Shown here: positions 1 to 64,000 of the stretch, piece by piece
How the letters are laid out: every line of letters begins with the position of its first letter
How positions within the stretch are numbered: position 1 is the stretch's first letter
From: Sphingobium trunci
Lineage (GTDB): Bacteria; Pseudomonadota; Alphaproteobacteria; Sphingomonadales; Sphingomonadaceae
Length of the DNA: 64,000 bases
Direction of reading: 5' to 3'
Assembly (NCBI RefSeq): GCF_022664535.1
Contig: NZ_JAKUJY010000007.1
Coordinates: forward strand, 62,001 to 126,000
Made by a program: the position numbers and the translations under genes
Notes under the pieces: generated by a model
The model's input: the letters and a program-made list of their open reading frames with translations, nothing else
Databases searched by the model: none
What the model was told of the DNA's origin: nothing

Positions 1-1326
1 CGCATCCCCGAACCGGTCGAGGAGATGTTGCAGGACATGCTCCAGGGCCATGAGGCGATCATCGTCGAGGTCGAGGGCTTTGTCGGCATCGGCGACCTGT
101 CCGGCGTGGTCGAGGAGGACCGGCCGGACCTGAAGTTCGAACCCTATGCCCCGCGCTTTCCGGAGCGCATCCGCGAATATGGCGGCGATTGCTTCGCCGC
201 GATCCGGGCGAAGGACATCGTCGTCCACCATCCCTATGAAGCCTTCGACGTGGTGGTTTCCTTCCTGAAACAGGCGGCATCCGACCCCGATGTCGTCGCG
301 ATCAAGCAGACGCTCTACCGCGCGGGCAAGCAGTCCGCGATCATCCGCGCCCTCATCGACGCGGCGGAGGCGGGCAAGTCCGTGACCGCCGTGGTCGAGC
401 TGAAGGCCCGCTTCGACGAGGAGCAGAACCTCATGTGGGCCGACGCGCTGGAACGCGCGGGCGTGCAGGTGGTCTATGGCTTCATCGACTGGAAGACCCA
501 TGCCAAGGTGTCGATGGTCGTCCGGCGGGAAGGGGGGCAGTTCCGCAGCTACTGCCATTTCGGCACCGGCAATTATCATCCGGTGACGGCGCGCATCTAT
601 ACCGATCTGAGCTTCTTCACCGCCGACCCGGCCTATGGCCGCGATGCCGCGGCGCTGTTCAACTACATCACCGGCTATGTCGAGCCGCAGCGGCTGGAAA
701 AGCTGGTCATGAGCCCGCGCGATCTGCGCAACCGCCTCTGCGAGCTGATCGACGCGGAGATAGAGCATGTCCGCGCCGGACGGCCGGGAACCATCTGGGC
801 GAAGATGAACTCGCTGGTCGATCCGGCGATCATGGAAAAACTCTATGCCGCCAGCAATGCGGGCGTGCAGATCGAACTGATCGTGCGCGGCATCTGCTGC
901 CTGCGGCCGGGCGTTCCGGGCATGTCGGAAAATATCCGGGTGAAGTCGGTCGTCGGCCGCTTCCTGGAACATAGCCGCATCACCGTGTTCGGCAACGGCA
1001 AGACCCTGCCCAACAATGGCGCCAAGGTCTTCATCAGTTCCGCCGACTGGATGCCGCGCAATTTCGACCGTCGCGTCGAGTTTCTGGCGCCGGTCGAGAA
1101 TCCGACCGTGCACGACCAGATACTGGACCAGGTCATGGTCGCCAACCTGATCGACACCGAACAGAGCTGGGTTCTGGACAGCGAGGGCCAATATAGCCGC
1201 GTGGAGGCGACCGACCGGCCGTTCAACCTGCACCGCTATTTCATGACCAACCCCTCGCTTTCGGGCCGGGGCGCGGCGCTCGACAGCGAGGCGGTTCCCA
1301 CCCTGCGCCTGCGCGGACGGGCCTGA
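1..1326 (+). CDS. ppk1: Polyphosphate kinase 1, C-terminal part (5' end outside window)
   Basis: Makes inorganic polyphosphate from ATP through a phosphohistidine intermediate. The frame is open from base 1 and runs 441 codons to a TGA, so the N-terminal domains lie to the left of the window. The two phospholipase-D-like catalytic halves are visible: THAKVSMV followed by HFGTGNYH (about nt 496-580) carries the histidine region of the active site, and [12 protein letters not shown] (about nt 967-1002) the second conserved histidine. The next gene, an exopolyphosphatase, starts 6 bases after the stop, so synthesis and breakdown of polyP are encoded together, as is common in alphaproteobacteria. 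Confidence 0.97.
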
Positions 1327-1332
1327 AGCCTC

Positions 1333-2847
1333 ATGAATTCGATGCTCAGTCAGGTCCGGGCCATCGCCGAAACGATGGCCACCTCCCCCCAGCATGCGCG
1401 GGCGCGGACGGCGATCATCGACATCGGCTCCAACAGCGTGCGCCTGGTCGTCTATGACGGGCCGCGCCGCATTCCCTTCATCCTCTTCAATGAAAAGGTG
1501 ATGGCGGGGCTGGGCGCGTCGCTCGGCAGGACCGGGCGGATCGAGGCCGATGCCATGGATCGCGGCCTGCGCGCGGTGGGGCGCTTCGCCCATCTGTGCC
1601 GCGAAATGCAGGTGGACGAGGTGCGCTGCGTCGCCACCGCCGCCGTGCGCGACGCGGAAAATGGCGCGGACTTCATTGCGCGGGCGGCCGCCATGGGCCT
1701 CACCGTCGAGCTGCTCACCGGCGCGCAGGAGGCGATCGCGGCGGCGCATGGCGTGCTGTCGGGCATTCCCGGCGCGGACGGCATCGTCGGCGACCTGGGC
1801 GGCGGCAGCCTGGAACTGGCGCGGGTGCGCGACGGCGCCGTGCATGAGACGGTTTCGCTGCCGCTGGGCGTGCTGCGCCTGCCGCAGATCCGCGCCAAGG
1901 GGCCGGGCGCGCTGGAACGGCAGGTCAAGAAGATGCTCGCCAAGGCGGGCTGGGCGGGGGAACCGGACCTGCCCTTCTACATGGTCGGCGGTTCATGGCG
2001 CGCCCTGGCCCGGTTCGACATGGAATCGACCCATTTCCCGCTGCCGGTCATGCATCAATATGAAATGACCGCCGCCCGGGCCGAACAATTGACGCGCAGC
2101 CTGTCCCATGTGGACAAGGCGCGTTTCAAGGAGATACCGCAGATCACCGGATCGCGCGTGCCGACGCTTCCCGATGCGGCGGCGCTGCTGTCGGTCATCG
2201 TGCGGCAGTTGAAGGCGAGCCGGCTGGTGGTGTCGGCCTATGGCCTGCGCGAGGGGCTGCTCTATGGCGACCTGCCGCCGGAGATACGGCAACATGACCC
2301 GCTGCTGGTCGCGGCCGAGGCGGAAGGGGAGGCGCAGGCGCGCTTTTCCGGCCATGGCGACATGATCGAACGCTGGATCGCGCCCCTGTTCCTGGAGGAT
2401 GGCAGTGCCTGGCGGCGGATTCGCCGTGCCGCCTGCCTGCTGGCCGATGTGGGCTGGCGCGCCAATCCCGATTTCCGGTCGGAGCGCGGCGTCGAGATCG
2501 CGCTGCACAGCAATTGGGTCGGCATCACGGCGGCCGAGCGGGCGATGCTGGCGCAGGCCCTGCACAGCAATTTCGGCGGCGGCATATCGACGCCGCCGGG
2601 GATCGAGCGGCTCGCCCCGCCCGAGGCGCTCAAGCGGGCGATGCTGTGGGGGCTGGCGATCCGGCTGGGGCAAAGGCTGTCGGGCGGGGTCGAGGGACCG
2701 TTGCTGGCGTCGCGGCTGGAGATGGAGGGCGACGTGCTGGAACTTCGCCTGCGCGGTGTGGACGCCGATCTGTTCGGCGAGGCGGTCGAACGGCGGCAGC
2801 GGCAATTGGCGCAGGCCATGGGGGTGAAATACCGGCTCGCCTGGTGA
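1333..2847 (+). CDS. ppx: Exopolyphosphatase / Ppx-GppA family phosphatase
   Basis: Hydrolyses terminal phosphates of polyphosphate; some members also act on pppGpp. The 504-residue protein has the ASKHA ATPase-fold signature IDIGSNSVRLVVYD at about residues 29-42, and VGDLGGGSLELARV at about residues 152-165 for the second phosphate-binding loop. The C-terminal third (from about residue 330) fits the HD-like helical domain seen in long Ppx proteins. The ATG lies 6 bases after the ppk1 stop; a second in-frame ATG follows three codons later (MNSM), so the start may shift slightly. It probably shares the ppk1 transcript. Confidence 0.93.
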   Translation: MNSMLSQVRAIAETMATSPQHARARTAIIDIGSNSVRLVVYDGPRRIPFILFNEKVMAGLGASLGRTGRIEADAMDRGLRAVGRFAHLCREMQVDEVRCVATAAVRDAENGADFIARAAAMGLTVELLTGAQEAIAAAHGVLSGIPGADGIVGDLGGGSLELARVRDGAVHETVSLPLGVLRLPQIRAKGPGALERQVKKMLAKAGWAGEPDLPFYMVGGSWRALARFDMESTHFPLPVMHQYEMTAARAEQLTRSLSHVDKARFKEIPQITGSRVPTLPDAAALLSVIVRQLKASRLVVSAYGLREGLLYGDLPPEIRQHDPLLVAAEAEGEAQARFSGHGDMIERWIAPLFLEDGSAWRRIRRAACLLADVGWRANPDFRSERGVEIALHSNWVGITAAERAMLAQALHSNFGGGISTPPGIERLAPPEALKRAMLWGLAIRLGQRLSGGVEGPLLASRLEMEGDVLELRLRGVDADLFGEAVERRQRQLAQAMGVKYRLAW

Positions 2848-2979
2848 CGGCTTTGGGTGGAGGCGGACGTCGTTTCTCTCCTTCCGTCTGCCGGAGGGGG
2901 ATGTCTGGGCTGGGCCAAAACCCGCCTATTCCCTTCCCTCTCTCTTCCCACCTTGCCGAAATCCCGTTAAGTCCCGGCC

Positions 2980-3651
2980 ATGGCTTCCCATTCCGCGCCC
3001 ATTGCGCGTTCGCTCTTCGTCTTTTCGATCTTCTACGGCGGCATGGTCTGCATAGCCGGCGTGCTGGGCAACAAGCAGGTGACGCTGGGGCCGCTGTCCG
3101 CGATCGGGCCGTGGTTCGGCCTGGGTCCGCTGGCGGTGGAGGCAGGCATTTTCGCCTTCCTGCTGCTGGTGACGATTTCCAGCGCCGTCGCCGAACTGCA
3201 TGGCCGGGCGGTCGCCAACCGGCTGGTGCGGTTCGGGTTCCTGCCGCTGATCGCCTCCATCCTGTTGTCGATCATCGTCCTGTCGGTTCCGGCGGCAGGG
3301 GACATGGACCCGGCGCGGCGCGACGCCTTCGCGCTGATGATGGGCGGCACGCCGCGGATCTGGCTGGGCGGGATCATCGCCTATGGCGTTTCGCAGACGC
3401 TGAACGTCACCCTGTTCGCGGCGCTGAAGGGGCGGGAGGGCGGCCGGCTGCTCTGGCTGCGGGCGGCGGTGGCGAGCATGCTGTCGCAGGTCGCCGACAC
3501 GCTGCTGTTCGTTTCCATCGCCTTCTACGGCGTGTTCCCGATCGGCGGGCTGTTGCTGGGACAGATGCTGGCGAAGGTGACGCTCTCGGCGATTTTCGTG
3601 CCGCCGGTCATCTATGCGCTGGTGGCGCTGGGGCGGCGCCTGGACCGCTAA
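2980..3651 (+). CDS. Queuosine precursor transporter (YhhQ/VUT family)
   Basis: A 223-residue, strongly hydrophobic inner-membrane protein with about six predicted membrane spans. It matches the YhhQ/DUF165 family, which imports preQ0/preQ1 for queuosine tRNA modification. Family-like features are the FYGGMVCIAGVLGNK segment in the first span, the SSAVAELHGR motif after span two, and a polar DTLLFVSIAFYGVFP stretch in a late span. It stands alone on its strand between ppx and argB with more than 100 bases upstream, so it probably has its own promoter. The exact substrate is inferred from the family only. Confidence 0.85.
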   Translation: MASHSAPIARSLFVFSIFYGGMVCIAGVLGNKQVTLGPLSAIGPWFGLGPLAVEAGIFAFLLLVTISSAVAELHGRAVANRLVRFGFLPLIASILLSIIVLSVPAAGDMDPARRDAFALMMGGTPRIWLGGIIAYGVSQTLNVTLFAALKGREGGRLLWLRAAVASMLSQVADTLLFVSIAFYGVFPIGGLLLGQMLAKVTLSAIFVPPVIYALVALGRRLDR

Positions 3652-3676
3652 CTTGCGGTAGCGCGCAGACTCGCCT

Positions 3677-4594
3677 ATGCGCCCGCGCATGAACAGCAAG
3701 CACGCCCCCGATCCGGCGCTCCTCGCCAAGGCCGAAACCCTCGTCGAGGCATTGCCCTATATGCAGCGCTATGCGGGCAAGACCTTCGTGGTGAAATATG
3801 GCGGCCATGCCATGGGCGACCCGGAGGCGGCGCGCGATTTCGCCGAGGATGTGGTGCTGATGAAGGCGGTCGGCATCAATGTCGTCGTCGTCCATGGCGG
3901 CGGCCCGCAGATCGGCGCGATGCTCAAGAAACTGGGCGTCGAATCGCAGTTCGTGGGCGGCCTGCGCGTCACCGACAAGGAAACCGCGCAGATCGCGGAG
4001 ATGGTGCTGGCCGGTTCGATCAACAAGGAAATCGTCGGCTGGATCAGCGGCGCGGGCGGCCGGGCGGTCGGCATATCCGGCAAGGATGGCGGCCTTGTCC
4101 TGTGCGAAAAGGTGCTGGGCAAGCGGGAGGCCGATCCCAATTCGGGGATCGAGCGCAATGTCGACCTGGGTTTCGTCGGCGATCCGGTGAAGGTCGACCG
4201 GCGCATCCTCGATACGCTGACGCAGGACGGGATCATCCCGGTGGTTGCCCCGGTGGGCATCGGCGCGGACGGCCACACCTATAATGTCAATGCCGACACC
4301 ATGGCGGGCGCCATCGCGGCGGAACTGGGCGCGTCGCGCTTCTTCCTGCTGACCGACGTGGCGGGCGTGCTGGACAAGCAGGGCCAGTTGATGACCGACC
4401 TCGACCCCGAAGCGATCCGGGGGCTGGAAGCCGACGGCACCATCAGCGGCGGCATGATCCCGAAGCTCGAAACCTGCGTGCGCGCGATCGAGGGCGGGGT
4501 GGACGCCGCCGTCATTCTCGACGGCCGGGTGCCGCATGCGATGCTGCTGGAAATCTTCACCGATCGCGGCGCGGGAACCCTGGTCCGCCGCTAA
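3677..4594 (+). CDS. argB: Acetylglutamate kinase
   Basis: Phosphorylates N-acetyl-L-glutamate in the second step of arginine biosynthesis, in the cytoplasm. The 305-residue protein has the amino-acid-kinase fold motifs [10 protein letters not shown] near residue 35 and [14 protein letters not shown] near residue 74, and the substrate/ATP region [17 protein letters not shown] near residue 205. The C-terminal [10 protein letters not shown] is typical of ArgB. A second in-frame ATG (MNSKHAPD) five codons in is an equally possible start. No other arg gene is adjacent. Confidence 0.96.
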
Positions 4595-4678
4595 GGCGGA
4601 TTGGGACCCTCCGCCTTCCATCCCGTCCCTTCTCCATCAAATCTGGCGCTATGGCTTGTCCCGCGCCGCCTCCCTCGG

Positions 4679-4699
4679 CTAGAGCGGATTGCAATCAAT
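4679..4699 (+). repeat. Partial CTAGAGC-type intergenic repeat end
   Basis: The short stretch CTAGAGCGGATTGCAATCAA begins with the CTAGAGCGG terminus that also bounds the larger repeat at 36473-36630. Only the end sequence is shared, so this may be a relic or coincidence. Confidence 0.3.
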
Positions 4700-4710
4700 T
4701 CGGAGACCGC

Positions 4711-5001
4711 ATGGCCTACGCCCTCTATCAGATCATCGTCATCCTGCTCGATGTGCTGTGGTGGATCATCATCATTCAGGCCATCATGAGCTGGCTGATC
4801 GCCTTCAATGTCGTCAATCTTTCCAATGATTTCGTGCGCACCGTCATGGTCGCGCTGGATCGGATGACGGCGCCCATCTACAATCCGATCCGGCGGATAC
4901 TGCCCGATCTGGGGGCGCTCGACCTGTCGCCCATGGTGGTGTTGCTGGGCATATTGATCGTCCGCCAGGCCATATTGCCGCCGCTGTTCGGGCTGGTGTG
5001 A
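4711..5001 (+). CDS. YggT family membrane protein
   Basis: A 96-residue inner-membrane protein with two hydrophobic segments (about residues 5-30 and 70-92), matching the YggT/Ycf19 family, which is associated with membrane protein or osmotic functions and cell division in different bacteria. The start at 4711 follows a GGAG motif; an upstream in-frame ATG at 4651 would add a non-hydrophobic 20-residue leader and is less likely. Its TGA overlaps the GTG of the next gene by four bases (GTGA), so translation of the two is probably coupled. The yggT/DUF167 pairing is widespread in proteobacteria. Confidence 0.88.
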   Translation: MAYALYQIIVILLDVLWWIIIIQAIMSWLIAFNVVNLSNDFVRTVMVALDRMTAPIYNPIRRILPDLGALDLSPMVVLLGILIVRQAILPPLFGLV

Positions 5002-5327
5002 CGGTCTTCGTCCGGGACGGCGGCGATCTGATCCTGTCCGTCCGGTTGACGCCGGGCGCGACGAAAGAGCAGATCGGTGGCGTCTGGACGGATGAGAAGG
5101 GCGCGGAGTGGATGAGCGCGCGGGTGCGCGCCGTGCCGGAAAAGGGCCGGGCCAACACCGCGCTGATCGCCCTGCTGGGCAAGCGCCTGGATTGGCCGCG
5201 CAGCGCGATTTCGCTGGAATCGGGCGACACCAACCGGCTAAAGCGGCTGCGGATCAAGGGCGGCGGCGAAGCGTTGGCGTATCGCCGGCTCTGCGCCATT
5301 ATCGAACAACAGGGTGAAGCATCATGA
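4998..5327 (+). CDS. DUF167 (YggU) family protein
   Basis: A 109-residue small basic cytoplasmic protein of the DUF167/YggU family, function unknown. Visible family features are the [16 protein letters not shown] opening and the [16 protein letters not shown] segment. The start is GTG within the GTGA overlap with yggT, and the TGA forms an ATGA overlap with folD. It is the second link of a chain of overlapping genes that runs to marC. Confidence 0.88.
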
Positions 5328-6217
5328 CCATCGGCAAGATCATTGACGGCAAGGCGTTCGCCGAGACGCTTCGCGGCAAGGTTGCGGACGGCGTTGCCGC
5401 TTTCGTCGAAAAGGCCGGGCGCAAGCCGGGCCTCGCCGTCGTGCTGGTGGGCGAGGACCCGGCCAGCTCCGTCTATGTCCGCAACAAGGGCAAGATGACC
5501 GTCGCCGTCGGCATGGAAAGCATGGAATTCAAGCTCCCGGCCAGCATCGGCGAGGAGGAGCTGCTCGATCTGGTCGAGGAACTGAATGCGGACGAGCGGG
5601 TGGACGGCATCCTCGTCCAGTTGCCGCTGCCCGCCCATATCAACGAAGCCTCCGTGATCGGCACGATCGATCCGGCCAAGGATGTGGACGGTTTCCACGT
5701 CGTCAATTCCGGCCTGCTGGCGACGGGGCAGGAGGCGCTGGTGCCCTGCACGCCGCTGGGCTGCATCATGCTGCTGAAGGATGAGCTGGGCGACCTGTCC
5801 GGCATGGAGGCGGTGGTGGTCGGCCGCTCCAATATCGTCGGCAAGCCGATGGCGCAGCTTCTGCTGGCGGAAAATTGCACCGTCACCATCGCCCACAGCC
5901 GCACCCGCGACATCGCCTCGGTCGTGCATCGCGCCGATATCGTCGTGGCGGCGGTGGGCCGCGCCGAAATGGTGAAGGGCGAATGGATCAAGCCCGGCGC
6001 GACGGTGATCGACGTCGGCATCAACCGCGTCACCGATACGGAGGATGGCAAGAGCCGGATCGTCGGCGATGTCGCCACGGCGGAGGCGCTGGCCCATGTC
6101 CGCGCGATCACGCCGGTGCCGGGCGGGGTCGGGCCGATGACCATCGCGGTGCTGCTGCGCAACACGCTGGTTGCCGCCCATGCGCGCGCGGGGCTGCCCA
6201 GGCCGGAGGGGCTGTGA
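5324..6217 (+). CDS. folD: Bifunctional methylenetetrahydrofolate dehydrogenase/cyclohydrolase
   Basis: Interconverts 5,10-methylene-THF, methenyl-THF and 10-formyl-THF, supplying one-carbon units for purines and formyl-methionine. The 297-residue length is normal. Motifs include [14 protein letters not shown] with the catalytic lysine (about residues 50-63), [13 protein letters not shown] (about 101-113), DVDGFH, the NADP site [16 protein letters not shown] and the C-terminal [12 protein letters not shown]. The start ATG overlaps the stop of DUF167 (ATGA), and its TGA overlaps the GTG of the next gene. Confidence 0.98.
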
Positions 6218-6888
6218 AGGCACGCGCCGCGCTCCTGGGCCTGGGCGCGCTGGCGCTGGTGGCTGCCAAGCCGCCGATGCGCTTCCAGCCCGATCCCAGT
6301 TCCGTCATCGCGGCCGAATTGGCCTTCAACCGGCTGGCGCAGGACAAGGGGCAATGGACCGCCTTTCGCGCCACCGCCGCCGAGGACGCGGTGATGTTCG
6401 TGCCGCAGCGGGTGCTGGCCCGGCAGTGGCTCAAGGGCCGCGCCGATCCGCCCGCACCGGTGACCTGGGCGCCGTCCATCGTCTATGTGTCCTGCGACGG
6501 CAATCTGGCGGCGAGCACGGGCAACTGGCAGCGGCCGGACGGTTCCGTCGGCTATTTCACCACTATCTGGCGGCGCGACAAGAAGGGCGACTGGAAGTGG
6601 ATCATGGACCATGGCGACAAGCTCGCCAGTCCGCGCCCCGCACCGGATTTCCTGACCGGCAAGGTCGCGACCTGCAAGCGGCGCGGGCCTGGAGAGGGCG
6701 CGCCTATGGCCGGCCCGCCACCCGGATCAAGGCCCGCCAAGGGCGCCGTGCCGCCTGCTGCCGGGGATGAGAGCCTGACCTGGAGCGCCGATGTCGCCAC
6801 CGACGGCAGCCGCCGCGTGACCGTGCGCCTGTGGAACGGTTCGGACTATGAGACGGTGATCGACGACAGGGTCGCGGCGGGCGCATGA
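6214..6888 (+). CDS. Secreted NTF2-like (DUF4440-type) protein
   Basis: A 224-residue protein of unknown function. Starting at the GTG that overlaps the folD stop, it opens with a lysine-arginine start and a hydrophobic run ([13 protein letters not shown]), i.e. a signal peptide. Residues about 30-145 resemble the cone-shaped NTF2-like domain found in DUF4440 proteins ([37 protein letters not shown]). After a proline/glycine-rich linker comes a short beta-rich tail ([14 protein letters not shown]-like). No catalytic residues can be assigned. The last ATGA overlaps marC. The reading frame continues upstream antisense-free inside folD, but the overlapped GTG is the only start giving a signal peptide. 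Confidence 0.75.
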
Positions 6889-7502
6889 CGGAACTGTTCA
6901 TTTCCGCCTTCGTCACCCTGTTCGTGGTGATCGATCCGCCCGGTTGCGCCCCCATCTATGCCAGCCTGACGACCGGGGCCTCCATGGCCCAGCGGCGGTC
7001 GATGGCGATCCGGGCCGTGGGCATCGCGGCGGCGATCCTGCTGCTCTTCGCCTTGTGGGGCAAGCAATTGCTCGGCGTGCTGGGGATCGCGCTGGACAGT
7101 TTCCGCATCGCCGGCGGGATCATGCTGTTCATCATCGCCATGGACATGGTGTTCGAAAAGCGCACCCAGCGGCGCGAGGACAGGGCGCACAAGATCGCGG
7201 AAACCCCGGAGATCGAGGATGTGTCGGTCTTTCCGATGGCGATGCCGATGATCGCCGGGCCGGGTTCGATCGCCACCGTCATGCTGCTGATGTCGCGGGC
7301 GGAGGGGCTTTCCGAACGGCTGGTGGTGATCGGCGCGGTGGTGGTGACGCTGCTGCTGATGCTGGGGTCGCTGCTCGCGGCCGGGCCGATCATGGCGCTG
7401 CTGGGCGCCAAGATCGAGGCGGTCATCACCCGGCTGCTGGGCGTGCTGCTGGCCGCGCTCGCCGCGCAGTTCGTGATCGACGGGCTGAAGGCGAGCTTCT
7501 AG
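6885..7502 (+). CDS. MarC family integral membrane protein
   Basis: A 205-residue protein with about six membrane spans, of the MarC/UPF0056 family. Despite the name, members are not shown to cause multiple antibiotic resistance; function is unknown. Characteristic parts are the N-terminal FVTLFVVIDPPGCAPIY, the mid-protein SVFPMAMPMIAGPGSIATVM and a C-terminal AAQFVIDGLK. Its ATG sits in an ATGA overlap, ending the yggT-DUF167-folD-NTF2-marC run. Confidence 0.92.
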   Translation: MTELFISAFVTLFVVIDPPGCAPIYASLTTGASMAQRRSMAIRAVGIAAAILLLFALWGKQLLGVLGIALDSFRIAGGIMLFIIAMDMVFEKRTQRREDRAHKIAETPEIEDVSVFPMAMPMIAGPGSIATVMLLMSRAEGLSERLVVIGAVVVTLLLMLGSLLAAGPIMALLGAKIEAVITRLLGVLLAALAAQFVIDGLKASF

Positions 7503-7533
7503 CTGGCCTCGCCGATTCATGGCGGATTTGCCA

Positions 7534-7563
7534 ATCCTCCCCACGCGATCGCGCAGGGAGGAT
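7534..7563. terminator. Inverted repeat between convergent genes, possible terminator
   Basis: ATCCTCCC and GGGAGGAT form an 8-bp stem around a 14-base loop that itself contains CGCGATCGCG. It sits between the convergent marC and OmpA-like genes. There is no T-run, so it is at best a factor-assisted or bidirectional stop. Confidence 0.35.
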
Positions 7564-7595
7564 GTCGGAAGGAGCAAAGTCGGGCCGGCGCAGCC

Positions 7596-8276
7596 TCAGC
7601 TGCGCACGTCCTGCTCCGTCACCGGCGCGATCTTGATTTCGACGCGACGGTTGGCGGCCTTGCCCTCGGCGGTGGCATTGGACGCGATCGGCTGGGTCTC
7701 GCCGAAGCCGCGGGTGGCGATGCGCGCCGACTGCACGCCATGGCTGGTCAGATAATCGCCGACCGCCTGGGCGCGGCGTTCGGACAGCGCCTGGTTATAG
7801 GCGTCGGTGCCGTCGCTGTCGGTATGGCCGTACACGTCGATATAGGTTTTGGGATATTGCGCCAGGACCGAGGCCACATCGTTCAGCGTCGGCTGGAATT
7901 GCGGCTGCACGGCGGAACTGTCGGTCGCGAAGGTAATGCCCGATGGCATGCGCAGCACCAGATTGTCGCCGTCGCGGATCACGTCCACGCCGCTGCCGGC
8001 GGTTTGTTCGCGCAGCTTGCGTTCCTGCGCGTCCATATAGGCGCCGATGCCCGCGCCCGCGACCGCGCCGATGCCCGCGCCCAATATCTTTTCGGTGCGG
8101 TCATGCCGTCCGCCGACCAGGTCGCCCAGCAGATAGCCGCCCAGCGCGCCGCCGATGCCGCCGATCGCCGCCTTGGAAATGGTGCGGTTGCCCGTATTCG
8201 GGTCAGTGGTGCAGGCGGTGGTGGCCAGCATGGCTGCCAGACCGGCTGCGCCCATGATGCGATGCAGATTTCGCAT
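7596..8276 (-). CDS. OmpA family lipoprotein with glycine zipper
   Basis: A 226-residue envelope protein that probably links the outer membrane to peptidoglycan. Signal peptide with a cysteine at residue 22 (AMLATTAC), an imperfect lipobox. Residues about 34-80 hold a glycine-zipper segment (AIGGIGGALGGYLLG, GAGIGAVAGAGIGAYMD). The C-terminal OmpA domain (about 105-218) has FATDSSAVQPQF, VYGHTDSDGTDAYNQALSERRA and NRRVEI, which carry the diaminopimelate-binding aspartate and arginine. It stands alone, divergent from the CorC-like gene. Confidence 0.93.
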   Translation of the reverse strand: MRNLHRIMGAAGLAAMLATTACTTDPNTGNRTISKAAIGGIGGALGGYLLGDLVGGRHDRTEKILGAGIGAVAGAGIGAYMDAQERKLREQTAGSGVDVIRDGDNLVLRMPSGITFATDSSAVQPQFQPTLNDVASVLAQYPKTYIDVYGHTDSDGTDAYNQALSERRAQAVGDYLTSHGVQSARIATRGFGETQPIASNATAEGKAANRRVEIKIAPVTEQDVRS

Positions 8277-8430
8277 GGATTTTCATTCCCTTTCTCTCGT
8301 GCGTCCGACAACGACGGATGCATGCCCAATGGTCGAGTGCGGGTCTTTGTTCCACAAGCGAACTGAACTGCGGATGATGGGACGGTTGTGAAATTGTAAG
8401 AATCAAGGTTATAGATGGCCGCCGACCACC

Positions 8431-9747
8431 ATGGCCAATATCCCCCCGCACGCTCCGACGCCCTTTCCCTGGGTCGACATCATCATCATTCTGGCGCTCG
8501 TCGCGCTGAATGGCCTGTTCGCCATGTCCGAACTGGCGATCGTATCCGCCCGCAAGCCGCGCCTTCAGGCGATGGAGAAAACCGGGCGCCGCGGGGCCAG
8601 GTCGGCGCTGGCAGCGGCGGCCGACCCCGGCAAGTTCCTGTCCACCGTGCAGATCGGCATCACCCTGATCGGCATCGTCGCGGGCGCCTATTCGGGCGCG
8701 AGCCTTGGCGGACCGACGGGGGAGCGGCTCCAGATGCTGGGCCTGTCGCCGCATGTGGCGCAGAATGTGGGCTTCGCGCTGGTGATCGGCCTCACCACCT
8801 ATGCCTCGCTGATCGTCGGCGAGCTGGTGCCCAAGCAATTCGCCCTGCGCGCCCCGGAATCGATTGCCGTGCTGGTCGCGGGACCGATGCTGTGGCTGGC
8901 GAAGATCACCGCGCCGATCGTCTGGGTGCTGGACGGATCGAGCGCGCTGATCTTCCGCCTGCTCGGCCTGACCCGTGAATCGGAGAATCAGGTGACGGCG
9001 GAGGAACTGCACCTGATCGTGGCGGAGGCGAGCAAGTCCGGCGTGATCGAGGAAAGCGAGCGCGCCATCATTTCCGGCGTCGTGCGCCTGGCCGACCGCC
9101 CGGTCCGCGAAGTGATGACCCAGCGCATGGATGTCGACTGGATCGACATCGGCGCGGACGAGGAGGCGATCCGCGCCAAGCTGCTCGCCACCCCCCACAC
9201 CCGCCTGCCGGTGGGCCGGGGCACGGTGGAGGAGATTATCGGCGTCGTGCAGGCGCGCGACATCATGACCGCCCTGTTCCGGGGCGAGGGGCTGAACCTG
9301 GAGGCGCTGATGCGCAAGGTGGAGGTCGTGCCCGATCAGGTCGACGCCATGGACGCGCTGGAGGTGCTGCGCCGCGCCGAAGTGCCGATGGTGATGGTCC
9401 ATGACGAATATGGCCATTTCGAGGGGATTGCGACACCCGCCGACCTGTTGTCGGCCATTGCGGGGCATTTCGTATCCGACCTCGACAGCGCGGACGAGCC
9501 GGACCTGGTCGAGCGCGAGGATGGCAGCCTGCTGGTATCGGGCCAGATGCCGATGGACCTGCTGGCCGAGCGGATCGGCATCGATCTGCCGGAGGATCGC
9601 GATTATGCGACCGTTGCGGGCCATACGCTCTGGCTGATGAAGCGGCTGCCCGAAGTCGGCGACTATATCGACGATCAGGGCTGGCGGTTCGAGGTGGTCG
9701 ACATGGACGGACGCAAGATCGACAAGCTGCTCGTCGCCGAGCGCTGA
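8431..9747 (+). CDS. HlyC/CorC (CNNM-like) family membrane protein
   Basis: A 438-residue protein with the CNNM transmembrane domain (DUF21, about residues 10-205, beginning DIIIILALVALNGLFAMSELA), two CBS domains (about 215-340, starting VMTQRMDVDWIDI) and a C-terminal CorC_HlyC domain (about 355-436, PEVGDYIDDQGWRFEVVDMDG). The family is linked to Mg2+/Co2+ efflux or homeostasis; annotation as hemolysin is historical. It is transcribed away from the OmpA-like gene across a 154-base divergent region. Confidence 0.9.
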   Translation: MANIPPHAPTPFPWVDIIIILALVALNGLFAMSELAIVSARKPRLQAMEKTGRRGARSALAAAADPGKFLSTVQIGITLIGIVAGAYSGASLGGPTGERLQMLGLSPHVAQNVGFALVIGLTTYASLIVGELVPKQFALRAPESIAVLVAGPMLWLAKITAPIVWVLDGSSALIFRLLGLTRESENQVTAEELHLIVAEASKSGVIEESERAIISGVVRLADRPVREVMTQRMDVDWIDIGADEEAIRAKLLATPHTRLPVGRGTVEEIIGVVQARDIMTALFRGEGLNLEALMRKVEVVPDQVDAMDALEVLRRAEVPMVMVHDEYGHFEGIATPADLLSAIAGHFVSDLDSADEPDLVEREDGSLLVSGQMPMDLLAERIGIDLPEDRDYATVAGHTLWLMKRLPEVGDYIDDQGWRFEVVDMDGRKIDKLLVAER

Positions 9748-9835
9748 TCGCTGCGCTGCGGGCGGCCCGCCCACCGCCCAGGCTGGCGGAGATGCCGTGG
9801 CGGGCCGGCCTGCTGAACGCCCGGAAGGCGGCGGC

Positions 9836-12529
9836 TCAGAAGAACAGCTTGCGGAAGCCGATCGTCAGCGCGCGGCCCTGCGGGTCCAGATAGCCCGGCT
9901 GATACCGGATCGGCGTCATGCCGGTCGCATCGGTGACGCTTTGCCGCTGGTTGAAGATATTGTCGATGCCGATCGACACGCGCGCGCCCCGCAGGAAGGG
10001 GTGCGCCTTCACCAGCGAGGGCATCTGTCCCAGATTGGCGAACAGCCGCAGGTCCACCGTCGCCAGGCTGCCGAAGTCGAGCCGTGAAGCGCCCCCCGCC
10101 GTCCCGCCCAGGGCGCCGTCGACATGGGTGCCGCTTTGCCAGTCCGCACTCAGCCGCGCGCCAAGGCCGTTGTTGCTGTAGCCGATCCGCGCATTGATCT
10201 CATGCCGGGGCTGGCCGCCCGACGATCCGGTGGCGCCGCCGTTCAGCAGGTCCAGTTCCGGCACGCCCGGCGCGATCAGGATGCTCTCGGTGAAATGCCA
10301 GGTGTGGTAGAGGCTGAAGCTCAGGCGCCCGCCCCCGCCGCCGCCCCGCCCGCCGCCAAAGCCGCCCGGTCCGCCAAAGCCGCCGGGGCCACGCGGGCCG
10401 CCCCCGCCGCCCCCGCCAGGACCGCCCTGATTGCCCTCGCCACGCGGCCGGTCGCCGCCGTCCTGACCCTGCCCCTGCCCCTGGGGCGGCGGCCCCCCGG
10501 CCTGGCCGTCACCCTGACGCCCACGATTGCCGAACAGGCTGCGCAGGTCCTGCAATTCCTTGGGCCGCTCTTCCGGCTTGGCGCCCGCGGCGCGCCAGGC
10601 CTCGATCACCTTCTGGATATGCGATTTCAGCGGAATCGACAGGTCGAAGCCCCAGCGGAGCTGCTCGCTCTGCGATCGCAGATAATTGACCGGGCGCGCG
10701 TCGATCTGCACCAGATTGCCGTCCTCATCGCGCAGGAAACGCTGCGGGAAGGCCGCCTCGATCGCCGGGCTGGGCGTGGGGAAGGCGGAGATCGCATTGC
10801 TCGTCCGGCTGTTGGTATAGGTCGCCGTCAATGTGAGATTGGGCTTTTCGAAGGGCTTCACCGTGGCGCTCAGGCGGAACTGGTCGCGCACGCTTTCCTT
10901 GAGCGTGGCATTGCCGCCGCTCAACTGCGACACGAACACCGTCTGCCCGGTCGCATAGTCGAACACGGAAATATTGGGCGTGGAGATCAGCGGATCGGTC
11001 AACTGGTTGCCGGTCGGCGCCGCCCGGTCCTGATTGGCCGACATCAGCAGTTGCACTGCCGGGACCGGCCGCCAGCGCAGCCCATAGCCCAGCGTCGAAA
11101 GCGTGCCGAAATCCGAATAATGCTGCGCCGCCGCGTTTACATTGACGCCGATATCGCCGACGGCGCCCAGCACCCCCTTCGACCGGCTGGTGATCGGCAC
11201 GTCGACGCTGACCTGTCCGCTGGCGATCTGGCGATCATAGCTGGACGGCGTCTCGACCCCCGACCGGATCGACCGGCTGTCGAAACCGTTGGCCGACCCG
11301 CCTACGCGCACCGACGTGGTGACCGCGCCCGCGGGCAGGTTGAACAGCGGTCCGGACAGCAGCAGGTCGCCCTGCACCGCCTGCGACCTCGCCCTGGCCC
11401 GGTCGACCACATGGGTGGAAAACAGGTCCGGCGCAAAGCTGCCGAAGGGGTTGGCCCCCCCGTCGATCGCGCTCTGGATCACGTCCGGATCGACGCCGCG
11501 GTCGGTGGCGGTGCGCGTGTTGGAATAATCGCCATTGCCGGTGAAGGACCATTGCCAGCCCTTGCCCAGCAGCCCGTTCAGCGTCACGCCGAGATGGCCG
11601 GTGGTGCCCCTGATCTGCTGGCCGAGCACGCCCGACTGGCGCAGATAGCGGTAGAAGCTGGTCTCATCGGCCAGGGGCGAGAAGGGGTTGCCCGCCGCCA
11701 GCGTGAAGGGCGCGGCCTGAAAGCCCTGCAGGCTGTCGCTGTCCGACAGCTCCACCCGCGCGTTGATCGTCATCGACACCTTGCCCAGGGCGCGGGCCAG
11801 CGTGGCGTTGGTGGAAAAATTCTCGGTCGCCGGACTGAGCGTGCGGTGATGCGCCAGCTCGCCGCCGGTCATCGCATTGTCGCCGGTCAGAAACGCGTTC
11901 AGCGCCGATTGTCGGCCCTGCACCGCCGGTATCACGCCACGCTCGCTTTCCAGCAGCGAGGCGGCGGTCTTGTACTGCATGTCCAGGGTGAAGCGATTGT
12001 CGCCGCGAATGCGCAGTATCGCGCCCTCGGCCGATCCGTTTTCGCCCCCGCCCTGCGTCGTGGTGCCCGCGCGCAGGTCCGCCATTTCCGCGCGGAACCG
12101 CTGGCGCAGCACGATGTTCACCACTTTCTGCGTCGGCGCATAGCCATAGGAGAGCGCGACCTCCTCCGGCAAGATGTCGACCCGCGCCACGGCTTCGGAC
12201 GGGATGTCCTGTATCTCCGAAAAGCTCGAAATCCGCTTGCCGTTGAGAAGGACCACCGGCGTCCCGTTGGTCTGCGGCGACAGTTCCGTGATCATCTCGG
12301 CGATGGAGGTGACGCCCAGCGCGCGCACGTCGGCGGGCGAAAGCTGCTGTTCCGGCTTCACATTGCCGATCACGGCGCCGCGCTGGGGCTGGCCGGTGAC
12401 GACGATCTCGTCGGCATCGTCCGTCTGCTGGGCGGGCCCCTTGGCCTCCCCCTGCGTCTGCGCCATCAGCGCGCCGGGCGCGACACCGGCCATCAACGGA
12501 CATAGAAGAAACGCGATCGATCGGCGCAC
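9836..12529 (-). CDS. TonB-dependent outer-membrane receptor with Gly-rich insert
   Basis: An 897-residue outer-membrane transporter. A signal peptide (residues 1-24) is followed by a TonB-box-like DEIVVTG at about 40-46, a plug domain (about 55-165, with VVLLNGKRISSF) and a long beta-barrel ending in a final aromatic strand, TIGFRKLFF. Substrate unknown. Odd: residues about 676-736 are an extremely Gly/Gln/Pro/Arg-rich stretch (GQGQGQDGG, GGPGGGGGGG, GGPGGFGGGRGG) between recognisable barrel strands. No inner-membrane transport genes are adjacent. Two TTGTCGCA repeats lie in the upstream region. Confidence 0.88.
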   Translation of the reverse strand: MRRSIAFLLCPLMAGVAPGALMAQTQGEAKGPAQQTDDADEIVVTGQPQRGAVIGNVKPEQQLSPADVRALGVTSIAEMITELSPQTNGTPVVLLNGKRISSFSEIQDIPSEAVARVDILPEEVALSYGYAPTQKVVNIVLRQRFRAEMADLRAGTTTQGGGENGSAEGAILRIRGDNRFTLDMQYKTAASLLESERGVIPAVQGRQSALNAFLTGDNAMTGGELAHHRTLSPATENFSTNATLARALGKVSMTINARVELSDSDSLQGFQAAPFTLAAGNPFSPLADETSFYRYLRQSGVLGQQIRGTTGHLGVTLNGLLGKGWQWSFTGNGDYSNTRTATDRGVDPDVIQSAIDGGANPFGSFAPDLFSTHVVDRARARSQAVQGDLLLSGPLFNLPAGAVTTSVRVGGSANGFDSRSIRSGVETPSSYDRQIASGQVSVDVPITSRSKGVLGAVGDIGVNVNAAAQHYSDFGTLSTLGYGLRWRPVPAVQLLMSANQDRAAPTGNQLTDPLISTPNISVFDYATGQTVFVSQLSGGNATLKESVRDQFRLSATVKPFEKPNLTLTATYTNSRTSNAISAFPTPSPAIEAAFPQRFLRDEDGNLVQIDARPVNYLRSQSEQLRWGFDLSIPLKSHIQKVIEAWRAAGAKPEERPKELQDLRSLFGNRGRQGDGQAGGPPPQGQGQGQDGGDRPRGEGNQGGPGGGGGGGPRGPGGFGGPGGFGGGRGGGGGGRLSFSLYHTWHFTESILIAPGVPELDLLNGGATGSSGGQPRHEINARIGYSNNGLGARLSADWQSGTHVDGALGGTAGGASRLDFGSLATVDLRLFANLGQMPSLVKAHPFLRGARVSIGIDNIFNQRQSVTDATGMTPIRYQPGYLDPQGRALTIGFRKLFF

Positions 12530-12578
12530 AATTCACCCCTTGGATTCAGGACCCTGACGCCTCCCCTCTAGGGGCGAG

Positions 12579-12619
12579 TTGTCGCAGGATTCTGCCAAGC
12601 TTCATAAAGATTTGTCGCA
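12579..12619. promoter_or_regulatory. Pair of TTGTCGCA direct repeats upstream of the TonB receptor
   Basis: TTGTCGCA occurs at 12579-12586 and 12612-12619, 33 bp apart (about three helical turns), in the AT-richer region 50-90 bp upstream of the receptor start. The spacing suits a regulator bound twice on one face of the helix. No known operator is recognised. Confidence 0.3.
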
Positions 12620-12680
12620 AAATGTAATGGGCCATTCCGGATAGGGGCGCGGCGATGTGGTGGCATCGTCTTATCCACCG

Positions 12681-15234
<2,554 letters not shown>

Positions 15235-15253
15235 CCGAAGGGAAAGATATCAC

Positions 15254-15580
15254 ATGCGAAAGATGATCGTGCTGGCTGCGGCCTTCAGCCTGATGTCCTG
15301 CGGCGACAGCAGCGACACCAAGCCCGCCGCCAAGCCCCAGCCCGCCCCCGACACCGGCGCGGCCGCCGCCGTCGCCAAGCTCGACGAAGGACTGCGCAAC
15401 GGCGTGCTGGAAAAGGCGATCAAGGCGTCGGGCGCGCTCTGCCCCAGCGTGACCAGATCCGAACGCGCCGAAATCCGCCCCGGCATCATGGGCTGGAAGG
15501 CCGAATGCGACAATGGCACCGCCCATCTGATCGAAATCCACGCCGACGGCACGGCGGACGTCACCAGCCGGACTTATTGA
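15254..15580 (+). CDS. Small lipoprotein, function unknown
   Basis: A 108-residue protein with a lipoprotein signal (MRKMIVLAAAFSLMSC, Cys about 16) and a Lys/Pro/Ala-rich linker. The globular remainder has two cysteines (LCPSVTR and AECDNGT) that could form a disulphide. The start was chosen for the signal peptide and the GAAGG-like site upstream. It follows pip by 19 bases on the same strand. No family recognised with confidence. Confidence 0.7.
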   Translation: MRKMIVLAAAFSLMSCGDSSDTKPAAKPQPAPDTGAAAAVAKLDEGLRNGVLEKAIKASGALCPSVTRSERAEIRPGIMGWKAECDNGTAHLIEIHADGTADVTSRTY

Positions 15581-15633
15581 AGGTTTTGGCCAGAGTGAAC
15601 TGACTGGGCTGGCCTTCGATTCCAGACCTGTGG

Positions 15634-15996
15634 TCAGGTGACACAAAGCGGCTGCATCCGAATGATGGTCCCGACTTCAGGCGCCTTCCGCCCTACGGGC
15701 CGGATGGAATGCTCACGGATAAAGGATTCGGGATCGACGCAATGTTCCAGGAGCACGCCGCACTTCTCGCCCTCAGCCCAGATGACGGACGCGCAAAATT
15801 CGAGTTGATCCACCACGATCGTCACGGGCGTCCCGGCAGGCGGGAAGGCGAACCCCTCCAACTGCGCGCCGTAAATCGACATGTTCCTGATTGTGGCGAA
15901 TTCGTATAGCCCGGCCCAATTCACCGTACAGGGGACTTGGGCAGTCTGGCGCCGGCCCTGGCGACGCTCAGGCGCATGGACGAGTGCTCTCCGCAT
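15634..15996 (-). CDS. PilZ domain protein
   Basis: A 120-residue cytoplasmic protein with a probable c-di-GMP-binding PilZ fold. The N-terminal basic region ALVHAPERRQGRRQ plays the RxxxR role and NMSIYGAQLEG the (D/N)xSxxG motif (about residues 38-48). ATG at 15996 is preferred over a TTG at 16038. Effector target unknown. A second PilZ protein lies at 45177-45569. Confidence 0.75.
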   Translation of the reverse strand: MRRALVHAPERRQGRRQTAQVPCTVNWAGLYEFATIRNMSIYGAQLEGFAFPPAGTPVTIVVDQLEFCASVIWAEGEKCGVLLEHCVDPESFIREHSIRPVGRKAPEVGTIIRMQPLCVT

Positions 15997-16075
15997 GATC
16001 TTTGTCCCGTGGTCCCCGGTTGGAAACCGATAGGGCAACGGATTGTTCCGGCACCGTCCGTTTGCTTCCTCCGCC

Positions 16076-18259
16076 CTAGCGCCCGAACTTCCTCTGCACC
16101 TTCCCGTAACGCAGCTTCCGCGTCCCCGGCTTGCCTTCGCTGGCCCGTCCTCTCGGCGCCGCCACCTGCTGGTCGGCGGGCAGCCCCAGTTCCTCCGCCT
16201 CCAGCTTGCGGATCTCGTCGCGGATGCGGCCCGCCTCCTCGAACTCTAGGTCCGCCGCGGCGGCGCGCATCTGCTTTTCCAGATCCTCGATATAGGCGCG
16301 CAGATTATGGCCCACGAGATGCGGCCGGTCCTCCAGCCCCGTGTCCACCGTGACCTGGTCCTTCGATGCGACATGGGCGATGATGTCGCCGATATTCTTC
16401 TTCACCGTCTGCGGTGTGATGCCATGCTCGGCATTATAGGCCATCTGCTTCTCGCGCCGCCGCGAGGTTTCGTTGAGCGCCCGCTCCATGCTGCCGGTCA
16501 CCCGGTCGGCATAGAGGATTACCCGGCCGTCAACGTTGCGCGCCGCGCGCCCGATGGTCTGGATCAGCGAGGTTTCGGAGCGCAAAAAGCCCTCCTTGTC
16601 CGCGTCCAATATCGCCACCAGCCCGCATTCGGGAATGTCCAGCCCCTCGCGCAGCAGGTTGATGCCCACCAGCACGTCATAGACGCCCAGCCGCAGGTCG
16701 CGGATCAGCTCGATGCGCTCCAGCGTCTCGACGTCCGAATGCATGTAGCGGACCTTGATCCCCGCCTCATGCATGAACTCGGTCAGATCCTCCGCCATGC
16801 GCTTGGTGAGCGTCGTCACCAGCGTCCGGTATCCCTTCTTCGCTGTCTCCTTCGCCTCATGGATCAGGTCGTCCACCTGGTCCTCCACCGGCTTGATCTC
16901 GACCGGCGGATCGATCAGGCCGGTGGGGCGGATCACCTGTTCCGAGAAGGCGCCGCCGGTCTGCTCCATCTCCCACGGGCCGGGCGTCGCGGAGACGCTC
17001 ACCGTCTGCGGCCGCATCGCGTCCCACTCGTTGAAGCGCAGCGGCCGGTTGTCGATGCAGCTCGGCAGGCGGAATCCATATTCGGCGAGGGTAATCTTGC
17101 GCCGGTGGTCGCCCCGCGCCATCGCCCCGATCTGCGGCACGGTCTGGTGGCTCTCATCCACGAACAGCAGCGCATTTTCGGGCAGATACTCAAACAGCGT
17201 CGGCGGCGGCTCGCCCGGCAGACGCCCGGTCAGGAAGCGCGAATAATTCTCGATCCCCGCGCATGATCCCGTCGCCGCGATCATCTCCAGGTCGAAGTTC
17301 GTCCGCTGCTCCAGCCGCTGCGCCTCCAGCAGCTTGCCCTCGGCGGTCAGCTCCTTCAGCCGCTCGGCCAGTTCGAAGCGGATCGCCTCCATCGCCTGCT
17401 TCAGCGTCGGACCCGGCGTCACATGGTGCGAATTGGGAAAGACCTTCACAAAGTCGAGGCTCGCGATCTTCTTTCCCGTCAGCGGATCGAACTCGACAAT
17501 CTCCTCGATCTCGTTGCCGAAGAAGCTGACGCGCCACGCCGTATCCTCATAGTGGGAGGGGAAAATTTCCAGATTATCCCCCTTCACCCGGAAATTGCCC
17601 CGCGCAAAGGCCGCGTCGTTGCGCTTGTACTGCAGCGCCACCAGCTTGCGGATGATCTCCCGCTGGTCCTCGATTCCGCCCTTCTTCATCGCGAAGGTCA
17701 TGGCGGAGTAAGTCTCGACCGACCCGATGCCGTAGAGGCAGGACACCGACGCCACGATCAGCACGTCGTCCCGTTCCAGCAGCGCGCGGGTGGCCGAGTG
17801 CCGCATCCGGTCGATCGCCTCGTTTACCGAGCTTTCCTTCTCGATATAGGTGTCCGACCGCGGCACATAGGCTTCGGGCTGGTAATAATCATAATAGCTG
17901 ACGAAATATTCGACCGCATTTTCGGGGAAGAAGCTCTTGAACTCCCCATAGAGCTGCGCCGCCAATATCTTGTTCGGCGCCAGCACCAGCGCGGGCCGCT
18001 GCAACGCCTCGATCACCTTGGCCATGGTGAAGGTCTTGCCCGATCCGGTGACGCCCAGCAGCACCTGGTCCTTCTCGCCCGCCAGCGCGGTTTCCACCAG
18101 TTCGGCGATGGCGGTGGGCTGGTCGCCCGACGGCTCATAGTCCGACACCAGCCTGAACGGCCTGCCGCCCTCGCTCTTTTCCGGGCGCGCGGGGCGGTGG
18201 GGGACGAAACCTTCGCCGGTCTCCGGCTCGTCCAGCGTGGTGCGGATCTGGATAGACAT
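16076..18259 (-). CDS. uvrB: Excinuclease ABC subunit B
   Basis: Damage-verification helicase of nucleotide excision repair, acting with UvrA and UvrC. 727 residues. Walker [10 protein letters not shown] at about 70-78, the DNA-clamping beta-hairpin [16 protein letters not shown]-like [13 protein letters not shown], the helicase motif QTIGRAARN and a C-terminal UVR coiled coil ([17 protein letters not shown]) are present. The product ends in a basic Lys/Arg-rich tail. A LexA-like GTTC-N7-GTTC box lies about 290 bp upstream. Confidence 0.98.
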
Positions 18260-18650
18260 GGGGGGAATATGGGGCCTTTGACCGGAGACGCAATCGGCTT
18301 CACGCTCTCTTCGCCGACAGGCGGAAAAGCCGTTGGTCTCCTTCCCTTCAGGGCTTCAGTTCAAACGCACCTTGGGCGGCGGCGGATGGATTATTCCGAG
18401 CAACAATGCCTGTATGGAAACCATAACCACTCTTACTCCGCTTCTTCCAGTTGAAAAAAATGGCCGAAGCCCCTCAAAATATCCCCTTCATCCGCTTTTC
18501 GCTCCAAGAACACTCCACCGAGTGTCGAGTGCATCTAACAGAGCGCAAGGAACATATCAAGAACAAACAGATTCATGCGTTCCACATTGCATAGTATTCC
18601 TCGCTTGATATGGTCGCTTTCCACATGGCGTGGAGACAGGGAGAATGCCT
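18260..18650. other. 391-base divergent gap between uvrB and a DUF3617 gene
   Basis: This gap has visibly more A/T than its neighbours. It contains a LexA-like box (18550-18564). It also holds two short open frames that I do not call as genes: a 44-codon plus-strand frame at 18460-18594 and a 33-codon minus-strand frame at 18433-18534, which begins 16 bases from the box. No tRNA or clear riboswitch fold was seen. Confidence 0.6.
18550..18564 (-). promoter_or_regulatory. LexA-like SOS box (GTTC-N7-GTTC)
   Basis: Read on the minus strand the site is GTTCTTGATATGTTC, an exact match to the alphaproteobacterial LexA consensus GTTC-N7-GTTC. It lies in the divergent region upstream of uvrB (291 bp away) and 87 bp from the DUF3617 gene. 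About two exact matches are expected by chance in 64 kb, mostly inside genes, so its position next to a repair gene matters more than the match alone. Confidence 0.55.
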
Positions 18651-19190
18651 ATGCGTCCGACACTTCCCATCCTGATCGGTCTGGCGGCCTTGCTGGCGGG
18701 CTGCGGAGAAAAACCGTCCGGCCAGCCGCAGACCCGCGAGGAGGTGCGCAAGGAAGTTTCCAAGGTCCAGCTCAAGCCCGGCCAGTGGGAAGGCAGCTAT
18801 GAGCTGATCGACATCGACATGCCGAACATGCCCGGCGGCGGCGCCCAGATGAAGGAGCAGATGAAGAAGATGATGAGCCGCACGGCCATCAAATATTGCG
18901 TCTCGCCCGAAGAGGCCGCCAACCCCAGCGGCAAGATGTTCTCGGGGCAGGAGAATAAGGACTGCACCTATAAGGGCTTCGACGCGAGCGGCGGGTCGGT
19001 GAAGGGCGAGATCAGCTGCAAATCGGCGCAGGGCGGCACGATGAACGCCGTGATGTCGGGCGATTATGCGCCGGAAAGCTATGAAATGCACATGGACATG
19101 AAGATGACCGGTGCCCCCAACGGCATGAACATGAGCATGAAGGCCAAGACCAGCGGCAAGTGGATCGGCACCGCCTGCACGCCGAAATAG
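18651..19190 (+). CDS. DUF3617 domain lipoprotein (copy 1)
   Basis: A 179-residue outer-envelope lipoprotein of unknown function. Lipobox LLAGC (Cys about 18), then the DUF3617 core beginning KPGQWEGSYELIDID, with conserved cysteines in IKYCVSPEEA, KDCTYKGF and the terminal TACTPK. The middle is rich in methionine (QMKEQMKKMMSR, MHMDMKMTG, GMNMSMKAK). The ATG at 18651 has AGGGAG seven bases upstream; earlier in-frame starts at 18630 and 18645 lie in or too near that site. A paralogue is at 19549-20049. Confidence 0.82.
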   Translation: MRPTLPILIGLAALLAGCGEKPSGQPQTREEVRKEVSKVQLKPGQWEGSYELIDIDMPNMPGGGAQMKEQMKKMMSRTAIKYCVSPEEAANPSGKMFSGQENKDCTYKGFDASGGSVKGEISCKSAQGGTMNAVMSGDYAPESYEMHMDMKMTGAPNGMNMSMKAKTSGKWIGTACTPK

Positions 19191-19200
19191 GCCTTGGCGA

Positions 19201-19479
19201 ATGAGCGCCGATGCCCCGGCATGCTGGCTCTGCCGGCGCCCGCTGGGCAGGCGCGTCGAATGGCATCATCCCGTGCCGAAAAGCTGGAGAGGGCGGGACC
19301 GTGTGCCCGTCCATCCGATCTGCCATCGCGCCATTCATGCCCATCTGGGCAATGCCGAACTCGCGCGCGGCTATAGCGATGCCGATGCCCTGCGCGCTCA
19401 TCCCGGCCTGGCGCGCTTCCTTGTCTGGGTGGCGAACAAGCCGCCCGATTTCCACGCCCCCACCCACAGGAAGCGATGA
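19201..19479 (+). CDS. Small HNH endonuclease-like protein
   Basis: A 92-residue protein with a compact HNH/zinc-finger layout: CWLC near the N-terminus, EWHHPVPKSWRG as the first histidine pair, and VHPICHRAIHAHL supplying the last zinc cysteine and histidines. Such short HNH proteins are common and usually uncharacterised. It starts 10 bases after the first DUF3617 gene and lies 69 bases before the second, so the three may be one transcript. Confidence 0.75.
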   Translation: MSADAPACWLCRRPLGRRVEWHHPVPKSWRGRDRVPVHPICHRAIHAHLGNAELARGYSDADALRAHPGLARFLVWVANKPPDFHAPTHRKR

Positions 19480-19548
19480 GAAATCTCTTGCGCTTTTCGC
19501 GGCTTGGCGCGAGCCTCGCTCGGTTCGTACAAGAACAGGGGAGAGGAT

Positions 19549-20049
19549 ATGCGAAAGATGGTGCTGGCGGCGCTGCCGCTGGGCGTGATGACTCTGGCCG
19601 CCTGCGGCAGCAGCCCGGAACCCGCGCCCGAAACCACCGAAGCGCCCATAGTGATGAAGGCGGGCGAATGGGTGCTGACCCGCAAGACCACCGGCTACAA
19701 CACGCCCACTGTCACTGCGGCCGAATATCAGGCGGCGCTCAAGGAAAGCCGTGAGGACAAGATATGCATCGCCGTCGACGCGGCGGGCGTGCCCGGCGCC
19801 GACGCGCTGGCGGGGGACGAAGGCAAGGATTGCACCTACAAGGACAAGCTGATCCGCAAGGGCCGCCTGATCGCGACGCTGGCCTGCACCTCCGGCAAGG
19901 GCACGTCCGAAATCGTGCTGGAGGGCAATTTCACCGCCGACACGCTGACGCTGGGCAGCACCATGACCCGGACGCAGGGCGGCCAGCCGGTTCTGCGCAC
20001 CACCCATGACGTTACCGGCAAGCGTATCGGGGAATGCGCCAAAGGCTGA
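19549..20049 (+). CDS. DUF3617 domain lipoprotein (copy 2)
   Basis: A 166-residue lipoprotein paralogous to the one at 18651. Lipobox TLAAC (Cys about 19), Pro/Glu linker, then KAGEWVLTRKTTGY and the shared cysteine pattern (DKICIAVDA, KDCTYKDKL, ATLACTSG, GECAKG). Start at 19549 follows GAGAGG. It converges with the metallo-beta-lactamase-fold gene, the two stops being 9 bases apart. Function unknown. Confidence 0.8.
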   Translation: MRKMVLAALPLGVMTLAACGSSPEPAPETTEAPIVMKAGEWVLTRKTTGYNTPTVTAAEYQAALKESREDKICIAVDAAGVPGADALAGDEGKDCTYKDKLIRKGRLIATLACTSGKGTSEIVLEGNFTADTLTLGSTMTRTQGGQPVLRTTHDVTGKRIGECAKG

Positions 20050-20058
20050 GGCCCGGCT

Positions 20059-21312
20059 TCACTCCAGCGCCGCGATCGCCCGCGGGTCGCAGCGTTTTTC
20101 GCCCCGCGGCACGGCGGAATAGCCCGGCACCAGGATCGGCTGGCCGATCCTGACCGGCGCAAAGCGCTTCCGCTCGATCCCTTCGCAGCGCAGATAGAGT
20201 TCCAGCATTTTGGGCGGCGTGTCCCGCTTTTCATAGGACAGGCGGAACGTCCCCCAATGGATGGGGATCGCGGTGGAGGCGCCCAGCTTCTCGAACACCT
20301 GCACCGCCTGCTCCGGCCCGATATGCGAGTCCGACCGCATCTGCCCGTGCCAGAAGCGGAAGGCCCCGATCGGGATCATCGCCAGCCGGATCGGGCCCAG
20401 CCGCGCCGCTTCCTGCGGCCAGGCCATGTCGCCCGCCCCGGTATCGCCCGCGAAGAAGATGTTGCCCGCCCGCGTGCTGATGAAGAAGCTCGACCACAGG
20501 GCCCGGCTGCGATCCGTGCCCCAGCGGCTGCTCCAATGATGGTTGCGCAGCACATGGACGCGATAATCGGGGCAATGTTCGTAATTTTCGCACTGGATCA
20601 GCGTGTCGCGGCCAAGCCCGTTCAATTCCGCCCCGCTGACCGACTGTCCCCAGTCCAGCGCGGTGGAGGGAATGCCGTTGTCCCGCAGGATCCGGTCATT
20701 GCCCAGGCTGGTGATGATCCTGGGCCGGTCCCGCTCCCACAGCTTCTTCAGCGTGGGAATGTCCATATGGTCGTAATGATTGTGGCTGATAAGGATCAGG
20801 TCGATCTTGGGCAGATCGTCGAAGCGGATGCCCGGCTGCGCCACCCGCTTCGGCCCCAGCGGCGGGAAGGGGCTGGCATAGTCCGACCAGATCGGATCGG
20901 TCAGGATATTGATCCCCGCCGCCTGCACCAGCACCGTCGCATGGCCGACCCAGGTCGCCACCATGCCGCGCGGCGCGGCGAAGGCGGGCGGGCGCGACGG
21001 CTTCACCGCCACCGCATCGGGCCAATCGGGCCGGTCGCCCTGTCCCATCAGCCAGCGCGCGATCAGGCCGCGCCGGCTGCTTCCCGGCGGCGCGGCGAAC
21101 GTTATGTCCCCATCGGGATTGAAGAAACGCGCGCCGTCATAATGGTGGCTGACCGGCCCCTCATAATAGATGCGGTCGAGGAAAGGGGGGATGATGGTCA
21201 CCGCCAGACAGAGCGCGACCAGCAGAAACAGCAGAGTAACCCCAACGCCCTTCACGATTCTTCCGACGATGCGGCCCATGCCGTCTCCCGCGATGATGAC
21301 GGGGAGGGACAT
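20059..21312 (-). CDS. MBL-fold metallohydrolase, NAPE-PLD/UlaG-like
   Basis: A 417-residue membrane-anchored hydrolase. After a short cytoplasmic start there is one membrane segment (GVTLLFLLVALCLAVTII, about residues 23-40), then a beta-lactamase fold with the metal motif SHNHYDHMD (about 173-181), WVGHATVLVQ, FFAGDTGAGDM and IPIHWGTFRLSYE. This combination resembles N-acyl-phosphatidylethanolamine phospholipase D-like enzymes; substrate unproven. ATG at 21279 (MGRIVGRI) is an alternative start. Confidence 0.85.
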   Translation of the reverse strand: MSLPVIIAGDGMGRIVGRIVKGVGVTLLFLLVALCLAVTIIPPFLDRIYYEGPVSHHYDGARFFNPDGDITFAAPPGSSRRGLIARWLMGQGDRPDWPDAVAVKPSRPPAFAAPRGMVATWVGHATVLVQAAGINILTDPIWSDYASPFPPLGPKRVAQPGIRFDDLPKIDLILISHNHYDHMDIPTLKKLWERDRPRIITSLGNDRILRDNGIPSTALDWGQSVSGAELNGLGRDTLIQCENYEHCPDYRVHVLRNHHWSSRWGTDRSRALWSSFFISTRAGNIFFAGDTGAGDMAWPQEAARLGPIRLAMIPIGAFRFWHGQMRSDSHIGPEQAVQVFEKLGASTAIPIHWGTFRLSYEKRDTPPKMLELYLRCEGIERKRFAPVRIGQPILVPGYSAVPRGEKRCDPRAIAALE

Positions 21313-21376
21313 AGCGCGGATCAGGGCGCGGGCAAGGGGGTGGGCGATTTCGATGGTTTCCAGCCGTTGGGATCTT

Positions 21377-21405
21377 CGTCATCCCGGATCAAGTCCGGGA
21401 TGACG
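21377..21405. repeat. Palindromic REP-like element
   Basis: CGTCATCCCGGA, a 5-base loop TCAAG, and TCCGGGATGACG form a perfect 12-bp stem. This GTCATCCCGGA palindrome is a familiar dispersed intergenic sequence in alphaproteobacteria. Here it separates two minus-strand genes and could act as a transcript end. Confidence 0.7.
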
Positions 21406-21450
21406 GAATAGGGGGAACCCCGTCCCTGGGCACCGCATTGGATGCCGGCC

Positions 21451-22854
21451 CTATCGCTGGTCCTGATAGGCCATCTGCAAAATCCCCCAATGCCTGCCGC
21501 GCACATGGATGGAGGCGATGACCTGTTTCAGCAGGATCACGTCGCCCTCCGCGGTCAGCCGCCGATAGGCCTTGAGGCAGAAGGGATCGGTGATCCTGGC
21601 CTGTTCGCGCGTGTCGGGAAAGTCGAAGATCACGCCCTGCCGGGAAAATTCCATGTTCCAATTGTCGTCGCCCGGCCGCTGCGGATGCGAACGTTCGGGC
21701 ATGGCCACCGCGCCGAAACTGTTGCGGTCGGTGAAGGTCATGCCGAACAGTCCGGCAAAGCCCCGCGCCTTTTCCTGCCAGACCCGCGCGGCGGGGATCA
21801 GCACCGGCTGGACCGGATGGCTGTATTGGGGCGGCTGCGTGCCGGCGATGGGCGCGTAAAATTCGCTGAACAGCTCGGCCTCGGTCAGCCTGCCTTCGTC
21901 CAGCGCCTGCTCGATCGCCCCGCTCACCGCCTTCGCCGCGTCCAGGCAGAAATCGATATAGGGCGAATCCGGAATCTCGACGCCGCTCTCCGCGACCAGT
22001 TGCAGCAACTGGTTGGTGTCTTCGCTGGCGACGGAAATCCGCCCCGACAGCCTTTGCAGGCCGCCGGCATTGTCGGTCGATGTGCTGGCCAGCGCCAGCA
22101 GCCCGGTCCTGATCTCGCCCGCCGAACCGACCATCGACGCGATTCGCTGCGCCACGGCTTCGCTGTTGCTGGACAGGTCGCCCATCAGCGATCCCAGCCG
22201 CTCGACCAGCATCTCGATATTCTTGGTGTCGGACAGCGCCATGCGCGCGGTTTCGGCGCCATGGTTGATGCCCTCCAGCATCTTGCCCGCCTCGCCGGTC
22301 AGCGCGCCGATCGACTGTTCGATGGTCTGCGTCGCCGACGCGGTTTCCTGCGCCAGCTTCTTCACCTCCGCCGCCACCACGGCAAAGCCGCGCCCGGCAT
22401 CGCCCGCGCGCGCCGCCTCGATCGTGGCATTGAGGGCCAGCAAATTGGTCTGGCTGGCGATGCCGCTGATGACGCTGGTGACATGGGCGACGGTCTTGAG
22501 CGCCTCGCGAAAGCCGTCGAGCTGCGCATGGACGCTGCCCACCCGCTCGATCAGGTCGACGAAATTGGCGTTGGCGTCGGACAGCTGCCGCCCCGAATCA
22601 TCGATGATGCCGCGCGCCGCGACCGCCTTTTGCCGCGCATCCTGCCCGGCCAGCGACACGCTTTCGCCGTCGCGCGACAATTGCGCCGCCGCGCCGCTGA
22701 TCGCCTCGATCGTGCGGGCCTGATGAGTGACGCGGTCGGCCAGCTCGCTGATGTCCGCCTGCAAGTCGAGCGTGCGGATGCCCAGGTCGCCAGACAATTT
22801 GGCCACCTTCATCACCGCATCTTCGACGTTCCGCTTTTTCGCCTGATTTTCCAC
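21451..22854 (-). CDS. Soluble methyl-accepting chemotaxis protein
   Basis: A 467-residue transducer with no signal peptide or membrane span, so cytoplasmic. The signalling hairpin tip [23 protein letters not shown] (about residues 130-152) and the flanking [16 protein letters not shown] are diagnostic. Heptad-rich coiled coil spans about 30-290. The C-terminal third (about 300-467) is a different, globular domain rich in Trp/Phe ([34 protein letters not shown]), probably the sensory part. No che genes are adjacent. Confidence 0.85.
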
Positions 22855-22909
22855 GGGCCTGATGGCTATCGGACGATGGTAAAATATCCGTTATCGATGC
22901 GCCCGGCCG

Positions 22910-23842
22910 TTACAGGGCGCCCATCAACGCCAGCACCACGCCGCCCGCCACCAGCATCAGCCCCATGACCTCGCTGCGCGCCATTCGCTCGCCCAGGTAG
23001 AAATGGCCGAAGCCCAGGGTGAAGGCGACCTCGATCTGGCCGACGATCCGTACCAGCGCGACCGGCGCGGTGGCAAAGCCGGTGAACCAGCAGGCCGATC
23101 CCAGCGAGGACAGCAGCCCGACCTGCCCCGACACGCGCCAGCTGCGGAAGACCCGGCCGATCTGGTCCGGCTCGCGCAGCAGCATATAGCCGCCCTGCAT
23201 CACTGTCTGCATCGCCACCGTCACCACCAGCACGACCAGCGCGGCCCATATCGGATCGGCGCCCCCCACCGCCTGCGTCGCCCGCCTGATGCCGATGGCG
23301 GTCAGGGCGAAGAAAAAGCCCGATGCAATCCCGCACAGCGCCGCCGGCTGGCCGAGCGCCTTGGCGAAGTCCGCCACGCCCATCCGCCTGCCCCCGGTCG
23401 ACAGCAGCATGACGCCGATCACGCCGCAGCCGATTCCCGCCCAGGCCAGCGGATGCAGCCGCTCGCCCAGCAGCAGGAAGGACAGGATCGCGCCCTGCAC
23501 CGCCTCGGTCTTGGAATAGGCGGTGCCGACGACGAAATTGCGATGGGCAAACGCCATGATGAGCAGGTTGGTGGCAATGATCTGCGCCAGCCCGCCGCCC
23601 AGGCAGAAGAGCAGGAACAGCGGATCGGGCGAGGGCAGGGGCGCGGGAAACAGCAGCCGGTATCCGCCCAGCAGCAGCGCCGTGAAGGGCAGCCCGTAAA
23701 GATAGCGCACCAGCCCTGCGCCATTGACCGACAGGCTGTGGCTCACCCGCCGCTGCACCGCGGTCCGCCACGCCTGCACCCCGCCCGCCATCAATGTCGC
23801 GGGCAACCAGATCGGAAAACTCATGTCGCTACTCATACTCAT
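22910..23842 (-). CDS. DMT-superfamily (EamA-like) transporter
   Basis: An inner-membrane protein of about 310 residues with roughly ten hydrophobic spans and internal duplication typical of the drug/metabolite transporter family; substrate unknown. Candidate starts are ATGs at 23842, 23836 and 23824 (MSMSSDMSFPIW); an upstream non-ATG extension to 23881 would pass through the fumarase terminator hairpin and is unlikely. If 23842 is used, the start codon directly abuts the terminator T-run, so 23824 may be the true start. Confidence 0.82.
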   Translation of the reverse strand: MSMSSDMSFPIWLPATLMAGGVQAWRTAVQRRVSHSLSVNGAGLVRYLYGLPFTALLLGGYRLLFPAPLPSPDPLFLLFCLGGGLAQIIATNLLIMAFAHRNFVVGTAYSKTEAVQGAILSFLLLGERLHPLAWAGIGCGVIGVMLLSTGGRRMGVADFAKALGQPAALCGIASGFFFALTAIGIRRATQAVGGADPIWAALVVLVVTVAMQTVMQGGYMLLREPDQIGRVFRSWRVSGQVGLLSSLGSACWFTGFATAPVALVRIVGQIEVAFTLGFGHFYLGERMARSEVMGLMLVAGGVVLALMGAL

Positions 23843-23843
23843 G

Positions 23844-23877
23844 AAAAAACGCGCCGCTCGAAGACCGGGCGGCGCGT
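23844..23877 (-). terminator. Rho-independent terminator of fumarase gene
   Basis: Read on the minus strand: ACGCGCCGC, an 11-base loop, GCGGCGCGT, then a run of T's (AAAAAA on the plus strand at 23844-23849). A 9-bp GC-rich perfect stem plus T-tract, 29 bases after the fumarase stop. Confidence 0.85.
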
Positions 23878-23905
23878 CCAAATTCCAACGAAGGAGAAGA
23901 GACGC

Positions 23906-25426
23906 TCACGCGCCTTCGAGCAGATGCTCCTTCCGGATCTTCTCCTGCCACACCAGCGGGGCGAGGCGGTGGACATTCTGGCCCTCGCTGTCGACCGCGA
24001 CCGTCACGGGCATGTCCTGCACCGTGAATTCGTAGATCGCTTCCATGCCCAGATCCGCAAAGCCCACGACCTTGGCTTCCTTGATCGCGCGCGCCACCAG
24101 ATAGGCCGCGCCGCCGACCGCCATCAGATAGGCGCTCTTGTGCTTGGCGATGCTATCGGTCGCCGCCGGACCACGCTCGGCCTTGCCGACGCAGGCGGCG
24201 AGGCCCTGTTCCAGCATCATGTCCATGAACTTGTCCATGCGGGTCGCGGTCGTCGGGCCGGCCGGGCCGACCACCTCGTCGCGCACCGGATCGACCGGGC
24301 CGACATAGTAAATGACGCGGCCCTTGAAATCGACCGGCAGCTCCTCGCCCCTGGCCAGCATGTCCTGGATGCGCTTGTGCGCGGCGTCGCGCCCGGTCAG
24401 CATCCTGCCGTTCAGCAGCAGCCGGTCGCCATGCTTCCAGCTTTGCACCATTTCCGGCGTCAGCGTGTCCAGGTCGACCCGGATCGCTTCCTTGCTCGGC
24501 TTCCAGTCGACCTGCGGCCATTCGGAAATCTTCGGCGCCTCCAGATAGGCCGGACCCGACCCGTCCAGCGTGAAATGCGCATGGCGGGTCGCCGCGCAGT
24601 TCGGGATCATCGCCACCGGCTTGCCCGCCGCATGGCAGGGATAGTCGTAGATCTTGACGTCGAGGATGGTCGAAAGCCCGCCCAGACCCTGCGCCCCGAT
24701 GCCCAGCGCATTGACCTTGTCGAAAATCTCGATGCGCAGCTTCTCGATATCATTTTGCGGCCCGCGCGCTTTCAGCTCGCCCATGTCGATGGGTTCCATC
24801 AGCGATTCCTTGGCCAGCGCCACGGCCTTTTCCGCCGTGCCGCCGATGCCGATGCCCAGCATGCCGGGCGGGCACCAGCCCGCGCCCATTTGCGGGATCA
24901 TCTCCAGCACCCAGTCGACGATCGAATCGCTGGGGTTCATCATCTTGAACTTGGTCTTGTTCTCGCTGCCGCCGCCCTTGGCCGCGACGTCGACGGTCAC
25001 CTTGTTGCCCGGCACCATCTCGACATTCAGGACGCAGGGCGTGTTGTCCTTGGTGTTGACGCGGCTGAACGCCGGGTCTTTCAGGATCGAGGCGCGCAGG
25101 CGGTTTTCCGGGTTGAGGTAAGCCTTGCGCACGCCCTCGTCGACGACCTCCTGCATGGAGCGGCTATTGTCGTCCAGGCGGCAGTCCATGCCCCATTTGA
25201 CGAAGACGTTGACGATGCCGGTGTCCTGGCAGATCGGGCGATGCCCTTCGGCGCACATGCGGCTGTTGGTCAGGATCTGGGCGATGGCGTCCTTGGCCGC
25301 CGGATTGGCTTCGGCGTCATAGGCTTTGCCCAGCGCGCGGATATAATCCATCGGATGATAGTAACTGATGAACTGCAGCGCGTCGGCGACGCTCTCGATC
25401 AGATCGGCGGTCTTGATGACGGTCAT
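23906..25426 (-). CDS. Fumarate hydratase class I
   Basis: Oxygen-sensitive [4Fe-4S] fumarase of the TCA cycle (fumarate to malate). 506 residues in one chain. Three cysteines likely ligate the cluster: RPICQDTG (Cys66), GAGWCPPG and IPNCAATRH. The C-terminal beta domain shows YYVGPVDPVRDEVVGPAGPTTATRMD, typical of the FumA/FumB type. Start ATG at 25426. A clear terminator follows the stop. Confidence 0.95.
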   Translation of the reverse strand: MTVIKTADLIESVADALQFISYYHPMDYIRALGKAYDAEANPAAKDAIAQILTNSRMCAEGHRPICQDTGIVNVFVKWGMDCRLDDNSRSMQEVVDEGVRKAYLNPENRLRASILKDPAFSRVNTKDNTPCVLNVEMVPGNKVTVDVAAKGGGSENKTKFKMMNPSDSIVDWVLEMIPQMGAGWCPPGMLGIGIGGTAEKAVALAKESLMEPIDMGELKARGPQNDIEKLRIEIFDKVNALGIGAQGLGGLSTILDVKIYDYPCHAAGKPVAMIPNCAATRHAHFTLDGSGPAYLEAPKISEWPQVDWKPSKEAIRVDLDTLTPEMVQSWKHGDRLLLNGRMLTGRDAAHKRIQDMLARGEELPVDFKGRVIYYVGPVDPVRDEVVGPAGPTTATRMDKFMDMMLEQGLAACVGKAERGPAATDSIAKHKSAYLMAVGGAAYLVARAIKEAKVVGFADLGMEAIYEFTVQDMPVTVAVDSEGQNVHRLAPLVWQEKIRKEHLLEGA

Positions 25427-25519
25427 CTACCCTGGTTCCCATATTTGCGGCCCGCCCTGCACGGCGGGTCCATGCAGGCGCGGCTATAGGCCTTTGGCGC
25501 CCCGAGTCCAGACGCGCCT

Positions 25520-26167
25520 TCACCCGTTGGCGTAGGGGAACATGGGCCACCACGGCTCCTTCTCCTGCAGCACCCGCGCAAAGCTCTCCCGCGCCTCCAC
25601 CCGCTCCAGATAGGCGGCCAGCGCCGGAAAGCCGCTCCGCACCGGCACGATCCTGTCCGCATAGAAGAGCGAAGGCGCCGCCGCGCAGTCGGCCAGCGTG
25701 AAGTCGTCCCCCGCAGCCCAGCGCCGCCCCGCCATCCGCGCCTCCAGCAGCGCATAGGCCTTGCCCAGCGTCGCCCGCGCCTGATCCATGCCATGGGGAT
25801 CGCGCGCCACCCCTTCGGGCCGGATGCGGTCGCCGACCAGCGCCTGCATCGGCGTCATCACATAATTGTCGAACAGCCGGTCCATCAGCCGCACCTCCAG
25901 CGCCGCCTCCGCATCCTGCGGGATCGGCCGGAAGGGGCCGGGGCAATGCTGCCCGACATATTCCACGATGATGCTGGCCTCCGCCACGGTCACGCCCCGC
26001 GCCTCGTCGCGCAGCACCGGAAACCTGCCGATCGGCCAGAGCGTCAGCCACGCCTCGGCCACGGCCGGATCGTCCAGCATCCTCGGCTCGAACGGGGTGC
26101 CATTCTCGTAAAGGGCGATCAGCACCTTCCAGCAATAGGAGGAGAGCGGGTGATAATAGAGAATCAT
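25520..26167 (-). CDS. Glutathione S-transferase family protein
   Basis: A 215-residue protein with an N-terminal thioredoxin-like domain (YYHPLSSYCWKVLIALYENGTPFE; GRFPVL cis-proline region; EASIIVEYV glutathione contact) and a C-terminal helical domain (DDFTLADCAAAPSLFYAD). The start at 26167 follows a GGAGAGG site; an upstream frame to 26233 lacks a site. Substrate unknown. Confidence 0.9.
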   Translation of the reverse strand: MILYYHPLSSYCWKVLIALYENGTPFEPRMLDDPAVAEAWLTLWPIGRFPVLRDEARGVTVAEASIIVEYVGQHCPGPFRPIPQDAEAALEVRLMDRLFDNYVMTPMQALVGDRIRPEGVARDPHGMDQARATLGKAYALLEARMAGRRWAAGDDFTLADCAAAPSLFYADRIVPVRSGFPALAAYLERVEARESFARVLQEKEPWWPMFPYANG

Positions 26168-26472
26168 GACGGGGCACCTCTCCGGCGGTCTTTTCGAGGC
26201 CGCCAATGTGCCATCCCGCCCGGTCCGGATCACCCCCTTCCGTCACCGAACCGTCATCCGCGTTCGGCCGGGGAATCGCAGAATCCAGCAATCGCTTGGC
26301 AAGCCAAATTTATTTTACGGACGCAATTGTCCCTCTTGCCTTTTCGAGAGGTGAGGAAAGTCCATGCGTCGCTGCGACGCACCGTTCCGAACCGTCGATG
26401 AAATGAGTCATGGCAGCGGCGAACCGAGTCCCTGAACTGTCATTTACCCCCTTGCAAGCAAATGAAGCTGTG

Positions 26473-26488
26473 GCACTATCCCTTGTAT
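26473..26488. promoter_or_regulatory. NrdR-like box 1
   Basis: GCACTATCCCTTGTAT matches 11 of 16 positions of the NrdR consensus ACACWATATATWGTGT, keeping the CACTAT and TTGT half-site bases. Its partner starts exactly 32 bp downstream, the usual spacing of NrdR box pairs (three helical turns). Confidence 0.65.
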
Positions 26489-26504
26489 CGGGTTAACGGG
26501 GGTT

Positions 26505-26520
26505 ACCCAACAGATTGTGA
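26505..26520. promoter_or_regulatory. NrdR-like box 2
   Basis: ACCCAACAGATTGTGA matches 12 of 16 positions of the NrdR consensus and lies 32 bp after box 1, 165 bp before the nrdA start. NrdR is the dATP/ATP-sensing repressor of ribonucleotide reductase operons. Confidence 0.65.
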
Positions 26521-26685
26521 TCGCACCAACCGGGCTGGTTCCCGGAGGGAGGGTGTTTTTGCCCTTGTGATCTGCTCTGCGGGGCCCATCTCCGTGCCTG
26601 ACCGGGTCGAAAATGCTAAGTTCTTTCGGCCCGGCCGCCAGGGCTTGACCGAATCGAACGGAACGGGAACATTCGGGGGCTGGTC

Positions 26686-28620
26686 ATGGATTTTCGAGAT
26701 AGCGAACAGGTGAGTGCAAGCGACGTGGCAACCGTGATTGACGAAGTGGTCGAAACCGTGGCGGAAAAGAAGGCAACGCCAGCCCCGAAGGCTGACCCCG
26801 CGCCCAGCTCGTCTACCGTGCAGGAGCGCCGCTTCCACGTCGTGACGGACGACAGCCGCGACGCGCTGCTGACCGATTTCGGCAAGGACACGCTGCAGGA
26901 CCGCTATCTGCTGCCCGGCGAATCCTATCAGGATCTCTTCGCCCGCGTCGCCGCCGCCTATGCCGATGACGCGGACCATGCCCAGCGCGTCTACGACTAT
27001 ATCTCGCGCCTCTGGTTCATGCCCGCCACGCCCGTCCTGTCGAACGGCGGCACCGGCCGTGGCCTGCCGATCAGTTGCTATCTCAACAGCGTCGATGACA
27101 GCCTGGAGGGCATCGTCAACACCTGGAACGAGAATGTCTGGCTCGCCTCGCGCGGCGGCGGCATCGGCACCTATTGGGGCAATGTGCGCGGCATCGGCGA
27201 GCCGGTGGGCCTCAACGGCAAGACCAGCGGCATCATTCCCTTCGTCCGCGTGATGGACTCGCTGACCCTTGCGATCAGCCAGGGCAGCCTGCGCCGCGGC
27301 TCGGCCGCCTGCTATCTCGACATCTCGCATCCGGAGATCGAGGAGTTTCTGGAAATCCGCAAGACGTCCGGCGACTTCAACCGCAAGGCGCTGAACCTGC
27401 ACCATGGCGTCCTCCTCACCGACGAGTTCATGGAGGCGGTTCGCGACGGCAGGGAATTCGCCCTGCGCAGCCCCAAGGACCAGTCTGTGCGCGGCAGCGT
27501 CAATGCCCGTGCCCTGTTCCAGAAGCTGGTGGAGGTCCGCCTCGCCACCGGCGAACCCTATATCGTCTTCAACGACACCGTGAACCGCACGATGCCCAAG
27601 CATCATCGCGATCTCGGCCTCAAGGTGTCGACCTCCAACCTCTGCTCGGAAATCACTTTGCCGACGGGTCGCGACCATATCGGCAATGACCGCACGGCCG
27701 TCTGCTGTCTCTCCTCGCTCAATCTCGAAACCTGGGATGAGTGGAAGGACGACAGGCAGTTTGTCGAGGACGTCATGCGCTTCCTCGACAATGTGCTGCA
27801 GGACTATATCGACCGCGCGCCGCCGGAAATGGCGCGGGCGAAATATAGTGCGAGCCGTGAACGGTCGGTGGGCCTGGGGGTGATGGGGTTCCACTCCTTC
27901 CTCCAGGCCCGGGGACTCCCGTTTGAAGGCGCGATGGCCAAGTCGTGGAACCTGCGCATCTTCAAGCATATCAACGAGAAGGTGAACGAAGCCTCGATGC
28001 AGCTCGCGGTCGAGCGCGGCCCGTGCCCGGACGCCGCCGACATGGGCGTGATGGAGCGCTTCAGCTGCAAGATGGCGATCGCGCCCACCGCGTCCATCTC
28101 CATCATCTGCGGCGGCGCCTCGGCCTGCATCGAGCCGATCCCGGCGAATATCTACACCCACAAGACGCTGTCGGGCAGCTTCGCGGTCAAGAACCCGTAC
28201 CTTGAAAAGCTGCTGGTCGAAAAGGCGAAGGATTCGACGGCGGTCTGGAACTCGATCCTCGAAAAGGGCGGCTCGGTCCAGCATCTCGACTTCCTCTCCC
28301 AGGAGGAAAAGGACACGTTCAAGACCAGCTTCGAAATCGACCAGCGCTGGCTGCTCGAACTGGCCGCCGATCGCACGCCCTATATCGACCAGGCCCAGTC
28401 CCTCAACCTCTTCATCCCCGCCGATGTGGAGAAATGGGATCTGCTCATGCTCCACTACCGGGCGTGGGAACTGGGCATCAAGTCGCTCTACTATCTCCGC
28501 TCCAAGTCGGTCCAGCGCGCCGGCTTCGCGGGCGGCGTGGAGGCCGACAACACCATCGACGCCCCGAAATTCGAAATCGGCGAGACCACCGACTATGACG
28601 AGTGCCTCGCCTGCCAGTAA
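26686..28620 (+). CDS. nrdA: Ribonucleoside-diphosphate reductase alpha subunit
   Basis: Catalytic large subunit of class I ribonucleotide reductase, converting NDPs to dNDPs. 644 residues. Active-site features: GLPISCYLN and VCCLSSLNL (redox cysteines), STSNLCSEI (thiyl-radical cysteine), IAPTASISIICGGASACIEP, the tyrosine pair region KSLYYLRSK and a C-terminal thiol shuttle ECLACQ. Odd: the first about 50 residues are a low-complexity Ala/Pro/Glu tail instead of the roughly 90-residue ATP-cone that mediates overall activity control in many NrdA proteins. The 3' end overlaps the inferred start of the inserted DUF559 gene. Confidence 0.95.
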   Translation: MDFRDSEQVSASDVATVIDEVVETVAEKKATPAPKADPAPSSSTVQERRFHVVTDDSRDALLTDFGKDTLQDRYLLPGESYQDLFARVAAAYADDADHAQRVYDYISRLWFMPATPVLSNGGTGRGLPISCYLNSVDDSLEGIVNTWNENVWLASRGGGIGTYWGNVRGIGEPVGLNGKTSGIIPFVRVMDSLTLAISQGSLRRGSAACYLDISHPEIEEFLEIRKTSGDFNRKALNLHHGVLLTDEFMEAVRDGREFALRSPKDQSVRGSVNARALFQKLVEVRLATGEPYIVFNDTVNRTMPKHHRDLGLKVSTSNLCSEITLPTGRDHIGNDRTAVCCLSSLNLETWDEWKDDRQFVEDVMRFLDNVLQDYIDRAPPEMARAKYSASRERSVGLGVMGFHSFLQARGLPFEGAMAKSWNLRIFKHINEKVNEASMQLAVERGPCPDAADMGVMERFSCKMAIAPTASISIICGGASACIEPIPANIYTHKTLSGSFAVKNPYLEKLLVEKAKDSTAVWNSILEKGGSVQHLDFLSQEEKDTFKTSFEIDQRWLLELAADRTPYIDQAQSLNLFIPADVEKWDLLMLHYRAWELGIKSLYYLRSKSVQRAGFAGGVEADNTIDAPKFEIGETTDYDECLACQ

Positions 28621-29101
28621 CCCGATAATCTCCTCTCCCCTTGCGGGAGAGGAAGGGGCCCGCGCGGTGCAGCCGCGTGGGAAGGTGAGGGGTAAGGCCC
28701 CAAACCCGACGATCGCCCGGGCAAGGGAACTCCGCCGCAACGCAACCGACGCCGAGAAACGCCTCTGGACTTTGCTCCGCGAAAAGCTGCCTGCCGCGGA
28801 ATTCCGCCGCCAGGTCCCGATCGGCCCCTATTTCGCAGATTTCGCCTCTCATGCCGCCCGCCTGATCGTCGAACTGGACGGCGGTGGCCATGACGAAGCG
28901 ACGGACGCGCCCCGCACCGCCTTCCTCGAACGGGAAGGCTATCGCGTGATCCGCTTCTGGAACCATGACGTGATGCAGAATTCTGAAGGCGTGCTGGTCA
29001 CCATCGTCGGCGCCCTTCCCCCTCACCCTCCCACGCCTGACGGCGCGGGGCCCTCCCTCTCCCACAAGGGGAGAGGGTCTGGTATAAGTTTCGCGGAGTA
29101 A
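28595..29101 (+). CDS. DUF559 (endonuclease-like) protein inside the nrd operon
   Basis: A DUF559 protein of up to 168 residues, a PD-(D/E)xK-type nuclease relative (Vsr-like fold). The core runs from LRRNATDAEKRLWTLLREKL through FRRQVPIGPYFADF, LIVELDGGGHDEA and YRVIRFWNHDVMQN; the LIVELDGG aspartate/glutamate and VRQV-like glutamine region match the usual active site. The start is uncertain: ATG at 28595 lies inside nrdA, and GTGs at 28667 or 28685 fall in the left inverted repeat. N- and C-terminal tails are translations of the flanking repeats. The stop overlaps the GGAG ribosome site of nrdB. Cargo of the element at 28629-29083. Confidence 0.75.
   Translation: MTSASPASNPIISSPLAGEEGARAVQPRGKVRGKAPNPTIARARELRRNATDAEKRLWTLLREKLPAAEFRRQVPIGPYFADFASHAARLIVELDGGGHDEATDAPRTAFLEREGYRVIRFWNHDVMQNSEGVLVTIVGALPPHPPTPDGAGPSLSHKGRGSGISFAE
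28632..28697 (+). repeat. Left inverted repeat of DUF559 element
   Basis: Begins with CCTCTCCC-CTTGC-GGGAGAGG, an 8-bp hairpin, followed by a GC-rich segment ending GGTGAGGGGTAAGG. Reverse-complement partner is at 29014-29076. Confidence 0.8.
29014..29076 (-). repeat. Right inverted repeat of DUF559 element
   Basis: Reverse complement of the left arm with six substitutions and three gaps. Its hairpin is CCTCTCCC-CTTGT-GGGAGAGG on the minus strand; the only loop difference from the left copy is C/T. Confidence 0.8.
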
Positions 29102-29106
29102 CCACC

Positions 29107-30159
29107 ATGCCTCTTCTTCAAGCCAGCAAGGTCTACAAGCCCTTCGAATATCCCTGGGCCTATGAGTTCTGGAAGCGCCAGCAGCAGCTCCACTGGCTGC
29201 CGGAGGAAGTGCCGCTGGGCGAGGATTGCCGCGACTGGGCGCAGAAGCTCTCCGACCATGAACGCAATCTGCTGACCCAGATTTTCCGCTTCTTCACCCA
29301 GGCCGACGTGGAGGTGCAGGACTGCTACCACGACAAATATGGCCGCGTGTTCAAGCCGACCGAAATCAAGATGATGCTGACCGCCTTCAGCAACATGGAA
29401 ACGGTCCACATCGCGGCCTACAGCCACCTGCTCGACACGATCGGCATGCCCGAAACCGAATATTCGGCCTTCATGCAATATAAGGAGATGAAGGACAAAC
29501 ACGACTATCTGGCGCAATTCGGCGTCGACACGGACGAGGATATCGCCAAGACGCTGGCCATGTTCGGCGGCTTCACCGAAGGGCTGCAACTCTTCGCCAG
29601 CTTCGCCATGCTGATGAACTTCCCGCGCTTCAACAAGATGAAGGGCATGGGCCAGATCGTCAGCTGGTCGGTCCGCGACGAGACGCTGCACTGCGAAGGC
29701 ATCGTCCGCCTGTTCCACGCCTTCGTGAAGGAACGCGACTGCCTGACCGCCTCGGTCAAGGACGACATCATGGACATGTGCCAGAAGACGGTGCGGATCG
29801 AGGACGCCTTCATCGACCTCGTCTTCGAAATGGGTCCGGTGCCGGGCATGACGCCCAAGGACATCAAGAAATATGTCCGCTACATCGCCGACTGGCGCCT
29901 TGGGCAACTGGGCCTGAAACCCATCTACATGATCGACGAGCACCCGCTCCCCTGGCTGACCCCGCTGCTGAACGGCGTCGAGCACGCCAATTTCTTCGAA
30001 ACCCGCGCGACGGAATATTCGAAGGCGGCCACCCGCGGCCAGTGGAACGACGTATGGGACGCCTTCGACCGCCGCACCAAACTCAAGAGCAGCACCGCCG
30101 CCAACGCCGACGAAAGCGACCCGGACATGTTCAAGGCAGCGGGCATCGCGGCGGAGTAA
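29107..30159 (+). CDS. nrdB: Ribonucleoside-diphosphate reductase beta subunit
   Basis: Radical-generating small subunit of class I ribonucleotide reductase. 350 residues, ferritin-like helices. Metal ligands and radical site: NMETVHIAAYSHL supplies Glu98, His101 and Tyr105 (the tyrosyl-radical position), FGGFTEG a second glutamate, and SWSVRDETLHCEG a glutamate/histidine pair. There is no N-terminal ATP-cone. ATG follows GGAG at 29096-29099, which is shared with the end of the DUF559 frame, so the insertion left nrdB translation intact. Confidence 0.96.
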   Translation: MPLLQASKVYKPFEYPWAYEFWKRQQQLHWLPEEVPLGEDCRDWAQKLSDHERNLLTQIFRFFTQADVEVQDCYHDKYGRVFKPTEIKMMLTAFSNMETVHIAAYSHLLDTIGMPETEYSAFMQYKEMKDKHDYLAQFGVDTDEDIAKTLAMFGGFTEGLQLFASFAMLMNFPRFNKMKGMGQIVSWSVRDETLHCEGIVRLFHAFVKERDCLTASVKDDIMDMCQKTVRIEDAFIDLVFEMGPVPGMTPKDIKKYVRYIADWRLGQLGLKPIYMIDEHPLPWLTPLLNGVEHANFFETRATEYSKAATRGQWNDVWDAFDRRTKLKSSTAANADESDPDMFKAAGIAAE

Positions 30160-30169
30160 GATATGAGAC

Positions 30170-30204
30170 GGCAAGTGTGGATTACCGATAAATCCGCATT
30201 TGCC
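30170..30204 (+). terminator. Strong hairpin after nrdB
   Basis: GGCAAGTGTGGATT (30170-30183) pairs fully with AATCCGCATTTGCC (30191-30204) when two G-U pairs are allowed: a 14-bp stem with a 7-base loop, starting 11 bases after the nrdB stop. There is no T-run, so it may stop transcription only with Rho, or protect the mRNA 3' end. Confidence 0.5.
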
Positions 30205-30241
30205 GATTGATCCGAGAATCCTGTTCTGCCAAGATCTTCTT

Positions 30242-30889
30242 ATGTTCCCTGAAAGCGATCTGCTCGAAGCCCATGCCGATCTCCTGCGAGCCGCCAGGGG
30301 ACAGAAATTTGGGACTATCCTTGCTGACCCTCCATGGCAGTTCCAGAATCGGACTGGTAAGGTCGCACCGGAGCATAAGCGGCTCAATCGCTATGGCACC
30401 ATGACGCTAGATGAAATCTGCGCTTTGCCTGTCGCACAGATTGCTGACGAACCATCTCATTTGTACCTGTGGGTGCCCAACGCACTGCTACCGGAAGGCA
30501 TGCAGGTAATGAATGCGTGGGGGTTTCGATACATCTCCAATCTCGTTTGGCACAAGGTCCGCAAGGATGGCGGATCGGACGGGCGCGGCGTCGGTTTCTA
30601 CTTCCGCAACGTCACCGAACTGCTGCTCTTCGGAGTGCGCGGGAAGAATGCCCGCACCCTTGCGCCCGGCCGCAGTCAGGTCAACATGATCCAGACACGC
30701 AAACGCGAACATAGTCGCAAACCTGATGAGCAATATGATATTATCGAGGCCTGCTCATGGGGACCGCGGCTTGAAATGTTCAGTAGGGGCGCACGCAAGG
30801 GATGGGACGTGTGGGGCAATCAAGCCGACGAAAGCTATAAGCCGACATGGGAAACTTATAGCTACAACAGTGCTGTTGCTGCCGAATAG
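30242..30889 (+). CDS. MT-A70 family DNA adenine methyltransferase
   Basis: A 215-residue N6-adenine methyltransferase of the MT-A70 family. The catalytic motif DPPW is in ILADPPWQF (about residue 27), followed by RYGTMTLDEICALP, YLWVPNALLPEG, NLVWHKV and the SAM-motif region VTELLLFGVRGK. An alternative TTG start at 30200 lies inside the nrdB hairpin and is unlikely. GC content is lower than in the neighbouring genes. Its TAG abuts (TAGCTA) the stop of a BglII-family endonuclease gene on the other strand, which makes it the likely protective half of a restriction-modification pair. Confidence 0.88.
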   Translation: MFPESDLLEAHADLLRAARGQKFGTILADPPWQFQNRTGKVAPEHKRLNRYGTMTLDEICALPVAQIADEPSHLYLWVPNALLPEGMQVMNAWGFRYISNLVWHKVRKDGGSDGRGVGFYFRNVTELLLFGVRGKNARTLAPGRSQVNMIQTRKREHSRKPDEQYDIIEACSWGPRLEMFSRGARKGWDVWGNQADESYKPTWETYSYNSAVAAE

Positions 30890-31535
30890 CTAGTTTTCAT
30901 CAGGTTTCTTTTGCGCCTCGGCGATTTGTTGTTCGGTTGGTGGACCATCATCGACATAGAGTTCTGGCTTGATCGCAAAGGTCAGGATTGGGCAGCCACC
31001 ACCTCCACCGCCTTCAATTCGTGGCCAGAGCTTTTCATGATGGGTAGTTGATGACCCGTATGATGCTCCCTTGCCAAGCGATTTGAAAATTGTTTGCAAT
31101 TCTGTGGCGCGGGTAATGACAACACCTACGTCAATGGCGCGAAGGTCGAATAGCAGGCGAAAGTTGTTAAGATCCCTGTCGAAAAAAAGGATCCTTGTTG
31201 TTCCATTCCACTTCTAACGCGACCCGGCCTTTCAGACAGTCGATTTTGTGGGTCGGGCTTTCAAACAGATCATTGTCGATCTTTATCGCAGTCTGAAACT
31301 GCTTTTCCTGCCATCCTCGACGATAAAAGCCGCCATCAATCTGGTTGGCAATAGGGGATTTTCGTCCACCCGCTGCCTGAATCTCGGATCGAGGTAGTCG
31401 AAAATCTCGAAGAACTTCAATGATTTCCTGCCATTCACCCGGACATGCCGTGGCTAAAACTCCCGTTGCATTTCGCCATTCACGAACATGATAGCGCTGC
31501 TGTAAATCTTCGGGAACAAGATGGATGGTCGACAT
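30890..31535 (-). pseudogene. BglII-family type II restriction endonuclease, frameshifted
   Basis: Two minus-strand frames join into one endonuclease of about 215 residues (BglII is about 220). The first frame (start 31535) ends soon after RVALEVEWNNKDPFF. The second continues FDRDLNNFRLLFDL, GVVITRATELQTIFK and the Gly-run PRIEGGGGGGCP. The catalytic ExE/D core of the BglII/BstYI family is in ALEVEWNNKDPFFDRD. The break is in a run of seven A's (plus strand 31182-31188): six would restore DPFFDRDLNNF. It could be a sequencing error, a real inactivating mutation or a slippage switch. Cognate methyltransferase is tail-to-tail. Confidence 0.82.
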
Positions 31536-31615
31536 CAACGCTTGGTGCCTTACAGGGTGTAGAAAGGCAATGCTGCTATCCATTCTTTAATTATAATAGC
31601 TTATCCTCCCGTCCC

Positions 31616-31810
31616 ATGTTCGGCGTCCGCCTCTCCTCCCTTTTCACCAGCCGCTGGATGGCGCTGCTTTGGGCGGTGCTGGTGATCCTGACGGCGATCC
31701 AGTTCGTCGGCACCTCCGGCAAGGACGATGGCGCGGCGACCACCGCGCAGGGCGCGTCCGCCGACACCCTCACCGATCAGCAGAAGGCTGCGATCAACAG
31801 CGCCCTCTGA
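31616..31810 (+). CDS. Small single-span membrane protein
   Basis: A 64-residue protein with one hydrophobic segment (WMALLWAVLVILTAIQFVGT, about residues 14-33) and a polar Ala/Gln/Asp tail. No family recognised. ATG at 31616 begins just beyond the AT-rich, TATAAT-containing region (31590-31597) that also serves as the upstream region of the endonuclease gene. GC-rich codon use is like the core genes, so the cassette boundary probably lies just before it. Confidence 0.55.
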   Translation: MFGVRLSSLFTSRWMALLWAVLVILTAIQFVGTSGKDDGAATTAQGASADTLTDQQKAAINSAL

Positions 31811-31983
31811 CCGCGCGCCCGGCCGATCCTATTTCCTGTCCTACAGCCCCCCGGCTCTGCTATGCCGCGCGCGGCTCTTTCTCATGACGGCAACTATCGG
31901 AAAGTGGGCGTTTTTCCATGTCTCCATCGTGTCACCTATGTCACCCGGCCGGCGGTGGCGGACAGGCCGCAGCCTGACCGCCC

Positions 31984-32020
31984 CATGAACGCATTGTTTT
32001 GTTCCGTTCATGCAACGTTC
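31984..32020 (+). promoter_or_regulatory. Dyad plus LexA-like GTTC-N7-GTTC upstream of glycine-zipper gene
   Basis: CATGAACG (31984-31991) and CGTTCATG (32005-32012) form an 8-bp inverted repeat with a 13-base spacer. GTTCATGCAACGTTC (32006-32020) is also an exact GTTC-N7-GTTC. Either could be an operator for the gene that starts 54 bp downstream. Confidence 0.35.
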
Positions 32021-32073
32021 GGGCGCATGGGTCGTTCTGCACCCATCGAAGAAACGAACCGAAGGAGTCAGAG

Positions 32074-32574
32074 ATGAAATCCACCCTGAAAGCCGCCTTC
32101 GCCGCCCTTTCGCTGGGCGCCGTGACCCTGAGCGCAGCCCCCGCCGCCGCCGATCCGCCGCCCTGGGCGGGCCACGGCCGGGGCCATGGTGACGACGACT
32201 GGAAGCATGGCGGGCGCCACGACAATGGCCGCCACGAAGGCTGGCGCCGCCCCGGCGGAGTCGTCTACAGCTATGACTGGAACCGCCCGGACCCGCGCTA
32301 CGGCCGCTATTACCGCCCCGACCGCTATTATCGCGGCGGCTATGAACCGATCCGCGTCACCCGCGAAACCCGCATCTATCGCGGCTATGACGACCGCTAT
32401 TATTGCCGCCGCTCGGACGGCACCACTGGCCTGATCGTCGGCGCGGCGCTGGGCGGCCTGATCGGCAGCCAGATCGACCGCGGCCGCTCGAACACCGCGG
32501 GCATCCTGATCGGCGGCGGCGCGGGCGCGCTGCTCGGCCGCGAAATCGACCGCGGCAGCCTCAACTGCCGCTGA
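32074..32574 (+). CDS. Secreted glycine-zipper 2TM protein, RcnB-like N-terminal region
   Basis: A 166-residue envelope protein. Signal peptide ends near ALSAAPAAA (about residue 26). The middle is rich in His/Gly/Arg/Tyr (GHGRGHGDDDWKHGGRH, RYGRYYRPDRYYRGG). The C-terminal part is a glycine-zipper hairpin (TGLIVGAALGGLIGSQID and GILIGGGAGALLGREID). Start at 32074 follows GAAGGAG. It probably sits in or on the outer membrane; function unknown. Confidence 0.78.
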   Translation: MKSTLKAAFAALSLGAVTLSAAPAAADPPPWAGHGRGHGDDDWKHGGRHDNGRHEGWRRPGGVVYSYDWNRPDPRYGRYYRPDRYYRGGYEPIRVTRETRIYRGYDDRYYCRRSDGTTGLIVGAALGGLIGSQIDRGRSNTAGILIGGGAGALLGREIDRGSLNCR

Positions 32575-32620
32575 CGGAAGGCGGGGGAGGGGCCTTGCCT
32601 CTCCCCTCGCTCAACCCGCC

Positions 32621-33190
32621 CTAGCACCAGGGATGCCGCGCCCCATCCCATTCGCGCGCCAGGCCTTCCGCGACCAGCATTTCCCCGATCGACCGCCCGC
32701 CCCGCGTCACCACGCGCAGCGCCCGCCCATAGCGATCCCGGTCCCGGTCCCCGCTCTCCAGCGAAAAGGGGCCTGCGTTCATCAGCGCCTGCAACCGCTG
32801 CGTCGCCCGCGCGCCGAGCGCCGCTTCCTCAGCGCAGCGCGGCGGATGGGTCTCCGGCGCGTCGATATCCATCACCCGCACCTTCTGCCCCTGGAACCAG
32901 AAGGTATCGCCATCGACCACGCAATTGGTCCCGCCGCCCGTGTGGCAAAAGCCGAACTGCGCCGACAGGCGATCGCTGGCCACCGGCGCCACCGCATCCC
33001 GCCGCGTGAAGCGCTCCACCGCATCCGGCCCGAACCAGCCCAGCACGCCGCCGGTCAGCACCCCGCCAGCCACCAGAACCCCGAAGGAAGGCCCTTTGCG
33101 CCGCTTCCGCCGCAACCGGGCCTCGCCCGCCCGCCGCGCCTCATATCGCCACGCCCGCTGGGCGCGTTCCTTGTCCGTCATGCGCTTCAT
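32621..33190 (-). CDS. Membrane-anchored thermonuclease (SNase-like) protein
   Basis: A 189-residue protein with a basic cytoplasmic start, a membrane segment (FGVLVAGGVLTGGVLGWF, about residues 35-52) and a C-terminal staphylococcal-nuclease OB fold: CVVDGDTFWFQGQKVRVMDIDAPETH carries the first catalytic arginine/aspartates, and SGDRDRDRYGRALRVVTRGGRSIGEMLV the later arginine/glutamate region. Starts at 33190 or 33181 are both possible. Substrate unproven. Confidence 0.82.
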   Translation of the reverse strand: MKRMTDKERAQRAWRYEARRAGEARLRRKRRKGPSFGVLVAGGVLTGGVLGWFGPDAVERFTRRDAVAPVASDRLSAQFGFCHTGGGTNCVVDGDTFWFQGQKVRVMDIDAPETHPPRCAEEAALGARATQRLQALMNAGPFSLESGDRDRDRYGRALRVVTRGGRSIGEMLVAEGLAREWDGARHPWC

Positions 33191-33243
33191 GACCCGGCGA
33201 TAGCGGAATCGGGCCGCCCCGTCTCGCGCCAAAGCCCCTCAAT

Positions 33244-33257
33244 TTGACCCCGATCAA
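33244..33257. promoter_or_regulatory. FNR/FixK-type box upstream of truncated hemoglobin
   Basis: TTGACCCCGATCAA matches TTGAT-N4-ATCAA at 9 of 10 positions (C for T at position 5). It lies 54 bp before the globin start codon, a sensible place for an oxygen-responsive activator or repressor. Confidence 0.6.
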
Positions 33258-33310
33258 TGACAGCCGCGGCTCACCCGCCACCCTGGCCCGGACCCAGCAG
33301 GAGCCGCCTC

Positions 33311-33703
33311 ATGCCCACCCCCTACGACCGTATCGGCGGCGAACCGACCATCGCCGCCATCGCCAACCGCTTTTACGACCTGATCGGGCAGGACCCGGCC
33401 TATGCCGGCCTGCGCGCTCTCCACGCCGCCGATCTGGCCCCGGTCCGCCACGGCCTTGCTCGCTTCCTCGCCGGCTGGGCGGGCGGCCCCCGCGACTGGT
33501 TCGAACGCGGCCAGTGCGTCATGTCGCTCCACCGCGCCTTCCCGATCACCCCGGCGCTGGCCGATCAATGGGCGAGCGCCATGACCCGCGCCATCGCCGC
33601 GCAACCCGGCCTCGACCCGCAACTCGCCCACGCGATGAGCGACGCCCTCGGCCATATGGCGCGCGGGATGATCAACCTGTCGCTGGAACAAAGCGCCGCC
33701 TAG
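33311..33703 (+). CDS. Group II truncated hemoglobin
   Basis: A 130-residue globin of the 2-on-2 type. PTPYDRIGGEPTIAAIANRFYDLI opens helices A-B; the proximal histidine is likely in MSLHRAFPIT, and the group II tryptophan in LAGWAGGPRDWF. Such proteins bind O2 or NO and are linked to nitrosative or oxygen stress. ATG at 33311 follows CAGGAG. The upstream FNR-like box suggests oxygen control. Confidence 0.85.
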   Translation: MPTPYDRIGGEPTIAAIANRFYDLIGQDPAYAGLRALHAADLAPVRHGLARFLAGWAGGPRDWFERGQCVMSLHRAFPITPALADQWASAMTRAIAAQPGLDPQLAHAMSDALGHMARGMINLSLEQSAA

Positions 33704-33743
33704 GTGACCCGGTGCAGGGCCATGCGCTGGATCAGTTTACGCC

Positions 33744-34064
33744 CTAATCCTCATCCTCGGTCGGACCGAGACTGTCCTCCTCATCGTCCATCTGCGGCTC
33801 CCCGGCAAAGGCATCGGTGTCGATCCGCCCCGACCGGTTCATCTCCTCCATCCTCTCGACCAGATCGGGCGTGTCGTCGGGCAGGATCTGCGCGGGGTTC
33901 GCCTTGCCGCCGCGCTCGCTGTCCTCGCTGAGGTCGGTCCTGCCCAACCGGGCGTCGTCGGCCACGTCCTGCGCCTGGGTACCGGCTTCGGCCTGTTCGC
34001 TATTCTCCTCGTCCGGGTCGGGCAGCGGGTCGGGGGGCAGGTGGTCGGGGTCGGGCTTTTCCAT
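33744..34064 (-). CDS. Highly acidic, probably disordered protein
   Basis: A 106-residue protein dominated by Asp, Glu, Pro and Gln (LPPDPLPDPDEENSEQAEAG, final EDSLGPTEDED), with no hydrophobic core and no cysteine. Start at 34064 follows GGAG. Similar short acidic proteins occur in sphingomonads without assigned function; real coding is supported by the ribosome site, length and strong third-position G/C. Confidence 0.6.
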   Translation of the reverse strand: MEKPDPDHLPPDPLPDPDEENSEQAEAGTQAQDVADDARLGRTDLSEDSERGGKANPAQILPDDTPDLVERMEEMNRSGRIDTDAFAGEPQMDDEEDSLGPTEDED

Positions 34065-34195
34065 GGCATGTCTCCTTCGCTGCCCCAACGGCCCAGCGGT
34101 CCCGCCCGTTCCCGCGCCGCAAAAGCCTCTGGACAGCACTCCCCCGACCGGGCAAGAGCCGCGCGATCCCTTTCGCATCGCACAAAGGTATTTCC

Positions 34196-34576
34196 ATGCC
34201 CCGCCAGCTCATTTCGTCCGGCTCGCCTTTCGAGGCGCAGGTCGGCTATTCGCGCGCCGTCGTCCAGGGCGACTGGTGCTTCGTCGCCGGGACCACCGGG
34301 ACCGACCCTGAAACCAAGGCCATGCCGGAATCCGTCGTCGACCAGGGCAGGAACGCGCTGAAGGTCATCGGCAAGGCGCTGGAGGAGGCCGGCTTTTCCT
34401 TCGCCGACGTGGTCCGCGTGACCTATTACATCACCGATCCCGCCTATTGGGACGTGCTGGGCGAAGCGACCGCGCCGGTGTTCGGAGAGATCCGCCCCGC
34501 CGCAAGCTGCATCGTCACCGGCCTCATCAAGCCTGAGATGAAGATCGAGATCGAAGTCACCGCCTACCGCGGTTAA
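34196..34576 (+). CDS. RidA family protein
   Basis: A 126-residue protein of the YjgF/RidA family, which hydrolyses reactive enamine/imine intermediates. Conserved parts: GYSRAVVQGDWCFVAGTTG near the N-terminus, NALKVIGKALEEAG, and the active-site stretch RPAASCIVTGLIKPEMKIEIEV with the usual arginine. It forms a short tandem with the ArsC-like gene 16 bases downstream. Confidence 0.9.
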   Translation: MPRQLISSGSPFEAQVGYSRAVVQGDWCFVAGTTGTDPETKAMPESVVDQGRNALKVIGKALEEAGFSFADVVRVTYYITDPAYWDVLGEATAPVFGEIRPAASCIVTGLIKPEMKIEIEVTAYRG

Positions 34577-34592
34577 TTTTGGGGATAAGCCC

Positions 34593-34949
34593 ATGCTTAC
34601 CATGTACGGCATCAAGAATTGCGACACGATCAAGAAGGCGCGCAACTTCCTCGACAATAGCGGCAAGGCCTACAGCTTCCACGACTATAAGGTGTCGGGC
34701 GTCGACAAGGCGAAGCTGGAGGAATGGGTGATGGAACATGGCTGGGAAACCATCCTCAACCGTTCCGGCACCACCTTCAAGGCGCTGGACGCGGGCGACA
34801 AGGCGCATATCGACGCGGAAAAGGCGATCCTGCTGATGAGCGCCAACCCCTCGATGATCAAGCGCCCGATCCTGGACCTGGGCGACCGCACCATCGTGGG
34901 TTTCAAGGCGACCACCTATGAAGACGCTCTGGAGGGCGTGAAGGCATGA
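34593..34949 (+). CDS. ArsC/Spx-fold protein (YffB-like)
   Basis: A 118-residue thioredoxin-fold protein of the ArsC family. MYGIKNCDTIKKAR supplies the single N-terminal cysteine (Cys8); the RPILDLGDRTIVGF stretch matches the C-terminal signature. It lacks other ars genes nearby and resembles YffB more than a dedicated arsenate reductase. ATGA overlap with the next gene implies coupled translation. Confidence 0.85.
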   Translation: MLTMYGIKNCDTIKKARNFLDNSGKAYSFHDYKVSGVDKAKLEEWVMEHGWETILNRSGTTFKALDAGDKAHIDAEKAILLMSANPSMIKRPILDLGDRTIVGFKATTYEDALEGVKA

Positions 34950-35998
34950 AGGGGGGGAGGATGCTCCGAACCGCTGCCATCCTCCTCCTGACCCTTTTTA
35001 CGGTGGCGACCCTGATGCCCGAGGCCAGAGCCGAGCCTTTCATCATCGCCCATCGCGGCGCCAGCGGCGAGCGGCCCGAACATACGCTCGCCGCCTATGA
35101 ACGCGCGATCGACGAGGGCGCCGACTATATCGAACCCGATCTGGTGCTCACCAGGGACGGCGTCCTCGTCGCCCGACATGAAAATGAGATAGGCGGCACC
35201 ACCGACGTCGCGGACCATCCCGAATTTGCCGACCGCAAGACGACCAAGACCATCGACGGCCAGTCCGTCACCGGCTGGTTCACCGAGGATTTCACCCTGG
35301 CCGAACTGCGCACCCTGCGCGCCCGCGAGCGGCTGCCGCAGCTTCGCCCGGCCAACAGCCGCTTCGATACGCTCTACCCGATCCCGACCTTCGAGGAGAT
35401 ATTGAAGCTGGTCCGCGCCAAGGAGGCCGAAACCGGCCGCCGCATCGGCCTTTATCCCGAAACCAAGCACCCCGGCTATTTCGCGAAGCTCGGCCTGCCG
35501 CATCAGGCGCCGCTGCTCGAACTGCTGGGCAAATATGGCTATCAGACGGAGGCCGACCCGGTCTTCATCCAGTCCTTCGAGGTCGGCAATCTGAAGGCGA
35601 TCCGCGCCGTCTCCCGCCTGCGCCTGATCCAGCTTGTCGACAGCCAGGGCGGCCCGGCGGACGAACCGGGCACCAGCTATGCCGACATGCTGACGATAGA
35701 GGGGTTGAAGCAGGTAGCGGACTATGCCGACGGCATCGGCCCCGCGGCGGCGATGGTGCTGGCGCCCGAAGGGGCGACCGACCTTGTCGGCCGCGCCCAT
35801 GATGCGGGGCTGCAGGTCCATGTCTGGACGCTGCGGATGGAGAACAGCTTCCTGCCCGCCGCCTTCCAGCGCCCCGACGATCCGCAGGGCAGGGGCGACT
35901 TTGCCGGCTATGTCCAGGCGGTCGCGCGCACCGGCGTCGATGCCCTGTTCAGCGATTTTCCGAAACAGGCGCGGGCCGCGCTTACCCCTGCGCCCTGA
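34946..35998 (+). CDS. glpQ: Glycerophosphodiester phosphodiesterase, exported
   Basis: Hydrolyses glycerophosphodiesters to glycerol-3-phosphate and an alcohol. 350 residues with a signal peptide ending near ARAEP (about residue 27). TIM-barrel motifs IIAHRGASGERPEHTLAAY (about 31-49), GADYIEPDLVLTRDGVLVARHE and GLYPETKHP match the periplasmic GlpQ type. The start overlaps the previous stop (ATGA); MLRT five codons in is an alternative. The glpD gene at the right edge may use its product. Confidence 0.92.
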   Translation: MKGGRMLRTAAILLLTLFTVATLMPEARAEPFIIAHRGASGERPEHTLAAYERAIDEGADYIEPDLVLTRDGVLVARHENEIGGTTDVADHPEFADRKTTKTIDGQSVTGWFTEDFTLAELRTLRARERLPQLRPANSRFDTLYPIPTFEEILKLVRAKEAETGRRIGLYPETKHPGYFAKLGLPHQAPLLELLGKYGYQTEADPVFIQSFEVGNLKAIRAVSRLRLIQLVDSQGGPADEPGTSYADMLTIEGLKQVADYADGIGPAAAMVLAPEGATDLVGRAHDAGLQVHVWTLRMENSFLPAAFQRPDDPQGRGDFAGYVQAVARTGVDALFSDFPKQARAALTPAP

Positions 35999-36050
35999 AA
36001 CCGGCGTCCCATGACTTGTCAAATCTCCGGCGGGAGCGAATAACAGTCCC

Positions 36051-36476
36051 ATGCTCTCGCAGAAGACCCGTTACGCCATCCGCGCCCTCCAGCATCTCGC
36101 AGACCGCTACCGCCAGGGGCCGGTGCCCCTGAACGAGATCGCCACGCGGCAGAATATCCCGTCCAAATTCCTGACGGTGATCCTGTCAGAACTGGCGCGC
36201 GAGGGGCTGGTGGCGACCCAGCGCGGACGCGACGGCGGCTATTGGCTGGCGCTGGCGCCGGTCGACATCAGCTATGGCGACATCGTGCGGCTGACGCGCG
36301 GGTCGCTGGCGCTCACCCCCTGCGCCAGCCGTTTCGCGCATGAAACCTGCACCAACTGCCTGCCCGAATCGGAATGCCGCCTGCATCGCGTGATGCTGCG
36401 CGTGCGCGACGAAACGGCCAAGGTGCTCGACAGCATCAGCCTGGCCGAGCCCTTCGCGACCGAAGACGCCGGCTAG
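36051..36476 (+). CDS. Rrf2 family transcriptional regulator with four cysteines
   Basis: A 141-residue winged-helix repressor. MLSQKTRYAIRALQHLA and PSKFLTVILSELAREGLV are the DNA-binding domain. Cys91, Cys100, Cys103 and Cys109 (TPCASRFAHETCTNCLPESEC) could hold an Fe-S cluster as in IscR, NsrR or RirA; the spacing is closest to the RirA/NsrR style but the exact sensor role is inferred. The TAG stop codon is formed by the end of the repeat at 36473. Confidence 0.85.
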   Translation: MLSQKTRYAIRALQHLADRYRQGPVPLNEIATRQNIPSKFLTVILSELAREGLVATQRGRDGGYWLALAPVDISYGDIVRLTRGSLALTPCASRFAHETCTNCLPESECRLHRVMLRVRDETAKVLDSISLAEPFATEDAG

Positions 36477-36630
36477 AGCATTTTCGAAGCGGGTGGCATC
36501 ACCTGCTGGCTCGGAAAATGCGGAAAACAAGGACAAATAGACCATGATCCGATTCAATTCGATCGGATCATGGTCCAGAGCGATTTCCAGTCAGATGGCA
36601 TCATCTGACGGTTAAGAAACCGCTCTAGCT
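36473..36630 (+). repeat. Intergenic repeat element bounded by CTAGAGC / GCTCTAG (copy 1)
   Basis: A 158-bp segment with inverted ends CTAGAGC (36473-36479) and GCTCTAG (36624-36630). Internal stems: GCATTTTC with GAAAATGC (36478-36485 / 36514-36521); a 13-bp palindrome ACCATGATCCGAT / ATCGGATCATGGT; and TCAGATG-GCAT-CATCTGA. A second, diverged copy of its first 58 bases lies at 42299-42356. Confidence 0.75.
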
Positions 36631-36701
36631 CGATCGGCCCCGGGAACCCGGGCCGTCGGTCGGCACTTGCGCGCGGCCCGCAGCTTCGCCACATCGGCGG
36701 C

Positions 36702-37358
36702 ATGACGACACCGCCCCTCAAAGCCGCCCTGATTCCCGTCACGCCGCTCCAGCAGAACTGCACGCTCTTCTGGTGCACGGCGACCCATCGCGGCGCCTTC
36801 GTCGATCCGGGCGGCGATCTGCCGATGCTCAAGAAGGCGGCGGAGCAGCAGGGCGTCACCATCGAGAAGATTCTCGTCACCCACGGCCATATCGACCATT
36901 GCGGCCAGGCCGGCATCCTTGCCCGCGACCTGGGCGTGCCGATCGAGGGGCCGCATGAGGCCGACCGTTTCTGGATCGACCGGCTGGGCGAGGATGGCGC
37001 CAAATATGGCATCAATGGCGAGAGTTTCGAACCCGACCGCTGGCTGAAGGACGGCGATCAGGTGACGGTCGGCGATCTGACGCTGGACGTCTACCACTGC
37101 CCCGGCCACACGCCGGGCCACGTCGTCTTCCACCATGCGCCCAGCAAGCTGGCCATCGTCGGCGACGTGCTGTTCCAGGGTTCGATCGGCCGCACCGATT
37201 TCCCGATGGGCAATCATCAGCAACTGATCGACGCCATCACCGGCAAGCTCTGGCCGCTGGGCGGCGACACCGCCTTCGTCCCCGGCCACGGCCCGATGAG
37301 CACCTTCGCCCACGAACGCCGCGCCAATCCCTTCGTGGCCGACGCCGTCCTGGGCTGA
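36702..37358 (+). CDS. Glyoxalase-II-like MBL-fold hydrolase (YcbL type)
   Basis: A 218-residue zinc hydrolase. Metal ligands: THGHIDHCGQAG (HxHxDH, about residues 62-73), CPGHTPGHVVF, GDVLFQGSIGRTD and the final VPGHGP. Short single-domain members such as YcbL cleave S-lactoylglutathione or related thioesters; the substrate here is not proven. No partner gene adjacent. Confidence 0.88.
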   Translation: MTTPPLKAALIPVTPLQQNCTLFWCTATHRGAFVDPGGDLPMLKKAAEQQGVTIEKILVTHGHIDHCGQAGILARDLGVPIEGPHEADRFWIDRLGEDGAKYGINGESFEPDRWLKDGDQVTVGDLTLDVYHCPGHTPGHVVFHHAPSKLAIVGDVLFQGSIGRTDFPMGNHQQLIDAITGKLWPLGGDTAFVPGHGPMSTFAHERRANPFVADAVLG

Positions 37359-37366
37359 AGGGAGCC

Positions 37367-37798
37367 TTATCGCATCATCGCCATGGCGGGCGGTGCCGGA
37401 ACCTCCCGCGTCGCCCCATAGGCGATATAGAGGGCCACCAGCGCCAGCCCGACCATCACCAGCCAGGTCAGCATCGCCCCGCTCGCGCGCCACACGGTCG
37501 GCTTGTCCGCATCCATCCCGAAGCCATGGGCGATTCGCGCCAGCGCGAAGACCAGCGCCGCGCCCCATAGCCAGGCCGACGCGCCCACCGCCAGTTCCAC
37601 CAGGCCGAAGAGAATCAGCGTCATCGGCACATATTCGGTGAAGTTCGCATGCGCCCGCATCCGCTTCGCCAGCAGGCTGTTGCCGCCGTCGCCGTGCAGC
37701 GCCTTGTCCGCGATGCGGATTCGCGCGCAGCGGGCGGCCAGCCACATGTTGAGCAGCGCGCAGGCAGCCGCCAGAGTCAGCGTAATCGGCAACAGCAT
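37367..37798 (-). CDS. MAPEG family membrane protein
   Basis: A 143-residue inner-membrane protein with four predicted spans. The MAPEG signature is seen in RMRAHANFTEYVPMTLILFG (about residues 46-65), the glutathione-binding region. Eukaryotic relatives are membrane-bound glutathione transferases or eicosanoid enzymes; bacterial roles are mostly unknown. Start at 37798 follows a GGGGGAAATGGG site. Tail-to-tail with the glyoxalase-II-like gene. Confidence 0.85.
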   Translation of the reverse strand: MLLPITLTLAAACALLNMWLAARCARIRIADKALHGDGGNSLLAKRMRAHANFTEYVPMTLILFGLVELAVGASAWLWGAALVFALARIAHGFGMDADKPTVWRASGAMLTWLVMVGLALVALYIAYGATREVPAPPAMAMMR

Positions 37799-37865
37799 CC
37801 CATTTCCCCCGGATCGTCCATTTGCGCGCACCATAAGCGGGCGGGGGAAAGGGGCAAGGAAGGAC

Positions 37866-37893
37866 TTGCGCCATGCCCAAAAAACGCTATAGG
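37866..37893 (+). promoter_or_regulatory. Possible sigma70-type promoter for rpmF
   Basis: TTGCGC (37866-37871), 16-base spacer, TATAGG (37888-37893). It lies 115 bp upstream of rpmF in the 206-base gap. Moderate match only. Confidence 0.35.
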
Positions 37894-38007
37894 CGCAGGG
37901 CTTCGCGATCATCCGGGCCGCATGGGTCTGCGGCGCCGTTGGCGTCAGCATCCATTCGGAACTGGCCAGTCGCACTAACAGATCAATTTATGGAATAAGG
38001 TGCCGAC

Positions 38008-38187
38008 ATGGCTGTCCCCAAGAGGAAAACGTCCCCGTCCCGCCGTGGCATGCGTCGCAGCCATGACTCGCTGCGCGTCGAAGCGTTCCAGGAATGCTCG
38101 AACTGCGGCGAACTGAAGCGCCCGCACAATCTGTGCGACGCGTGCGGCCACTATAATGGTCGCGAAGTCATCGCCGTCGGGGCCTGA
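38008..38187 (+). CDS. rpmF: 50S ribosomal protein L32
   Basis: A 59-residue ribosomal protein: [20 protein letters not shown] at the start, then a zinc-ribbon with [18 protein letters not shown] (four cysteines). ATG follows AATAAGG. It heads the conserved rpmF-plsX-fabH order linking translation and lipid synthesis. The next gene begins 33 bases later. Confidence 0.97.
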
Positions 38188-38220
38188 CACCTAAGTTTCT
38201 CCTGAAAAGGGTGCGTTAAC

Positions 38221-39279
38221 TTGTCCAGCCAACCGCGAATCGCAATCGACGCGATGGGCGGGGATGAAGGCGTGCGCGTGATGATGGCGGGGGTGGCGCT
38301 CGCCCGTCGCCGTCACGAAGGACTGCGCTTCACCCTTTTCGGAGACGAGGCGCGGATCAGGTCCGCGCTCGACAATCACCCGAATCTGCGCGCGGCGTCG
38401 GAAATCGTCCACGCCCCCGATGTCGTGGATGCGGGCGACAAGCCCAGCGTCGCCATCCGCAAGAAGACCAGCTCGATGAGCATGGCCATCGCCGCGGTGA
38501 AGGCGGGCGAGTGCGGCGCTGCCGTCTCGTCCGGCAATACCGGCGCGCTGATGGCGATGGCGAAGCTGGCCCTGCGCACCATGAAGGGCGTCGATCGCCC
38601 GGCGCTGGCCGCCATGCTGCCGACGCTGGGCGACAATGACGTGGTTATGCTCGACCTGGGCGCCAACACCGAATGCGACACGCGCAATCTCGTGCAGTTC
38701 GCGGTGATGGGCGCGGCCTATGCCCGCATCGCCCTGGAACTCGAACGCCCGCGCGTCCGGTTGATGAACATCGGCACCGAAGAGATGAAGGGCACGGAGG
38801 AAATCCGCGACGCCGCCGCGATCCTGCGCGCCGCGACCAGCCTGCCGCTCTCCTTCGAAGGTTTCACCGAGGGCGACAAGATCGGCCGGGGCGATGTCGA
38901 CGTCATCGTGTCGGACGGCTTTTCCGGCAATGTCGCGCTCAAGACGGCGGAGGGCACCGCCCGCTTCGTCACCGACCTGCTGCGCACCGCCTTCACCAGC
39001 TCGATCCGCTCGAAGCTCGGCTTCCTGATCTCCAGGCCCGCCATGCACCTGCTGCGGCACCATCTCGATCCCAACAACCATAATGGCGCAGTGTTCCTGG
39101 GCCTCAATGGCGTGGTGGTGAAGAGCCATGGCAGCGCCAATGACAAGGGGGTGGCCAATGCCGTCCATGTCGCCGCGCGCCTGCTGGAAGAAGATATCAC
39201 CCGGCGCATCGCCGCCGACATGCATGGGATCGAGGGGCTGACCGCTCCCGCATCCAGGATGGAGCTGCCCGCAAAGTGA
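38221..39279 (+). CDS. plsX: Phosphate acyltransferase PlsX
   Basis: Makes acyl-phosphate from acyl-ACP for phospholipid synthesis. 352 residues. [12 protein letters not shown] near the N-terminus, [27 protein letters not shown] and [19 protein letters not shown] are diagnostic. The start appears to be TTG (38221); no ATG exists upstream in frame and the first internal ATG would remove the IAID strand. GTGA overlap with fabH. Confidence 0.96.
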
Positions 39280-40244
39280 TCCGCCGATCCGTTCTTCTGG
39301 GCACGGGCTCCGCCCTGCCGGTTCGCTCCGTCAGCAATGCCGAACTGGCGGAGACCGTGGACACCAGCGACGAATGGATCGTCGAACGCACCGGCATCCG
39401 CAACCGCCATATCGCGGGCGAGGGCGAAACCACCGCGACGCTCGCCACCGACGCGGCCAGGGCGGCGCTGGAGGCGGCCGGGCTGGCGGCGCAGGACATC
39501 GATCTGATCGTCCTCGCCACCGCGACCCCCGACCAGACTTTCCCCGCCACCGCGACCATCGTTCAGGCTTCGCTCGGCATCGATGATTGCGTCGCCTTCG
39601 ACGTGGCGGCGGTCTGCTCCGGCTTCCTCTATGCCATCACCGTGGCCGACAGCATGATCCGCTCGGGCGCCGCGCGGAACGCGCTCGTCATCGGTTCGGA
39701 AACCTTCAGCCGCATCCTCGACTGGGAGGACCGCACCACCTGCGTCCTCTTCGGCGACGGCGCGGGCGCGGTCGTGCTGGGCGCGGAAGACAGCGCCGAG
39801 GGCAAGCGCGGCATATTGGCCTCGAAGCTCCATGCCGACGGCCGCCACAACCAGCTCCTCTACGTCGATGGCGGCCCATCGACCACCCAGACGGTCGGCA
39901 AGCTGCGCATGAAGGGGCAGGAAGTCTTCCGCCACGCCGTCACCAATCTCGCCTCCGTGCTGACCGAGGTGATGGAGACGGCGGGCATGGCGCCCACCGA
40001 CATCGACTGGCTGATCCCGCACCAGGCCAACGCCCGCATCCTCGACGCGACCGCGCGCAAGCTGAAACTGGCGCCGGAAAAGGTGGTCATGACGGTCGAC
40101 CGGCACGCCAACACCTCGGCCGCTTCGGTGCCCCTGGCGCTCGATCTCGCCATGCGCGACGGGCGCATCCGCACGGGCGACCTGCTGGTGCTGGAGGCGA
40201 TGGGCGGCGGCTTCACCTGGGGCGCCTGCGTCCTTCGCGTATAA
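39276..40244 (+). CDS. fabH: Beta-ketoacyl-ACP synthase III
   Basis: Initiates fatty-acid elongation by condensing acetyl-CoA with malonyl-ACP. 322 residues. Catalytic triad: Cys114 in [10 protein letters not shown], His249 in [10 protein letters not shown], and the asparagine in [31 protein letters not shown] is typical. GTG start within the GTGA overlap with plsX. Confidence 0.97.
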
Positions 40245-40466
40245 CGGCCGAATCGCGCGCCGCTGGCGCGCTTTGCAACACAGATGGCGTCATCCGCGCC
40301 AGGAAAAGTTCCGGTCCCGTTATGGGACCGCTATCTTGCCCATTTTTCACGCTTTTTTCCCGGATTTCGCGCAGCCCTCATATTGCCGAATCATGCCGAA
40401 TCGCGCACATTATCCAGTGATCCCCCGCATTTAGGCTCGACGGGCGATCAAGGTGGGGTAAGTCCG

Positions 40467-40763
40467 ATGACTGGCACAGGGACTCTGACGCGCGCCGATC
40501 TCGCGGAGAGCGTGAACCGGCATATTGGCCTTTCGCGGGCGGAAGCGGCAACGCTGATTGAATCCATTTTGGAGCATATGGCCTCCGCGCTCGAACGCGG
40601 GGAAAATGTGAAGATCTCCAGCTTCGGCACCTTCGTGCTGCGCGACAAGACGCAGCGCATGGGCCGCAACCCGAAGACCGGGGTCGAAGTGCCGATCGAA
40701 CCGCGCCGGGTGCTGACCTTCCGCGCCAGCCAGACGATGCGGGATCGGGTCGCCTCGGTCTGA
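40467..40763 (+). CDS. ihfA: Integration host factor subunit alpha
   Basis: A 98-residue DNA-bending protein. [21 protein letters not shown], the core [25 protein letters not shown] with the intercalating beta-arm proline, and [10 protein letters not shown] match IHF alpha rather than HU. Start at 40467 follows AAGGTGGGG. Placement after fabH and before a MerR regulator is the usual alphaproteobacterial order. Confidence 0.94.
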
Positions 40764-40828
40764 GGGGCACGCGCAAAATAGCCTTTTTTACCGAAGGTTG
40801 ACCTTGGCATCGCTAAGGGTGCAACATC

Positions 40829-41188
40829 ATGGTCATGGAAAAGGTAGAGGGTGCATTTCTGACCATCAGCGAGCTGGCGAGCGAACTGGCTCTGCCGCAG
40901 CATATCCTGCGCTATTGGGAAACGCGCTTCAGCCAACTCAGGCCGCTGCAGCGATCGGGCAACCGCCGCTATTACCGCCCCGCCGACGTCGAACTGGTCC
41001 GGCGCATCAACCATCTGCTCAATGTCGAGGGGTTCACGGTGAAGGGCGCGCAGAAGGCGCTGGCCGACGGCGGCGGTGAGCCGCTGCCCGCCGCTCCGGC
41101 GAAAAATGGCGAAGCCGCCGCGAGCGCCGATCTGCTCCCGCGTCTGGAAGCGATCCGCGCGACGCTGGCCCGCGCCATCGGCGAATAG
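40829..41188 (+). CDS. MerR family transcriptional regulator
   Basis: A 119-residue regulator with an N-terminal winged helix: FLTISELASELALPQHILRYWETRF, PLQRSGNRRYYRPADVELVRRI, then a short coiled coil. No metal- or drug-binding cysteines in the C-terminal part, so the ligand is unknown. The ihfA-merR pairing is conserved, and it may share the transcript (65-base gap). Confidence 0.88.
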   Translation: MVMEKVEGAFLTISELASELALPQHILRYWETRFSQLRPLQRSGNRRYYRPADVELVRRINHLLNVEGFTVKGAQKALADGGGEPLPAAPAKNGEAAASADLLPRLEAIRATLARAIGE

Positions 41189-41208
41189 TCCCTCCTGGGA
41201 TCCCGGCC

Positions 41209-41727
41209 CTAAAGCCGCGCCGCGTAGATGAGGTCGCGGAACGGCACCTCGCCCACCATGAAGGTCATCTCGCCGATTGCCGCGAAGCCATGCCGCGCAT
41301 AGAAACGCCGCGCCCGCTCATTTTGCGGATAGACGGCCAGCAACAGCCGCGCCGCGCCCCGGCGCCGGGCCTCTTCGAACACCAGCTCCATCAGCCGGTC
41401 GCCATGGCCGCCGCCCTGCCAGCCGCCCAGCAGGTAGATGCGCTTGAGCTCGACATCCCGATCGTCCGTCGCCACCGGCAGATGCGGCGGCGTCAGCATG
41501 GCATAGCCGACCGGCGCGCCCAGCGGGGTTTCGCCGATCAGCACCGTCTGCCGCGGGTCGGCCAGGGCCGCCTGATAATAAGCGACGCCATGGGCACTGC
41601 GAATATGGTCGATCAGCGCGCCGCCCGGATGGTCATTGGCGAAACTGGCGAGGAAGGTGGCGCCGCCCAGCAGGGACAGCGCATCCGCATCGCCCGCCCC
41701 GGCATGGCGCCAGTGGATCGGTGTCAT
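41209..41727 (-). CDS. GNAT family N-acetyltransferase
   Basis: A 172-residue acetyl-CoA-dependent acetyltransferase. The CoA-binding motif A is LKRIYLLGGWQGGGHGDRLM (about residues 94-113), and motif B is LAVYPQNERARRFYARHGF. Substrate unknown. It is 9 bases downstream of the SixA phosphatase gene on the same strand, so the two may be co-transcribed. Confidence 0.87.
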   Translation of the reverse strand: MTPIHWRHAGAGDADALSLLGGATFLASFANDHPGGALIDHIRSAHGVAYYQAALADPRQTVLIGETPLGAPVGYAMLTPPHLPVATDDRDVELKRIYLLGGWQGGGHGDRLMELVFEEARRRGAARLLLAVYPQNERARRFYARHGFAAIGEMTFMVGEVPFRDLIYAARL

Positions 41728-41736
41728 GGCGCCCGA

Positions 41737-42279
41737 TCAGCGCGAACCCGGCCCCAGCGCCGGGTCCAGGTCGCGCGGGCGGGTGAAGCTGGCGAGCTGC
41801 GCGCTGCCGGATCGCACCTCGCTCCAATGATCGACGGGCAGGTCGAGCACGGCGATGCTGGCCGTGGGGAATTTCACCTCCACATCCTCGCGCAACGGGC
41901 CGCCGCCATCTTCGGGGACAAGCTCCAGGATCAATTCCTCCAGCCCCGGATTGTGGCCCGACATCAGCACGCTTCCGGCACTGTCCGGCAAGTCGCGGAT
42001 CACGTCGAACAGCGTCGCGGTCGAGGCGAGATAGATGCGCCGGTCCCAATGCGGATCGATCGTCTCGCCATAGCCGGTGAAGAAACTGTCCAGCGTTTCC
42101 ACCACGCGCACCGCCGGGGAAGCGACGACGAAATCGAAGCGCATGCCCTTCGACCGCGCGAACTGTCCCATCAGCACCGCCGCCTTTTCCCCGCGCCGGT
42201 TGAGCGGCCGGTCGAAATCCCGCGCGACCGGATCGTCCCAATCGGACTTGGCGTGGCGCAACAGGATCAACCGCTTCAT
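41737..42279 (-). CDS. SixA-type histidine phosphatase
   Basis: A 180-residue phosphatase of the histidine phosphatase superfamily. RLILLRHAKSDWDDP carries the RHG-like motif with the phospho-accepting histidine (about residue 8), VASPAVRVVETL the second arginine, and SGHNPGLEEL the second histidine. SixA removes phosphate from protein histidines in phosphorelays. Start at 42279 follows GGGAG. Confidence 0.9.
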   Translation of the reverse strand: MKRLILLRHAKSDWDDPVARDFDRPLNRRGEKAAVLMGQFARSKGMRFDFVVASPAVRVVETLDSFFTGYGETIDPHWDRRIYLASTATLFDVIRDLPDSAGSVLMSGHNPGLEELILELVPEDGGGPLREDVEVKFPTASIAVLDLPVDHWSEVRSGSAQLASFTRPRDLDPALGPGSR

Positions 42280-42295
42280 TCTTGCTCCCGATCCC

Positions 42296-42408
42296 AGGGC
42301 GTTTCCGAAGCGGGTGGGATCAGCCGCCGGCCCGGGAAACGCGGAAAAACAAAGACTCCATGACCCCATGGGGTCACCGGATGCCGGATTCGATTCCCTG
42401 ATGCCCTA
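42296..42408 (+). repeat. Intergenic repeat element, copy 2, overlapping helicase 3' end
   Basis: Shares a 58-base block with the element at 36478: stem GCGTTTCC (42299-42306) / GGAAACGC (42335-42342) replaces GCATTTTC / GAAAATGC with two compensatory changes, and GAAGCGGGTGG is unchanged. It also carries the perfect palindrome TGACCCCATGGGGTCA (42361-42376). The outer ends AGGGC / GCCCT are inverted. The helicase stop codon lies in the palindrome. Confidence 0.65.
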
Positions 42409-45124
42409 ACTCCGCATCGCCGCCAAGGCCAGCGCGCGAATGGCTGCTGACCGATATGATCGCTTCGTCCAGCGTCAGGCGGCGGATCGGCGTGCCCGGC
42501 GGAAAGGCGCCGAGCAGGCGGCTGGGCATGGCGGCGGACAGGATGACGAAGCTCCCCTTGTCCTCCGCCCGCCGGATCAGCCGCCCGAAGGCCTGCGCCA
42601 TCCGCGCCCGGATCAGCCGGTCGTCATAGGCGTTGCCGCCGCCCCCCTGATCGCTGGCGGCCAGCTTGCGCGCCGCGTGCAGCACGGTCGGCTTGGACCA
42701 GGGCACGCCCTCCATCACCACCAGCCGCAGCGAATGGCCCGGCACGTCGACGCCGTCGCGCAAAGCGTCCGTCCCCAGCAGGGAGGCGCGGGGATCGTCG
42801 CGGAAGATGTCGATCAGCGTGCCCGTATCCATCGGGTCGACATGCTGGGCGTAGAGCGGCAGTCCCGCCCGCGCCAGCCGGTCGGCGATGCGCGCATGGA
42901 CCGCCCGCAGCCGCCGGATCGCGGTGAACAGGCCCAACGTGCCGCCGCCCGCCGCCTCGATCAGCCGCGCATAGGCGCCAGACAGCGCCGCGATATCGCC
43001 GCGCTTGATGTCGGTGACGATCAGCACTTCCGACCGCCCCGGATAGTCGAAGGGGCTGCTGGCCTCGAACTGGTCCGCCCCGCGCGGCAAATGGCTCGCC
43101 CCGCTGCGCCGTTCCGCATTGTCCCAATCGCCCCCGCCCTTCAGCGTGGCGGAGGTGATGAGCACCCCCTGCGCGGGTTTCAGCACCGTCTCCGCCAGCG
43201 GCCGCGTCGGGTCGAGCCAATGGCGATGGATGCCGATATCGAACTCGCGCCCCTCGATCCGCTCGACCGCCAGCCAGTCGACGAAGTCCGCGTCGGCCGG
43301 GCCGCCGATCCGCGCCAGCAGCGCCAGCCAGGCCGCGATCAGGTCTCGCCGCCAGCCCAGCGAAGCGATCGCGCCCTCGACCCGCGCCCGCGCCGCGCCG
43401 TCCAGCCAGTCCGGCGCATCCTCGATCACCGCCTCCATCCGCTTGCCCAGATGGGTCAGCGGCCGCAACAGACCGTCCAGCGCCTTTGCCGCCTTCGCCG
43501 CCGCCTCGACCAGTGCGCCGTCGGGTTCGGCCAGCTCGGTCTCCAGCCCATAGCCCGCATCGGCCTCGCCATTGTCGGCCGCCCGCGCATAGACGGTGCC
43601 GCGCACCGCCGCGAGCAGTTCCTCGACCGGCCCGAACGGCTCGCCCGCGACGATCCGCTTCAGCCACTCGTCGGCGGGCAGCGCCCGCGCCGCATCCGCT
43701 GCCGCGCGGATCGCCTCGCCGCCCTGCTCGTCATAGCTGGCCAGGTCGGACAGGCGCGCCGCCAGGCCGCGCCTTCGCCCTCTGGAATTGCCCTCCGGCC
43801 CCATCACCCACCGGCGCAGTTCGATCGCCTCCTGCCCCGACAGGGCGACGGAAAAGGTCGAATCCGCCGCGTCGAACAGATGATGGCCCTCGTCGAATAT
43901 GATGCGCTGCGGCGCCTGCCCGGTCTCGCGCCCGCGCGCGGCGTTGATCATCACCAGCGCATGGTTGGCGATCACGATGTCCGCCTCGGCCGATGCGCGC
44001 GATGCCCGCTCGATGAAGCATTTGCGATAATGCGGGCAGCCGGCATAGATGCACTCGCCGCGCCGGTCGGTGAGCGCGGTCGATCCGTTGCGCCGGAACA
44101 GGGTCGGCAGCCAGCCGGGCAGGTCGCCGCCGATCATGTCGCCATCCTTGGTGAAGGCGGCCCAGCGCGCCACCAGTTGCGCCAGGATCGCCGCGCGCCC
44201 GGAAAAGCCGCCCTGCAACGCATCCTCCAGGTTCAGCAGGCAGAGATAATTTTCCCGCCCCTTGCGCACCACCACCCGCCGCGCGGCGACGGCGGGATCG
44301 GGGAAGAGGCGCAGGCTCTCCCGGTCCAGTTGCCGCTGCAACGCCTTGGTGTAGGTGGAAATCCACACCGTCCCCTGCGCCTCCCCGGCCCAGAGCGAGG
44401 CGGGGGCGAGATAGCCCAGCGTCTTGCCGATGCCCGTCCCGGCCTCGGCCAGCAGCATGTTGGGCTGGTCGCGATGCGCCCTGGGCCGGAATATCTCCGC
44501 CGCCGCCGCCGCATAGGCGCGCTGGCCCGGCCGCTCTTCGGCACCTTTGCCGGTCAGCCCTTCCAGCCGCGCCAGCACGCTGTCCGCCTGCAGCGGGACG
44601 ATGCGCGGGGCGGGGCGGGGGGCGCCTTCCTCCCATTCGGGCAATTTGGAAAACAGCCAGCGTTCCGCTTCGGCGGGCCGGGCGATGCGGGGCGCGACCA
44701 GCGGCGCCCAGGTCCAGCGCAGGCGATGCAGCGATTGCGCCGCCGTCCATCCGCCCTCGCGCTCTTTCCAGTCCGGCGATTCCATCCTGGCGAGCAACGC
44801 CCCGGCCGCGGCCTGCAACAGGGCGGGAATGTCGGCTTCGCTTTTCGCGGGGGGCAGGTCCAGCGCTTCGGCCAGCCCCTTGGGCGTGGGCACCAGAAAG
44901 CGCGCCGGGTGGACGAAAGCCCATAATTCGAGCAGGTCGAGGCCGTTCAGCTCCGGATAGCCCAGTCGCTGGCCCGTCAGCGGTGCGTTCAGCAGCAGCG
45001 TCGGCGTCTCGGCCGCGCGGGCGATGGCCGTGCCCTTGGCGACGGCGTCGGTGCGATCCGCTTCCCTGATCCAGATGCCGCCATGGCTGGCATGAAGGGC
45101 GGGCAGGGCGGATGGTTCGATCAC
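42374..45124 (-). CDS. ATP-dependent DNA helicase, DinG/XPD-like
   Basis: A 916-residue superfamily 2 helicase. Walker A AEAGTGIGKTLGYL at about residues 228-241; DEGH instead of DEAH at about 410; and four cysteines for a [4Fe-4S] cluster (YLCLLN, GECIYAGCPHYRKC). Motif VI is QAFGRLIRRAED. An N-terminal about 200-residue extension precedes the helicase core. Roles of this family include repair and R-loop or G-quadruplex removal. The last dozen codons are encoded by the repeat at 42296-42408, so the C-terminus may differ from relatives. Confidence 0.88.
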   Translation of the reverse strand: MIEPSALPALHASHGGIWIREADRTDAVAKGTAIARAAETPTLLLNAPLTGQRLGYPELNGLDLLELWAFVHPARFLVPTPKGLAEALDLPPAKSEADIPALLQAAAGALLARMESPDWKEREGGWTAAQSLHRLRWTWAPLVAPRIARPAEAERWLFSKLPEWEEGAPRPAPRIVPLQADSVLARLEGLTGKGAEERPGQRAYAAAAAEIFRPRAHRDQPNMLLAEAGTGIGKTLGYLAPASLWAGEAQGTVWISTYTKALQRQLDRESLRLFPDPAVAARRVVVRKGRENYLCLLNLEDALQGGFSGRAAILAQLVARWAAFTKDGDMIGGDLPGWLPTLFRRNGSTALTDRRGECIYAGCPHYRKCFIERASRASAEADIVIANHALVMINAARGRETGQAPQRIIFDEGHHLFDAADSTFSVALSGQEAIELRRWVMGPEGNSRGRRRGLAARLSDLASYDEQGGEAIRAAADAARALPADEWLKRIVAGEPFGPVEELLAAVRGTVYARAADNGEADAGYGLETELAEPDGALVEAAAKAAKALDGLLRPLTHLGKRMEAVIEDAPDWLDGAARARVEGAIASLGWRRDLIAAWLALLARIGGPADADFVDWLAVERIEGREFDIGIHRHWLDPTRPLAETVLKPAQGVLITSATLKGGGDWDNAERRSGASHLPRGADQFEASSPFDYPGRSEVLIVTDIKRGDIAALSGAYARLIEAAGGGTLGLFTAIRRLRAVHARIADRLARAGLPLYAQHVDPMDTGTLIDIFRDDPRASLLGTDALRDGVDVPGHSLRLVVMEGVPWSKPTVLHAARKLAASDQGGGGNAYDDRLIRARMAQAFGRLIRRAEDKGSFVILSAAMPSRLLGAFPPGTPIRRLTLDEAIISVSSHSRAGLGGDAELGHQGIESGIR

Positions 45125-45176
45125 GGTCCCGGCTTAGGCGAGCCGGAACAAAAGGGAAACCCGAAATAAGGGCGCT

Positions 45177-45569
45177 TCAGCCGATCCGCCGCCCGAATCC
45201 GCCCGAAATCGGCGTCCCGGCCCGCGGACCCACGGTGTGGCCCATCGTCCCGGCCATCGTCCGGGGCTGAAAGGCGGCCGGCGTCAGCCGCGCCGCGCGC
45301 GCGATTTCCAGCCGGTCGAACAGGGGGCCGTCGGTCAGTTCATAGGGGAAGCGGATGCCCATGCGGTCTTCCTCCGACCATTGCACGGTCCCGAACACGA
45401 TATGGCCGTCATAGTCGATCTGGCACTGGCTGCGCACCGGCAGGCCACACCCGACGATCTGGGCGCCGCCTTCGCTGAGGTCGACGATCGTTCCTTCCCG
45501 ATGGTCGAGCACCGTCGTCACTATGACCGGAATGTCGACGGCTATCCTTTGTCTGCTCCGCGGCTGCAT
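45177..45569 (-). CDS. PilZ domain protein (second copy)
   Basis: A 130-residue PilZ protein. RSRQRIAVDIPVIV gives the RxxxR c-di-GMP motif near residue 4 and DLSEGGAQIVGCG the DxSxxG motif near residue 31, both intact, so it should bind c-di-GMP. ATG at 45569 follows AGGAGG. Located immediately upstream of the divergent lysK region. Confidence 0.83.
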   Translation of the reverse strand: MQPRSRQRIAVDIPVIVTTVLDHREGTIVDLSEGGAQIVGCGLPVRSQCQIDYDGHIVFGTVQWSEEDRMGIRFPYELTDGPLFDRLEIARAARLTPAAFQPRTMAGTMGHTVGPRAGTPISGGFGRRIG

Positions 45570-45773
45570 AGTCCCTCCTGAGCCCCCAGGCTCCGGGCAA
45601 ATATGACCGATCAAGGTTAATCAAAGTTAAAAGATGCGGCTGGGAACCTGCCATTCGTCTCCGTTTTGACACCAAAAACCCTGCCTTTCCGTCCAGGCTG
45701 GACGGTCCGGACGCCGCGCGGGCCTTGTGCAGGCCGGTGATTGCGACTCGCTGTAGCGGGCCTTGCCGAACGG

Positions 45774-45802
45774 ACGTTCCATCTGATCCGAAAATGCTCT
45801 AG
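45774..45802 (-). repeat. Short CTAGAGCATTTTCGGATC repeat
   Basis: On the minus strand, CTAGAGCATTTTCGGATCAG shares its first 14 bases with the end of the repeat at 36473. It lies directly before lysK. Confidence 0.5.
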
Positions 45803-45815
45803 GGGGCGTCGCATC

Positions 45816-47396
45816 ATGACCGTGTCCGACATCATCCGCACCGCCGCGCAGGCGTCCAAGGCCTGGCCCTATGAGGAAGCCCGCAAGCTCCTGAAGCGCT
45901 ATCAGAACGGCGCGCCCGAAAAGGGCCATATCCTGTTCGAGACCGGCTACGGCCCCTCGGGCCTGCCGCATATCGGCACGTTCAACGAGGTTCTGCGCAC
46001 CACCATGGTCCGCAACGCCTATCATGCGCTGTCCGACATTCCGACGCGCCTGATCGCGTTCAGCGACGATATGGACGGGCTGCGCAAGGTGCCGGACAAT
46101 GTGCCCAACCAGGCGATGCTGGCGCAGCATCTGGGCAAGCCGCTGACGCAGGTGCCCGATCCGTTCGAGAAGTTCGAGAGCTTCGCCCATCACAACAACG
46201 CGATGCTGCGCGAGTTTCTCGACCGCTTCGGCTTCGACTATGAATTTGTGTCCGCCACGGAGCGCTACAGGTCGGGCGCGTTCGACGACGCGCTCCGGAA
46301 TGTCCTGCGCCACTATCAGGACATCATGGACATCATGCTGCCGACGCTGCGCAAGGAACGGCAGGCGACCTATTCGCCGGTGCTGCCGATCAGCCCCAGG
46401 AGCGGCATCGTGCTCCAGGTTCCGGTCGAGGTGATCGACGCCGAAACCGGCCTCGTCCGCTTCGAGGATGAGGGTGAAGTCATCGAACAGTCGATCCTGT
46501 CGGGCGGCGCGAAGCTGCAATGGAAGGTCGACTGGGCGATGCGCTGGGTCGCGCTCGGCGTTGATTACGAGATGGCGGGCAAGGATCTGATCGATTCGGT
46601 CACGCAAAGCTCGAAAATCTGCCGCGCGCTCGGCGCCCGCCCGCCCGAGGGCTTCAATTACGAGATGTTCCTCGACGAAAAGGGCGAGAAGATCTCCAAG
46701 TCCAAGGGCAACGGCCTCAGCCTGGAACAATGGCTGACCTACGGCCCGCAGGAGAGCCTGGCCTTCTACGCCTATCGCGAGCCGAAAAAGGCGAAGCAGC
46801 TGCACATGGGCGTCATCCCCCGGGCGGTCGACGAATATTGGCAGTTCCGCGGCAATTATCCCGGGCAGGCCATCGAGCAGCAGCTCGGCAACCCGGTCCA
46901 CCATATCCATGACGGCCGGCTGCCGCAGGGCGAACTGCCGGTCACTTTCGGCCTGCTGCTGAACCTGGTCGGCGTGATGGGCGATGCCAGCCGCGAACAG
47001 GTCTGGGGTTATCTCCAGAACTATGTCGCGGACGCCAATGCCCAGTCCTATCCGGAACTGGACGCGCTGATCGGCCATGCGCTGGCCTATCACCGCGATT
47101 TCGTCGCCCCCACGCTCAAGCGCCGCGCGCCCCAAGCCCATGAAGCCGCCGCCCTGCGCAAGCTGGACGAGGAACTGGCCGCCCTCCCCGAAGGCGCCAC
47201 GGCGGAGGATATCCAGAATATCGTCTACGCCATCGGCAAGGACGAAGCCTATGGCTTCGCCGAGCTGCGCGACTGGTTCAAGGCGCTCTACCAGACGCTG
47301 CTGGGCGCCGATCAGGGGCCGCGCATGGGCAGCTTCATCGCGCTCTACGGCATCGCCAACAGCCGCCGCCTGATCGCGGAAGCACTGACCGCCTGA
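45816..47396 (+). CDS. lysK: Lysyl-tRNA synthetase, class I type
   Basis: Charges tRNA-Lys. 526 residues with a class I Rossmann core: GPSGLPHIGTFNEV (HIGH-type motif, about residues 47-60) and KISKSKGNGL (KMSKS-type, about 290-299). This is the archaeal-like class I LysRS that replaces the common class II enzyme in alphaproteobacteria; it is unrelated in fold to class II LysS. Start at 45816 is the first ATG of the conserved N-terminus (MTVSDIIRTAAQASKAWPYE). Confidence 0.95.
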   Translation: MTVSDIIRTAAQASKAWPYEEARKLLKRYQNGAPEKGHILFETGYGPSGLPHIGTFNEVLRTTMVRNAYHALSDIPTRLIAFSDDMDGLRKVPDNVPNQAMLAQHLGKPLTQVPDPFEKFESFAHHNNAMLREFLDRFGFDYEFVSATERYRSGAFDDALRNVLRHYQDIMDIMLPTLRKERQATYSPVLPISPRSGIVLQVPVEVIDAETGLVRFEDEGEVIEQSILSGGAKLQWKVDWAMRWVALGVDYEMAGKDLIDSVTQSSKICRALGARPPEGFNYEMFLDEKGEKISKSKGNGLSLEQWLTYGPQESLAFYAYREPKKAKQLHMGVIPRAVDEYWQFRGNYPGQAIEQQLGNPVHHIHDGRLPQGELPVTFGLLLNLVGVMGDASREQVWGYLQNYVADANAQSYPELDALIGHALAYHRDFVAPTLKRRAPQAHEAAALRKLDEELAALPEGATAEDIQNIVYAIGKDEAYGFAELRDWFKALYQTLLGADQGPRMGSFIALYGIANSRRLIAEALTA

Positions 47397-47614
47397 GGGA
47401 ACATTTCGCGGCGCCGAACGTTGCGCTCGATGGTCCACCCCCTTTCGGACTGATGGTGCGGTCTCCGCGCCATCGGCCGCGCCTGCCCGGAAACGAGCGG
47501 CGCGGCCAAGGGGCAAATGCGCGGAAGAGGGCATTTCGGGCAACCACACCGGCCCGCACGCCCTTGGCGCATGCCCAAACAGTCTCCAGGACCCGCCCCC
47601 GCGCGCCAAGCAAA

Positions 47615-47650
47615 ACGGCCCCCGGATCATCCGGAGGCCGTTTCCTTTTC
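47615..47650. terminator. Bidirectional terminator between lysK and RcnB-like gene
   Basis: ACGGCC.CCGG and CCGG.GGCCGT form a 10-bp stem with one mismatch and loop ATCAT. T-rich tails occur on both sides (TTCCTTTTC on plus, TTTTG on minus), fitting two convergent transcripts. Confidence 0.75.
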
Positions 47651-47661
47651 AACGCAACGGC

Positions 47662-48132
47662 TTACCAGAAGAAGCCGCGATGCACCTGCACCACGCGGCC
47701 GGTCCGCACATTGACCAGCAGCACGTCGTTATAATGCCTTACCCACTGCAGGTTCGCGCCCGGCCGGGGCAGGTGATAGCGATAGGGGTCGGCGATATAA
47801 TAGCGCGGGCTGTAATAGGTCGGGCGGAGCTGCGCGCCCACATCCCAGCGATTATAGCGGAACGGCGCCCGCCAGTTGCCGCCGCGATAGACGTCGCGGT
47901 GCGACTTGCGATAGTCGCGCCAATCCTCGCGCAGTTCCTGCCGCGCATCGCGCACGTCGCGCCGTGCGTCGCGCACGTCACGGTGGTCGCCATAACGCTC
48001 CGCATCGCGCAGTTGCCGCTGCTCCTGGCGCAGGTGACGTTCACTGTCGCGCACCTCGCCGCGCGACTGCGCCATGGCGACGCCCGGAATGACGGTAGCG
48101 GCCATCAGGCCCAGAATGATCAATTTACGCAT
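47662..48132 (-). CDS. RcnB-like secreted protein (copy 1)
   Basis: A 156-residue periplasmic protein with a signal peptide (MRKLIILGLMAATVIPGVAMA). Residues about 25-85 are a charged Arg/Asp/Glu helix-like region (RDVRDARRDVRDARQELRED). The C-terminal part is the RcnB-type fold (YYIADPYRYHLPRPGANLQW) ending VLLVNVRTGRVV..FFW. RcnB tunes nickel/cobalt efflux in E. coli; the role here is unproven. Start follows GGGAGAAGAG. A paralogue lies at 49094-50020. Confidence 0.8.
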   Translation of the reverse strand: MRKLIILGLMAATVIPGVAMAQSRGEVRDSERHLRQEQRQLRDAERYGDHRDVRDARRDVRDARQELREDWRDYRKSHRDVYRGGNWRAPFRYNRWDVGAQLRPTYYSPRYYIADPYRYHLPRPGANLQWVRHYNDVLLVNVRTGRVVQVHRGFFW

Positions 48133-48297
48133 ATCTCTTCTCCCATCAGCTTGCTGGCTGACATATTGTGGAGTTCGAACCTTCGGCCTCGCTTCCGGTT
48201 CCGCCTCCAACAGCCATGCTTATGGCGCTTCCCGCCTGAACCGGCCGGGAATGAAGTTGTCAGGAATCAGTCATTTATGTCGCGATTTGTATCGGCG

Positions 48298-48984
48298 TCA
48301 GGCCGCGCCGGGCGTCCATTTGCGCTCGCGAAACCATTTGGTGACGACATATTTGGTGCCGTGCTCCACCGGCCGGGCGGCGTGCAGGCTGAACATGTTG
48401 GGCGCCCCGTCGCGGTCCATGTTGTTCCACATCAGCAGCATGCCCTCGACCGGCGGCACCATGAATTCGCAATGGGGGAAATGCGTCTCGCCCCCGCCCT
48501 CGACCGGCGAGAGATAGATCATCGCCGTCCAGCTCCGCTGCCCGCCCGACGCCCGCATCGCCGGCCAATAGCTGGCGGTCACCGGGAAATAGTCGCAATG
48601 GACCTTATATTCCTGCCCCCGTTCATAGCGTTGCCCCTGCAGGGTTTCGCCATGATCGGGCGCCAGCCCCATCAGCGCGCAGATCCGGTCGCTGACCCTG
48701 CTCACCAGCGGCTCCCAGGGGCTGAGATTGCAGCTCTGGCTGGTCCTGTATTCGGCATTGGCGCTGCCCGAAAACAGGCTGGACGGCTGCGCGCCCGCGT
48801 CGATCAGCGCCCGCAGCCCGGCACATTCCTCCGCGCTCGCAAAGCCATGCCGGCCATATATCTCCAGCTTCGGCGCATCGATCCGGCTGACCATCGGGTT
48901 GCGGTCCAGCCGCGTGCGCACGCTCTCGCCGATCCGCGCCCGCACCGCCGACGCCACGCCGCCATCATCCACCATCTCGCTCAT
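48298..48984 (-). CDS. Prolyl 4-hydroxylase-like 2OG-Fe(II) oxygenase
   Basis: A 228-residue P4H-type oxygenase. Iron ligands HCD in KVHCDYFPVTASY, distal histidine in FSLHAARPVEHG, and the 2-oxoglutarate lysine in GTKYVVTKWFRER. YLSPVEGGGETHFPHC and GMLLMWNNMDRDG are typical jelly-roll strands. Start at 48984 follows AGGAGG. Substrate may be a protein proline or a small molecule. It lies between two RcnB-like genes on the same strand. Confidence 0.88.
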   Translation of the reverse strand: MSEMVDDGGVASAVRARIGESVRTRLDRNPMVSRIDAPKLEIYGRHGFASAEECAGLRALIDAGAQPSSLFSGSANAEYRTSQSCNLSPWEPLVSRVSDRICALMGLAPDHGETLQGQRYERGQEYKVHCDYFPVTASYWPAMRASGGQRSWTAMIYLSPVEGGGETHFPHCEFMVPPVEGMLLMWNNMDRDGAPNMFSLHAARPVEHGTKYVVTKWFRERKWTPGAA

Positions 48985-49093
48985 GCCGCCCTCCTGCCAC
49001 CGGCGCCCGGTCCCGCGCAAATGAAAAGGGCCCGAAGCGTCTCCGCTCCGGGCCCAGTGGTTCCTGAAGGCCAGCTCAGGAAGCCTTTCTTCC

Positions 49094-50020
49094 TTACCAG
49101 AAGAAATCGTAGATCACGTCGACCACATAGCCGTCGCGGATATCGACCAGCAACGCATCGTCATAATAGCGGACCCAGCGCAGCGTGCCGTAGGCGGGCG
49201 GCAGGCGGTAATAATAGGGATCGTCGATCCAGTAGCTGTTCGAATAGAGCAGGCTGTTCAGGAAGATCCCGATGCTGAAGCGCGAATAGCCATAGCTCCA
49301 CCCGCGCGGCGCGTAATAGCGGCCAAGCCGGTAGCGGTCGCCATAGCGCGAGCGATAGCTGTACCAGTCATAGCGCCGGTCGTTGCGCCAGCCATTGTCC
49401 CAACGCCGCTGCCCTTCCCAGCGGGTGCGGTCGTCGAAACGCCGTCCATCGTTCCAGTCCCGGCCGCCGTTCCAGTTGCCGCCGTTCCAGCGCCGGTCGC
49501 CATCGCGCCAGCGGTCGTCGCGCCGGTCGTCGCGTCGATCGTCCCTGCGATCATTGCGCCAGTCCTGCCGGTCGTCGCGGCGGTTGTCGCGCCAATCCTG
49601 ACGTCCGTCCTGGCGCCAATCCTGTCGATTGTCGCGCCGGTCGTCGCCGCGGGTCGTCACATCCCAGCGCTGCTGGTCGCGGTTCCAGCGGGTCACGGTG
49701 GGGGCGCCGCGCTGGTCCGGGCGGGCGTCATTGCCGCGCCACTGCCGCTCAGCTTGCGGCTGCTGTTGAGCCTGGGGCTGGGGCTGGGGCCGGGGTTGGG
49801 CCATCTGCGGCGCGGGCTGCTGCTGGCGCATCTCGCCGCGCCACTGGCCACGGCCTTCGCCGCCGCCGCGCTGCCAGTTGCCCTGGCCGCCATCGGCCCG
49901 GCCCGACCGCTCGCCGCCGCGTCCGCGCCACCGGTTATCGTCCTGTTGGGCGTAGGCGGGACCGATCGCACCCAACACCGTCGCGGTCATCAGCCCCGCC
50001 AGCATCATTTTCCTCAACAT
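49094..50020 (-). CDS. RcnB-like secreted protein with Arg/Asp-rich repeats (copy 2)
   Basis: A 308-residue exported protein. Signal peptide MLRKMMLAGLMTATVLGAIGPAYA; then a Gly/Arg/Gln/Pro low-complexity half; then Asp/Arg/Trp repeats at about residues 130-215 (QDWRDNRRDDRQDWRNDR, RRDDRRDDRRDDRW); then a Tyr-rich RcnB-like domain (YDWYSYRSRYGDRYRLGRYY) ending LRWVRYYDDALLV..DFFW, nearly the same as the end of copy 1. Probably periplasmic or surface; function unknown. Confidence 0.78.
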   Translation of the reverse strand: MLRKMMLAGLMTATVLGAIGPAYAQQDDNRWRGRGGERSGRADGGQGNWQRGGGEGRGQWRGEMRQQQPAPQMAQPRPQPQPQAQQQPQAERQWRGNDARPDQRGAPTVTRWNRDQQRWDVTTRGDDRRDNRQDWRQDGRQDWRDNRRDDRQDWRNDRRDDRRDDRRDDRWRDGDRRWNGGNWNGGRDWNDGRRFDDRTRWEGQRRWDNGWRNDRRYDWYSYRSRYGDRYRLGRYYAPRGWSYGYSRFSIGIFLNSLLYSNSYWIDDPYYYRLPPAYGTLRWVRYYDDALLVDIRDGYVVDVIYDFFW

Positions 50021-50215
50021 GCCACATGCCTTTTTATATCTTGGGGCCTGATGCCCCTCATAGAGCGCTTTTAGGACTCGCGCGATGACATGTTGCTGAA
50101 CTTGTCTGTCAGCTATCTGAAAGAATTCCGGCGATGCCATGGACAAGTCGTGAGAATAGCTTCACATCAATGCTGGCGACCAAAAAGCCGATAATCGGGC
50201 TGGGTTAAGTAAAAG

Positions 50216-50229
50216 CTGATCCAGATCAG
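50216..50229. promoter_or_regulatory. FNR/FixK-like box upstream of bphO
   Basis: CTGATCCAGATCAG keeps the TGATC..GATCA core of the FNR/FixK consensus TTGATC-N2-GATCAA, with only the outermost base of each side changed. It is 35 bp before the heme oxygenase start. Confidence 0.5.
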
Positions 50230-50263
50230 TGCGCTACCTTGCAACACGCCCTAGGAATGCCGA

Positions 50264-50827
50264 GTGACGATGATGCCCCATGCCGGCCGCGCTCGACAGG
50301 CGCTGCGCCAAGCGACGATGAAATGCCATCGGCAGGTCGACGATCTTTTCTCCCTTTTCTCGCTCGACGACCGTTCCAGCTACGCCGCCTTCCTGAAGGC
50401 GCATGCCCGCGCCCTGGCCCCCCTGGAGGCGATCGCCCGGCCCGACGCACCCCGCCTGCCGATGCTGAGGCAGGATCTGGCGGCATTGGGCGAATCCATG
50501 CCTGATCCTCTGGAAACGCCCGTGGGGGAGGGGGATGCCTTCCGCTGGGGCGCCCGCTACACGCTGGAAGGATCGCGGCTGGGCGGCGCCATGCTGGCGC
50601 GTCAGGTGGGCAGGGATCTGCCCCGCGCCTATCTGTCGGCGGTGCATGAGAAGGGCGGCTGGATCGCTTTCCAGCAAAGCCTGGACGCGGCCTGCGACCG
50701 GGGCGCCGAACAGGGCGCGGATCAGGATGGCGGGCAGTGGATCGACGAAGCGATTCGCGGCGCGGAGGCCGCCTTCGGCCTGTTCGCCAGCGCGGCCCGT
50801 TCCGAAGCGGCCGCCGGGCATGGCTGA
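50264..50827 (+). CDS. bphO: Biliverdin-producing heme oxygenase
   Basis: Opens heme to biliverdin, CO and iron. 187 residues, all-helical. The proximal histidine is likely His22 in ATMKCHRQVDDLF; the distal-helix glycine-rich kink is LEGSRLGGAML. GTG start at 50264 (ATGs at 50270 and 50273 are alternatives). It overlaps the phytochrome gene by 8 bases, so chromophore synthesis and apoprotein are translated together. Confidence 0.92.
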   Translation: MTMMPHAGRARQALRQATMKCHRQVDDLFSLFSLDDRSSYAAFLKAHARALAPLEAIARPDAPRLPMLRQDLAALGESMPDPLETPVGEGDAFRWGARYTLEGSRLGGAMLARQVGRDLPRAYLSAVHEKGGWIAFQQSLDAACDRGAEQGADQDGGQWIDEAIRGAEAAFGLFASAARSEAAAGHG

Positions 50828-53402
50828 CGGCACGGACGCGGCGGCCGGCGCGGCAGGACAGGGCTTTTCCGTCGACCTCGGCAATTGCGACCGGGAACCG
50901 ATCCATGTGCTGGGCACGGTCCAGCCCTTCGGCTTTCTGGTGGCGCTGACCGCCGACTGGCTGGTGTCGCGCGTATCGGCCAACAGCGCCGAATTTATCG
51001 GCCTGACCCCGGAACAGATGCTGGGCCAGCCGGTCAGCGGCATCTTCCGGGGCGATGCGATCCATAGCCTGCGCAACCGCATCACCCTGCTGCGCGGCCC
51101 CGACGCGGTGGAGCGCATCTTCGCCCTCACGCTGATCGACGGCGTCCCGCCCTTCGACGTCGCGGTGCATTTTTCCGGCTCGCTGGTCGTGATCGAGGCC
51201 GAACCTGCCTCCCATGACGAGATGGAGGCCAGCAGCACGGTCCGCTCCATGGTCGCGCGGCTGGCGCAGGCGGACGGGATGGCCGCCTTCCTGCGCGACG
51301 GCGCCCGGCAGGTGCGGGCGCTGACCGGCTTCGACCGGGTGATGGTCTATCGCTTCGCGGAGGGCGGCGATGGCGAGGTGGTGGCCGAAGCGCTGCGCCC
51401 CGGCATCGACAGCTTCTTCGGCCTGCATTATCCGGCCTCGGACATTCCGGCGCAGGCCCGCGCGCTTTATCTGCGCAACATCTTCCGCGTGATCGCGGAC
51501 GTGCGGGCAAGGCCGGTGCCCGTCGTGCCGCAACTCGATCCTTCGGGCGCGGCGCTCGACATGTCGCTCTGCCTGACGCGGGCGGTGTCGCCGATCCATA
51601 TCGAATATCTCGGCAATATGGGGGTGGGGGCATCGCTCTCCATCTCGATCATCGTCGAAGGGCGGCTGTGGGGCCTGTTCGCCTGTCATCATTATGCGCC
51701 GCGCCTGCCCAGCTTCGCGCAGCGCAGCGCCGCCGAACTGTTCGGCCAGATCTTCTCGATGATGCTCGAAAACCGGGAGCGCAGCGAGACCGCCGCCTAT
51801 GAGGGCAAGGCGCGGCAGGTGGCCGACCGGCTGATGTCCGCCGTGGCCCAGGACCATGACCTGCTGTCCAATGCGCGCTGGCTGGGGGACGTGATCTTCG
51901 ACACCATCCCGGCCGACGGCGTCGGCGTCTATATTGACGGGCAGATGACCTTTGCCGGGCTGACCCCGGACGAGCCCAGCTTCGTCGCCATCGTCACCAT
52001 GCTGAACCGCGCGGCGGCGAGCCAGTTGTTCACGACCGACAGCCTGACCAGGCTGCTGCCCGATGCGGCCGCCTATGCCGACCGCGCGGCGGGCCTCCTC
52101 GCCATTCCGCTCTCCCGCCGGCCGCGCGACTATGTCGTGCTGTTCCGGGCGGAACAGCTCCGTTCGGTGCGCTGGGCCGGAAGCCCGGAAAAGCAGGTCG
52201 AATATGGCCCCAACGGCCCGCGCCTGACCCCCCGCAAGAGCTTCGAGGAATGGTCGCAGTTGGTGCGCGGCACCGCTCTGCCCTTCGGCGCCGCCGAATT
52301 GCGCGTGGCCGAGGCGTTGCGCACCGCGCTGCTGGAAGTGATCCTGCGCCTGTCCGATTCAGCGAATGACGAACGGCAGAAGGCGCATGAGAAGCAGGAA
52401 TTGCTGATCGCCGAGCTCAACCACCGGGTCCGCAACATTTTGGCGCTGATCCGCGGCCTGATCTCGCAGACCCGCGACAGCGCCCGCTCGGTCGACGAAT
52501 TTATCGACACGCTGGAAAGCCGCGTCCACGCCCTCGCCCGCGCGCACGACCAGATCACGGCCGATCGCTGGGCGCCCGCGCGGCTGCATGACCTGATCGA
52601 GGTGGAATCGGCCGCCTATCTGGGCGAGCGCCGCGACCGGGTGACGCTGGCCGGACCCAATGTGCTGCTGACGCCGTCGGCCTTCACCGTGCTGGCGCTG
52701 GTGATCCACGAACTGCTGACCAACGCCGCCAAATATGGCGCGCTGTCGGACAATGGCAGCGTCGCGATCGGCTGGCGGGTGGACCGGGACGGAAGCCTGC
52801 TGATCGACTGGTGCGAAAGCGGCGGCCCGGCGGTGGTCGCGCCGACGCGGCGGGGCTTCGGCTCGACCGTGATCGAACGGTCCATCCCCTATGATCTGGA
52901 TGGCCGGGCGGAGGTCCATTACCGGCTTGCCGGGCTGGAAGCGCATTTCTGCATCCCCTCCGCCCATGTCGCCTCGGTGCTGCCGGACGTCAGCGCCATG
53001 GAGCGCGCCAGGCCCGCCGCCGCGCCGACCCCGACGCTGCTGTGCGGGCGCACGGTGCTGCTGGTCGAGGACAATATGATCATCGCCATGGACGGGGAGG
53101 ATGCGCTGCGCGACCTGGGCGCCGAAGTCGTCACCGCGGCGACGGCGGGCCGGGCGCGGGAGGCGGTTGCGATCCATGCCGTCGACCTCGCCGTGCTGGA
53201 CTTCAACCTCGGCAACGAGACCAGCCTTCCCATTGCCGACCTGCTGGCGGAAAAGGGCGTCCCCTTCCTCTTCGCGACCGGCTATGGCGACGGCCTCGAC
53301 CTGCCCCCCCGGTTCGGAGACGTGACGCTGCTCAAGAAACCCTATTCCGGCGCCACGCTGGCCCAGGCCATCGCCCCCCTGCTGGAGGGATCGCAATCCT
53401 GA
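50820..53402 (+). CDS. bphP: Bacteriophytochrome HWE/HisKA2 kinase with C-terminal receiver
   Basis: Red/far-red photoreceptor kinase of 860 residues. Cys23 in NCDREPIHVLGTVQPFG is the biliverdin attachment site. A PAS domain is followed by a GAF domain with PASDIP (about 206-211), then a PHY domain (to about 510). The kinase H-box is ELNHRVRNILALIRGL (His535), with a HELLTNAAKYGAL N-box, i.e. the HWE/HisKA2 type. A receiver domain (about 745-860) has LLVEDNMIIAMDG, phospho-Asp in AVLDFNLG (about Asp794) and LKKPYSG. The fused receiver makes it a hybrid, like some FixL/BphP relatives; no separate response regulator is adjacent. Confidence 0.95.
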   Translation: MADGTDAAAGAAGQGFSVDLGNCDREPIHVLGTVQPFGFLVALTADWLVSRVSANSAEFIGLTPEQMLGQPVSGIFRGDAIHSLRNRITLLRGPDAVERIFALTLIDGVPPFDVAVHFSGSLVVIEAEPASHDEMEASSTVRSMVARLAQADGMAAFLRDGARQVRALTGFDRVMVYRFAEGGDGEVVAEALRPGIDSFFGLHYPASDIPAQARALYLRNIFRVIADVRARPVPVVPQLDPSGAALDMSLCLTRAVSPIHIEYLGNMGVGASLSISIIVEGRLWGLFACHHYAPRLPSFAQRSAAELFGQIFSMMLENRERSETAAYEGKARQVADRLMSAVAQDHDLLSNARWLGDVIFDTIPADGVGVYIDGQMTFAGLTPDEPSFVAIVTMLNRAAASQLFTTDSLTRLLPDAAAYADRAAGLLAIPLSRRPRDYVVLFRAEQLRSVRWAGSPEKQVEYGPNGPRLTPRKSFEEWSQLVRGTALPFGAAELRVAEALRTALLEVILRLSDSANDERQKAHEKQELLIAELNHRVRNILALIRGLISQTRDSARSVDEFIDTLESRVHALARAHDQITADRWAPARLHDLIEVESAAYLGERRDRVTLAGPNVLLTPSAFTVLALVIHELLTNAAKYGALSDNGSVAIGWRVDRDGSLLIDWCESGGPAVVAPTRRGFGSTVIERSIPYDLDGRAEVHYRLAGLEAHFCIPSAHVASVLPDVSAMERARPAAAPTPTLLCGRTVLLVEDNMIIAMDGEDALRDLGAEVVTAATAGRAREAVAIHAVDLAVLDFNLGNETSLPIADLLAEKGVPFLFATGYGDGLDLPPRFGDVTLLKKPYSGATLAQAIAPLLEGSQS

Positions 53403-53501
53403 TCGCCCCCTGCGCCCGCGCAGGCGGTATTTCCGGCCTCGAAACGCTCCGTTTCCCGACCCGCCGTTGCGCCGCCTCATGCTTCCACCGATCTAGCGGG
53501 C

Positions 53502-54311
53502 ATGAGACAACCGACCCTCTTCATCCCGCATGGCGGCGGCCCCTGCTTCTTCATGGACCCGTCGGACCCCGACCGGCCGCACAGCGACCCGATGTGGCAG
53601 CCGATGCAGGATTATCTGGCGCAGATCATCGGCAGCCTGCCCGAACGGCCGAGCGCGATCCTGCTCGTCTCCGGCCATTGGGAGGAAAGCCGTTTCACCG
53701 TCCATGCGGGTGAAAGGCCGGGGCTGCTGTTCGACTATCACGGCTTCCCGCCGCACACCTATATGCTGCGCTGGGACGCGCCGGGCGCGCCCGCGCTGGC
53801 GCGCCGCGCGGCCGGACTGCTGGAGCAGGCGGGCTTCCCCACCGGCACGGAGCGGGAGAGGGGCTGGGACCATGGCGTCTTCATCCCGATGAAGGTCGCG
53901 CTGCCGCAGGCCGACATTCCCGTGGCGCAACTCTCGCTGCGCCACGACCTCGATCCGCAGGCGCATATCGCCGCGGGCCGGGCGCTGGCCCCGCTGCGCG
54001 ACGAGGGTGTGCTCATCATCGGTTCGGGCATGAGCTTCCACAATCTGCGCGTTCGCGGCCCCCAGGCGACCGGACCCTCGGCGCTCTGGGACGAGGCGCT
54101 GACCGCCGCCGTCACCGATCCCGATCCGGCCGCGCGCGCTGCCCGAGTGGCAGCCTGGGCCGATCTGCCCCACGCCCGTTTCGCCCACCCGCGCGAGGAC
54201 CATCTCCTCCCCCTGATGGTCGCGCTGGGCGCGGGCGGGGACGACATGGCGACGCAAACTCATAACGGAACCGTTATGGGTTGGACGGTCTCCGGCTATC
54301 GTTTCGGTTGA
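53502..54311 (+). CDS. LigB-family extradiol dioxygenase, DODA type (YgiD-like)
   Basis: A 269-residue non-haem dioxygenase of the class III extradiol family. FIPHGGGPCFFMD carries the first metal histidine (about residue 10), LLVSGHWEESRFTVH the second, and ARFAHPREDHLLPLMVALGAG the later histidine/acid region. The YgiD type cleaves catechol-like compounds such as DOPA; some act as zinc enzymes. Physiological substrate unknown. Confidence 0.88.
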   Translation: MRQPTLFIPHGGGPCFFMDPSDPDRPHSDPMWQPMQDYLAQIIGSLPERPSAILLVSGHWEESRFTVHAGERPGLLFDYHGFPPHTYMLRWDAPGAPALARRAAGLLEQAGFPTGTERERGWDHGVFIPMKVALPQADIPVAQLSLRHDLDPQAHIAAGRALAPLRDEGVLIIGSGMSFHNLRVRGPQATGPSALWDEALTAAVTDPDPAARAARVAAWADLPHARFAHPREDHLLPLMVALGAGGDDMATQTHNGTVMGWTVSGYRFG

Positions 54312-54320
54312 CGGGATCCC

Positions 54321-54857
54321 TCATGGTTTCCGAAGCGCCGGAACCGCCTTTGCCGCCTCGTCGGGACTGATCCCCGACGGCGGCACCGCGTCCACCATTT
54401 CCTCGCCCCGCATCACTCTCCCGGCCCGCTGGATCGCTCCCCTCAGGCGCGGATAGATACCGCAGCGGCAGATATTGGTGATCGCGGCGTCGATCTCCTC
54501 CTCGCTGGGATCGCTGGTCCGGCGCAACAGCACCGACGCCGCCATGATGATGCCGGGGATGCAATAGCCGCATTGCGACACATTGTCCGCCGCGAACACC
54601 TGTTGCAGCGGATGGCCGCGATCGGGCGACAGCCCTTCGATGGTGGTGACGAACTTGCCCTCGGCCGCGGCTATGCTGACCTGGCAGGACCGCACCGCCT
54701 CGCCGTCGATATCCACGGTGCAGGCGCCGCAATCCCCCGTGCCGCAGCCATATTTCGTCCCCGTCAGGTTGGACGCGTCCCGCAATGCCCAGAGCAGCGG
54801 CGTCGCCGGGTCCATGCGATATTGGACGGGCCGATCGTTGACGGTGAACTTGGTCAT
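54321..54857 (-). CDS. [2Fe-2S] subunit of a molybdenum hydroxylase, orphan
   Basis: A 178-residue iron-sulfur subunit of the xanthine dehydrogenase / isoquinoline oxidoreductase family. N-terminal plant-type cluster GTKYGCGTGDCGACTVDIDG...RSCQ and C-terminal cluster SQCGYCIPGIIM...NICRCGIYPRL are complete (eight cysteines). No molybdopterin-binding large subunit or FAD subunit is adjacent. It overlaps the stop of the DUF2721 gene (ATGA). Confidence 0.9.
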   Translation of the reverse strand: MTKFTVNDRPVQYRMDPATPLLWALRDASNLTGTKYGCGTGDCGACTVDIDGEAVRSCQVSIAAAEGKFVTTIEGLSPDRGHPLQQVFAADNVSQCGYCIPGIIMAASVLLRRTSDPSEEEIDAAITNICRCGIYPRLRGAIQRAGRVMRGEEMVDAVPPSGISPDEAAKAVPALRKP

Positions 54858-55327
54858 CCCGCCTCTTCCTCCGCTTGATGATAGAGCACTTCGTTGCGGA
54901 TATGGATGGTCCGCGACGCCAGCCGGATTTCCAGGATGAAGGTACCGAAGGCCGCCGCCTGCAACACCATTGCCAAGCTGAACAGGATCGCGATCGGCGT
55001 CCCCAGATGGGCGCCGAACAGATTGCCCGCGAACAGCAGGATGACCACCAGACAGACAGCGCAGGCCGACGCGACCGACAGGAAGATCGCGCCGTTGACC
55101 ACGCTCATCCGCTGGTCGAGCACGCGAATCTCGCTGACCATCCGGTCATGCTCCTTGCCGCGCGAGTTGAGAACCTTCTCCTCCACGACCCGCGCGCGGT
55201 CGATGATCCGGGCCAGACGGCTGACGCACACATTCAGGAACGCTCCGATGCCCGCCAGCAGGAAGACAGGAGCAAGCGCAAGCTGGATTGTCTGCGCGAC
55301 CTGGGAAACCTGTGGCAGTGCAATCAT
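54854..55327 (-). CDS. DUF2721 membrane protein
   Basis: A 157-residue inner-membrane protein with three hydrophobic segments: APVFLLAGIGAFLNVCVSRL, NGAIFLSVASACAVCLVVILLFAG and PIAILFSLAMVLQAAAFGTFILE. Between the first two lies a charged coil (RIIDRARVVEEKVLNSRGKEHDR). Matches DUF2721; function unknown. Start ATG at 55327. Co-transcribed with the downstream iron-sulfur gene by ATGA overlap. Confidence 0.82.
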   Translation of the reverse strand: MIALPQVSQVAQTIQLALAPVFLLAGIGAFLNVCVSRLARIIDRARVVEEKVLNSRGKEHDRMVSEIRVLDQRMSVVNGAIFLSVASACAVCLVVILLFAGNLFGAHLGTPIAILFSLAMVLQAAAFGTFILEIRLASRTIHIRNEVLYHQAEEEAG

Positions 55328-55404
55328 GTGAGCGTTGTTCTCCCCATGCCCCAAAGCAGCGCAGGGCGGCGTAAATGACAAGGCCCCAAATTGCATCCGG
55401 GGTG

Positions 55405-55441
55405 AAAAAGAAAGACGCCGCAGCCCGCCGGCCGCAGCGTC
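55405..55441 (-). terminator. Terminator of the aminotransferase gene
   Basis: On the minus strand GACGCTGC, a 12-base loop and GCGGCGTC (one mismatch), then TTTCTTTTT. Directly follows the aminotransferase stop. Confidence 0.75.
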
Positions 55442-55474
55442 CTCAGCTTGTAATGGATGGTCCCGTTACCGTTT

Positions 55475-56683
55475 TCAGGCAGCGCCCTTGGCCGGGGTGT
55501 TGACGCCCATGGACTTCAGATACTGCTTGATGTTGCGCGCCGCCTGCCGCAGCCGCTGCTCATTCTCGACCATGGCGATGCGGACATAGCCCTCGCCATC
55601 CTCGCCATAGCCGACGCCCGGCGCGACCGCGACCTTGGCGTGGGTCAGGAGCTGCTTGGAAAATTCCAGGCTCCCCATCTCCTTGAGCGCGGGGGGCAGT
55701 GGTGCCCAGGCGAACATCGACGCCTTGGGCGCGGGAATGTCCCATCCTGCCCGGCCAAATGCCTCCACCATCACGTCGCGGCGCTTGTGATAGAGTTCGC
55801 GGTTCTTCTGAACGATATCCTGCGGCCCGTTGAGCGCCGCGCAGGCCGCCGCCTGGATCGGCGTGAAGGCGCCATAATCGAGATAGGATTTCACGCGCTT
55901 CAATGCCGCGATCAGTTGCTTGTTGCCGACCGCGAAACCGATGCGCCAGCCCGCCATGGAATAGGTCTTCGACAGGGAGGTGAATTCCACCGCCACATCC
56001 TTGGCGCCCGGCACCTGAAGGATGGAAGGCGTGGGATTGCCGTCATAATAAAGCTCGGAATAGGCAAGGTCGGACAGCACCCAGACCTTGTTCTCCTTCG
56101 CCCAGGCGACCAGCCGCTCGTAGAAGGCGAGGTCGACCGTCTCGGCAGTCGGATTGCTGGGATAGCCGACCACCAGGATCGAGGGACGCGGCACGGTAAA
56201 GGCCATGGCCCGTTCCAGCGACTTCCAATAATGCTCGTCCGGCGTCGTGGGTACCGACCGGATGGTCGCGCCCGCGATGATGAAGCCGAACATATGGATG
56301 GGATAGCTGGGATTGGGCGCCAGCACGACATCGCCGGGCGCGGTGATCGCGGTGGCCAGGCTGGCAAGCCCTTCCTTCGACCCCATGGTCACGACGACTT
56401 CGCTTTCCGGGTCCAGATCGACGCCGAAGCGGCGGCCATAATAATTGGCCTGTGCCTTCCGCAGCCCCGGAATCCCCATCGACTGGGAATAGCCATGGGC
56501 GCTCGGCTTCTGCGCGACCTCGCACAGCTTGGCGATGACATGGTCTGGCGGCGGCAGGTCGGGATTGCCCATGCCCAGATCGATAATGTCCTCCCCCGCG
56601 GCGCGTGCGGCGGCCCGCATCGCGTTCACTTCGGCGATGACATAGGGCGGCAGGCGCTTCATGCGGTAAAATTCTTCGGACAT
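55475..56683 (-). CDS. Class I/II PLP aminotransferase (AlaC / LL-DAP aminotransferase type)
   Basis: A 402-residue cytoplasmic PLP enzyme. NPDLPPPDHVIAKL at the start; PLP lysine in SLSKTYSMAGWRIGF; aspartate/tyrosine in VLSDLAYSELYYDG; and phosphate arginine downstream. The close relative AlaC (alanine-forming) and diaminopimelate aminotransferases share these; substrate not decided here. ATG at 56683 begins MSEEFYRMKRLPPYVI, the usual N-terminus. Divergent from phaC. Confidence 0.92.
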   Translation of the reverse strand: MSEEFYRMKRLPPYVIAEVNAMRAAARAAGEDIIDLGMGNPDLPPPDHVIAKLCEVAQKPSAHGYSQSMGIPGLRKAQANYYGRRFGVDLDPESEVVVTMGSKEGLASLATAITAPGDVVLAPNPSYPIHMFGFIIAGATIRSVPTTPDEHYWKSLERAMAFTVPRPSILVVGYPSNPTAETVDLAFYERLVAWAKENKVWVLSDLAYSELYYDGNPTPSILQVPGAKDVAVEFTSLSKTYSMAGWRIGFAVGNKQLIAALKRVKSYLDYGAFTPIQAAACAALNGPQDIVQKNRELYHKRRDVMVEAFGRAGWDIPAPKASMFAWAPLPPALKEMGSLEFSKQLLTHAKVAVAPGVGYGEDGEGYVRIAMVENEQRLRQAARNIKQYLKSMGVNTPAKGAA

Positions 56684-56825
56684 TTTTGGGGCTTTCCTGA
56701 AAGCTCTCGGTAAGGAATAGTGCGTGACACGCATTCGGCCTGTCACAATCCGGCTATAACCCGCCCGATAGCGACGCGCCAGTGAAAGCGGCGGACCGGA
56801 CCATGCCAGGAGGAGGAAGGTGGCC

Positions 56826-58565
56826 ATGAAAGCAGAAGATGTCATGGAACCCCGCCTCCCGACGTTGCAGGAAATGCAGCAATGGACGCAGGTATTGGGC
56901 CGCGCCCAGCAATTGATGCTGGAACAGGCGGCGGGTGCCACCGGCCGGGTGCTGCCCTTCGACCCGGAGACCGTCTCGCGCATCCAGACCGGCTTTGCCG
57001 ATGAGGGGCTGGCGCTCTGGCAACGCTTCCTGGATTCAGGCGGCCTGCTGCGCGACCAGCCCGAACCGGCGCCGCAGGGCAGTCCGGCGGCTGCCAAGGA
57101 CCGGCGCTTTGCCGACCCCGCCTGGACCGAACATCCCTTTTACGACCTGATCCGGCAAAGCTATCTGCTGCTCTCCGACTATCTGATGAAGCTGGCCGAT
57201 GCCGTCGACGGCGTCGATCCCAAGCAGAAGGCCAGGCTGCGCTTTGCGACCAGCGGCATGCTGGATGCCATGGCGCCCAGCAATTTTCCGCTGACCAACC
57301 CCATGGTCGTGCAGAAGACGATCCAGAGCGGGGGCGAGAATCTGGTGAAGGGCCTCCAGCATATGCTGGCGGACATGGAGAAGGGGCAGCTCACCCATAC
57401 CGACGGGACGGCCTTTGAACTCGGCCGCAATATCGCCGCGACGCCGGGCAAGGTCATCAAGGAGACCCCGCTTTACCAGCTGATCCATTATGCGCCGACG
57501 ACCGGAACGGTGCTGGAAACGCCGCTGATCATCTTCCCGCCATGGATCAACCGTTTCTATATTCTCGACCTGTCGCCGGAAAAAAGCTTCGTCAAATGGG
57601 CGGTCGACCAGGGTATCAGCCTGTTCCTCGTCTCCTGGAAGTCGGCCGATGCCTCGATGAAGGATCTGGTCTGGGACGATTATATCGAAAAAGGCCAGAT
57701 CGATGCCATCGACACGGTCCGCGATCTGCTGAAGGTGCCAAGCGTCCACGCCATCGGCTATTGCGTCGCGGGCACGACGCTGGCGGCCACGCTGTCGTTG
57801 CTGGCGGCGCGGGGTGAGGCGGACAAGGTCGCCAGCGCCACCTTCTTCACTGCCCAGGTCGATTTCGCCCAGGCCGGCGACCTCAGCCTGTTCATCGACG
57901 ATGAGCAGATGAAGATGGTGGAACAGCTTTCGTCCGGCGGTTTCCTGGACGGGCGTTACATGGCTGCGACCTTCAACCTGTTGCGCGGCCGCGACCTCAT
58001 CTGGAACTATGTCGTCAACAATTATCTGCTGGGACAGGATTATCCGCCCTTCGACCTGCTTTACTGGAACGGCGACACCACCAACCTGCCCGCTCGCTGG
58101 CACAGGGACTATCTGACCCAGCTCTATCGCGACAATCTGCTGGTGCAGCCCGGCGCGATCAGCGTTGCGGGGACGCCGCTGGACCTGACGCGGATCAAGA
58201 CGCCTGCCTATGTCCAGGCGGGCCGGGAAGATCATATCGCGCCGGTGGAAAGCGTGTGGAAGCTGACCGAGCATCTGTCAGGACCGGTCCGTTTCCTGCT
58301 CGCCGGTTCGGGCCATATCGCCGGGGTGGTCAATCCGCCGTCGGCCCAGAAATATCAATATTGGGCCTGCGACGAAGCCCAGCCGAGTCTGGACGCCTTT
58401 CTTGCGCGGGCGAAAGAGACCAAGGGGAGCTGGTGGCCCGACTGGATCGAGTGGATTCGCAGTATTTCGCCCGCAACGGTGCCCGCCAAGGGTGCGCGCC
58501 AGCCGGGCAAGGGCAAACTCAAGACGATCGAAGATGCACCGGGCAGCTACGTAAAAAGCCGTTGA
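56826..58565 (+). CDS. phaC: Poly(3-hydroxyalkanoate) synthase, class I
   Basis: Polymerises hydroxyacyl-CoA into storage granules. 579 residues. The lipase-box-like GYCVAGT has the catalytic cysteine (about 313), with aspartate in QAGREDHIAP and histidine in GSGHIAGVVNPP. INRFYILDLSPEKSFVKW is a family landmark. The ATG at 56826 is nine bases after AGGAGG; the GTG at 56820 is too close. No phaA/phaB adjacent; a phasin follows. Confidence 0.96.
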   Translation: MKAEDVMEPRLPTLQEMQQWTQVLGRAQQLMLEQAAGATGRVLPFDPETVSRIQTGFADEGLALWQRFLDSGGLLRDQPEPAPQGSPAAAKDRRFADPAWTEHPFYDLIRQSYLLLSDYLMKLADAVDGVDPKQKARLRFATSGMLDAMAPSNFPLTNPMVVQKTIQSGGENLVKGLQHMLADMEKGQLTHTDGTAFELGRNIAATPGKVIKETPLYQLIHYAPTTGTVLETPLIIFPPWINRFYILDLSPEKSFVKWAVDQGISLFLVSWKSADASMKDLVWDDYIEKGQIDAIDTVRDLLKVPSVHAIGYCVAGTTLAATLSLLAARGEADKVASATFFTAQVDFAQAGDLSLFIDDEQMKMVEQLSSGGFLDGRYMAATFNLLRGRDLIWNYVVNNYLLGQDYPPFDLLYWNGDTTNLPARWHRDYLTQLYRDNLLVQPGAISVAGTPLDLTRIKTPAYVQAGREDHIAPVESVWKLTEHLSGPVRFLLAGSGHIAGVVNPPSAQKYQYWACDEAQPSLDAFLARAKETKGSWWPDWIEWIRSISPATVPAKGARQPGKGKLKTIEDAPGSYVKSR

Positions 58566-58636
58566 TTGAAGGGGTTGGGAGCAATTTGCGGTAAAATGGC
58601 TTTTCCCCGCGCCGAGTGGTTTGTGAAGATTATGCT

Positions 58637-58645
58637 GCACTGCAC
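58637..58645. promoter_or_regulatory. TGCACTGCA motif, possible PhaR operator 1
   Basis: TGCACTGCA within CTGCACTGCAC, 64 bp upstream of the phasin gene. A second identical 9-mer is 45 bp downstream. PhaR regulators of alphaproteobacteria bind TGC/GCA-rich dyads. Confidence 0.45.
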
Positions 58646-58681
58646 AAAAAGCCTTGCAATCGACCCCTAAATCCCATATTG

Positions 58682-58690
58682 TGCACTGCA
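58682..58690. promoter_or_regulatory. TGCACTGCA motif, possible PhaR operator 2
   Basis: Second copy of TGCACTGCA, 19 bp before the phasin start codon, with a TTGCAA between the two copies (58655-58660). Confidence 0.45.
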
Positions 58691-58708
58691 ACAAATGGAG
58701 GATGGTCG

Positions 58709-59593
58709 ATGGCCGTGACCCCGAAGCCAGCGCGTCGTAAGCCTGTAGCGAAGAAAGCGTCACCCACCCTGTCAGCCAGCGAGGCCCTGAAGGCGGCCGA
58801 AGCTGCGATCGGGACGCCGGTAAAGCCAGCCAAGCCTGCGGCGAAGAAGCCGGCTCCGCCCAAGGCCGCGGTTGCCAAGCCGGCTCCGTCCGCGGTGAAG
58901 CCGGAACCCAAGCCGGTGCGCGCGGCACCAGCCGATCCGGTGGCGGTGATCGCGGCCACCACGGCCGTTGATGCTGCGCCCGAGCCGTCCTTCGTTCCGG
59001 AAGTGAAGCCGGAGCCAACGCCGAAGATCGAACCGATCGCGAAAGCCGCGACGCCCAAGGAATTCAAGAGCCTGCCGAAGGCCGGGCCGTCAGAGCCCAA
59101 GATGCTGCCCGCCACAGAAGGAACCAAGATGATGAACGACATGATCGAGACCGGAAAGAAGTTCGCTGAAGAGACCAAGGCCAAGCTCGAGACGGCCTAT
59201 GCCGATCTGAACGAGAAGGCGAAGGCGAGCGTTGAAAAGTCGACCAAGGCGATCGAAGAATTCAGCGACATCGCCAAGGGCAATGTCGAAGCGCTGGTCG
59301 AATCCGGCAAGATCGCGGCCAAGGGCTTCGAAACCCTCGGTCAGGAAGCCGTCGACTACAGCAAGAAGAGCTTTGAAAAGGCGACGGCTTCTTTCAAGAG
59401 CTTCTCGACCGTGAAGACGCCGACCGAATTCTTCCAGTTGCAGAGCCAGCTGCTTTCCAGCAGCTTCGACGAATTCACCAAGGAAGCCGCCAAGAGCAGC
59501 GAAGCGCTGATCAAGCTGGCTGGCGACGTGGCTTCGCCGCTGACCGCCCGCGTGACCCTGGTGACGGACAAGGTGAAGTCGCTCGCGGCTTGA
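58709..59593 (+). CDS. Phasin family protein with long Ala/Pro/Lys-rich N-terminus
   Basis: A PHA-granule-coating protein of 294 residues. The first about 140 residues are an Ala/Pro/Lys-rich, histone-like tail (RRKPVAKKAS, PAKPAAKKPAPPKAAVAKPA). The C-terminal 150 are the phasin coiled coil (ETGKKFAEETKAKLETAYADLNEKAKASVEKSTKAIEEF... TPTEFFQLQSQLLSSSFDEFTKEAAKSSE). The basic tail could bind DNA or nucleoid and position granules. Start at 58709 has GGAGG upstream. The last 24 bases are duplicated just downstream. Confidence 0.9.
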   Translation: MAVTPKPARRKPVAKKASPTLSASEALKAAEAAIGTPVKPAKPAAKKPAPPKAAVAKPAPSAVKPEPKPVRAAPADPVAVIAATTAVDAAPEPSFVPEVKPEPTPKIEPIAKAATPKEFKSLPKAGPSEPKMLPATEGTKMMNDMIETGKKFAEETKAKLETAYADLNEKAKASVEKSTKAIEEFSDIAKGNVEALVESGKIAAKGFETLGQEAVDYSKKSFEKATASFKSFSTVKTPTEFFQLQSQLLSSSFDEFTKEAAKSSEALIKLAGDVASPLTARVTLVTDKVKSLAA

Positions 59594-59626
59594 CCCGCGA
59601 ATAAGGTGAAGTCGCTCGCGGCCTGA
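59570..59626 (+). repeat. Tandem duplication of the phasin 3' end
   Basis: The 24 bases encoding KVKSLAA plus stop (59570-59593) recur at 59603-59626 with one change (T to C before the stop), a 33-bp repeat unit. Readthrough would end identically. Confidence 0.85.
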
Positions 59627-59655
59627 TCCAGCCTCGAAATCTTCGAAAGCAAGTT

Positions 59656-59690
59656 ACGGCCTCCGCCACGCGCGGGGGCCGTTTCTTTTT
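59656..59690 (+). terminator. Rho-independent terminator after phasin gene
   Basis: ACGGCCTCCGC, a short loop, GCGGGGGCCGT (one mismatch) and TTCTTTTT. Confidence 0.88.
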
Positions 59691-59771
59691 CCGGCAGCGC
59701 ATGGGAAGGATGGTTTACGGCTCCTCCCACCCCTTGCCTTGAAAGCGGAAATGGCCATATTCTTCTGCATC

Positions 59772-60146
59772 ATGAGCAGAATTTCGACGATGGCATTTCC
59801 CGTGAAGATGGCGGGACGGGATCAGGACGACCAGGGCGATGGCTCCGGCGGGCCCAATGTCGGCATTGCGACCCGCACCCGTGCCCGGACGAAAAAGCCG
59901 TCCCTTTACAAGGTGTTGATGCTGAACGACGATTATACCCCGATGGAATTCGTCGTCCATGTCCTCCAGCAATTCTTCCGCATGGACATGGAGGAGGCGA
60001 CTCGCGTGATGCTGCATGTCCATCAGCGCGGCGTCGGCGTCTGCGGCATATTCAGCTATGAGGTGGCGGAGACCAAGGTCAACCAGGTGATGGACTTTGC
60101 CCGTCAGAACCAGCATCCGCTGCAGTGCACGCTGGAAAAGGCCTGA
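59772..60146 (+). CDS. clpS: ATP-dependent Clp protease adaptor ClpS
   Basis: Delivers N-degron substrates to ClpAP. About 124 residues. [24 protein letters not shown] (substrate-binding aspartate/asparagine region), [20 protein letters not shown] and the later [17 protein letters not shown] are hallmarks. N-terminal start is uncertain (59772 or 59790, MAFPVKM). No clpA adjacent. Confidence 0.92.
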
Positions 60147-60252
60147 AAGTCGGCCATCGGTCGGTCTCGGCCAAAAGGGGGCCCAAAAGTCCTCCTGCAA
60201 GCGATAGTGTAGGGACGACCAGGGAAGTCCATTTTCCCAAAAAACCGCAGTC

Positions 60253-60903
60253 TCAGCCCTGCATCACGCTTTCCAGCACGGCGGCGCGCAGTTCGGCTAT
60301 CCCCATGCCCTTTTCGCTCGACGTGGCGATGATGTCCGGATGCGCGGCGGGCCGTTTGCGGATGGCTTCCGCCACTGCTTGCTTGACCTCAGCCAGATGG
60401 CTGGCCTTCACCTTGTCCGCCTTTGTCAGCACGATGCGATAACTGACCGCCGCCGCGTCGAGCATGTCGAGAATGTCGGTGTCCACATCCTTGATTCCAT
60501 GGCGGCTGTCGATCAGCACCAGCGTACGCTTCAGCTTCGCCCGCCCGCGCAGATAGTCGTTCACCAGGAAGCGCCACTTGCGCACCATATCCTTGGGCGC
60601 GCGGGCATAGCCATAGCCCGGCATGTCGACCAGCCGGAACCGTAGCGGATCGCCGACGTCGAAAAAATTCAGTTCCTGCGTCCGTCCCGGCGTGTTGGAC
60701 GTGCGGGCGAGGCCGTTGCGGTTGGTCAGCGCATTGAGCAGCGAGGACTTGCCGACATTGGACCGGCCCGCGAACGCCACCTCGTTCACCGCCATATCGG
60801 GCAGGAATTTGAGGTCCGGCGCCGATTTGAGGAAGGCGATCGGCCCGGCAAAGACCTTGCGCGCTTCCTCGATCAGTTCAGCCTGTTCCTGTTCGGTCAC
60901 CAA
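60253..60903 (-). CDS. engB: Ribosome biogenesis GTPase YsxC/EngB
   Basis: Small GTPase for 50S subunit assembly. 216 residues: G1 [14 protein letters not shown] (about residues 47-60), G3 DMPGYGYA, G4 LTKADK and a late G5 region. It begins 7 bases after the yidC stop, so it belongs to the rpmH-rnpA-yidD-yidC transcript. Confidence 0.96.
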
Positions 60904-60910
60904 TTCAGCC

Positions 60911-62614
60911 TTATTTCGCCGTCGCGGCGCTGAGTTGCGGATGGCGCCGGTAGAGGAACCACTGCTGCAACATCGACAGGCAGTTGTTGGTGATCCAGTA
61001 GACCAGCAGGCCCGCCGCGAAGGGCGCCATGATGAACATCATCATCCACGGCATGATCGCGAACACCTGCTGCTGCATCGGGTCCATCTGCGCCGGGTTC
61101 AGCTTGAACTGGAAATACATGCTGATGCCGAGCAGCAGCGCCAGCACACCGATGCCGAGGAAGGCAGGCGGCGTGAAGGGCAGCAGGCCGAAGAGATTGA
61201 CGATATGCAGCGGATCGGGCGCGCTCAGATCCTTGATCCACAGGACGAAGGGCTGGTGGCGCATTTCAATCGTCAGCTGCAACACCTTGTAGAGCGCGAA
61301 GAAGATCGGGATCTGGATGAAGATCGGCAGACAGCCGGCGAGCGGGTTCACCTTCTCGCGCTTGTACAGCTCCATCATCTCCTGCTGGAGCTTCGGCTTG
61401 TCGTCCTTATATTTCTCCTGCAGCGCCTTCATCTTGGGCTGCACGGCGCGCATCGCGGCCATGCTGGCGAACTGGCGCTGGGCGACCGGGAACATCAGGC
61501 CCCGGACCACGAAGGTCAGGCAGATGATCGCCACGCCGAAATTTCCTATGACCGTGAACAGCCAGTGCAGCAGCGCGAAGATCGGCTGTTCGAACCAGTA
61601 GAACCAGCCCCAGTCGATCGCCCGGTCGAACAGCGGAATGCCCGCACGCTCATAGGCCTGGAGCGTCTTCACTTCCTTGGCGCCGACGAACAGCCGGTTG
61701 GTCTGGGTCACGGCCTTGCCCGGCGCGACCATGATGGGCGCGAGCGCAATATCGGTCTGATATTGCGTGCCGTCGCCCTTGCGCATCTGGCCGGTGAAGG
61801 CCGCCTGCTGGTCGGGCACCAGCGCGGAGAGCCAATATTTGTCGGTGAAACCGATCCAGCCGCCGGTCGACTGGAAGCTCTGGCTGGACGGCCCCTTGGC
61901 CAGATCCTTGTAGTTGACGTCATAATTGGCTGCGCCGTTGAACACGCCCATCGGGCCGACATGGATGGTCCAGGTATCGGGATCGGCCGAGGGATGCGCC
62001 CGGCTGACATAGCCATAGCTTTTGACGGCCACCGCGCCGGTGCCGCTGTTCGACACTTTCTGCTGCGCGGTGATCATGTAGTTTTCGTCGATGCCGTAAC
62101 GAATTTCGAAAGTCTGGCCCGCGCCGTTGTTCCACGTCAGGGTGACGGGGCTGGTCGGGGTCAGTTCCTTCCCCGAAGCGGTCCAGACGGCACTGCCGTC
62201 CGGCGTCTTCACCCCTTCGCCCTGCCAGCCGAAGCCCGCGAAATAGGCGTCCTTGGTGCCCGACGGGCTGTAGAGGCGGATCGCGGGCGAATCCTTGGCG
62301 ATCGTTTCCTTGTAGGTCGGCAGCACGATGTCATCGATGCGTGCGCCCTTCAGGTTGATCGATCCGGTGATCTTGGGCGTGCGAATGGGTATGCGCGGGC
62401 TGTCCCCGAGCACCAGCCCCAGATCGCGGATCACGGCCGGGCGGTCGGCGGCCGGAGCCGTTCCGGAAGGAGTGAGCGGCGTGGTCTTGCCGCCCTCGAT
62501 CCGGGTCGCCGGGGGATTGGCGGTGGGGAAGAAATGCTTGGCGACATAGGGCCAGCCGAACAGGATCGCCGCGGTCAGGATCACCGCCAGAACAATATTC
62601 TTCTTGTCGTCCAC
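60911..62614 (-). CDS. yidC: Membrane protein insertase YidC
   Basis: Inserts and folds inner-membrane proteins with or without SecYEG. 567 residues. N-terminal span [21 protein letters not shown], large periplasmic beta domain (about residues 60-345) and the five-helix insertase core ([21 protein letters not shown] with the cytoplasmic coiled coil; [20 protein letters not shown]). The GTG at 62614 has GGAG nine bases upstream and gives the canonical N-terminus; an upstream frame would enter yidD. Confidence 0.96.
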
Positions 62615-62646
62615 GCTTGTCGGCTCCGCCGTGTGAAAGTCTCGTG

Positions 62647-62859
62647 TCAGGGGACCGGGTCGTAACCCGAACCGCCCCATGGGTGGCATCGCATTAGCCG
62701 CTTCGTGGCCAGCCAGCTACCCTTCACCGCACCATATTTGCGGATCGCCTGGATCGCATATTCGGAGCAGGAGGGAGCATAGCGGCAGCTGGGCGGCAGG
62801 ATGCGCGAAGGGCCTAGCTGCCAGAAGCGCGCGATCAGGATGAGGATGCGCCCGATCAT
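62647..62859 (-). CDS. yidD: Membrane protein insertion efficiency factor YidD
   Basis: A 70-residue amphipathic membrane-associated protein. Diagnostic string PSCRYAPSCSEYAIQAI followed by RLMRCHPWGGSGYDPVP with three conserved cysteines. Its ATG shares one base with the rnpA stop (TGATG), implying coupled translation. Confidence 0.96.
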   Translation of the reverse strand: MIGRILILIARFWQLGPSRILPPSCRYAPSCSEYAIQAIRKYGAVKGSWLATKRLMRCHPWGGSGYDPVP

Positions 62860-63278
62860 CAGCCCCGCCTCTGTTCCGATGCGTGCGGCTTGGGTGCAAC
62901 CGGCTTCGGCCCGCCAGGCCTTTTCCGGGGTCGGCGCTTTTCAGGCGCCTCGCCGACGGGGCGGCTCATCACCTTGCCCAGCGCCTTTTCCAGCTCCTGG
63001 CGGAGCAGGCCGAAATCGCGTTCGATACCCTCGGAGCGCCCGATCAGCACATGGTCGGCACCCGCCACGCCATGGACCGGCAGCAACTCGCGGGCCAGGA
63101 CGCGAAAACGGCGCTTCATCCGGTTACGGACGACAGCGCCGCCAATTTTTTTCGTGACCGTGATGCCGAAACGCATCGCCCGATCGCCGTCACCGCGTTC
63201 GCGCACCAGCAGGACGAAGCCCGGCATCGGCGCGCGACGTCCGCGATTCGCCGCCAGAAAATCGGCGCGCTTGCCCAT
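62859..63278 (-). CDS. rnpA: Ribonuclease P protein component
   Basis: Protein subunit that aids 5' maturation of tRNAs by RNase P RNA. About 139 residues: KRADFLAANRGRR at the start, RFGITVTKKIGGAVVRNRMKRRFRVLAREL (RNR motif, about residues 35-65) and a Lys/Arg/Pro tail. Start uncertain: ATG at 63278 or GTG at 63296. It follows rpmH by about 30 bases. Confidence 0.93.
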   Translation of the reverse strand: MGKRADFLAANRGRRAPMPGFVLLVRERGDGDRAMRFGITVTKKIGGAVVRNRMKRRFRVLARELLPVHGVAGADHVLIGRSEGIERDFGLLRQELEKALGKVMSRPVGEAPEKRRPRKRPGGPKPVAPKPHASEQRRG

Positions 63279-63310
63279 GACGGCAGGCGCGCTCACCGGC
63301 GGCGCGTCGT

Positions 63311-63445
63311 TCAGGCGCTCAGGCTCTTGCGGCCGCGGGCACGACGAGCGCGCAGCACGTTGCGGCCACCGGGGGTCGCCATGCGAGCGCGGAAACCGTG
63401 ACGGCGCTTCCGAACCAGATTGCTCGGCTGATAGGTGCGCTTCAT
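63311..63445 (-). CDS. rpmH: 50S ribosomal protein L34
   Basis: A 44-residue basic ribosomal protein, [20 protein letters not shown] at its start and [11 protein letters not shown] at its end. ATG follows GAGGAA. First gene of the rpmH-rnpA-yidD-yidC-engB run. Confidence 0.97.
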
Positions 63446-63483
63446 CGTTCATTCCTCAAAAAACAAAAAGAATCGGGCGTGAC

Positions 63484-63509
63484 AAAAAAGGGCCGCTGAG
63501 TGAGCGGCC
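63484..63509 (-). terminator. Terminator-like hairpin in rpmH leader
   Basis: Minus strand: GGCCGCT, loop CACTC, AGCGGCC, then C and six T's. It sits 39 bases before rpmH and after the likely promoter, so it could act as an attenuator. Confidence 0.65.
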
Positions 63510-63525
63510 GCATGTCAGGCGGCGT

Positions 63526-63554
63526 CCGATAGGCAAAAGCCACTCTTGAGTCAA
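63526..63554 (-). promoter_or_regulatory. Candidate rpmH promoter
   Basis: Minus strand: TTGACT (63554-63549), 17-base spacer, TATCGG (63531-63526). A good -35 with a weaker -10, in the only intergenic space available between rpmH and the divergent glpD. Confidence 0.5.
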
Positions 63555-63686
63555 TGGTGGAGGCGGGGCAGGCATGCGCTTTTGCAGGACGGTCCCCAGG
63601 GCGAAGCCGCATCTTCGCTCCTCCAATCCATCCACGGCGGTGCTAAACGGTTCCGCCCGCGGGAAAAGAGCGATAAGCTCCCTTTC

Positions 63687-64000
63687 GTGACACGGAAGAC
63701 GGAGCCAGCCGCCTATGACCTCGCCATCATCGGCGGCGGTGTCAATGGCTGCGGCATTGCCCGTGATGCGGCGGGGCGCGGCGCCAAGGTGCTGCTGCTG
63801 GAGCGGGGGGATCTGGCGCAGGGCACCTCCTCCGCCTCGACCAAGCTCATCCATGGCGGGTTGCGCTATCTGGAGCATTATGAATTCGCCTTGGTGCGCG
63901 AATCCCTGTCCGAACGCGAACGGCTATGGGCCATCGCGCCGCACATCATTCATCCCCTCAGGTTCGTGCTGCCCTGGGTGCCGGGCCTGCGCCCGCGCTG
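63687..64000 (+). CDS. glpD: Glycerol-3-phosphate dehydrogenase, N-terminal part (3' end outside window)
   Basis: FAD enzyme oxidising glycerol-3-phosphate to dihydroxyacetone phosphate at the membrane. 104 codons are visible: the FAD-binding AIIGGGVNGCGIARDAAGRG (about residues 13-32), LLLERGDLAQGTSSASTKLIHGGLRYL and RESLSERERLW are typical of GlpD. The start is GTG at 63687, with no better in-frame ATG seen. Cut by the right edge of the window. Confidence 0.93.
   Translation, partial: MTRKTEPAAYDLAIIGGGVNGCGIARDAAGRGAKVLLLERGDLAQGTSSASTKLIHGGLRYLEHYEFALVRESLSERERLWAIAPHIIHPLRFVLPWVPGLRPR

Follow-up and report, generated by a model that had tools for sequence, protein, structure and literature searches.

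A DUF559 nuclease gene framed by inverted hairpin arms in nrdA-nrdB: a probable REPtron-like partnership of a Vsr-type enzyme with folded DNA repeats

Introduction

The intrastrand triplex motif of bacteria was called PIT in older papers, and RSA is the name for the E. coli repeats. It has 23 copies in MG1655, occurs in over 260 genomes and forms triplexes in vitro; the repeats are tied to local instability in E. coli, earlier work cited in the same article gave no promoter or terminator activity for them, and its authors found no mobility gene nearby (PMC4666352). Among the closest described systems is the REPtron (RAYT/TnpA-REP), defined in PMC8266576. On the enzyme side, E. coli YcjD was predicted to be a PD-(D/E)XK protein in 2005 (PMC1189080), and the EDxHD enzymes have been described as a homing family (PMC3943268). 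In the open literature, with subscription papers and preprints mostly outside the scope of the search, we found no paper joining DUF559 or ycjD with these repeats.

Here we describe a locus in a 64,000-nucleotide stretch of the Sphingobium trunci genome (contig NZ_JAKUJY010000007.1, positions 62,001 to 126,000; hereafter the window). A first-pass annotation, made from the sequence alone, had pointed to a DUF559 nuclease gene between inverted repeats inside the nrdA-nrdB operon and had proposed that repeats and gene form one small mobile unit.

Results

The nrdA-nrdB locus

The features of the locus, in window coordinates, are as follows.

23815 to 23904, no strand: place without a unit in the window, where eight genus loci have another DUF559 unit of a different arm type (locus comparison)
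26686 to 28620, forward: nrdA, upstream host gene (open reading frame; name from the first-pass annotation and the nrdA-nrdB comparison)
28632 to 28697, forward, which is the purine-rich strand: left arm, with two hairpins
28632 to 28652, forward: outer hairpin of the left arm, 8-bp stem, loop CTTGC (single-stranded DNA fold)
28659 to 28681, forward: second hairpin of the left arm, 9-bp stem, G.T pair 28662/28678 (fold)
28682 to 28697, forward: inner purine tract of the left arm, AAGGTGAGGGGTAAGG, containing the GTG start 28685 (sequence)
28685 to 29101, forward: DUF559 (Vsr/EDxHD-type) nuclease gene, GTG at 28685, TAA at 29099-29101 (PF04480, active-site residues, 3hrl and 3r3p)
28715 to 29014, forward: DUF559 domain match (profile search; contig coordinates C67:90715-91014)
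29014 to 29076, reverse, which is the purine-rich strand: right arm, inverse complement of the left arm
29030 to 29049, reverse: second hairpin of the right arm, other sequence, pairing kept, G.T at the same pair (fold)
29056 to 29076, reverse: outer hairpin of the right arm, loop CTTGT (fold)
29107 to 30159, forward: nrdB, downstream host gene, GGAG at 29095-29098 (open reading frame; present in 57/61 relatives)

The arms are 63 to 66 bp long and are inverse complements at 57 of 66 aligned columns (28632-28697 against 29014-29076), the same count as reported earlier. Their local alignment score was 41, against a maximum of 18.5 among 3931 random placements made elsewhere in the window at similar distances. 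In single-stranded DNA folding, each arm gave the 8-bp outer hairpin with a near-identical loop that the first-pass annotation had described, together with a second hairpin of 9 or 8 bp that it had not remarked, the sequence of which is unlike between the two arms while the pairing is retained; among shuffled sequences, 0/200 and 1/200 folded as well. The statements that the ends of the gene are translated from the repeats and that nrdB keeps its GGAG site also held up, as the in-frame starts closest to the domain (GTG 28685 and the alternative GTG 28667) both lie inside the left arm, the C-terminus is encoded by the right arm, and GGAG stands at 29095-29098. A pattern search of the 64 kb for CTCCC-n(2-8)-GGGAG hairpins returned none besides the window arms, and inspection of both arms revealed neither a GTAG nor a CTAC tetranucleotide.

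An open reading frame of the MT-A70 methyltransferase family lies downstream of nrdB (30200-30889; PF05063, E 3.5e-30); the family is adenine-type, and this was the one methyltransferase gene identified near the unit. The window gave no match to a known Rfam RNA at the gathering score.

The DUF559 enzyme

The 138-amino-acid window protein matched DUF559 in a Pfam profile search (PF04480, E 4.8e-35), with no second domain above the Pfam cut-off; a match to MTES_1575 fell below its cut-off. Sequence profiles searched against structures returned 3hrl (NGO0050) at E 4e-35 and 3r3p (the homing endonuclease I-Bth0305I) at E 3.5e-4. The same two were again the best hits of a fold search with an AlphaFold2 model of the protein (mean pLDDT 84), 3r3p now at E 6.6e-6, and Vsr followed at ranks 9 and 11 (1cw0, E 4.5e-3; 1vsr, E 1.0e-2). 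The residues E24, D52, D65, H69 and D74 were invariant across 34/34 sequences, and dN/dS among the nrd-site copies had a median of 0.16 over 15 pairs. The window gene is intact and under purifying selection. No PADLOC defence family matched the protein.

Arms and DUF559 genes in the S. trunci genome

The assembly (G000; 4.67 Mb in 83 contigs) holds three DUF559 genes, all flanked by inverted hairpins, each pair being of its own type. The pattern CTCCCNN{0,6}GGGAGNGG matched 61 times in this genome, compared with 11 for the backward control, and the matches listed fell by our count into 36 distinct places, six of them at DUF559 genes. The remaining 30 of 36 hairpin places have no DUF559 gene. 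The first-pass annotation had held that arms mostly lying apart from DUF559, combined with DUF559 genes lacking arms, would speak against its proposal; the former is what we found, as for REPs, whereas armless DUF559 genes are a minority.

When the genome was searched for full-length arm similarity, one clear extra copy appeared besides the two arms of the unit, within ileS. This solo arm (L006, C1:392637-392697) lies in frame inside a 994-codon open frame of the tRNA-synthetase family, the reading frame having been checked in the S. trunci genome. The same ileS stretch in other species is occupied by arms, by a pair of arms or by a CACCCCAGCGAAAGCTGGGGTC-type repeat unrelated to them.

Survey of the genus

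DUF559 was present in 56 of 61 genus genomes, in 1 to 8 copies (191 matches). Arms were assessed by aligning the 300 bp upstream of each gene with the reverse complement of the 300 bp downstream, at 96 distinct loci that cover about half of the 191 matches and form a non-random sample (the best-scoring loci, supplemented by 20 chosen by hand, 7 of which share one site). Matched arms were found at 91/96 loci with a score of at least 15 and at 87/96 with at least 18; sequence 600 to 900 bp further out at the same loci gave 0/94. Mismatched pairs of loci also scored high (128/480 at a score of at least 15) because the arms share a consensus. One locus (L111) has a DUF559 gene with inverted flanks of about 120 bp that lie outside the usual arm types.

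The 96 loci make up 23 site groups. On the protein tree the site changes 25 times, and the arm type, as set by regular expressions of our own making that leave 14/96 loci as "other", changes 13 times. With 25 site changes for 23 site groups, units within the genus are largely inherited in place. Arm distance was correlated with protein distance when one locus per site was used (n = 22, r 0.41 to 0.56), and 0/500 permutations reached as high a value in each of 20 draws. One enzyme clade retains the same arms across five sites.

The hairpin CCCTCTCCC-n-GGGAGAGGG occurred in 54/61 genus genomes. It was absent from 5/5 genomes that have no DUF559 and from 2/56 that have it (p 3.5e-6), a contrast that follows lineages, so that its data points are not independent; the sampled units of the two hairpin-free genomes with DUF559 are of other arm types. 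Counts of DUF559 and of hairpins per genome were correlated (rho 0.62), in part because DUF559 genes add their own arms to the hairpin count. Several genomes also have two inverted hairpins separated by about 90 bp, too little to accommodate the gene. The HUH family Y1_Tnp was found in 17/61 genus genomes, 37 of the 54 that bear hairpins having none, and a profile search of the S. trunci genome gave no match to it.

Survey across phyla

The unit had been presented as a sphingomonad matter, a framing that proved too narrow: arms and DUF559 recur in many phyla. A wider sample was drawn as the best 80 of at least 567 relatives from species genomes, of which 76 were usable; L195, L215 and L241 were set aside for short flanks, and L208, which has a run of N, was left out of the counts. 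By record titles it includes Alpha-, Beta-, Gamma- and Deltaproteobacteria, Chloroflexi, Nitrospira, Dadabacteria, Omnitrophota and others, many of them metagenome-assembled genomes. Matched arms were present at 61/76 loci with a score of at least 15 and at 56/76 with at least 18. The corresponding values were 2/69 and 0/69 for the outer control, 4/359 and 2/359 for other open reading frames in the same loci, and 95/385 and 49/385 for mismatched pairs. Arm and protein distances were weakly correlated across phyla (n = 56, r = 0.17; 1/5000 permutations). At two loci (L249 and L335) an inverted arm pair, instead of a single arm, stands on each flank of the DUF559 gene.

A DUF559 relative was contained in 38 plasmid and 2 phage records. 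Six records of the plasmid collection were inspected; one had matched arms on both sides and the rest were one-sided or degenerate. Among the inspected records, those of Azospirillum and Neisseria had the left arm only and that of E. coli the right arm only.

Arm structure and the triplex repeats

In sequence and layout, the DUF559 arms appear to belong with the published intrastrand triplex repeats: the inner purine tract of the left window arm is the counterpart of the GGGTGAGGG block of that motif (PMC4666352). Among genus arms a mirror purine block was present in 67/84, against 0.34 in shuffles, and four G-runs in 49/87, against 0.03. A strict triplex pattern occurred in 37 of 199 Pseudomonadota genomes (backward control, 0). 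DUF559 was present in 31/37 of these and in 44/162 of the others (p 2.3e-10), and the contrast grew stronger when 17 weak DUF559 matches were removed (30/37 against 28/162). Six triplex-bearing genomes (G116, G257, G133, G102, G138 and G169, with 3 to 35 matches on both strands) gave no DUF559, profile search included; they may have lost the gene, or the repeats may have had another spreader. The S. trunci genome has 0 copies of the strict motif because its arms have a hairpin in place of the short second loop, or are of other sub-types.

In the second hairpin, the fourth pair is G.T in 19 of 33 distinct well-registered stems and otherwise G-C or A-T, and the stem sequence varies while the pairing is kept. 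On the purine strand, G.T occupies this pair in 16/24 left arms and 13/21 right arms, and A.C in 0/45. Arm structure is conserved on one DNA strand. A right arm read as mRNA would contain A.C, so the occurrence of G.T on the purine strand of both arms speaks for a putative constraint on the DNA and not on the mRNA of the gene; gene conversion between the arms could also cause the strand pattern.

ycjD and the E. coli repeats

In E. coli, ycjD is annotated as a DUF559 gene, and a triplex motif lies between ycjD and fabI in MG1655. This motif presumably corresponds to row 9 of the table in PMC4666352, given identity over 36 letters and a compatible map position. The sapF-ycjD-fabI stretch was at least 80% present in 3362/5426 E. 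coli genomes, and genomes without it have an efflux operon in its place (PMC12817139). Repeats were counted in an even sample of 60 rows, from which the in-between rows H136-H138 were excluded: 35 genomes with the full ycjD stretch had 12 to 23 repeat places and the 22 of lowest coverage had 1 to 11 (p 2.5e-10), a contrast that again follows lineages and does not consist of independent points. In strain HH97 (L345) ycjD is annotated as frameshifted, with a rearranged repeat downstream.

The nrd site and insertion borders

Among 30 same-genus nrdA-nrdB loci, with gaps of 62 to 926 bp, 7 have a DUF559 unit (S. trunci included), 4 a hairpin alone and 19 neither. As 23 of the 30 loci are without the unit, nrd sites without the gene do exist, which answers one half of the comparison proposed in the first-pass annotation; its other half, the exact boundaries, yielded no clean border. 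At the second place, 5.3 kb upstream, where eight genus loci have the unit of a different arm type, the window has an empty place (23815-23904) containing a terminator-like hairpin, and this empty place also looks like a replacement. Across the genus, in comparisons that rest on one genome per species, no clean insertion of a whole unit was found, and exact borders could not be read at ileS, at nrd or at the flank of L103, a conserved gene region split by inserts.

Four presence/absence places were compared in E. coli, and none gave a clear case of a clean insertion. Three (hrpB-mrcB, adk-hemH and nrdA-nrdB) are replacement-like; the fourth, pstB-pstA, has a 92-bp difference with an 8-bp direct repeat, for which deletion is also possible. 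Strain KTa008 has a triplex motif in its nrdA-nrdB gap (L342, 878-985), the same gap as in the window, where the three other E. coli examined differ.

Discussion

A partnership between the nuclease and hairpin/triplex repeats is well supported: the arms form an inverted pair around the gene, the arm type tracks the enzyme clade, and repeats are commoner where the gene is present. Repeats and gene do belong together, as had been proposed, given matched arms at 91/96 genus and 56/76 wider loci and at all three S. trunci genes, the 23 site groups and the nrd sites without the gene. The further proposal that the whole unit moves fared less well, as units are mostly inherited in place and no clean insertion was found. 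We consider that the locus probably represents a REPtron-like DUF559/repeat partnership that spreads by cut-and-copy, with an enzyme unrelated to RAYT, cleavage and copying being the parts that we infer.

Chance has a negligible part in this arrangement. Two unrelated terminator-like hairpins could frame a gene, GC-rich hairpins being common, and the counts refute it for this one (a score of 41 against at most 18.5 in 3931 placements; 91/96 loci against 0/94). The earlier work cited by PMC4666352, in which triplex motifs acted neither as promoters nor as terminators, also speaks against it. A RAYT/HUH transposase mobilising ordinary REP elements would account for the palindromes, the inverted pairs and the intergenic sites, but is very improbable and for this genus largely refuted: Y1_Tnp is missing from the S. 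trunci genome and from 37/54 hairpin-bearing genomes, being found in 17/61 overall, and the window arms contain neither GTAG nor CTAC. Another agent might instead spread the hairpins, and recombination at these break-prone structures would then leave DUF559 genes trapped between two copies. Such hitch-hiking would account for the 30 of 36 S. trunci hairpin places that lie apart from DUF559, for the six repeat-bearing genomes that lack the gene, for the presence/absence sites that are replacements and for the local instability linked to triplex repeats in E. coli (PMC4666352). We regard it as quite unlikely, since other open reading frames in the same loci are hardly ever framed (2/359), arms co-vary with the enzyme, and repeats are scarce where DUF559 is absent.

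A resident Vsr-like nuclease, acting in DNA repair or structure clearing on T.G mismatches or folded repeats, is an unlikely explanation, if a more serious one; the arms would then be its substrate or control sites of its own gene, and nothing would be mobile. Purifying selection and inheritance in place agree with it, and an enzyme of the Vsr kind could act on the fixed G.T pair. A DUF559 domain is also present in Caulobacter VsrA (CCNA_02930), a protein linked to a cytosine methyltransferase and a DNA-damage response (PMC12907096); its five proposed active-site residues have nearly the window spacing, the first step being 28 instead of 29 and the rest equal. A resident enzyme is hard to reconcile with the patchy, multi-copy distribution of DUF559 (56/61 genomes, 1 to 8 copies), and with the same arms at different sites and gene-free arm copies, even within the ileS frame. 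Borders that look like replacements are more in keeping with break repair and local exchange than with transposition, and also fit break-prone repeats with a passenger gene.

For the cut-and-copy partnership, we propose as the most economical mechanism one in which the arms are read by the nuclease and copied through its action. DUF559 would recognise the folded arm through its outer hairpin and inner purine block and, in the window variant, also through the second hairpin with its G.T pair. It would then nick or cut DNA at or near arms. During repair of the break, a single arm, two inverted arms or the complete gene unit would be copied into the cut site, at the expense of some of the intergenic DNA there. 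Arms that stand alone or in pairs would be by-products of the enzyme, in the way that REPs are by-products of RAYT. Its intergenic position and the intact ribosome site downstream would explain why operons such as nrdAB tolerate the unit.

On a wider and distinctly tentative view, DUF559 enzymes could be the missing mobilisers of bacterial triplex repeats and form a mobile partnership of a new class: a compact Vsr-type nuclease would read the folded arm (hairpin, purine block and T.G pair) and spread it by cut-and-copy, YcjD would do so, or once have done so, in E. coli, and the EDxHD homing and Vsr repair enzymes would be cousins of an enzyme that spreads REP-like repeats. The link gives the triplex repeats of more than 260 genomes, E. 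coli K-12 included (PMC4666352), a testable cause, and E. coli ycjD a function to test. DUF559 would be an unrelated enzyme that solves, for a second time, the task thought to fall to RAYT in the case of REPs. The link also connects Vsr mismatch repair with homing endonucleases.

Among known proteins, Vsr, Caulobacter VsrA, E. coli YcjD and NGO0050 (3hrl) have the same fold as the window protein, YcjD and VsrA being DUF559 proteins themselves; the accessible part of the literature does not describe arms for them. I-Bth0305I, an EDxHD homing endonuclease, resembles the window protein detectably in sequence and fold and shares the E-D-x-H-D residues, but, unlike the EDxHD homing endonucleases, the window gene is not in an intron, has no added DNA-binding domain that we found and has arms instead of a unique target. 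The TM/TMECO triplex motif (PMC4666352) likewise consists of a CCCTCTCCC..GGGAGAGGG hairpin followed by GGGTGAGGG, occurs in inverted pairs and is intergenic, and the motif itself is found beside ycjD and many DUF559 genes; it differs in its short second loop, where the window arms have a hairpin. The REPtron differs in its HUH transposase and GTAG tag, whereas DUF559 is a PD-(D/E)XK Vsr-type hydrolase, often multi-copy and without GTAG. In both systems, inverted palindromes flank the gene, solo palindromes outnumber the genes, enzyme and repeat co-vary, and repeat number is linked to the presence of the gene (PMC8266576).
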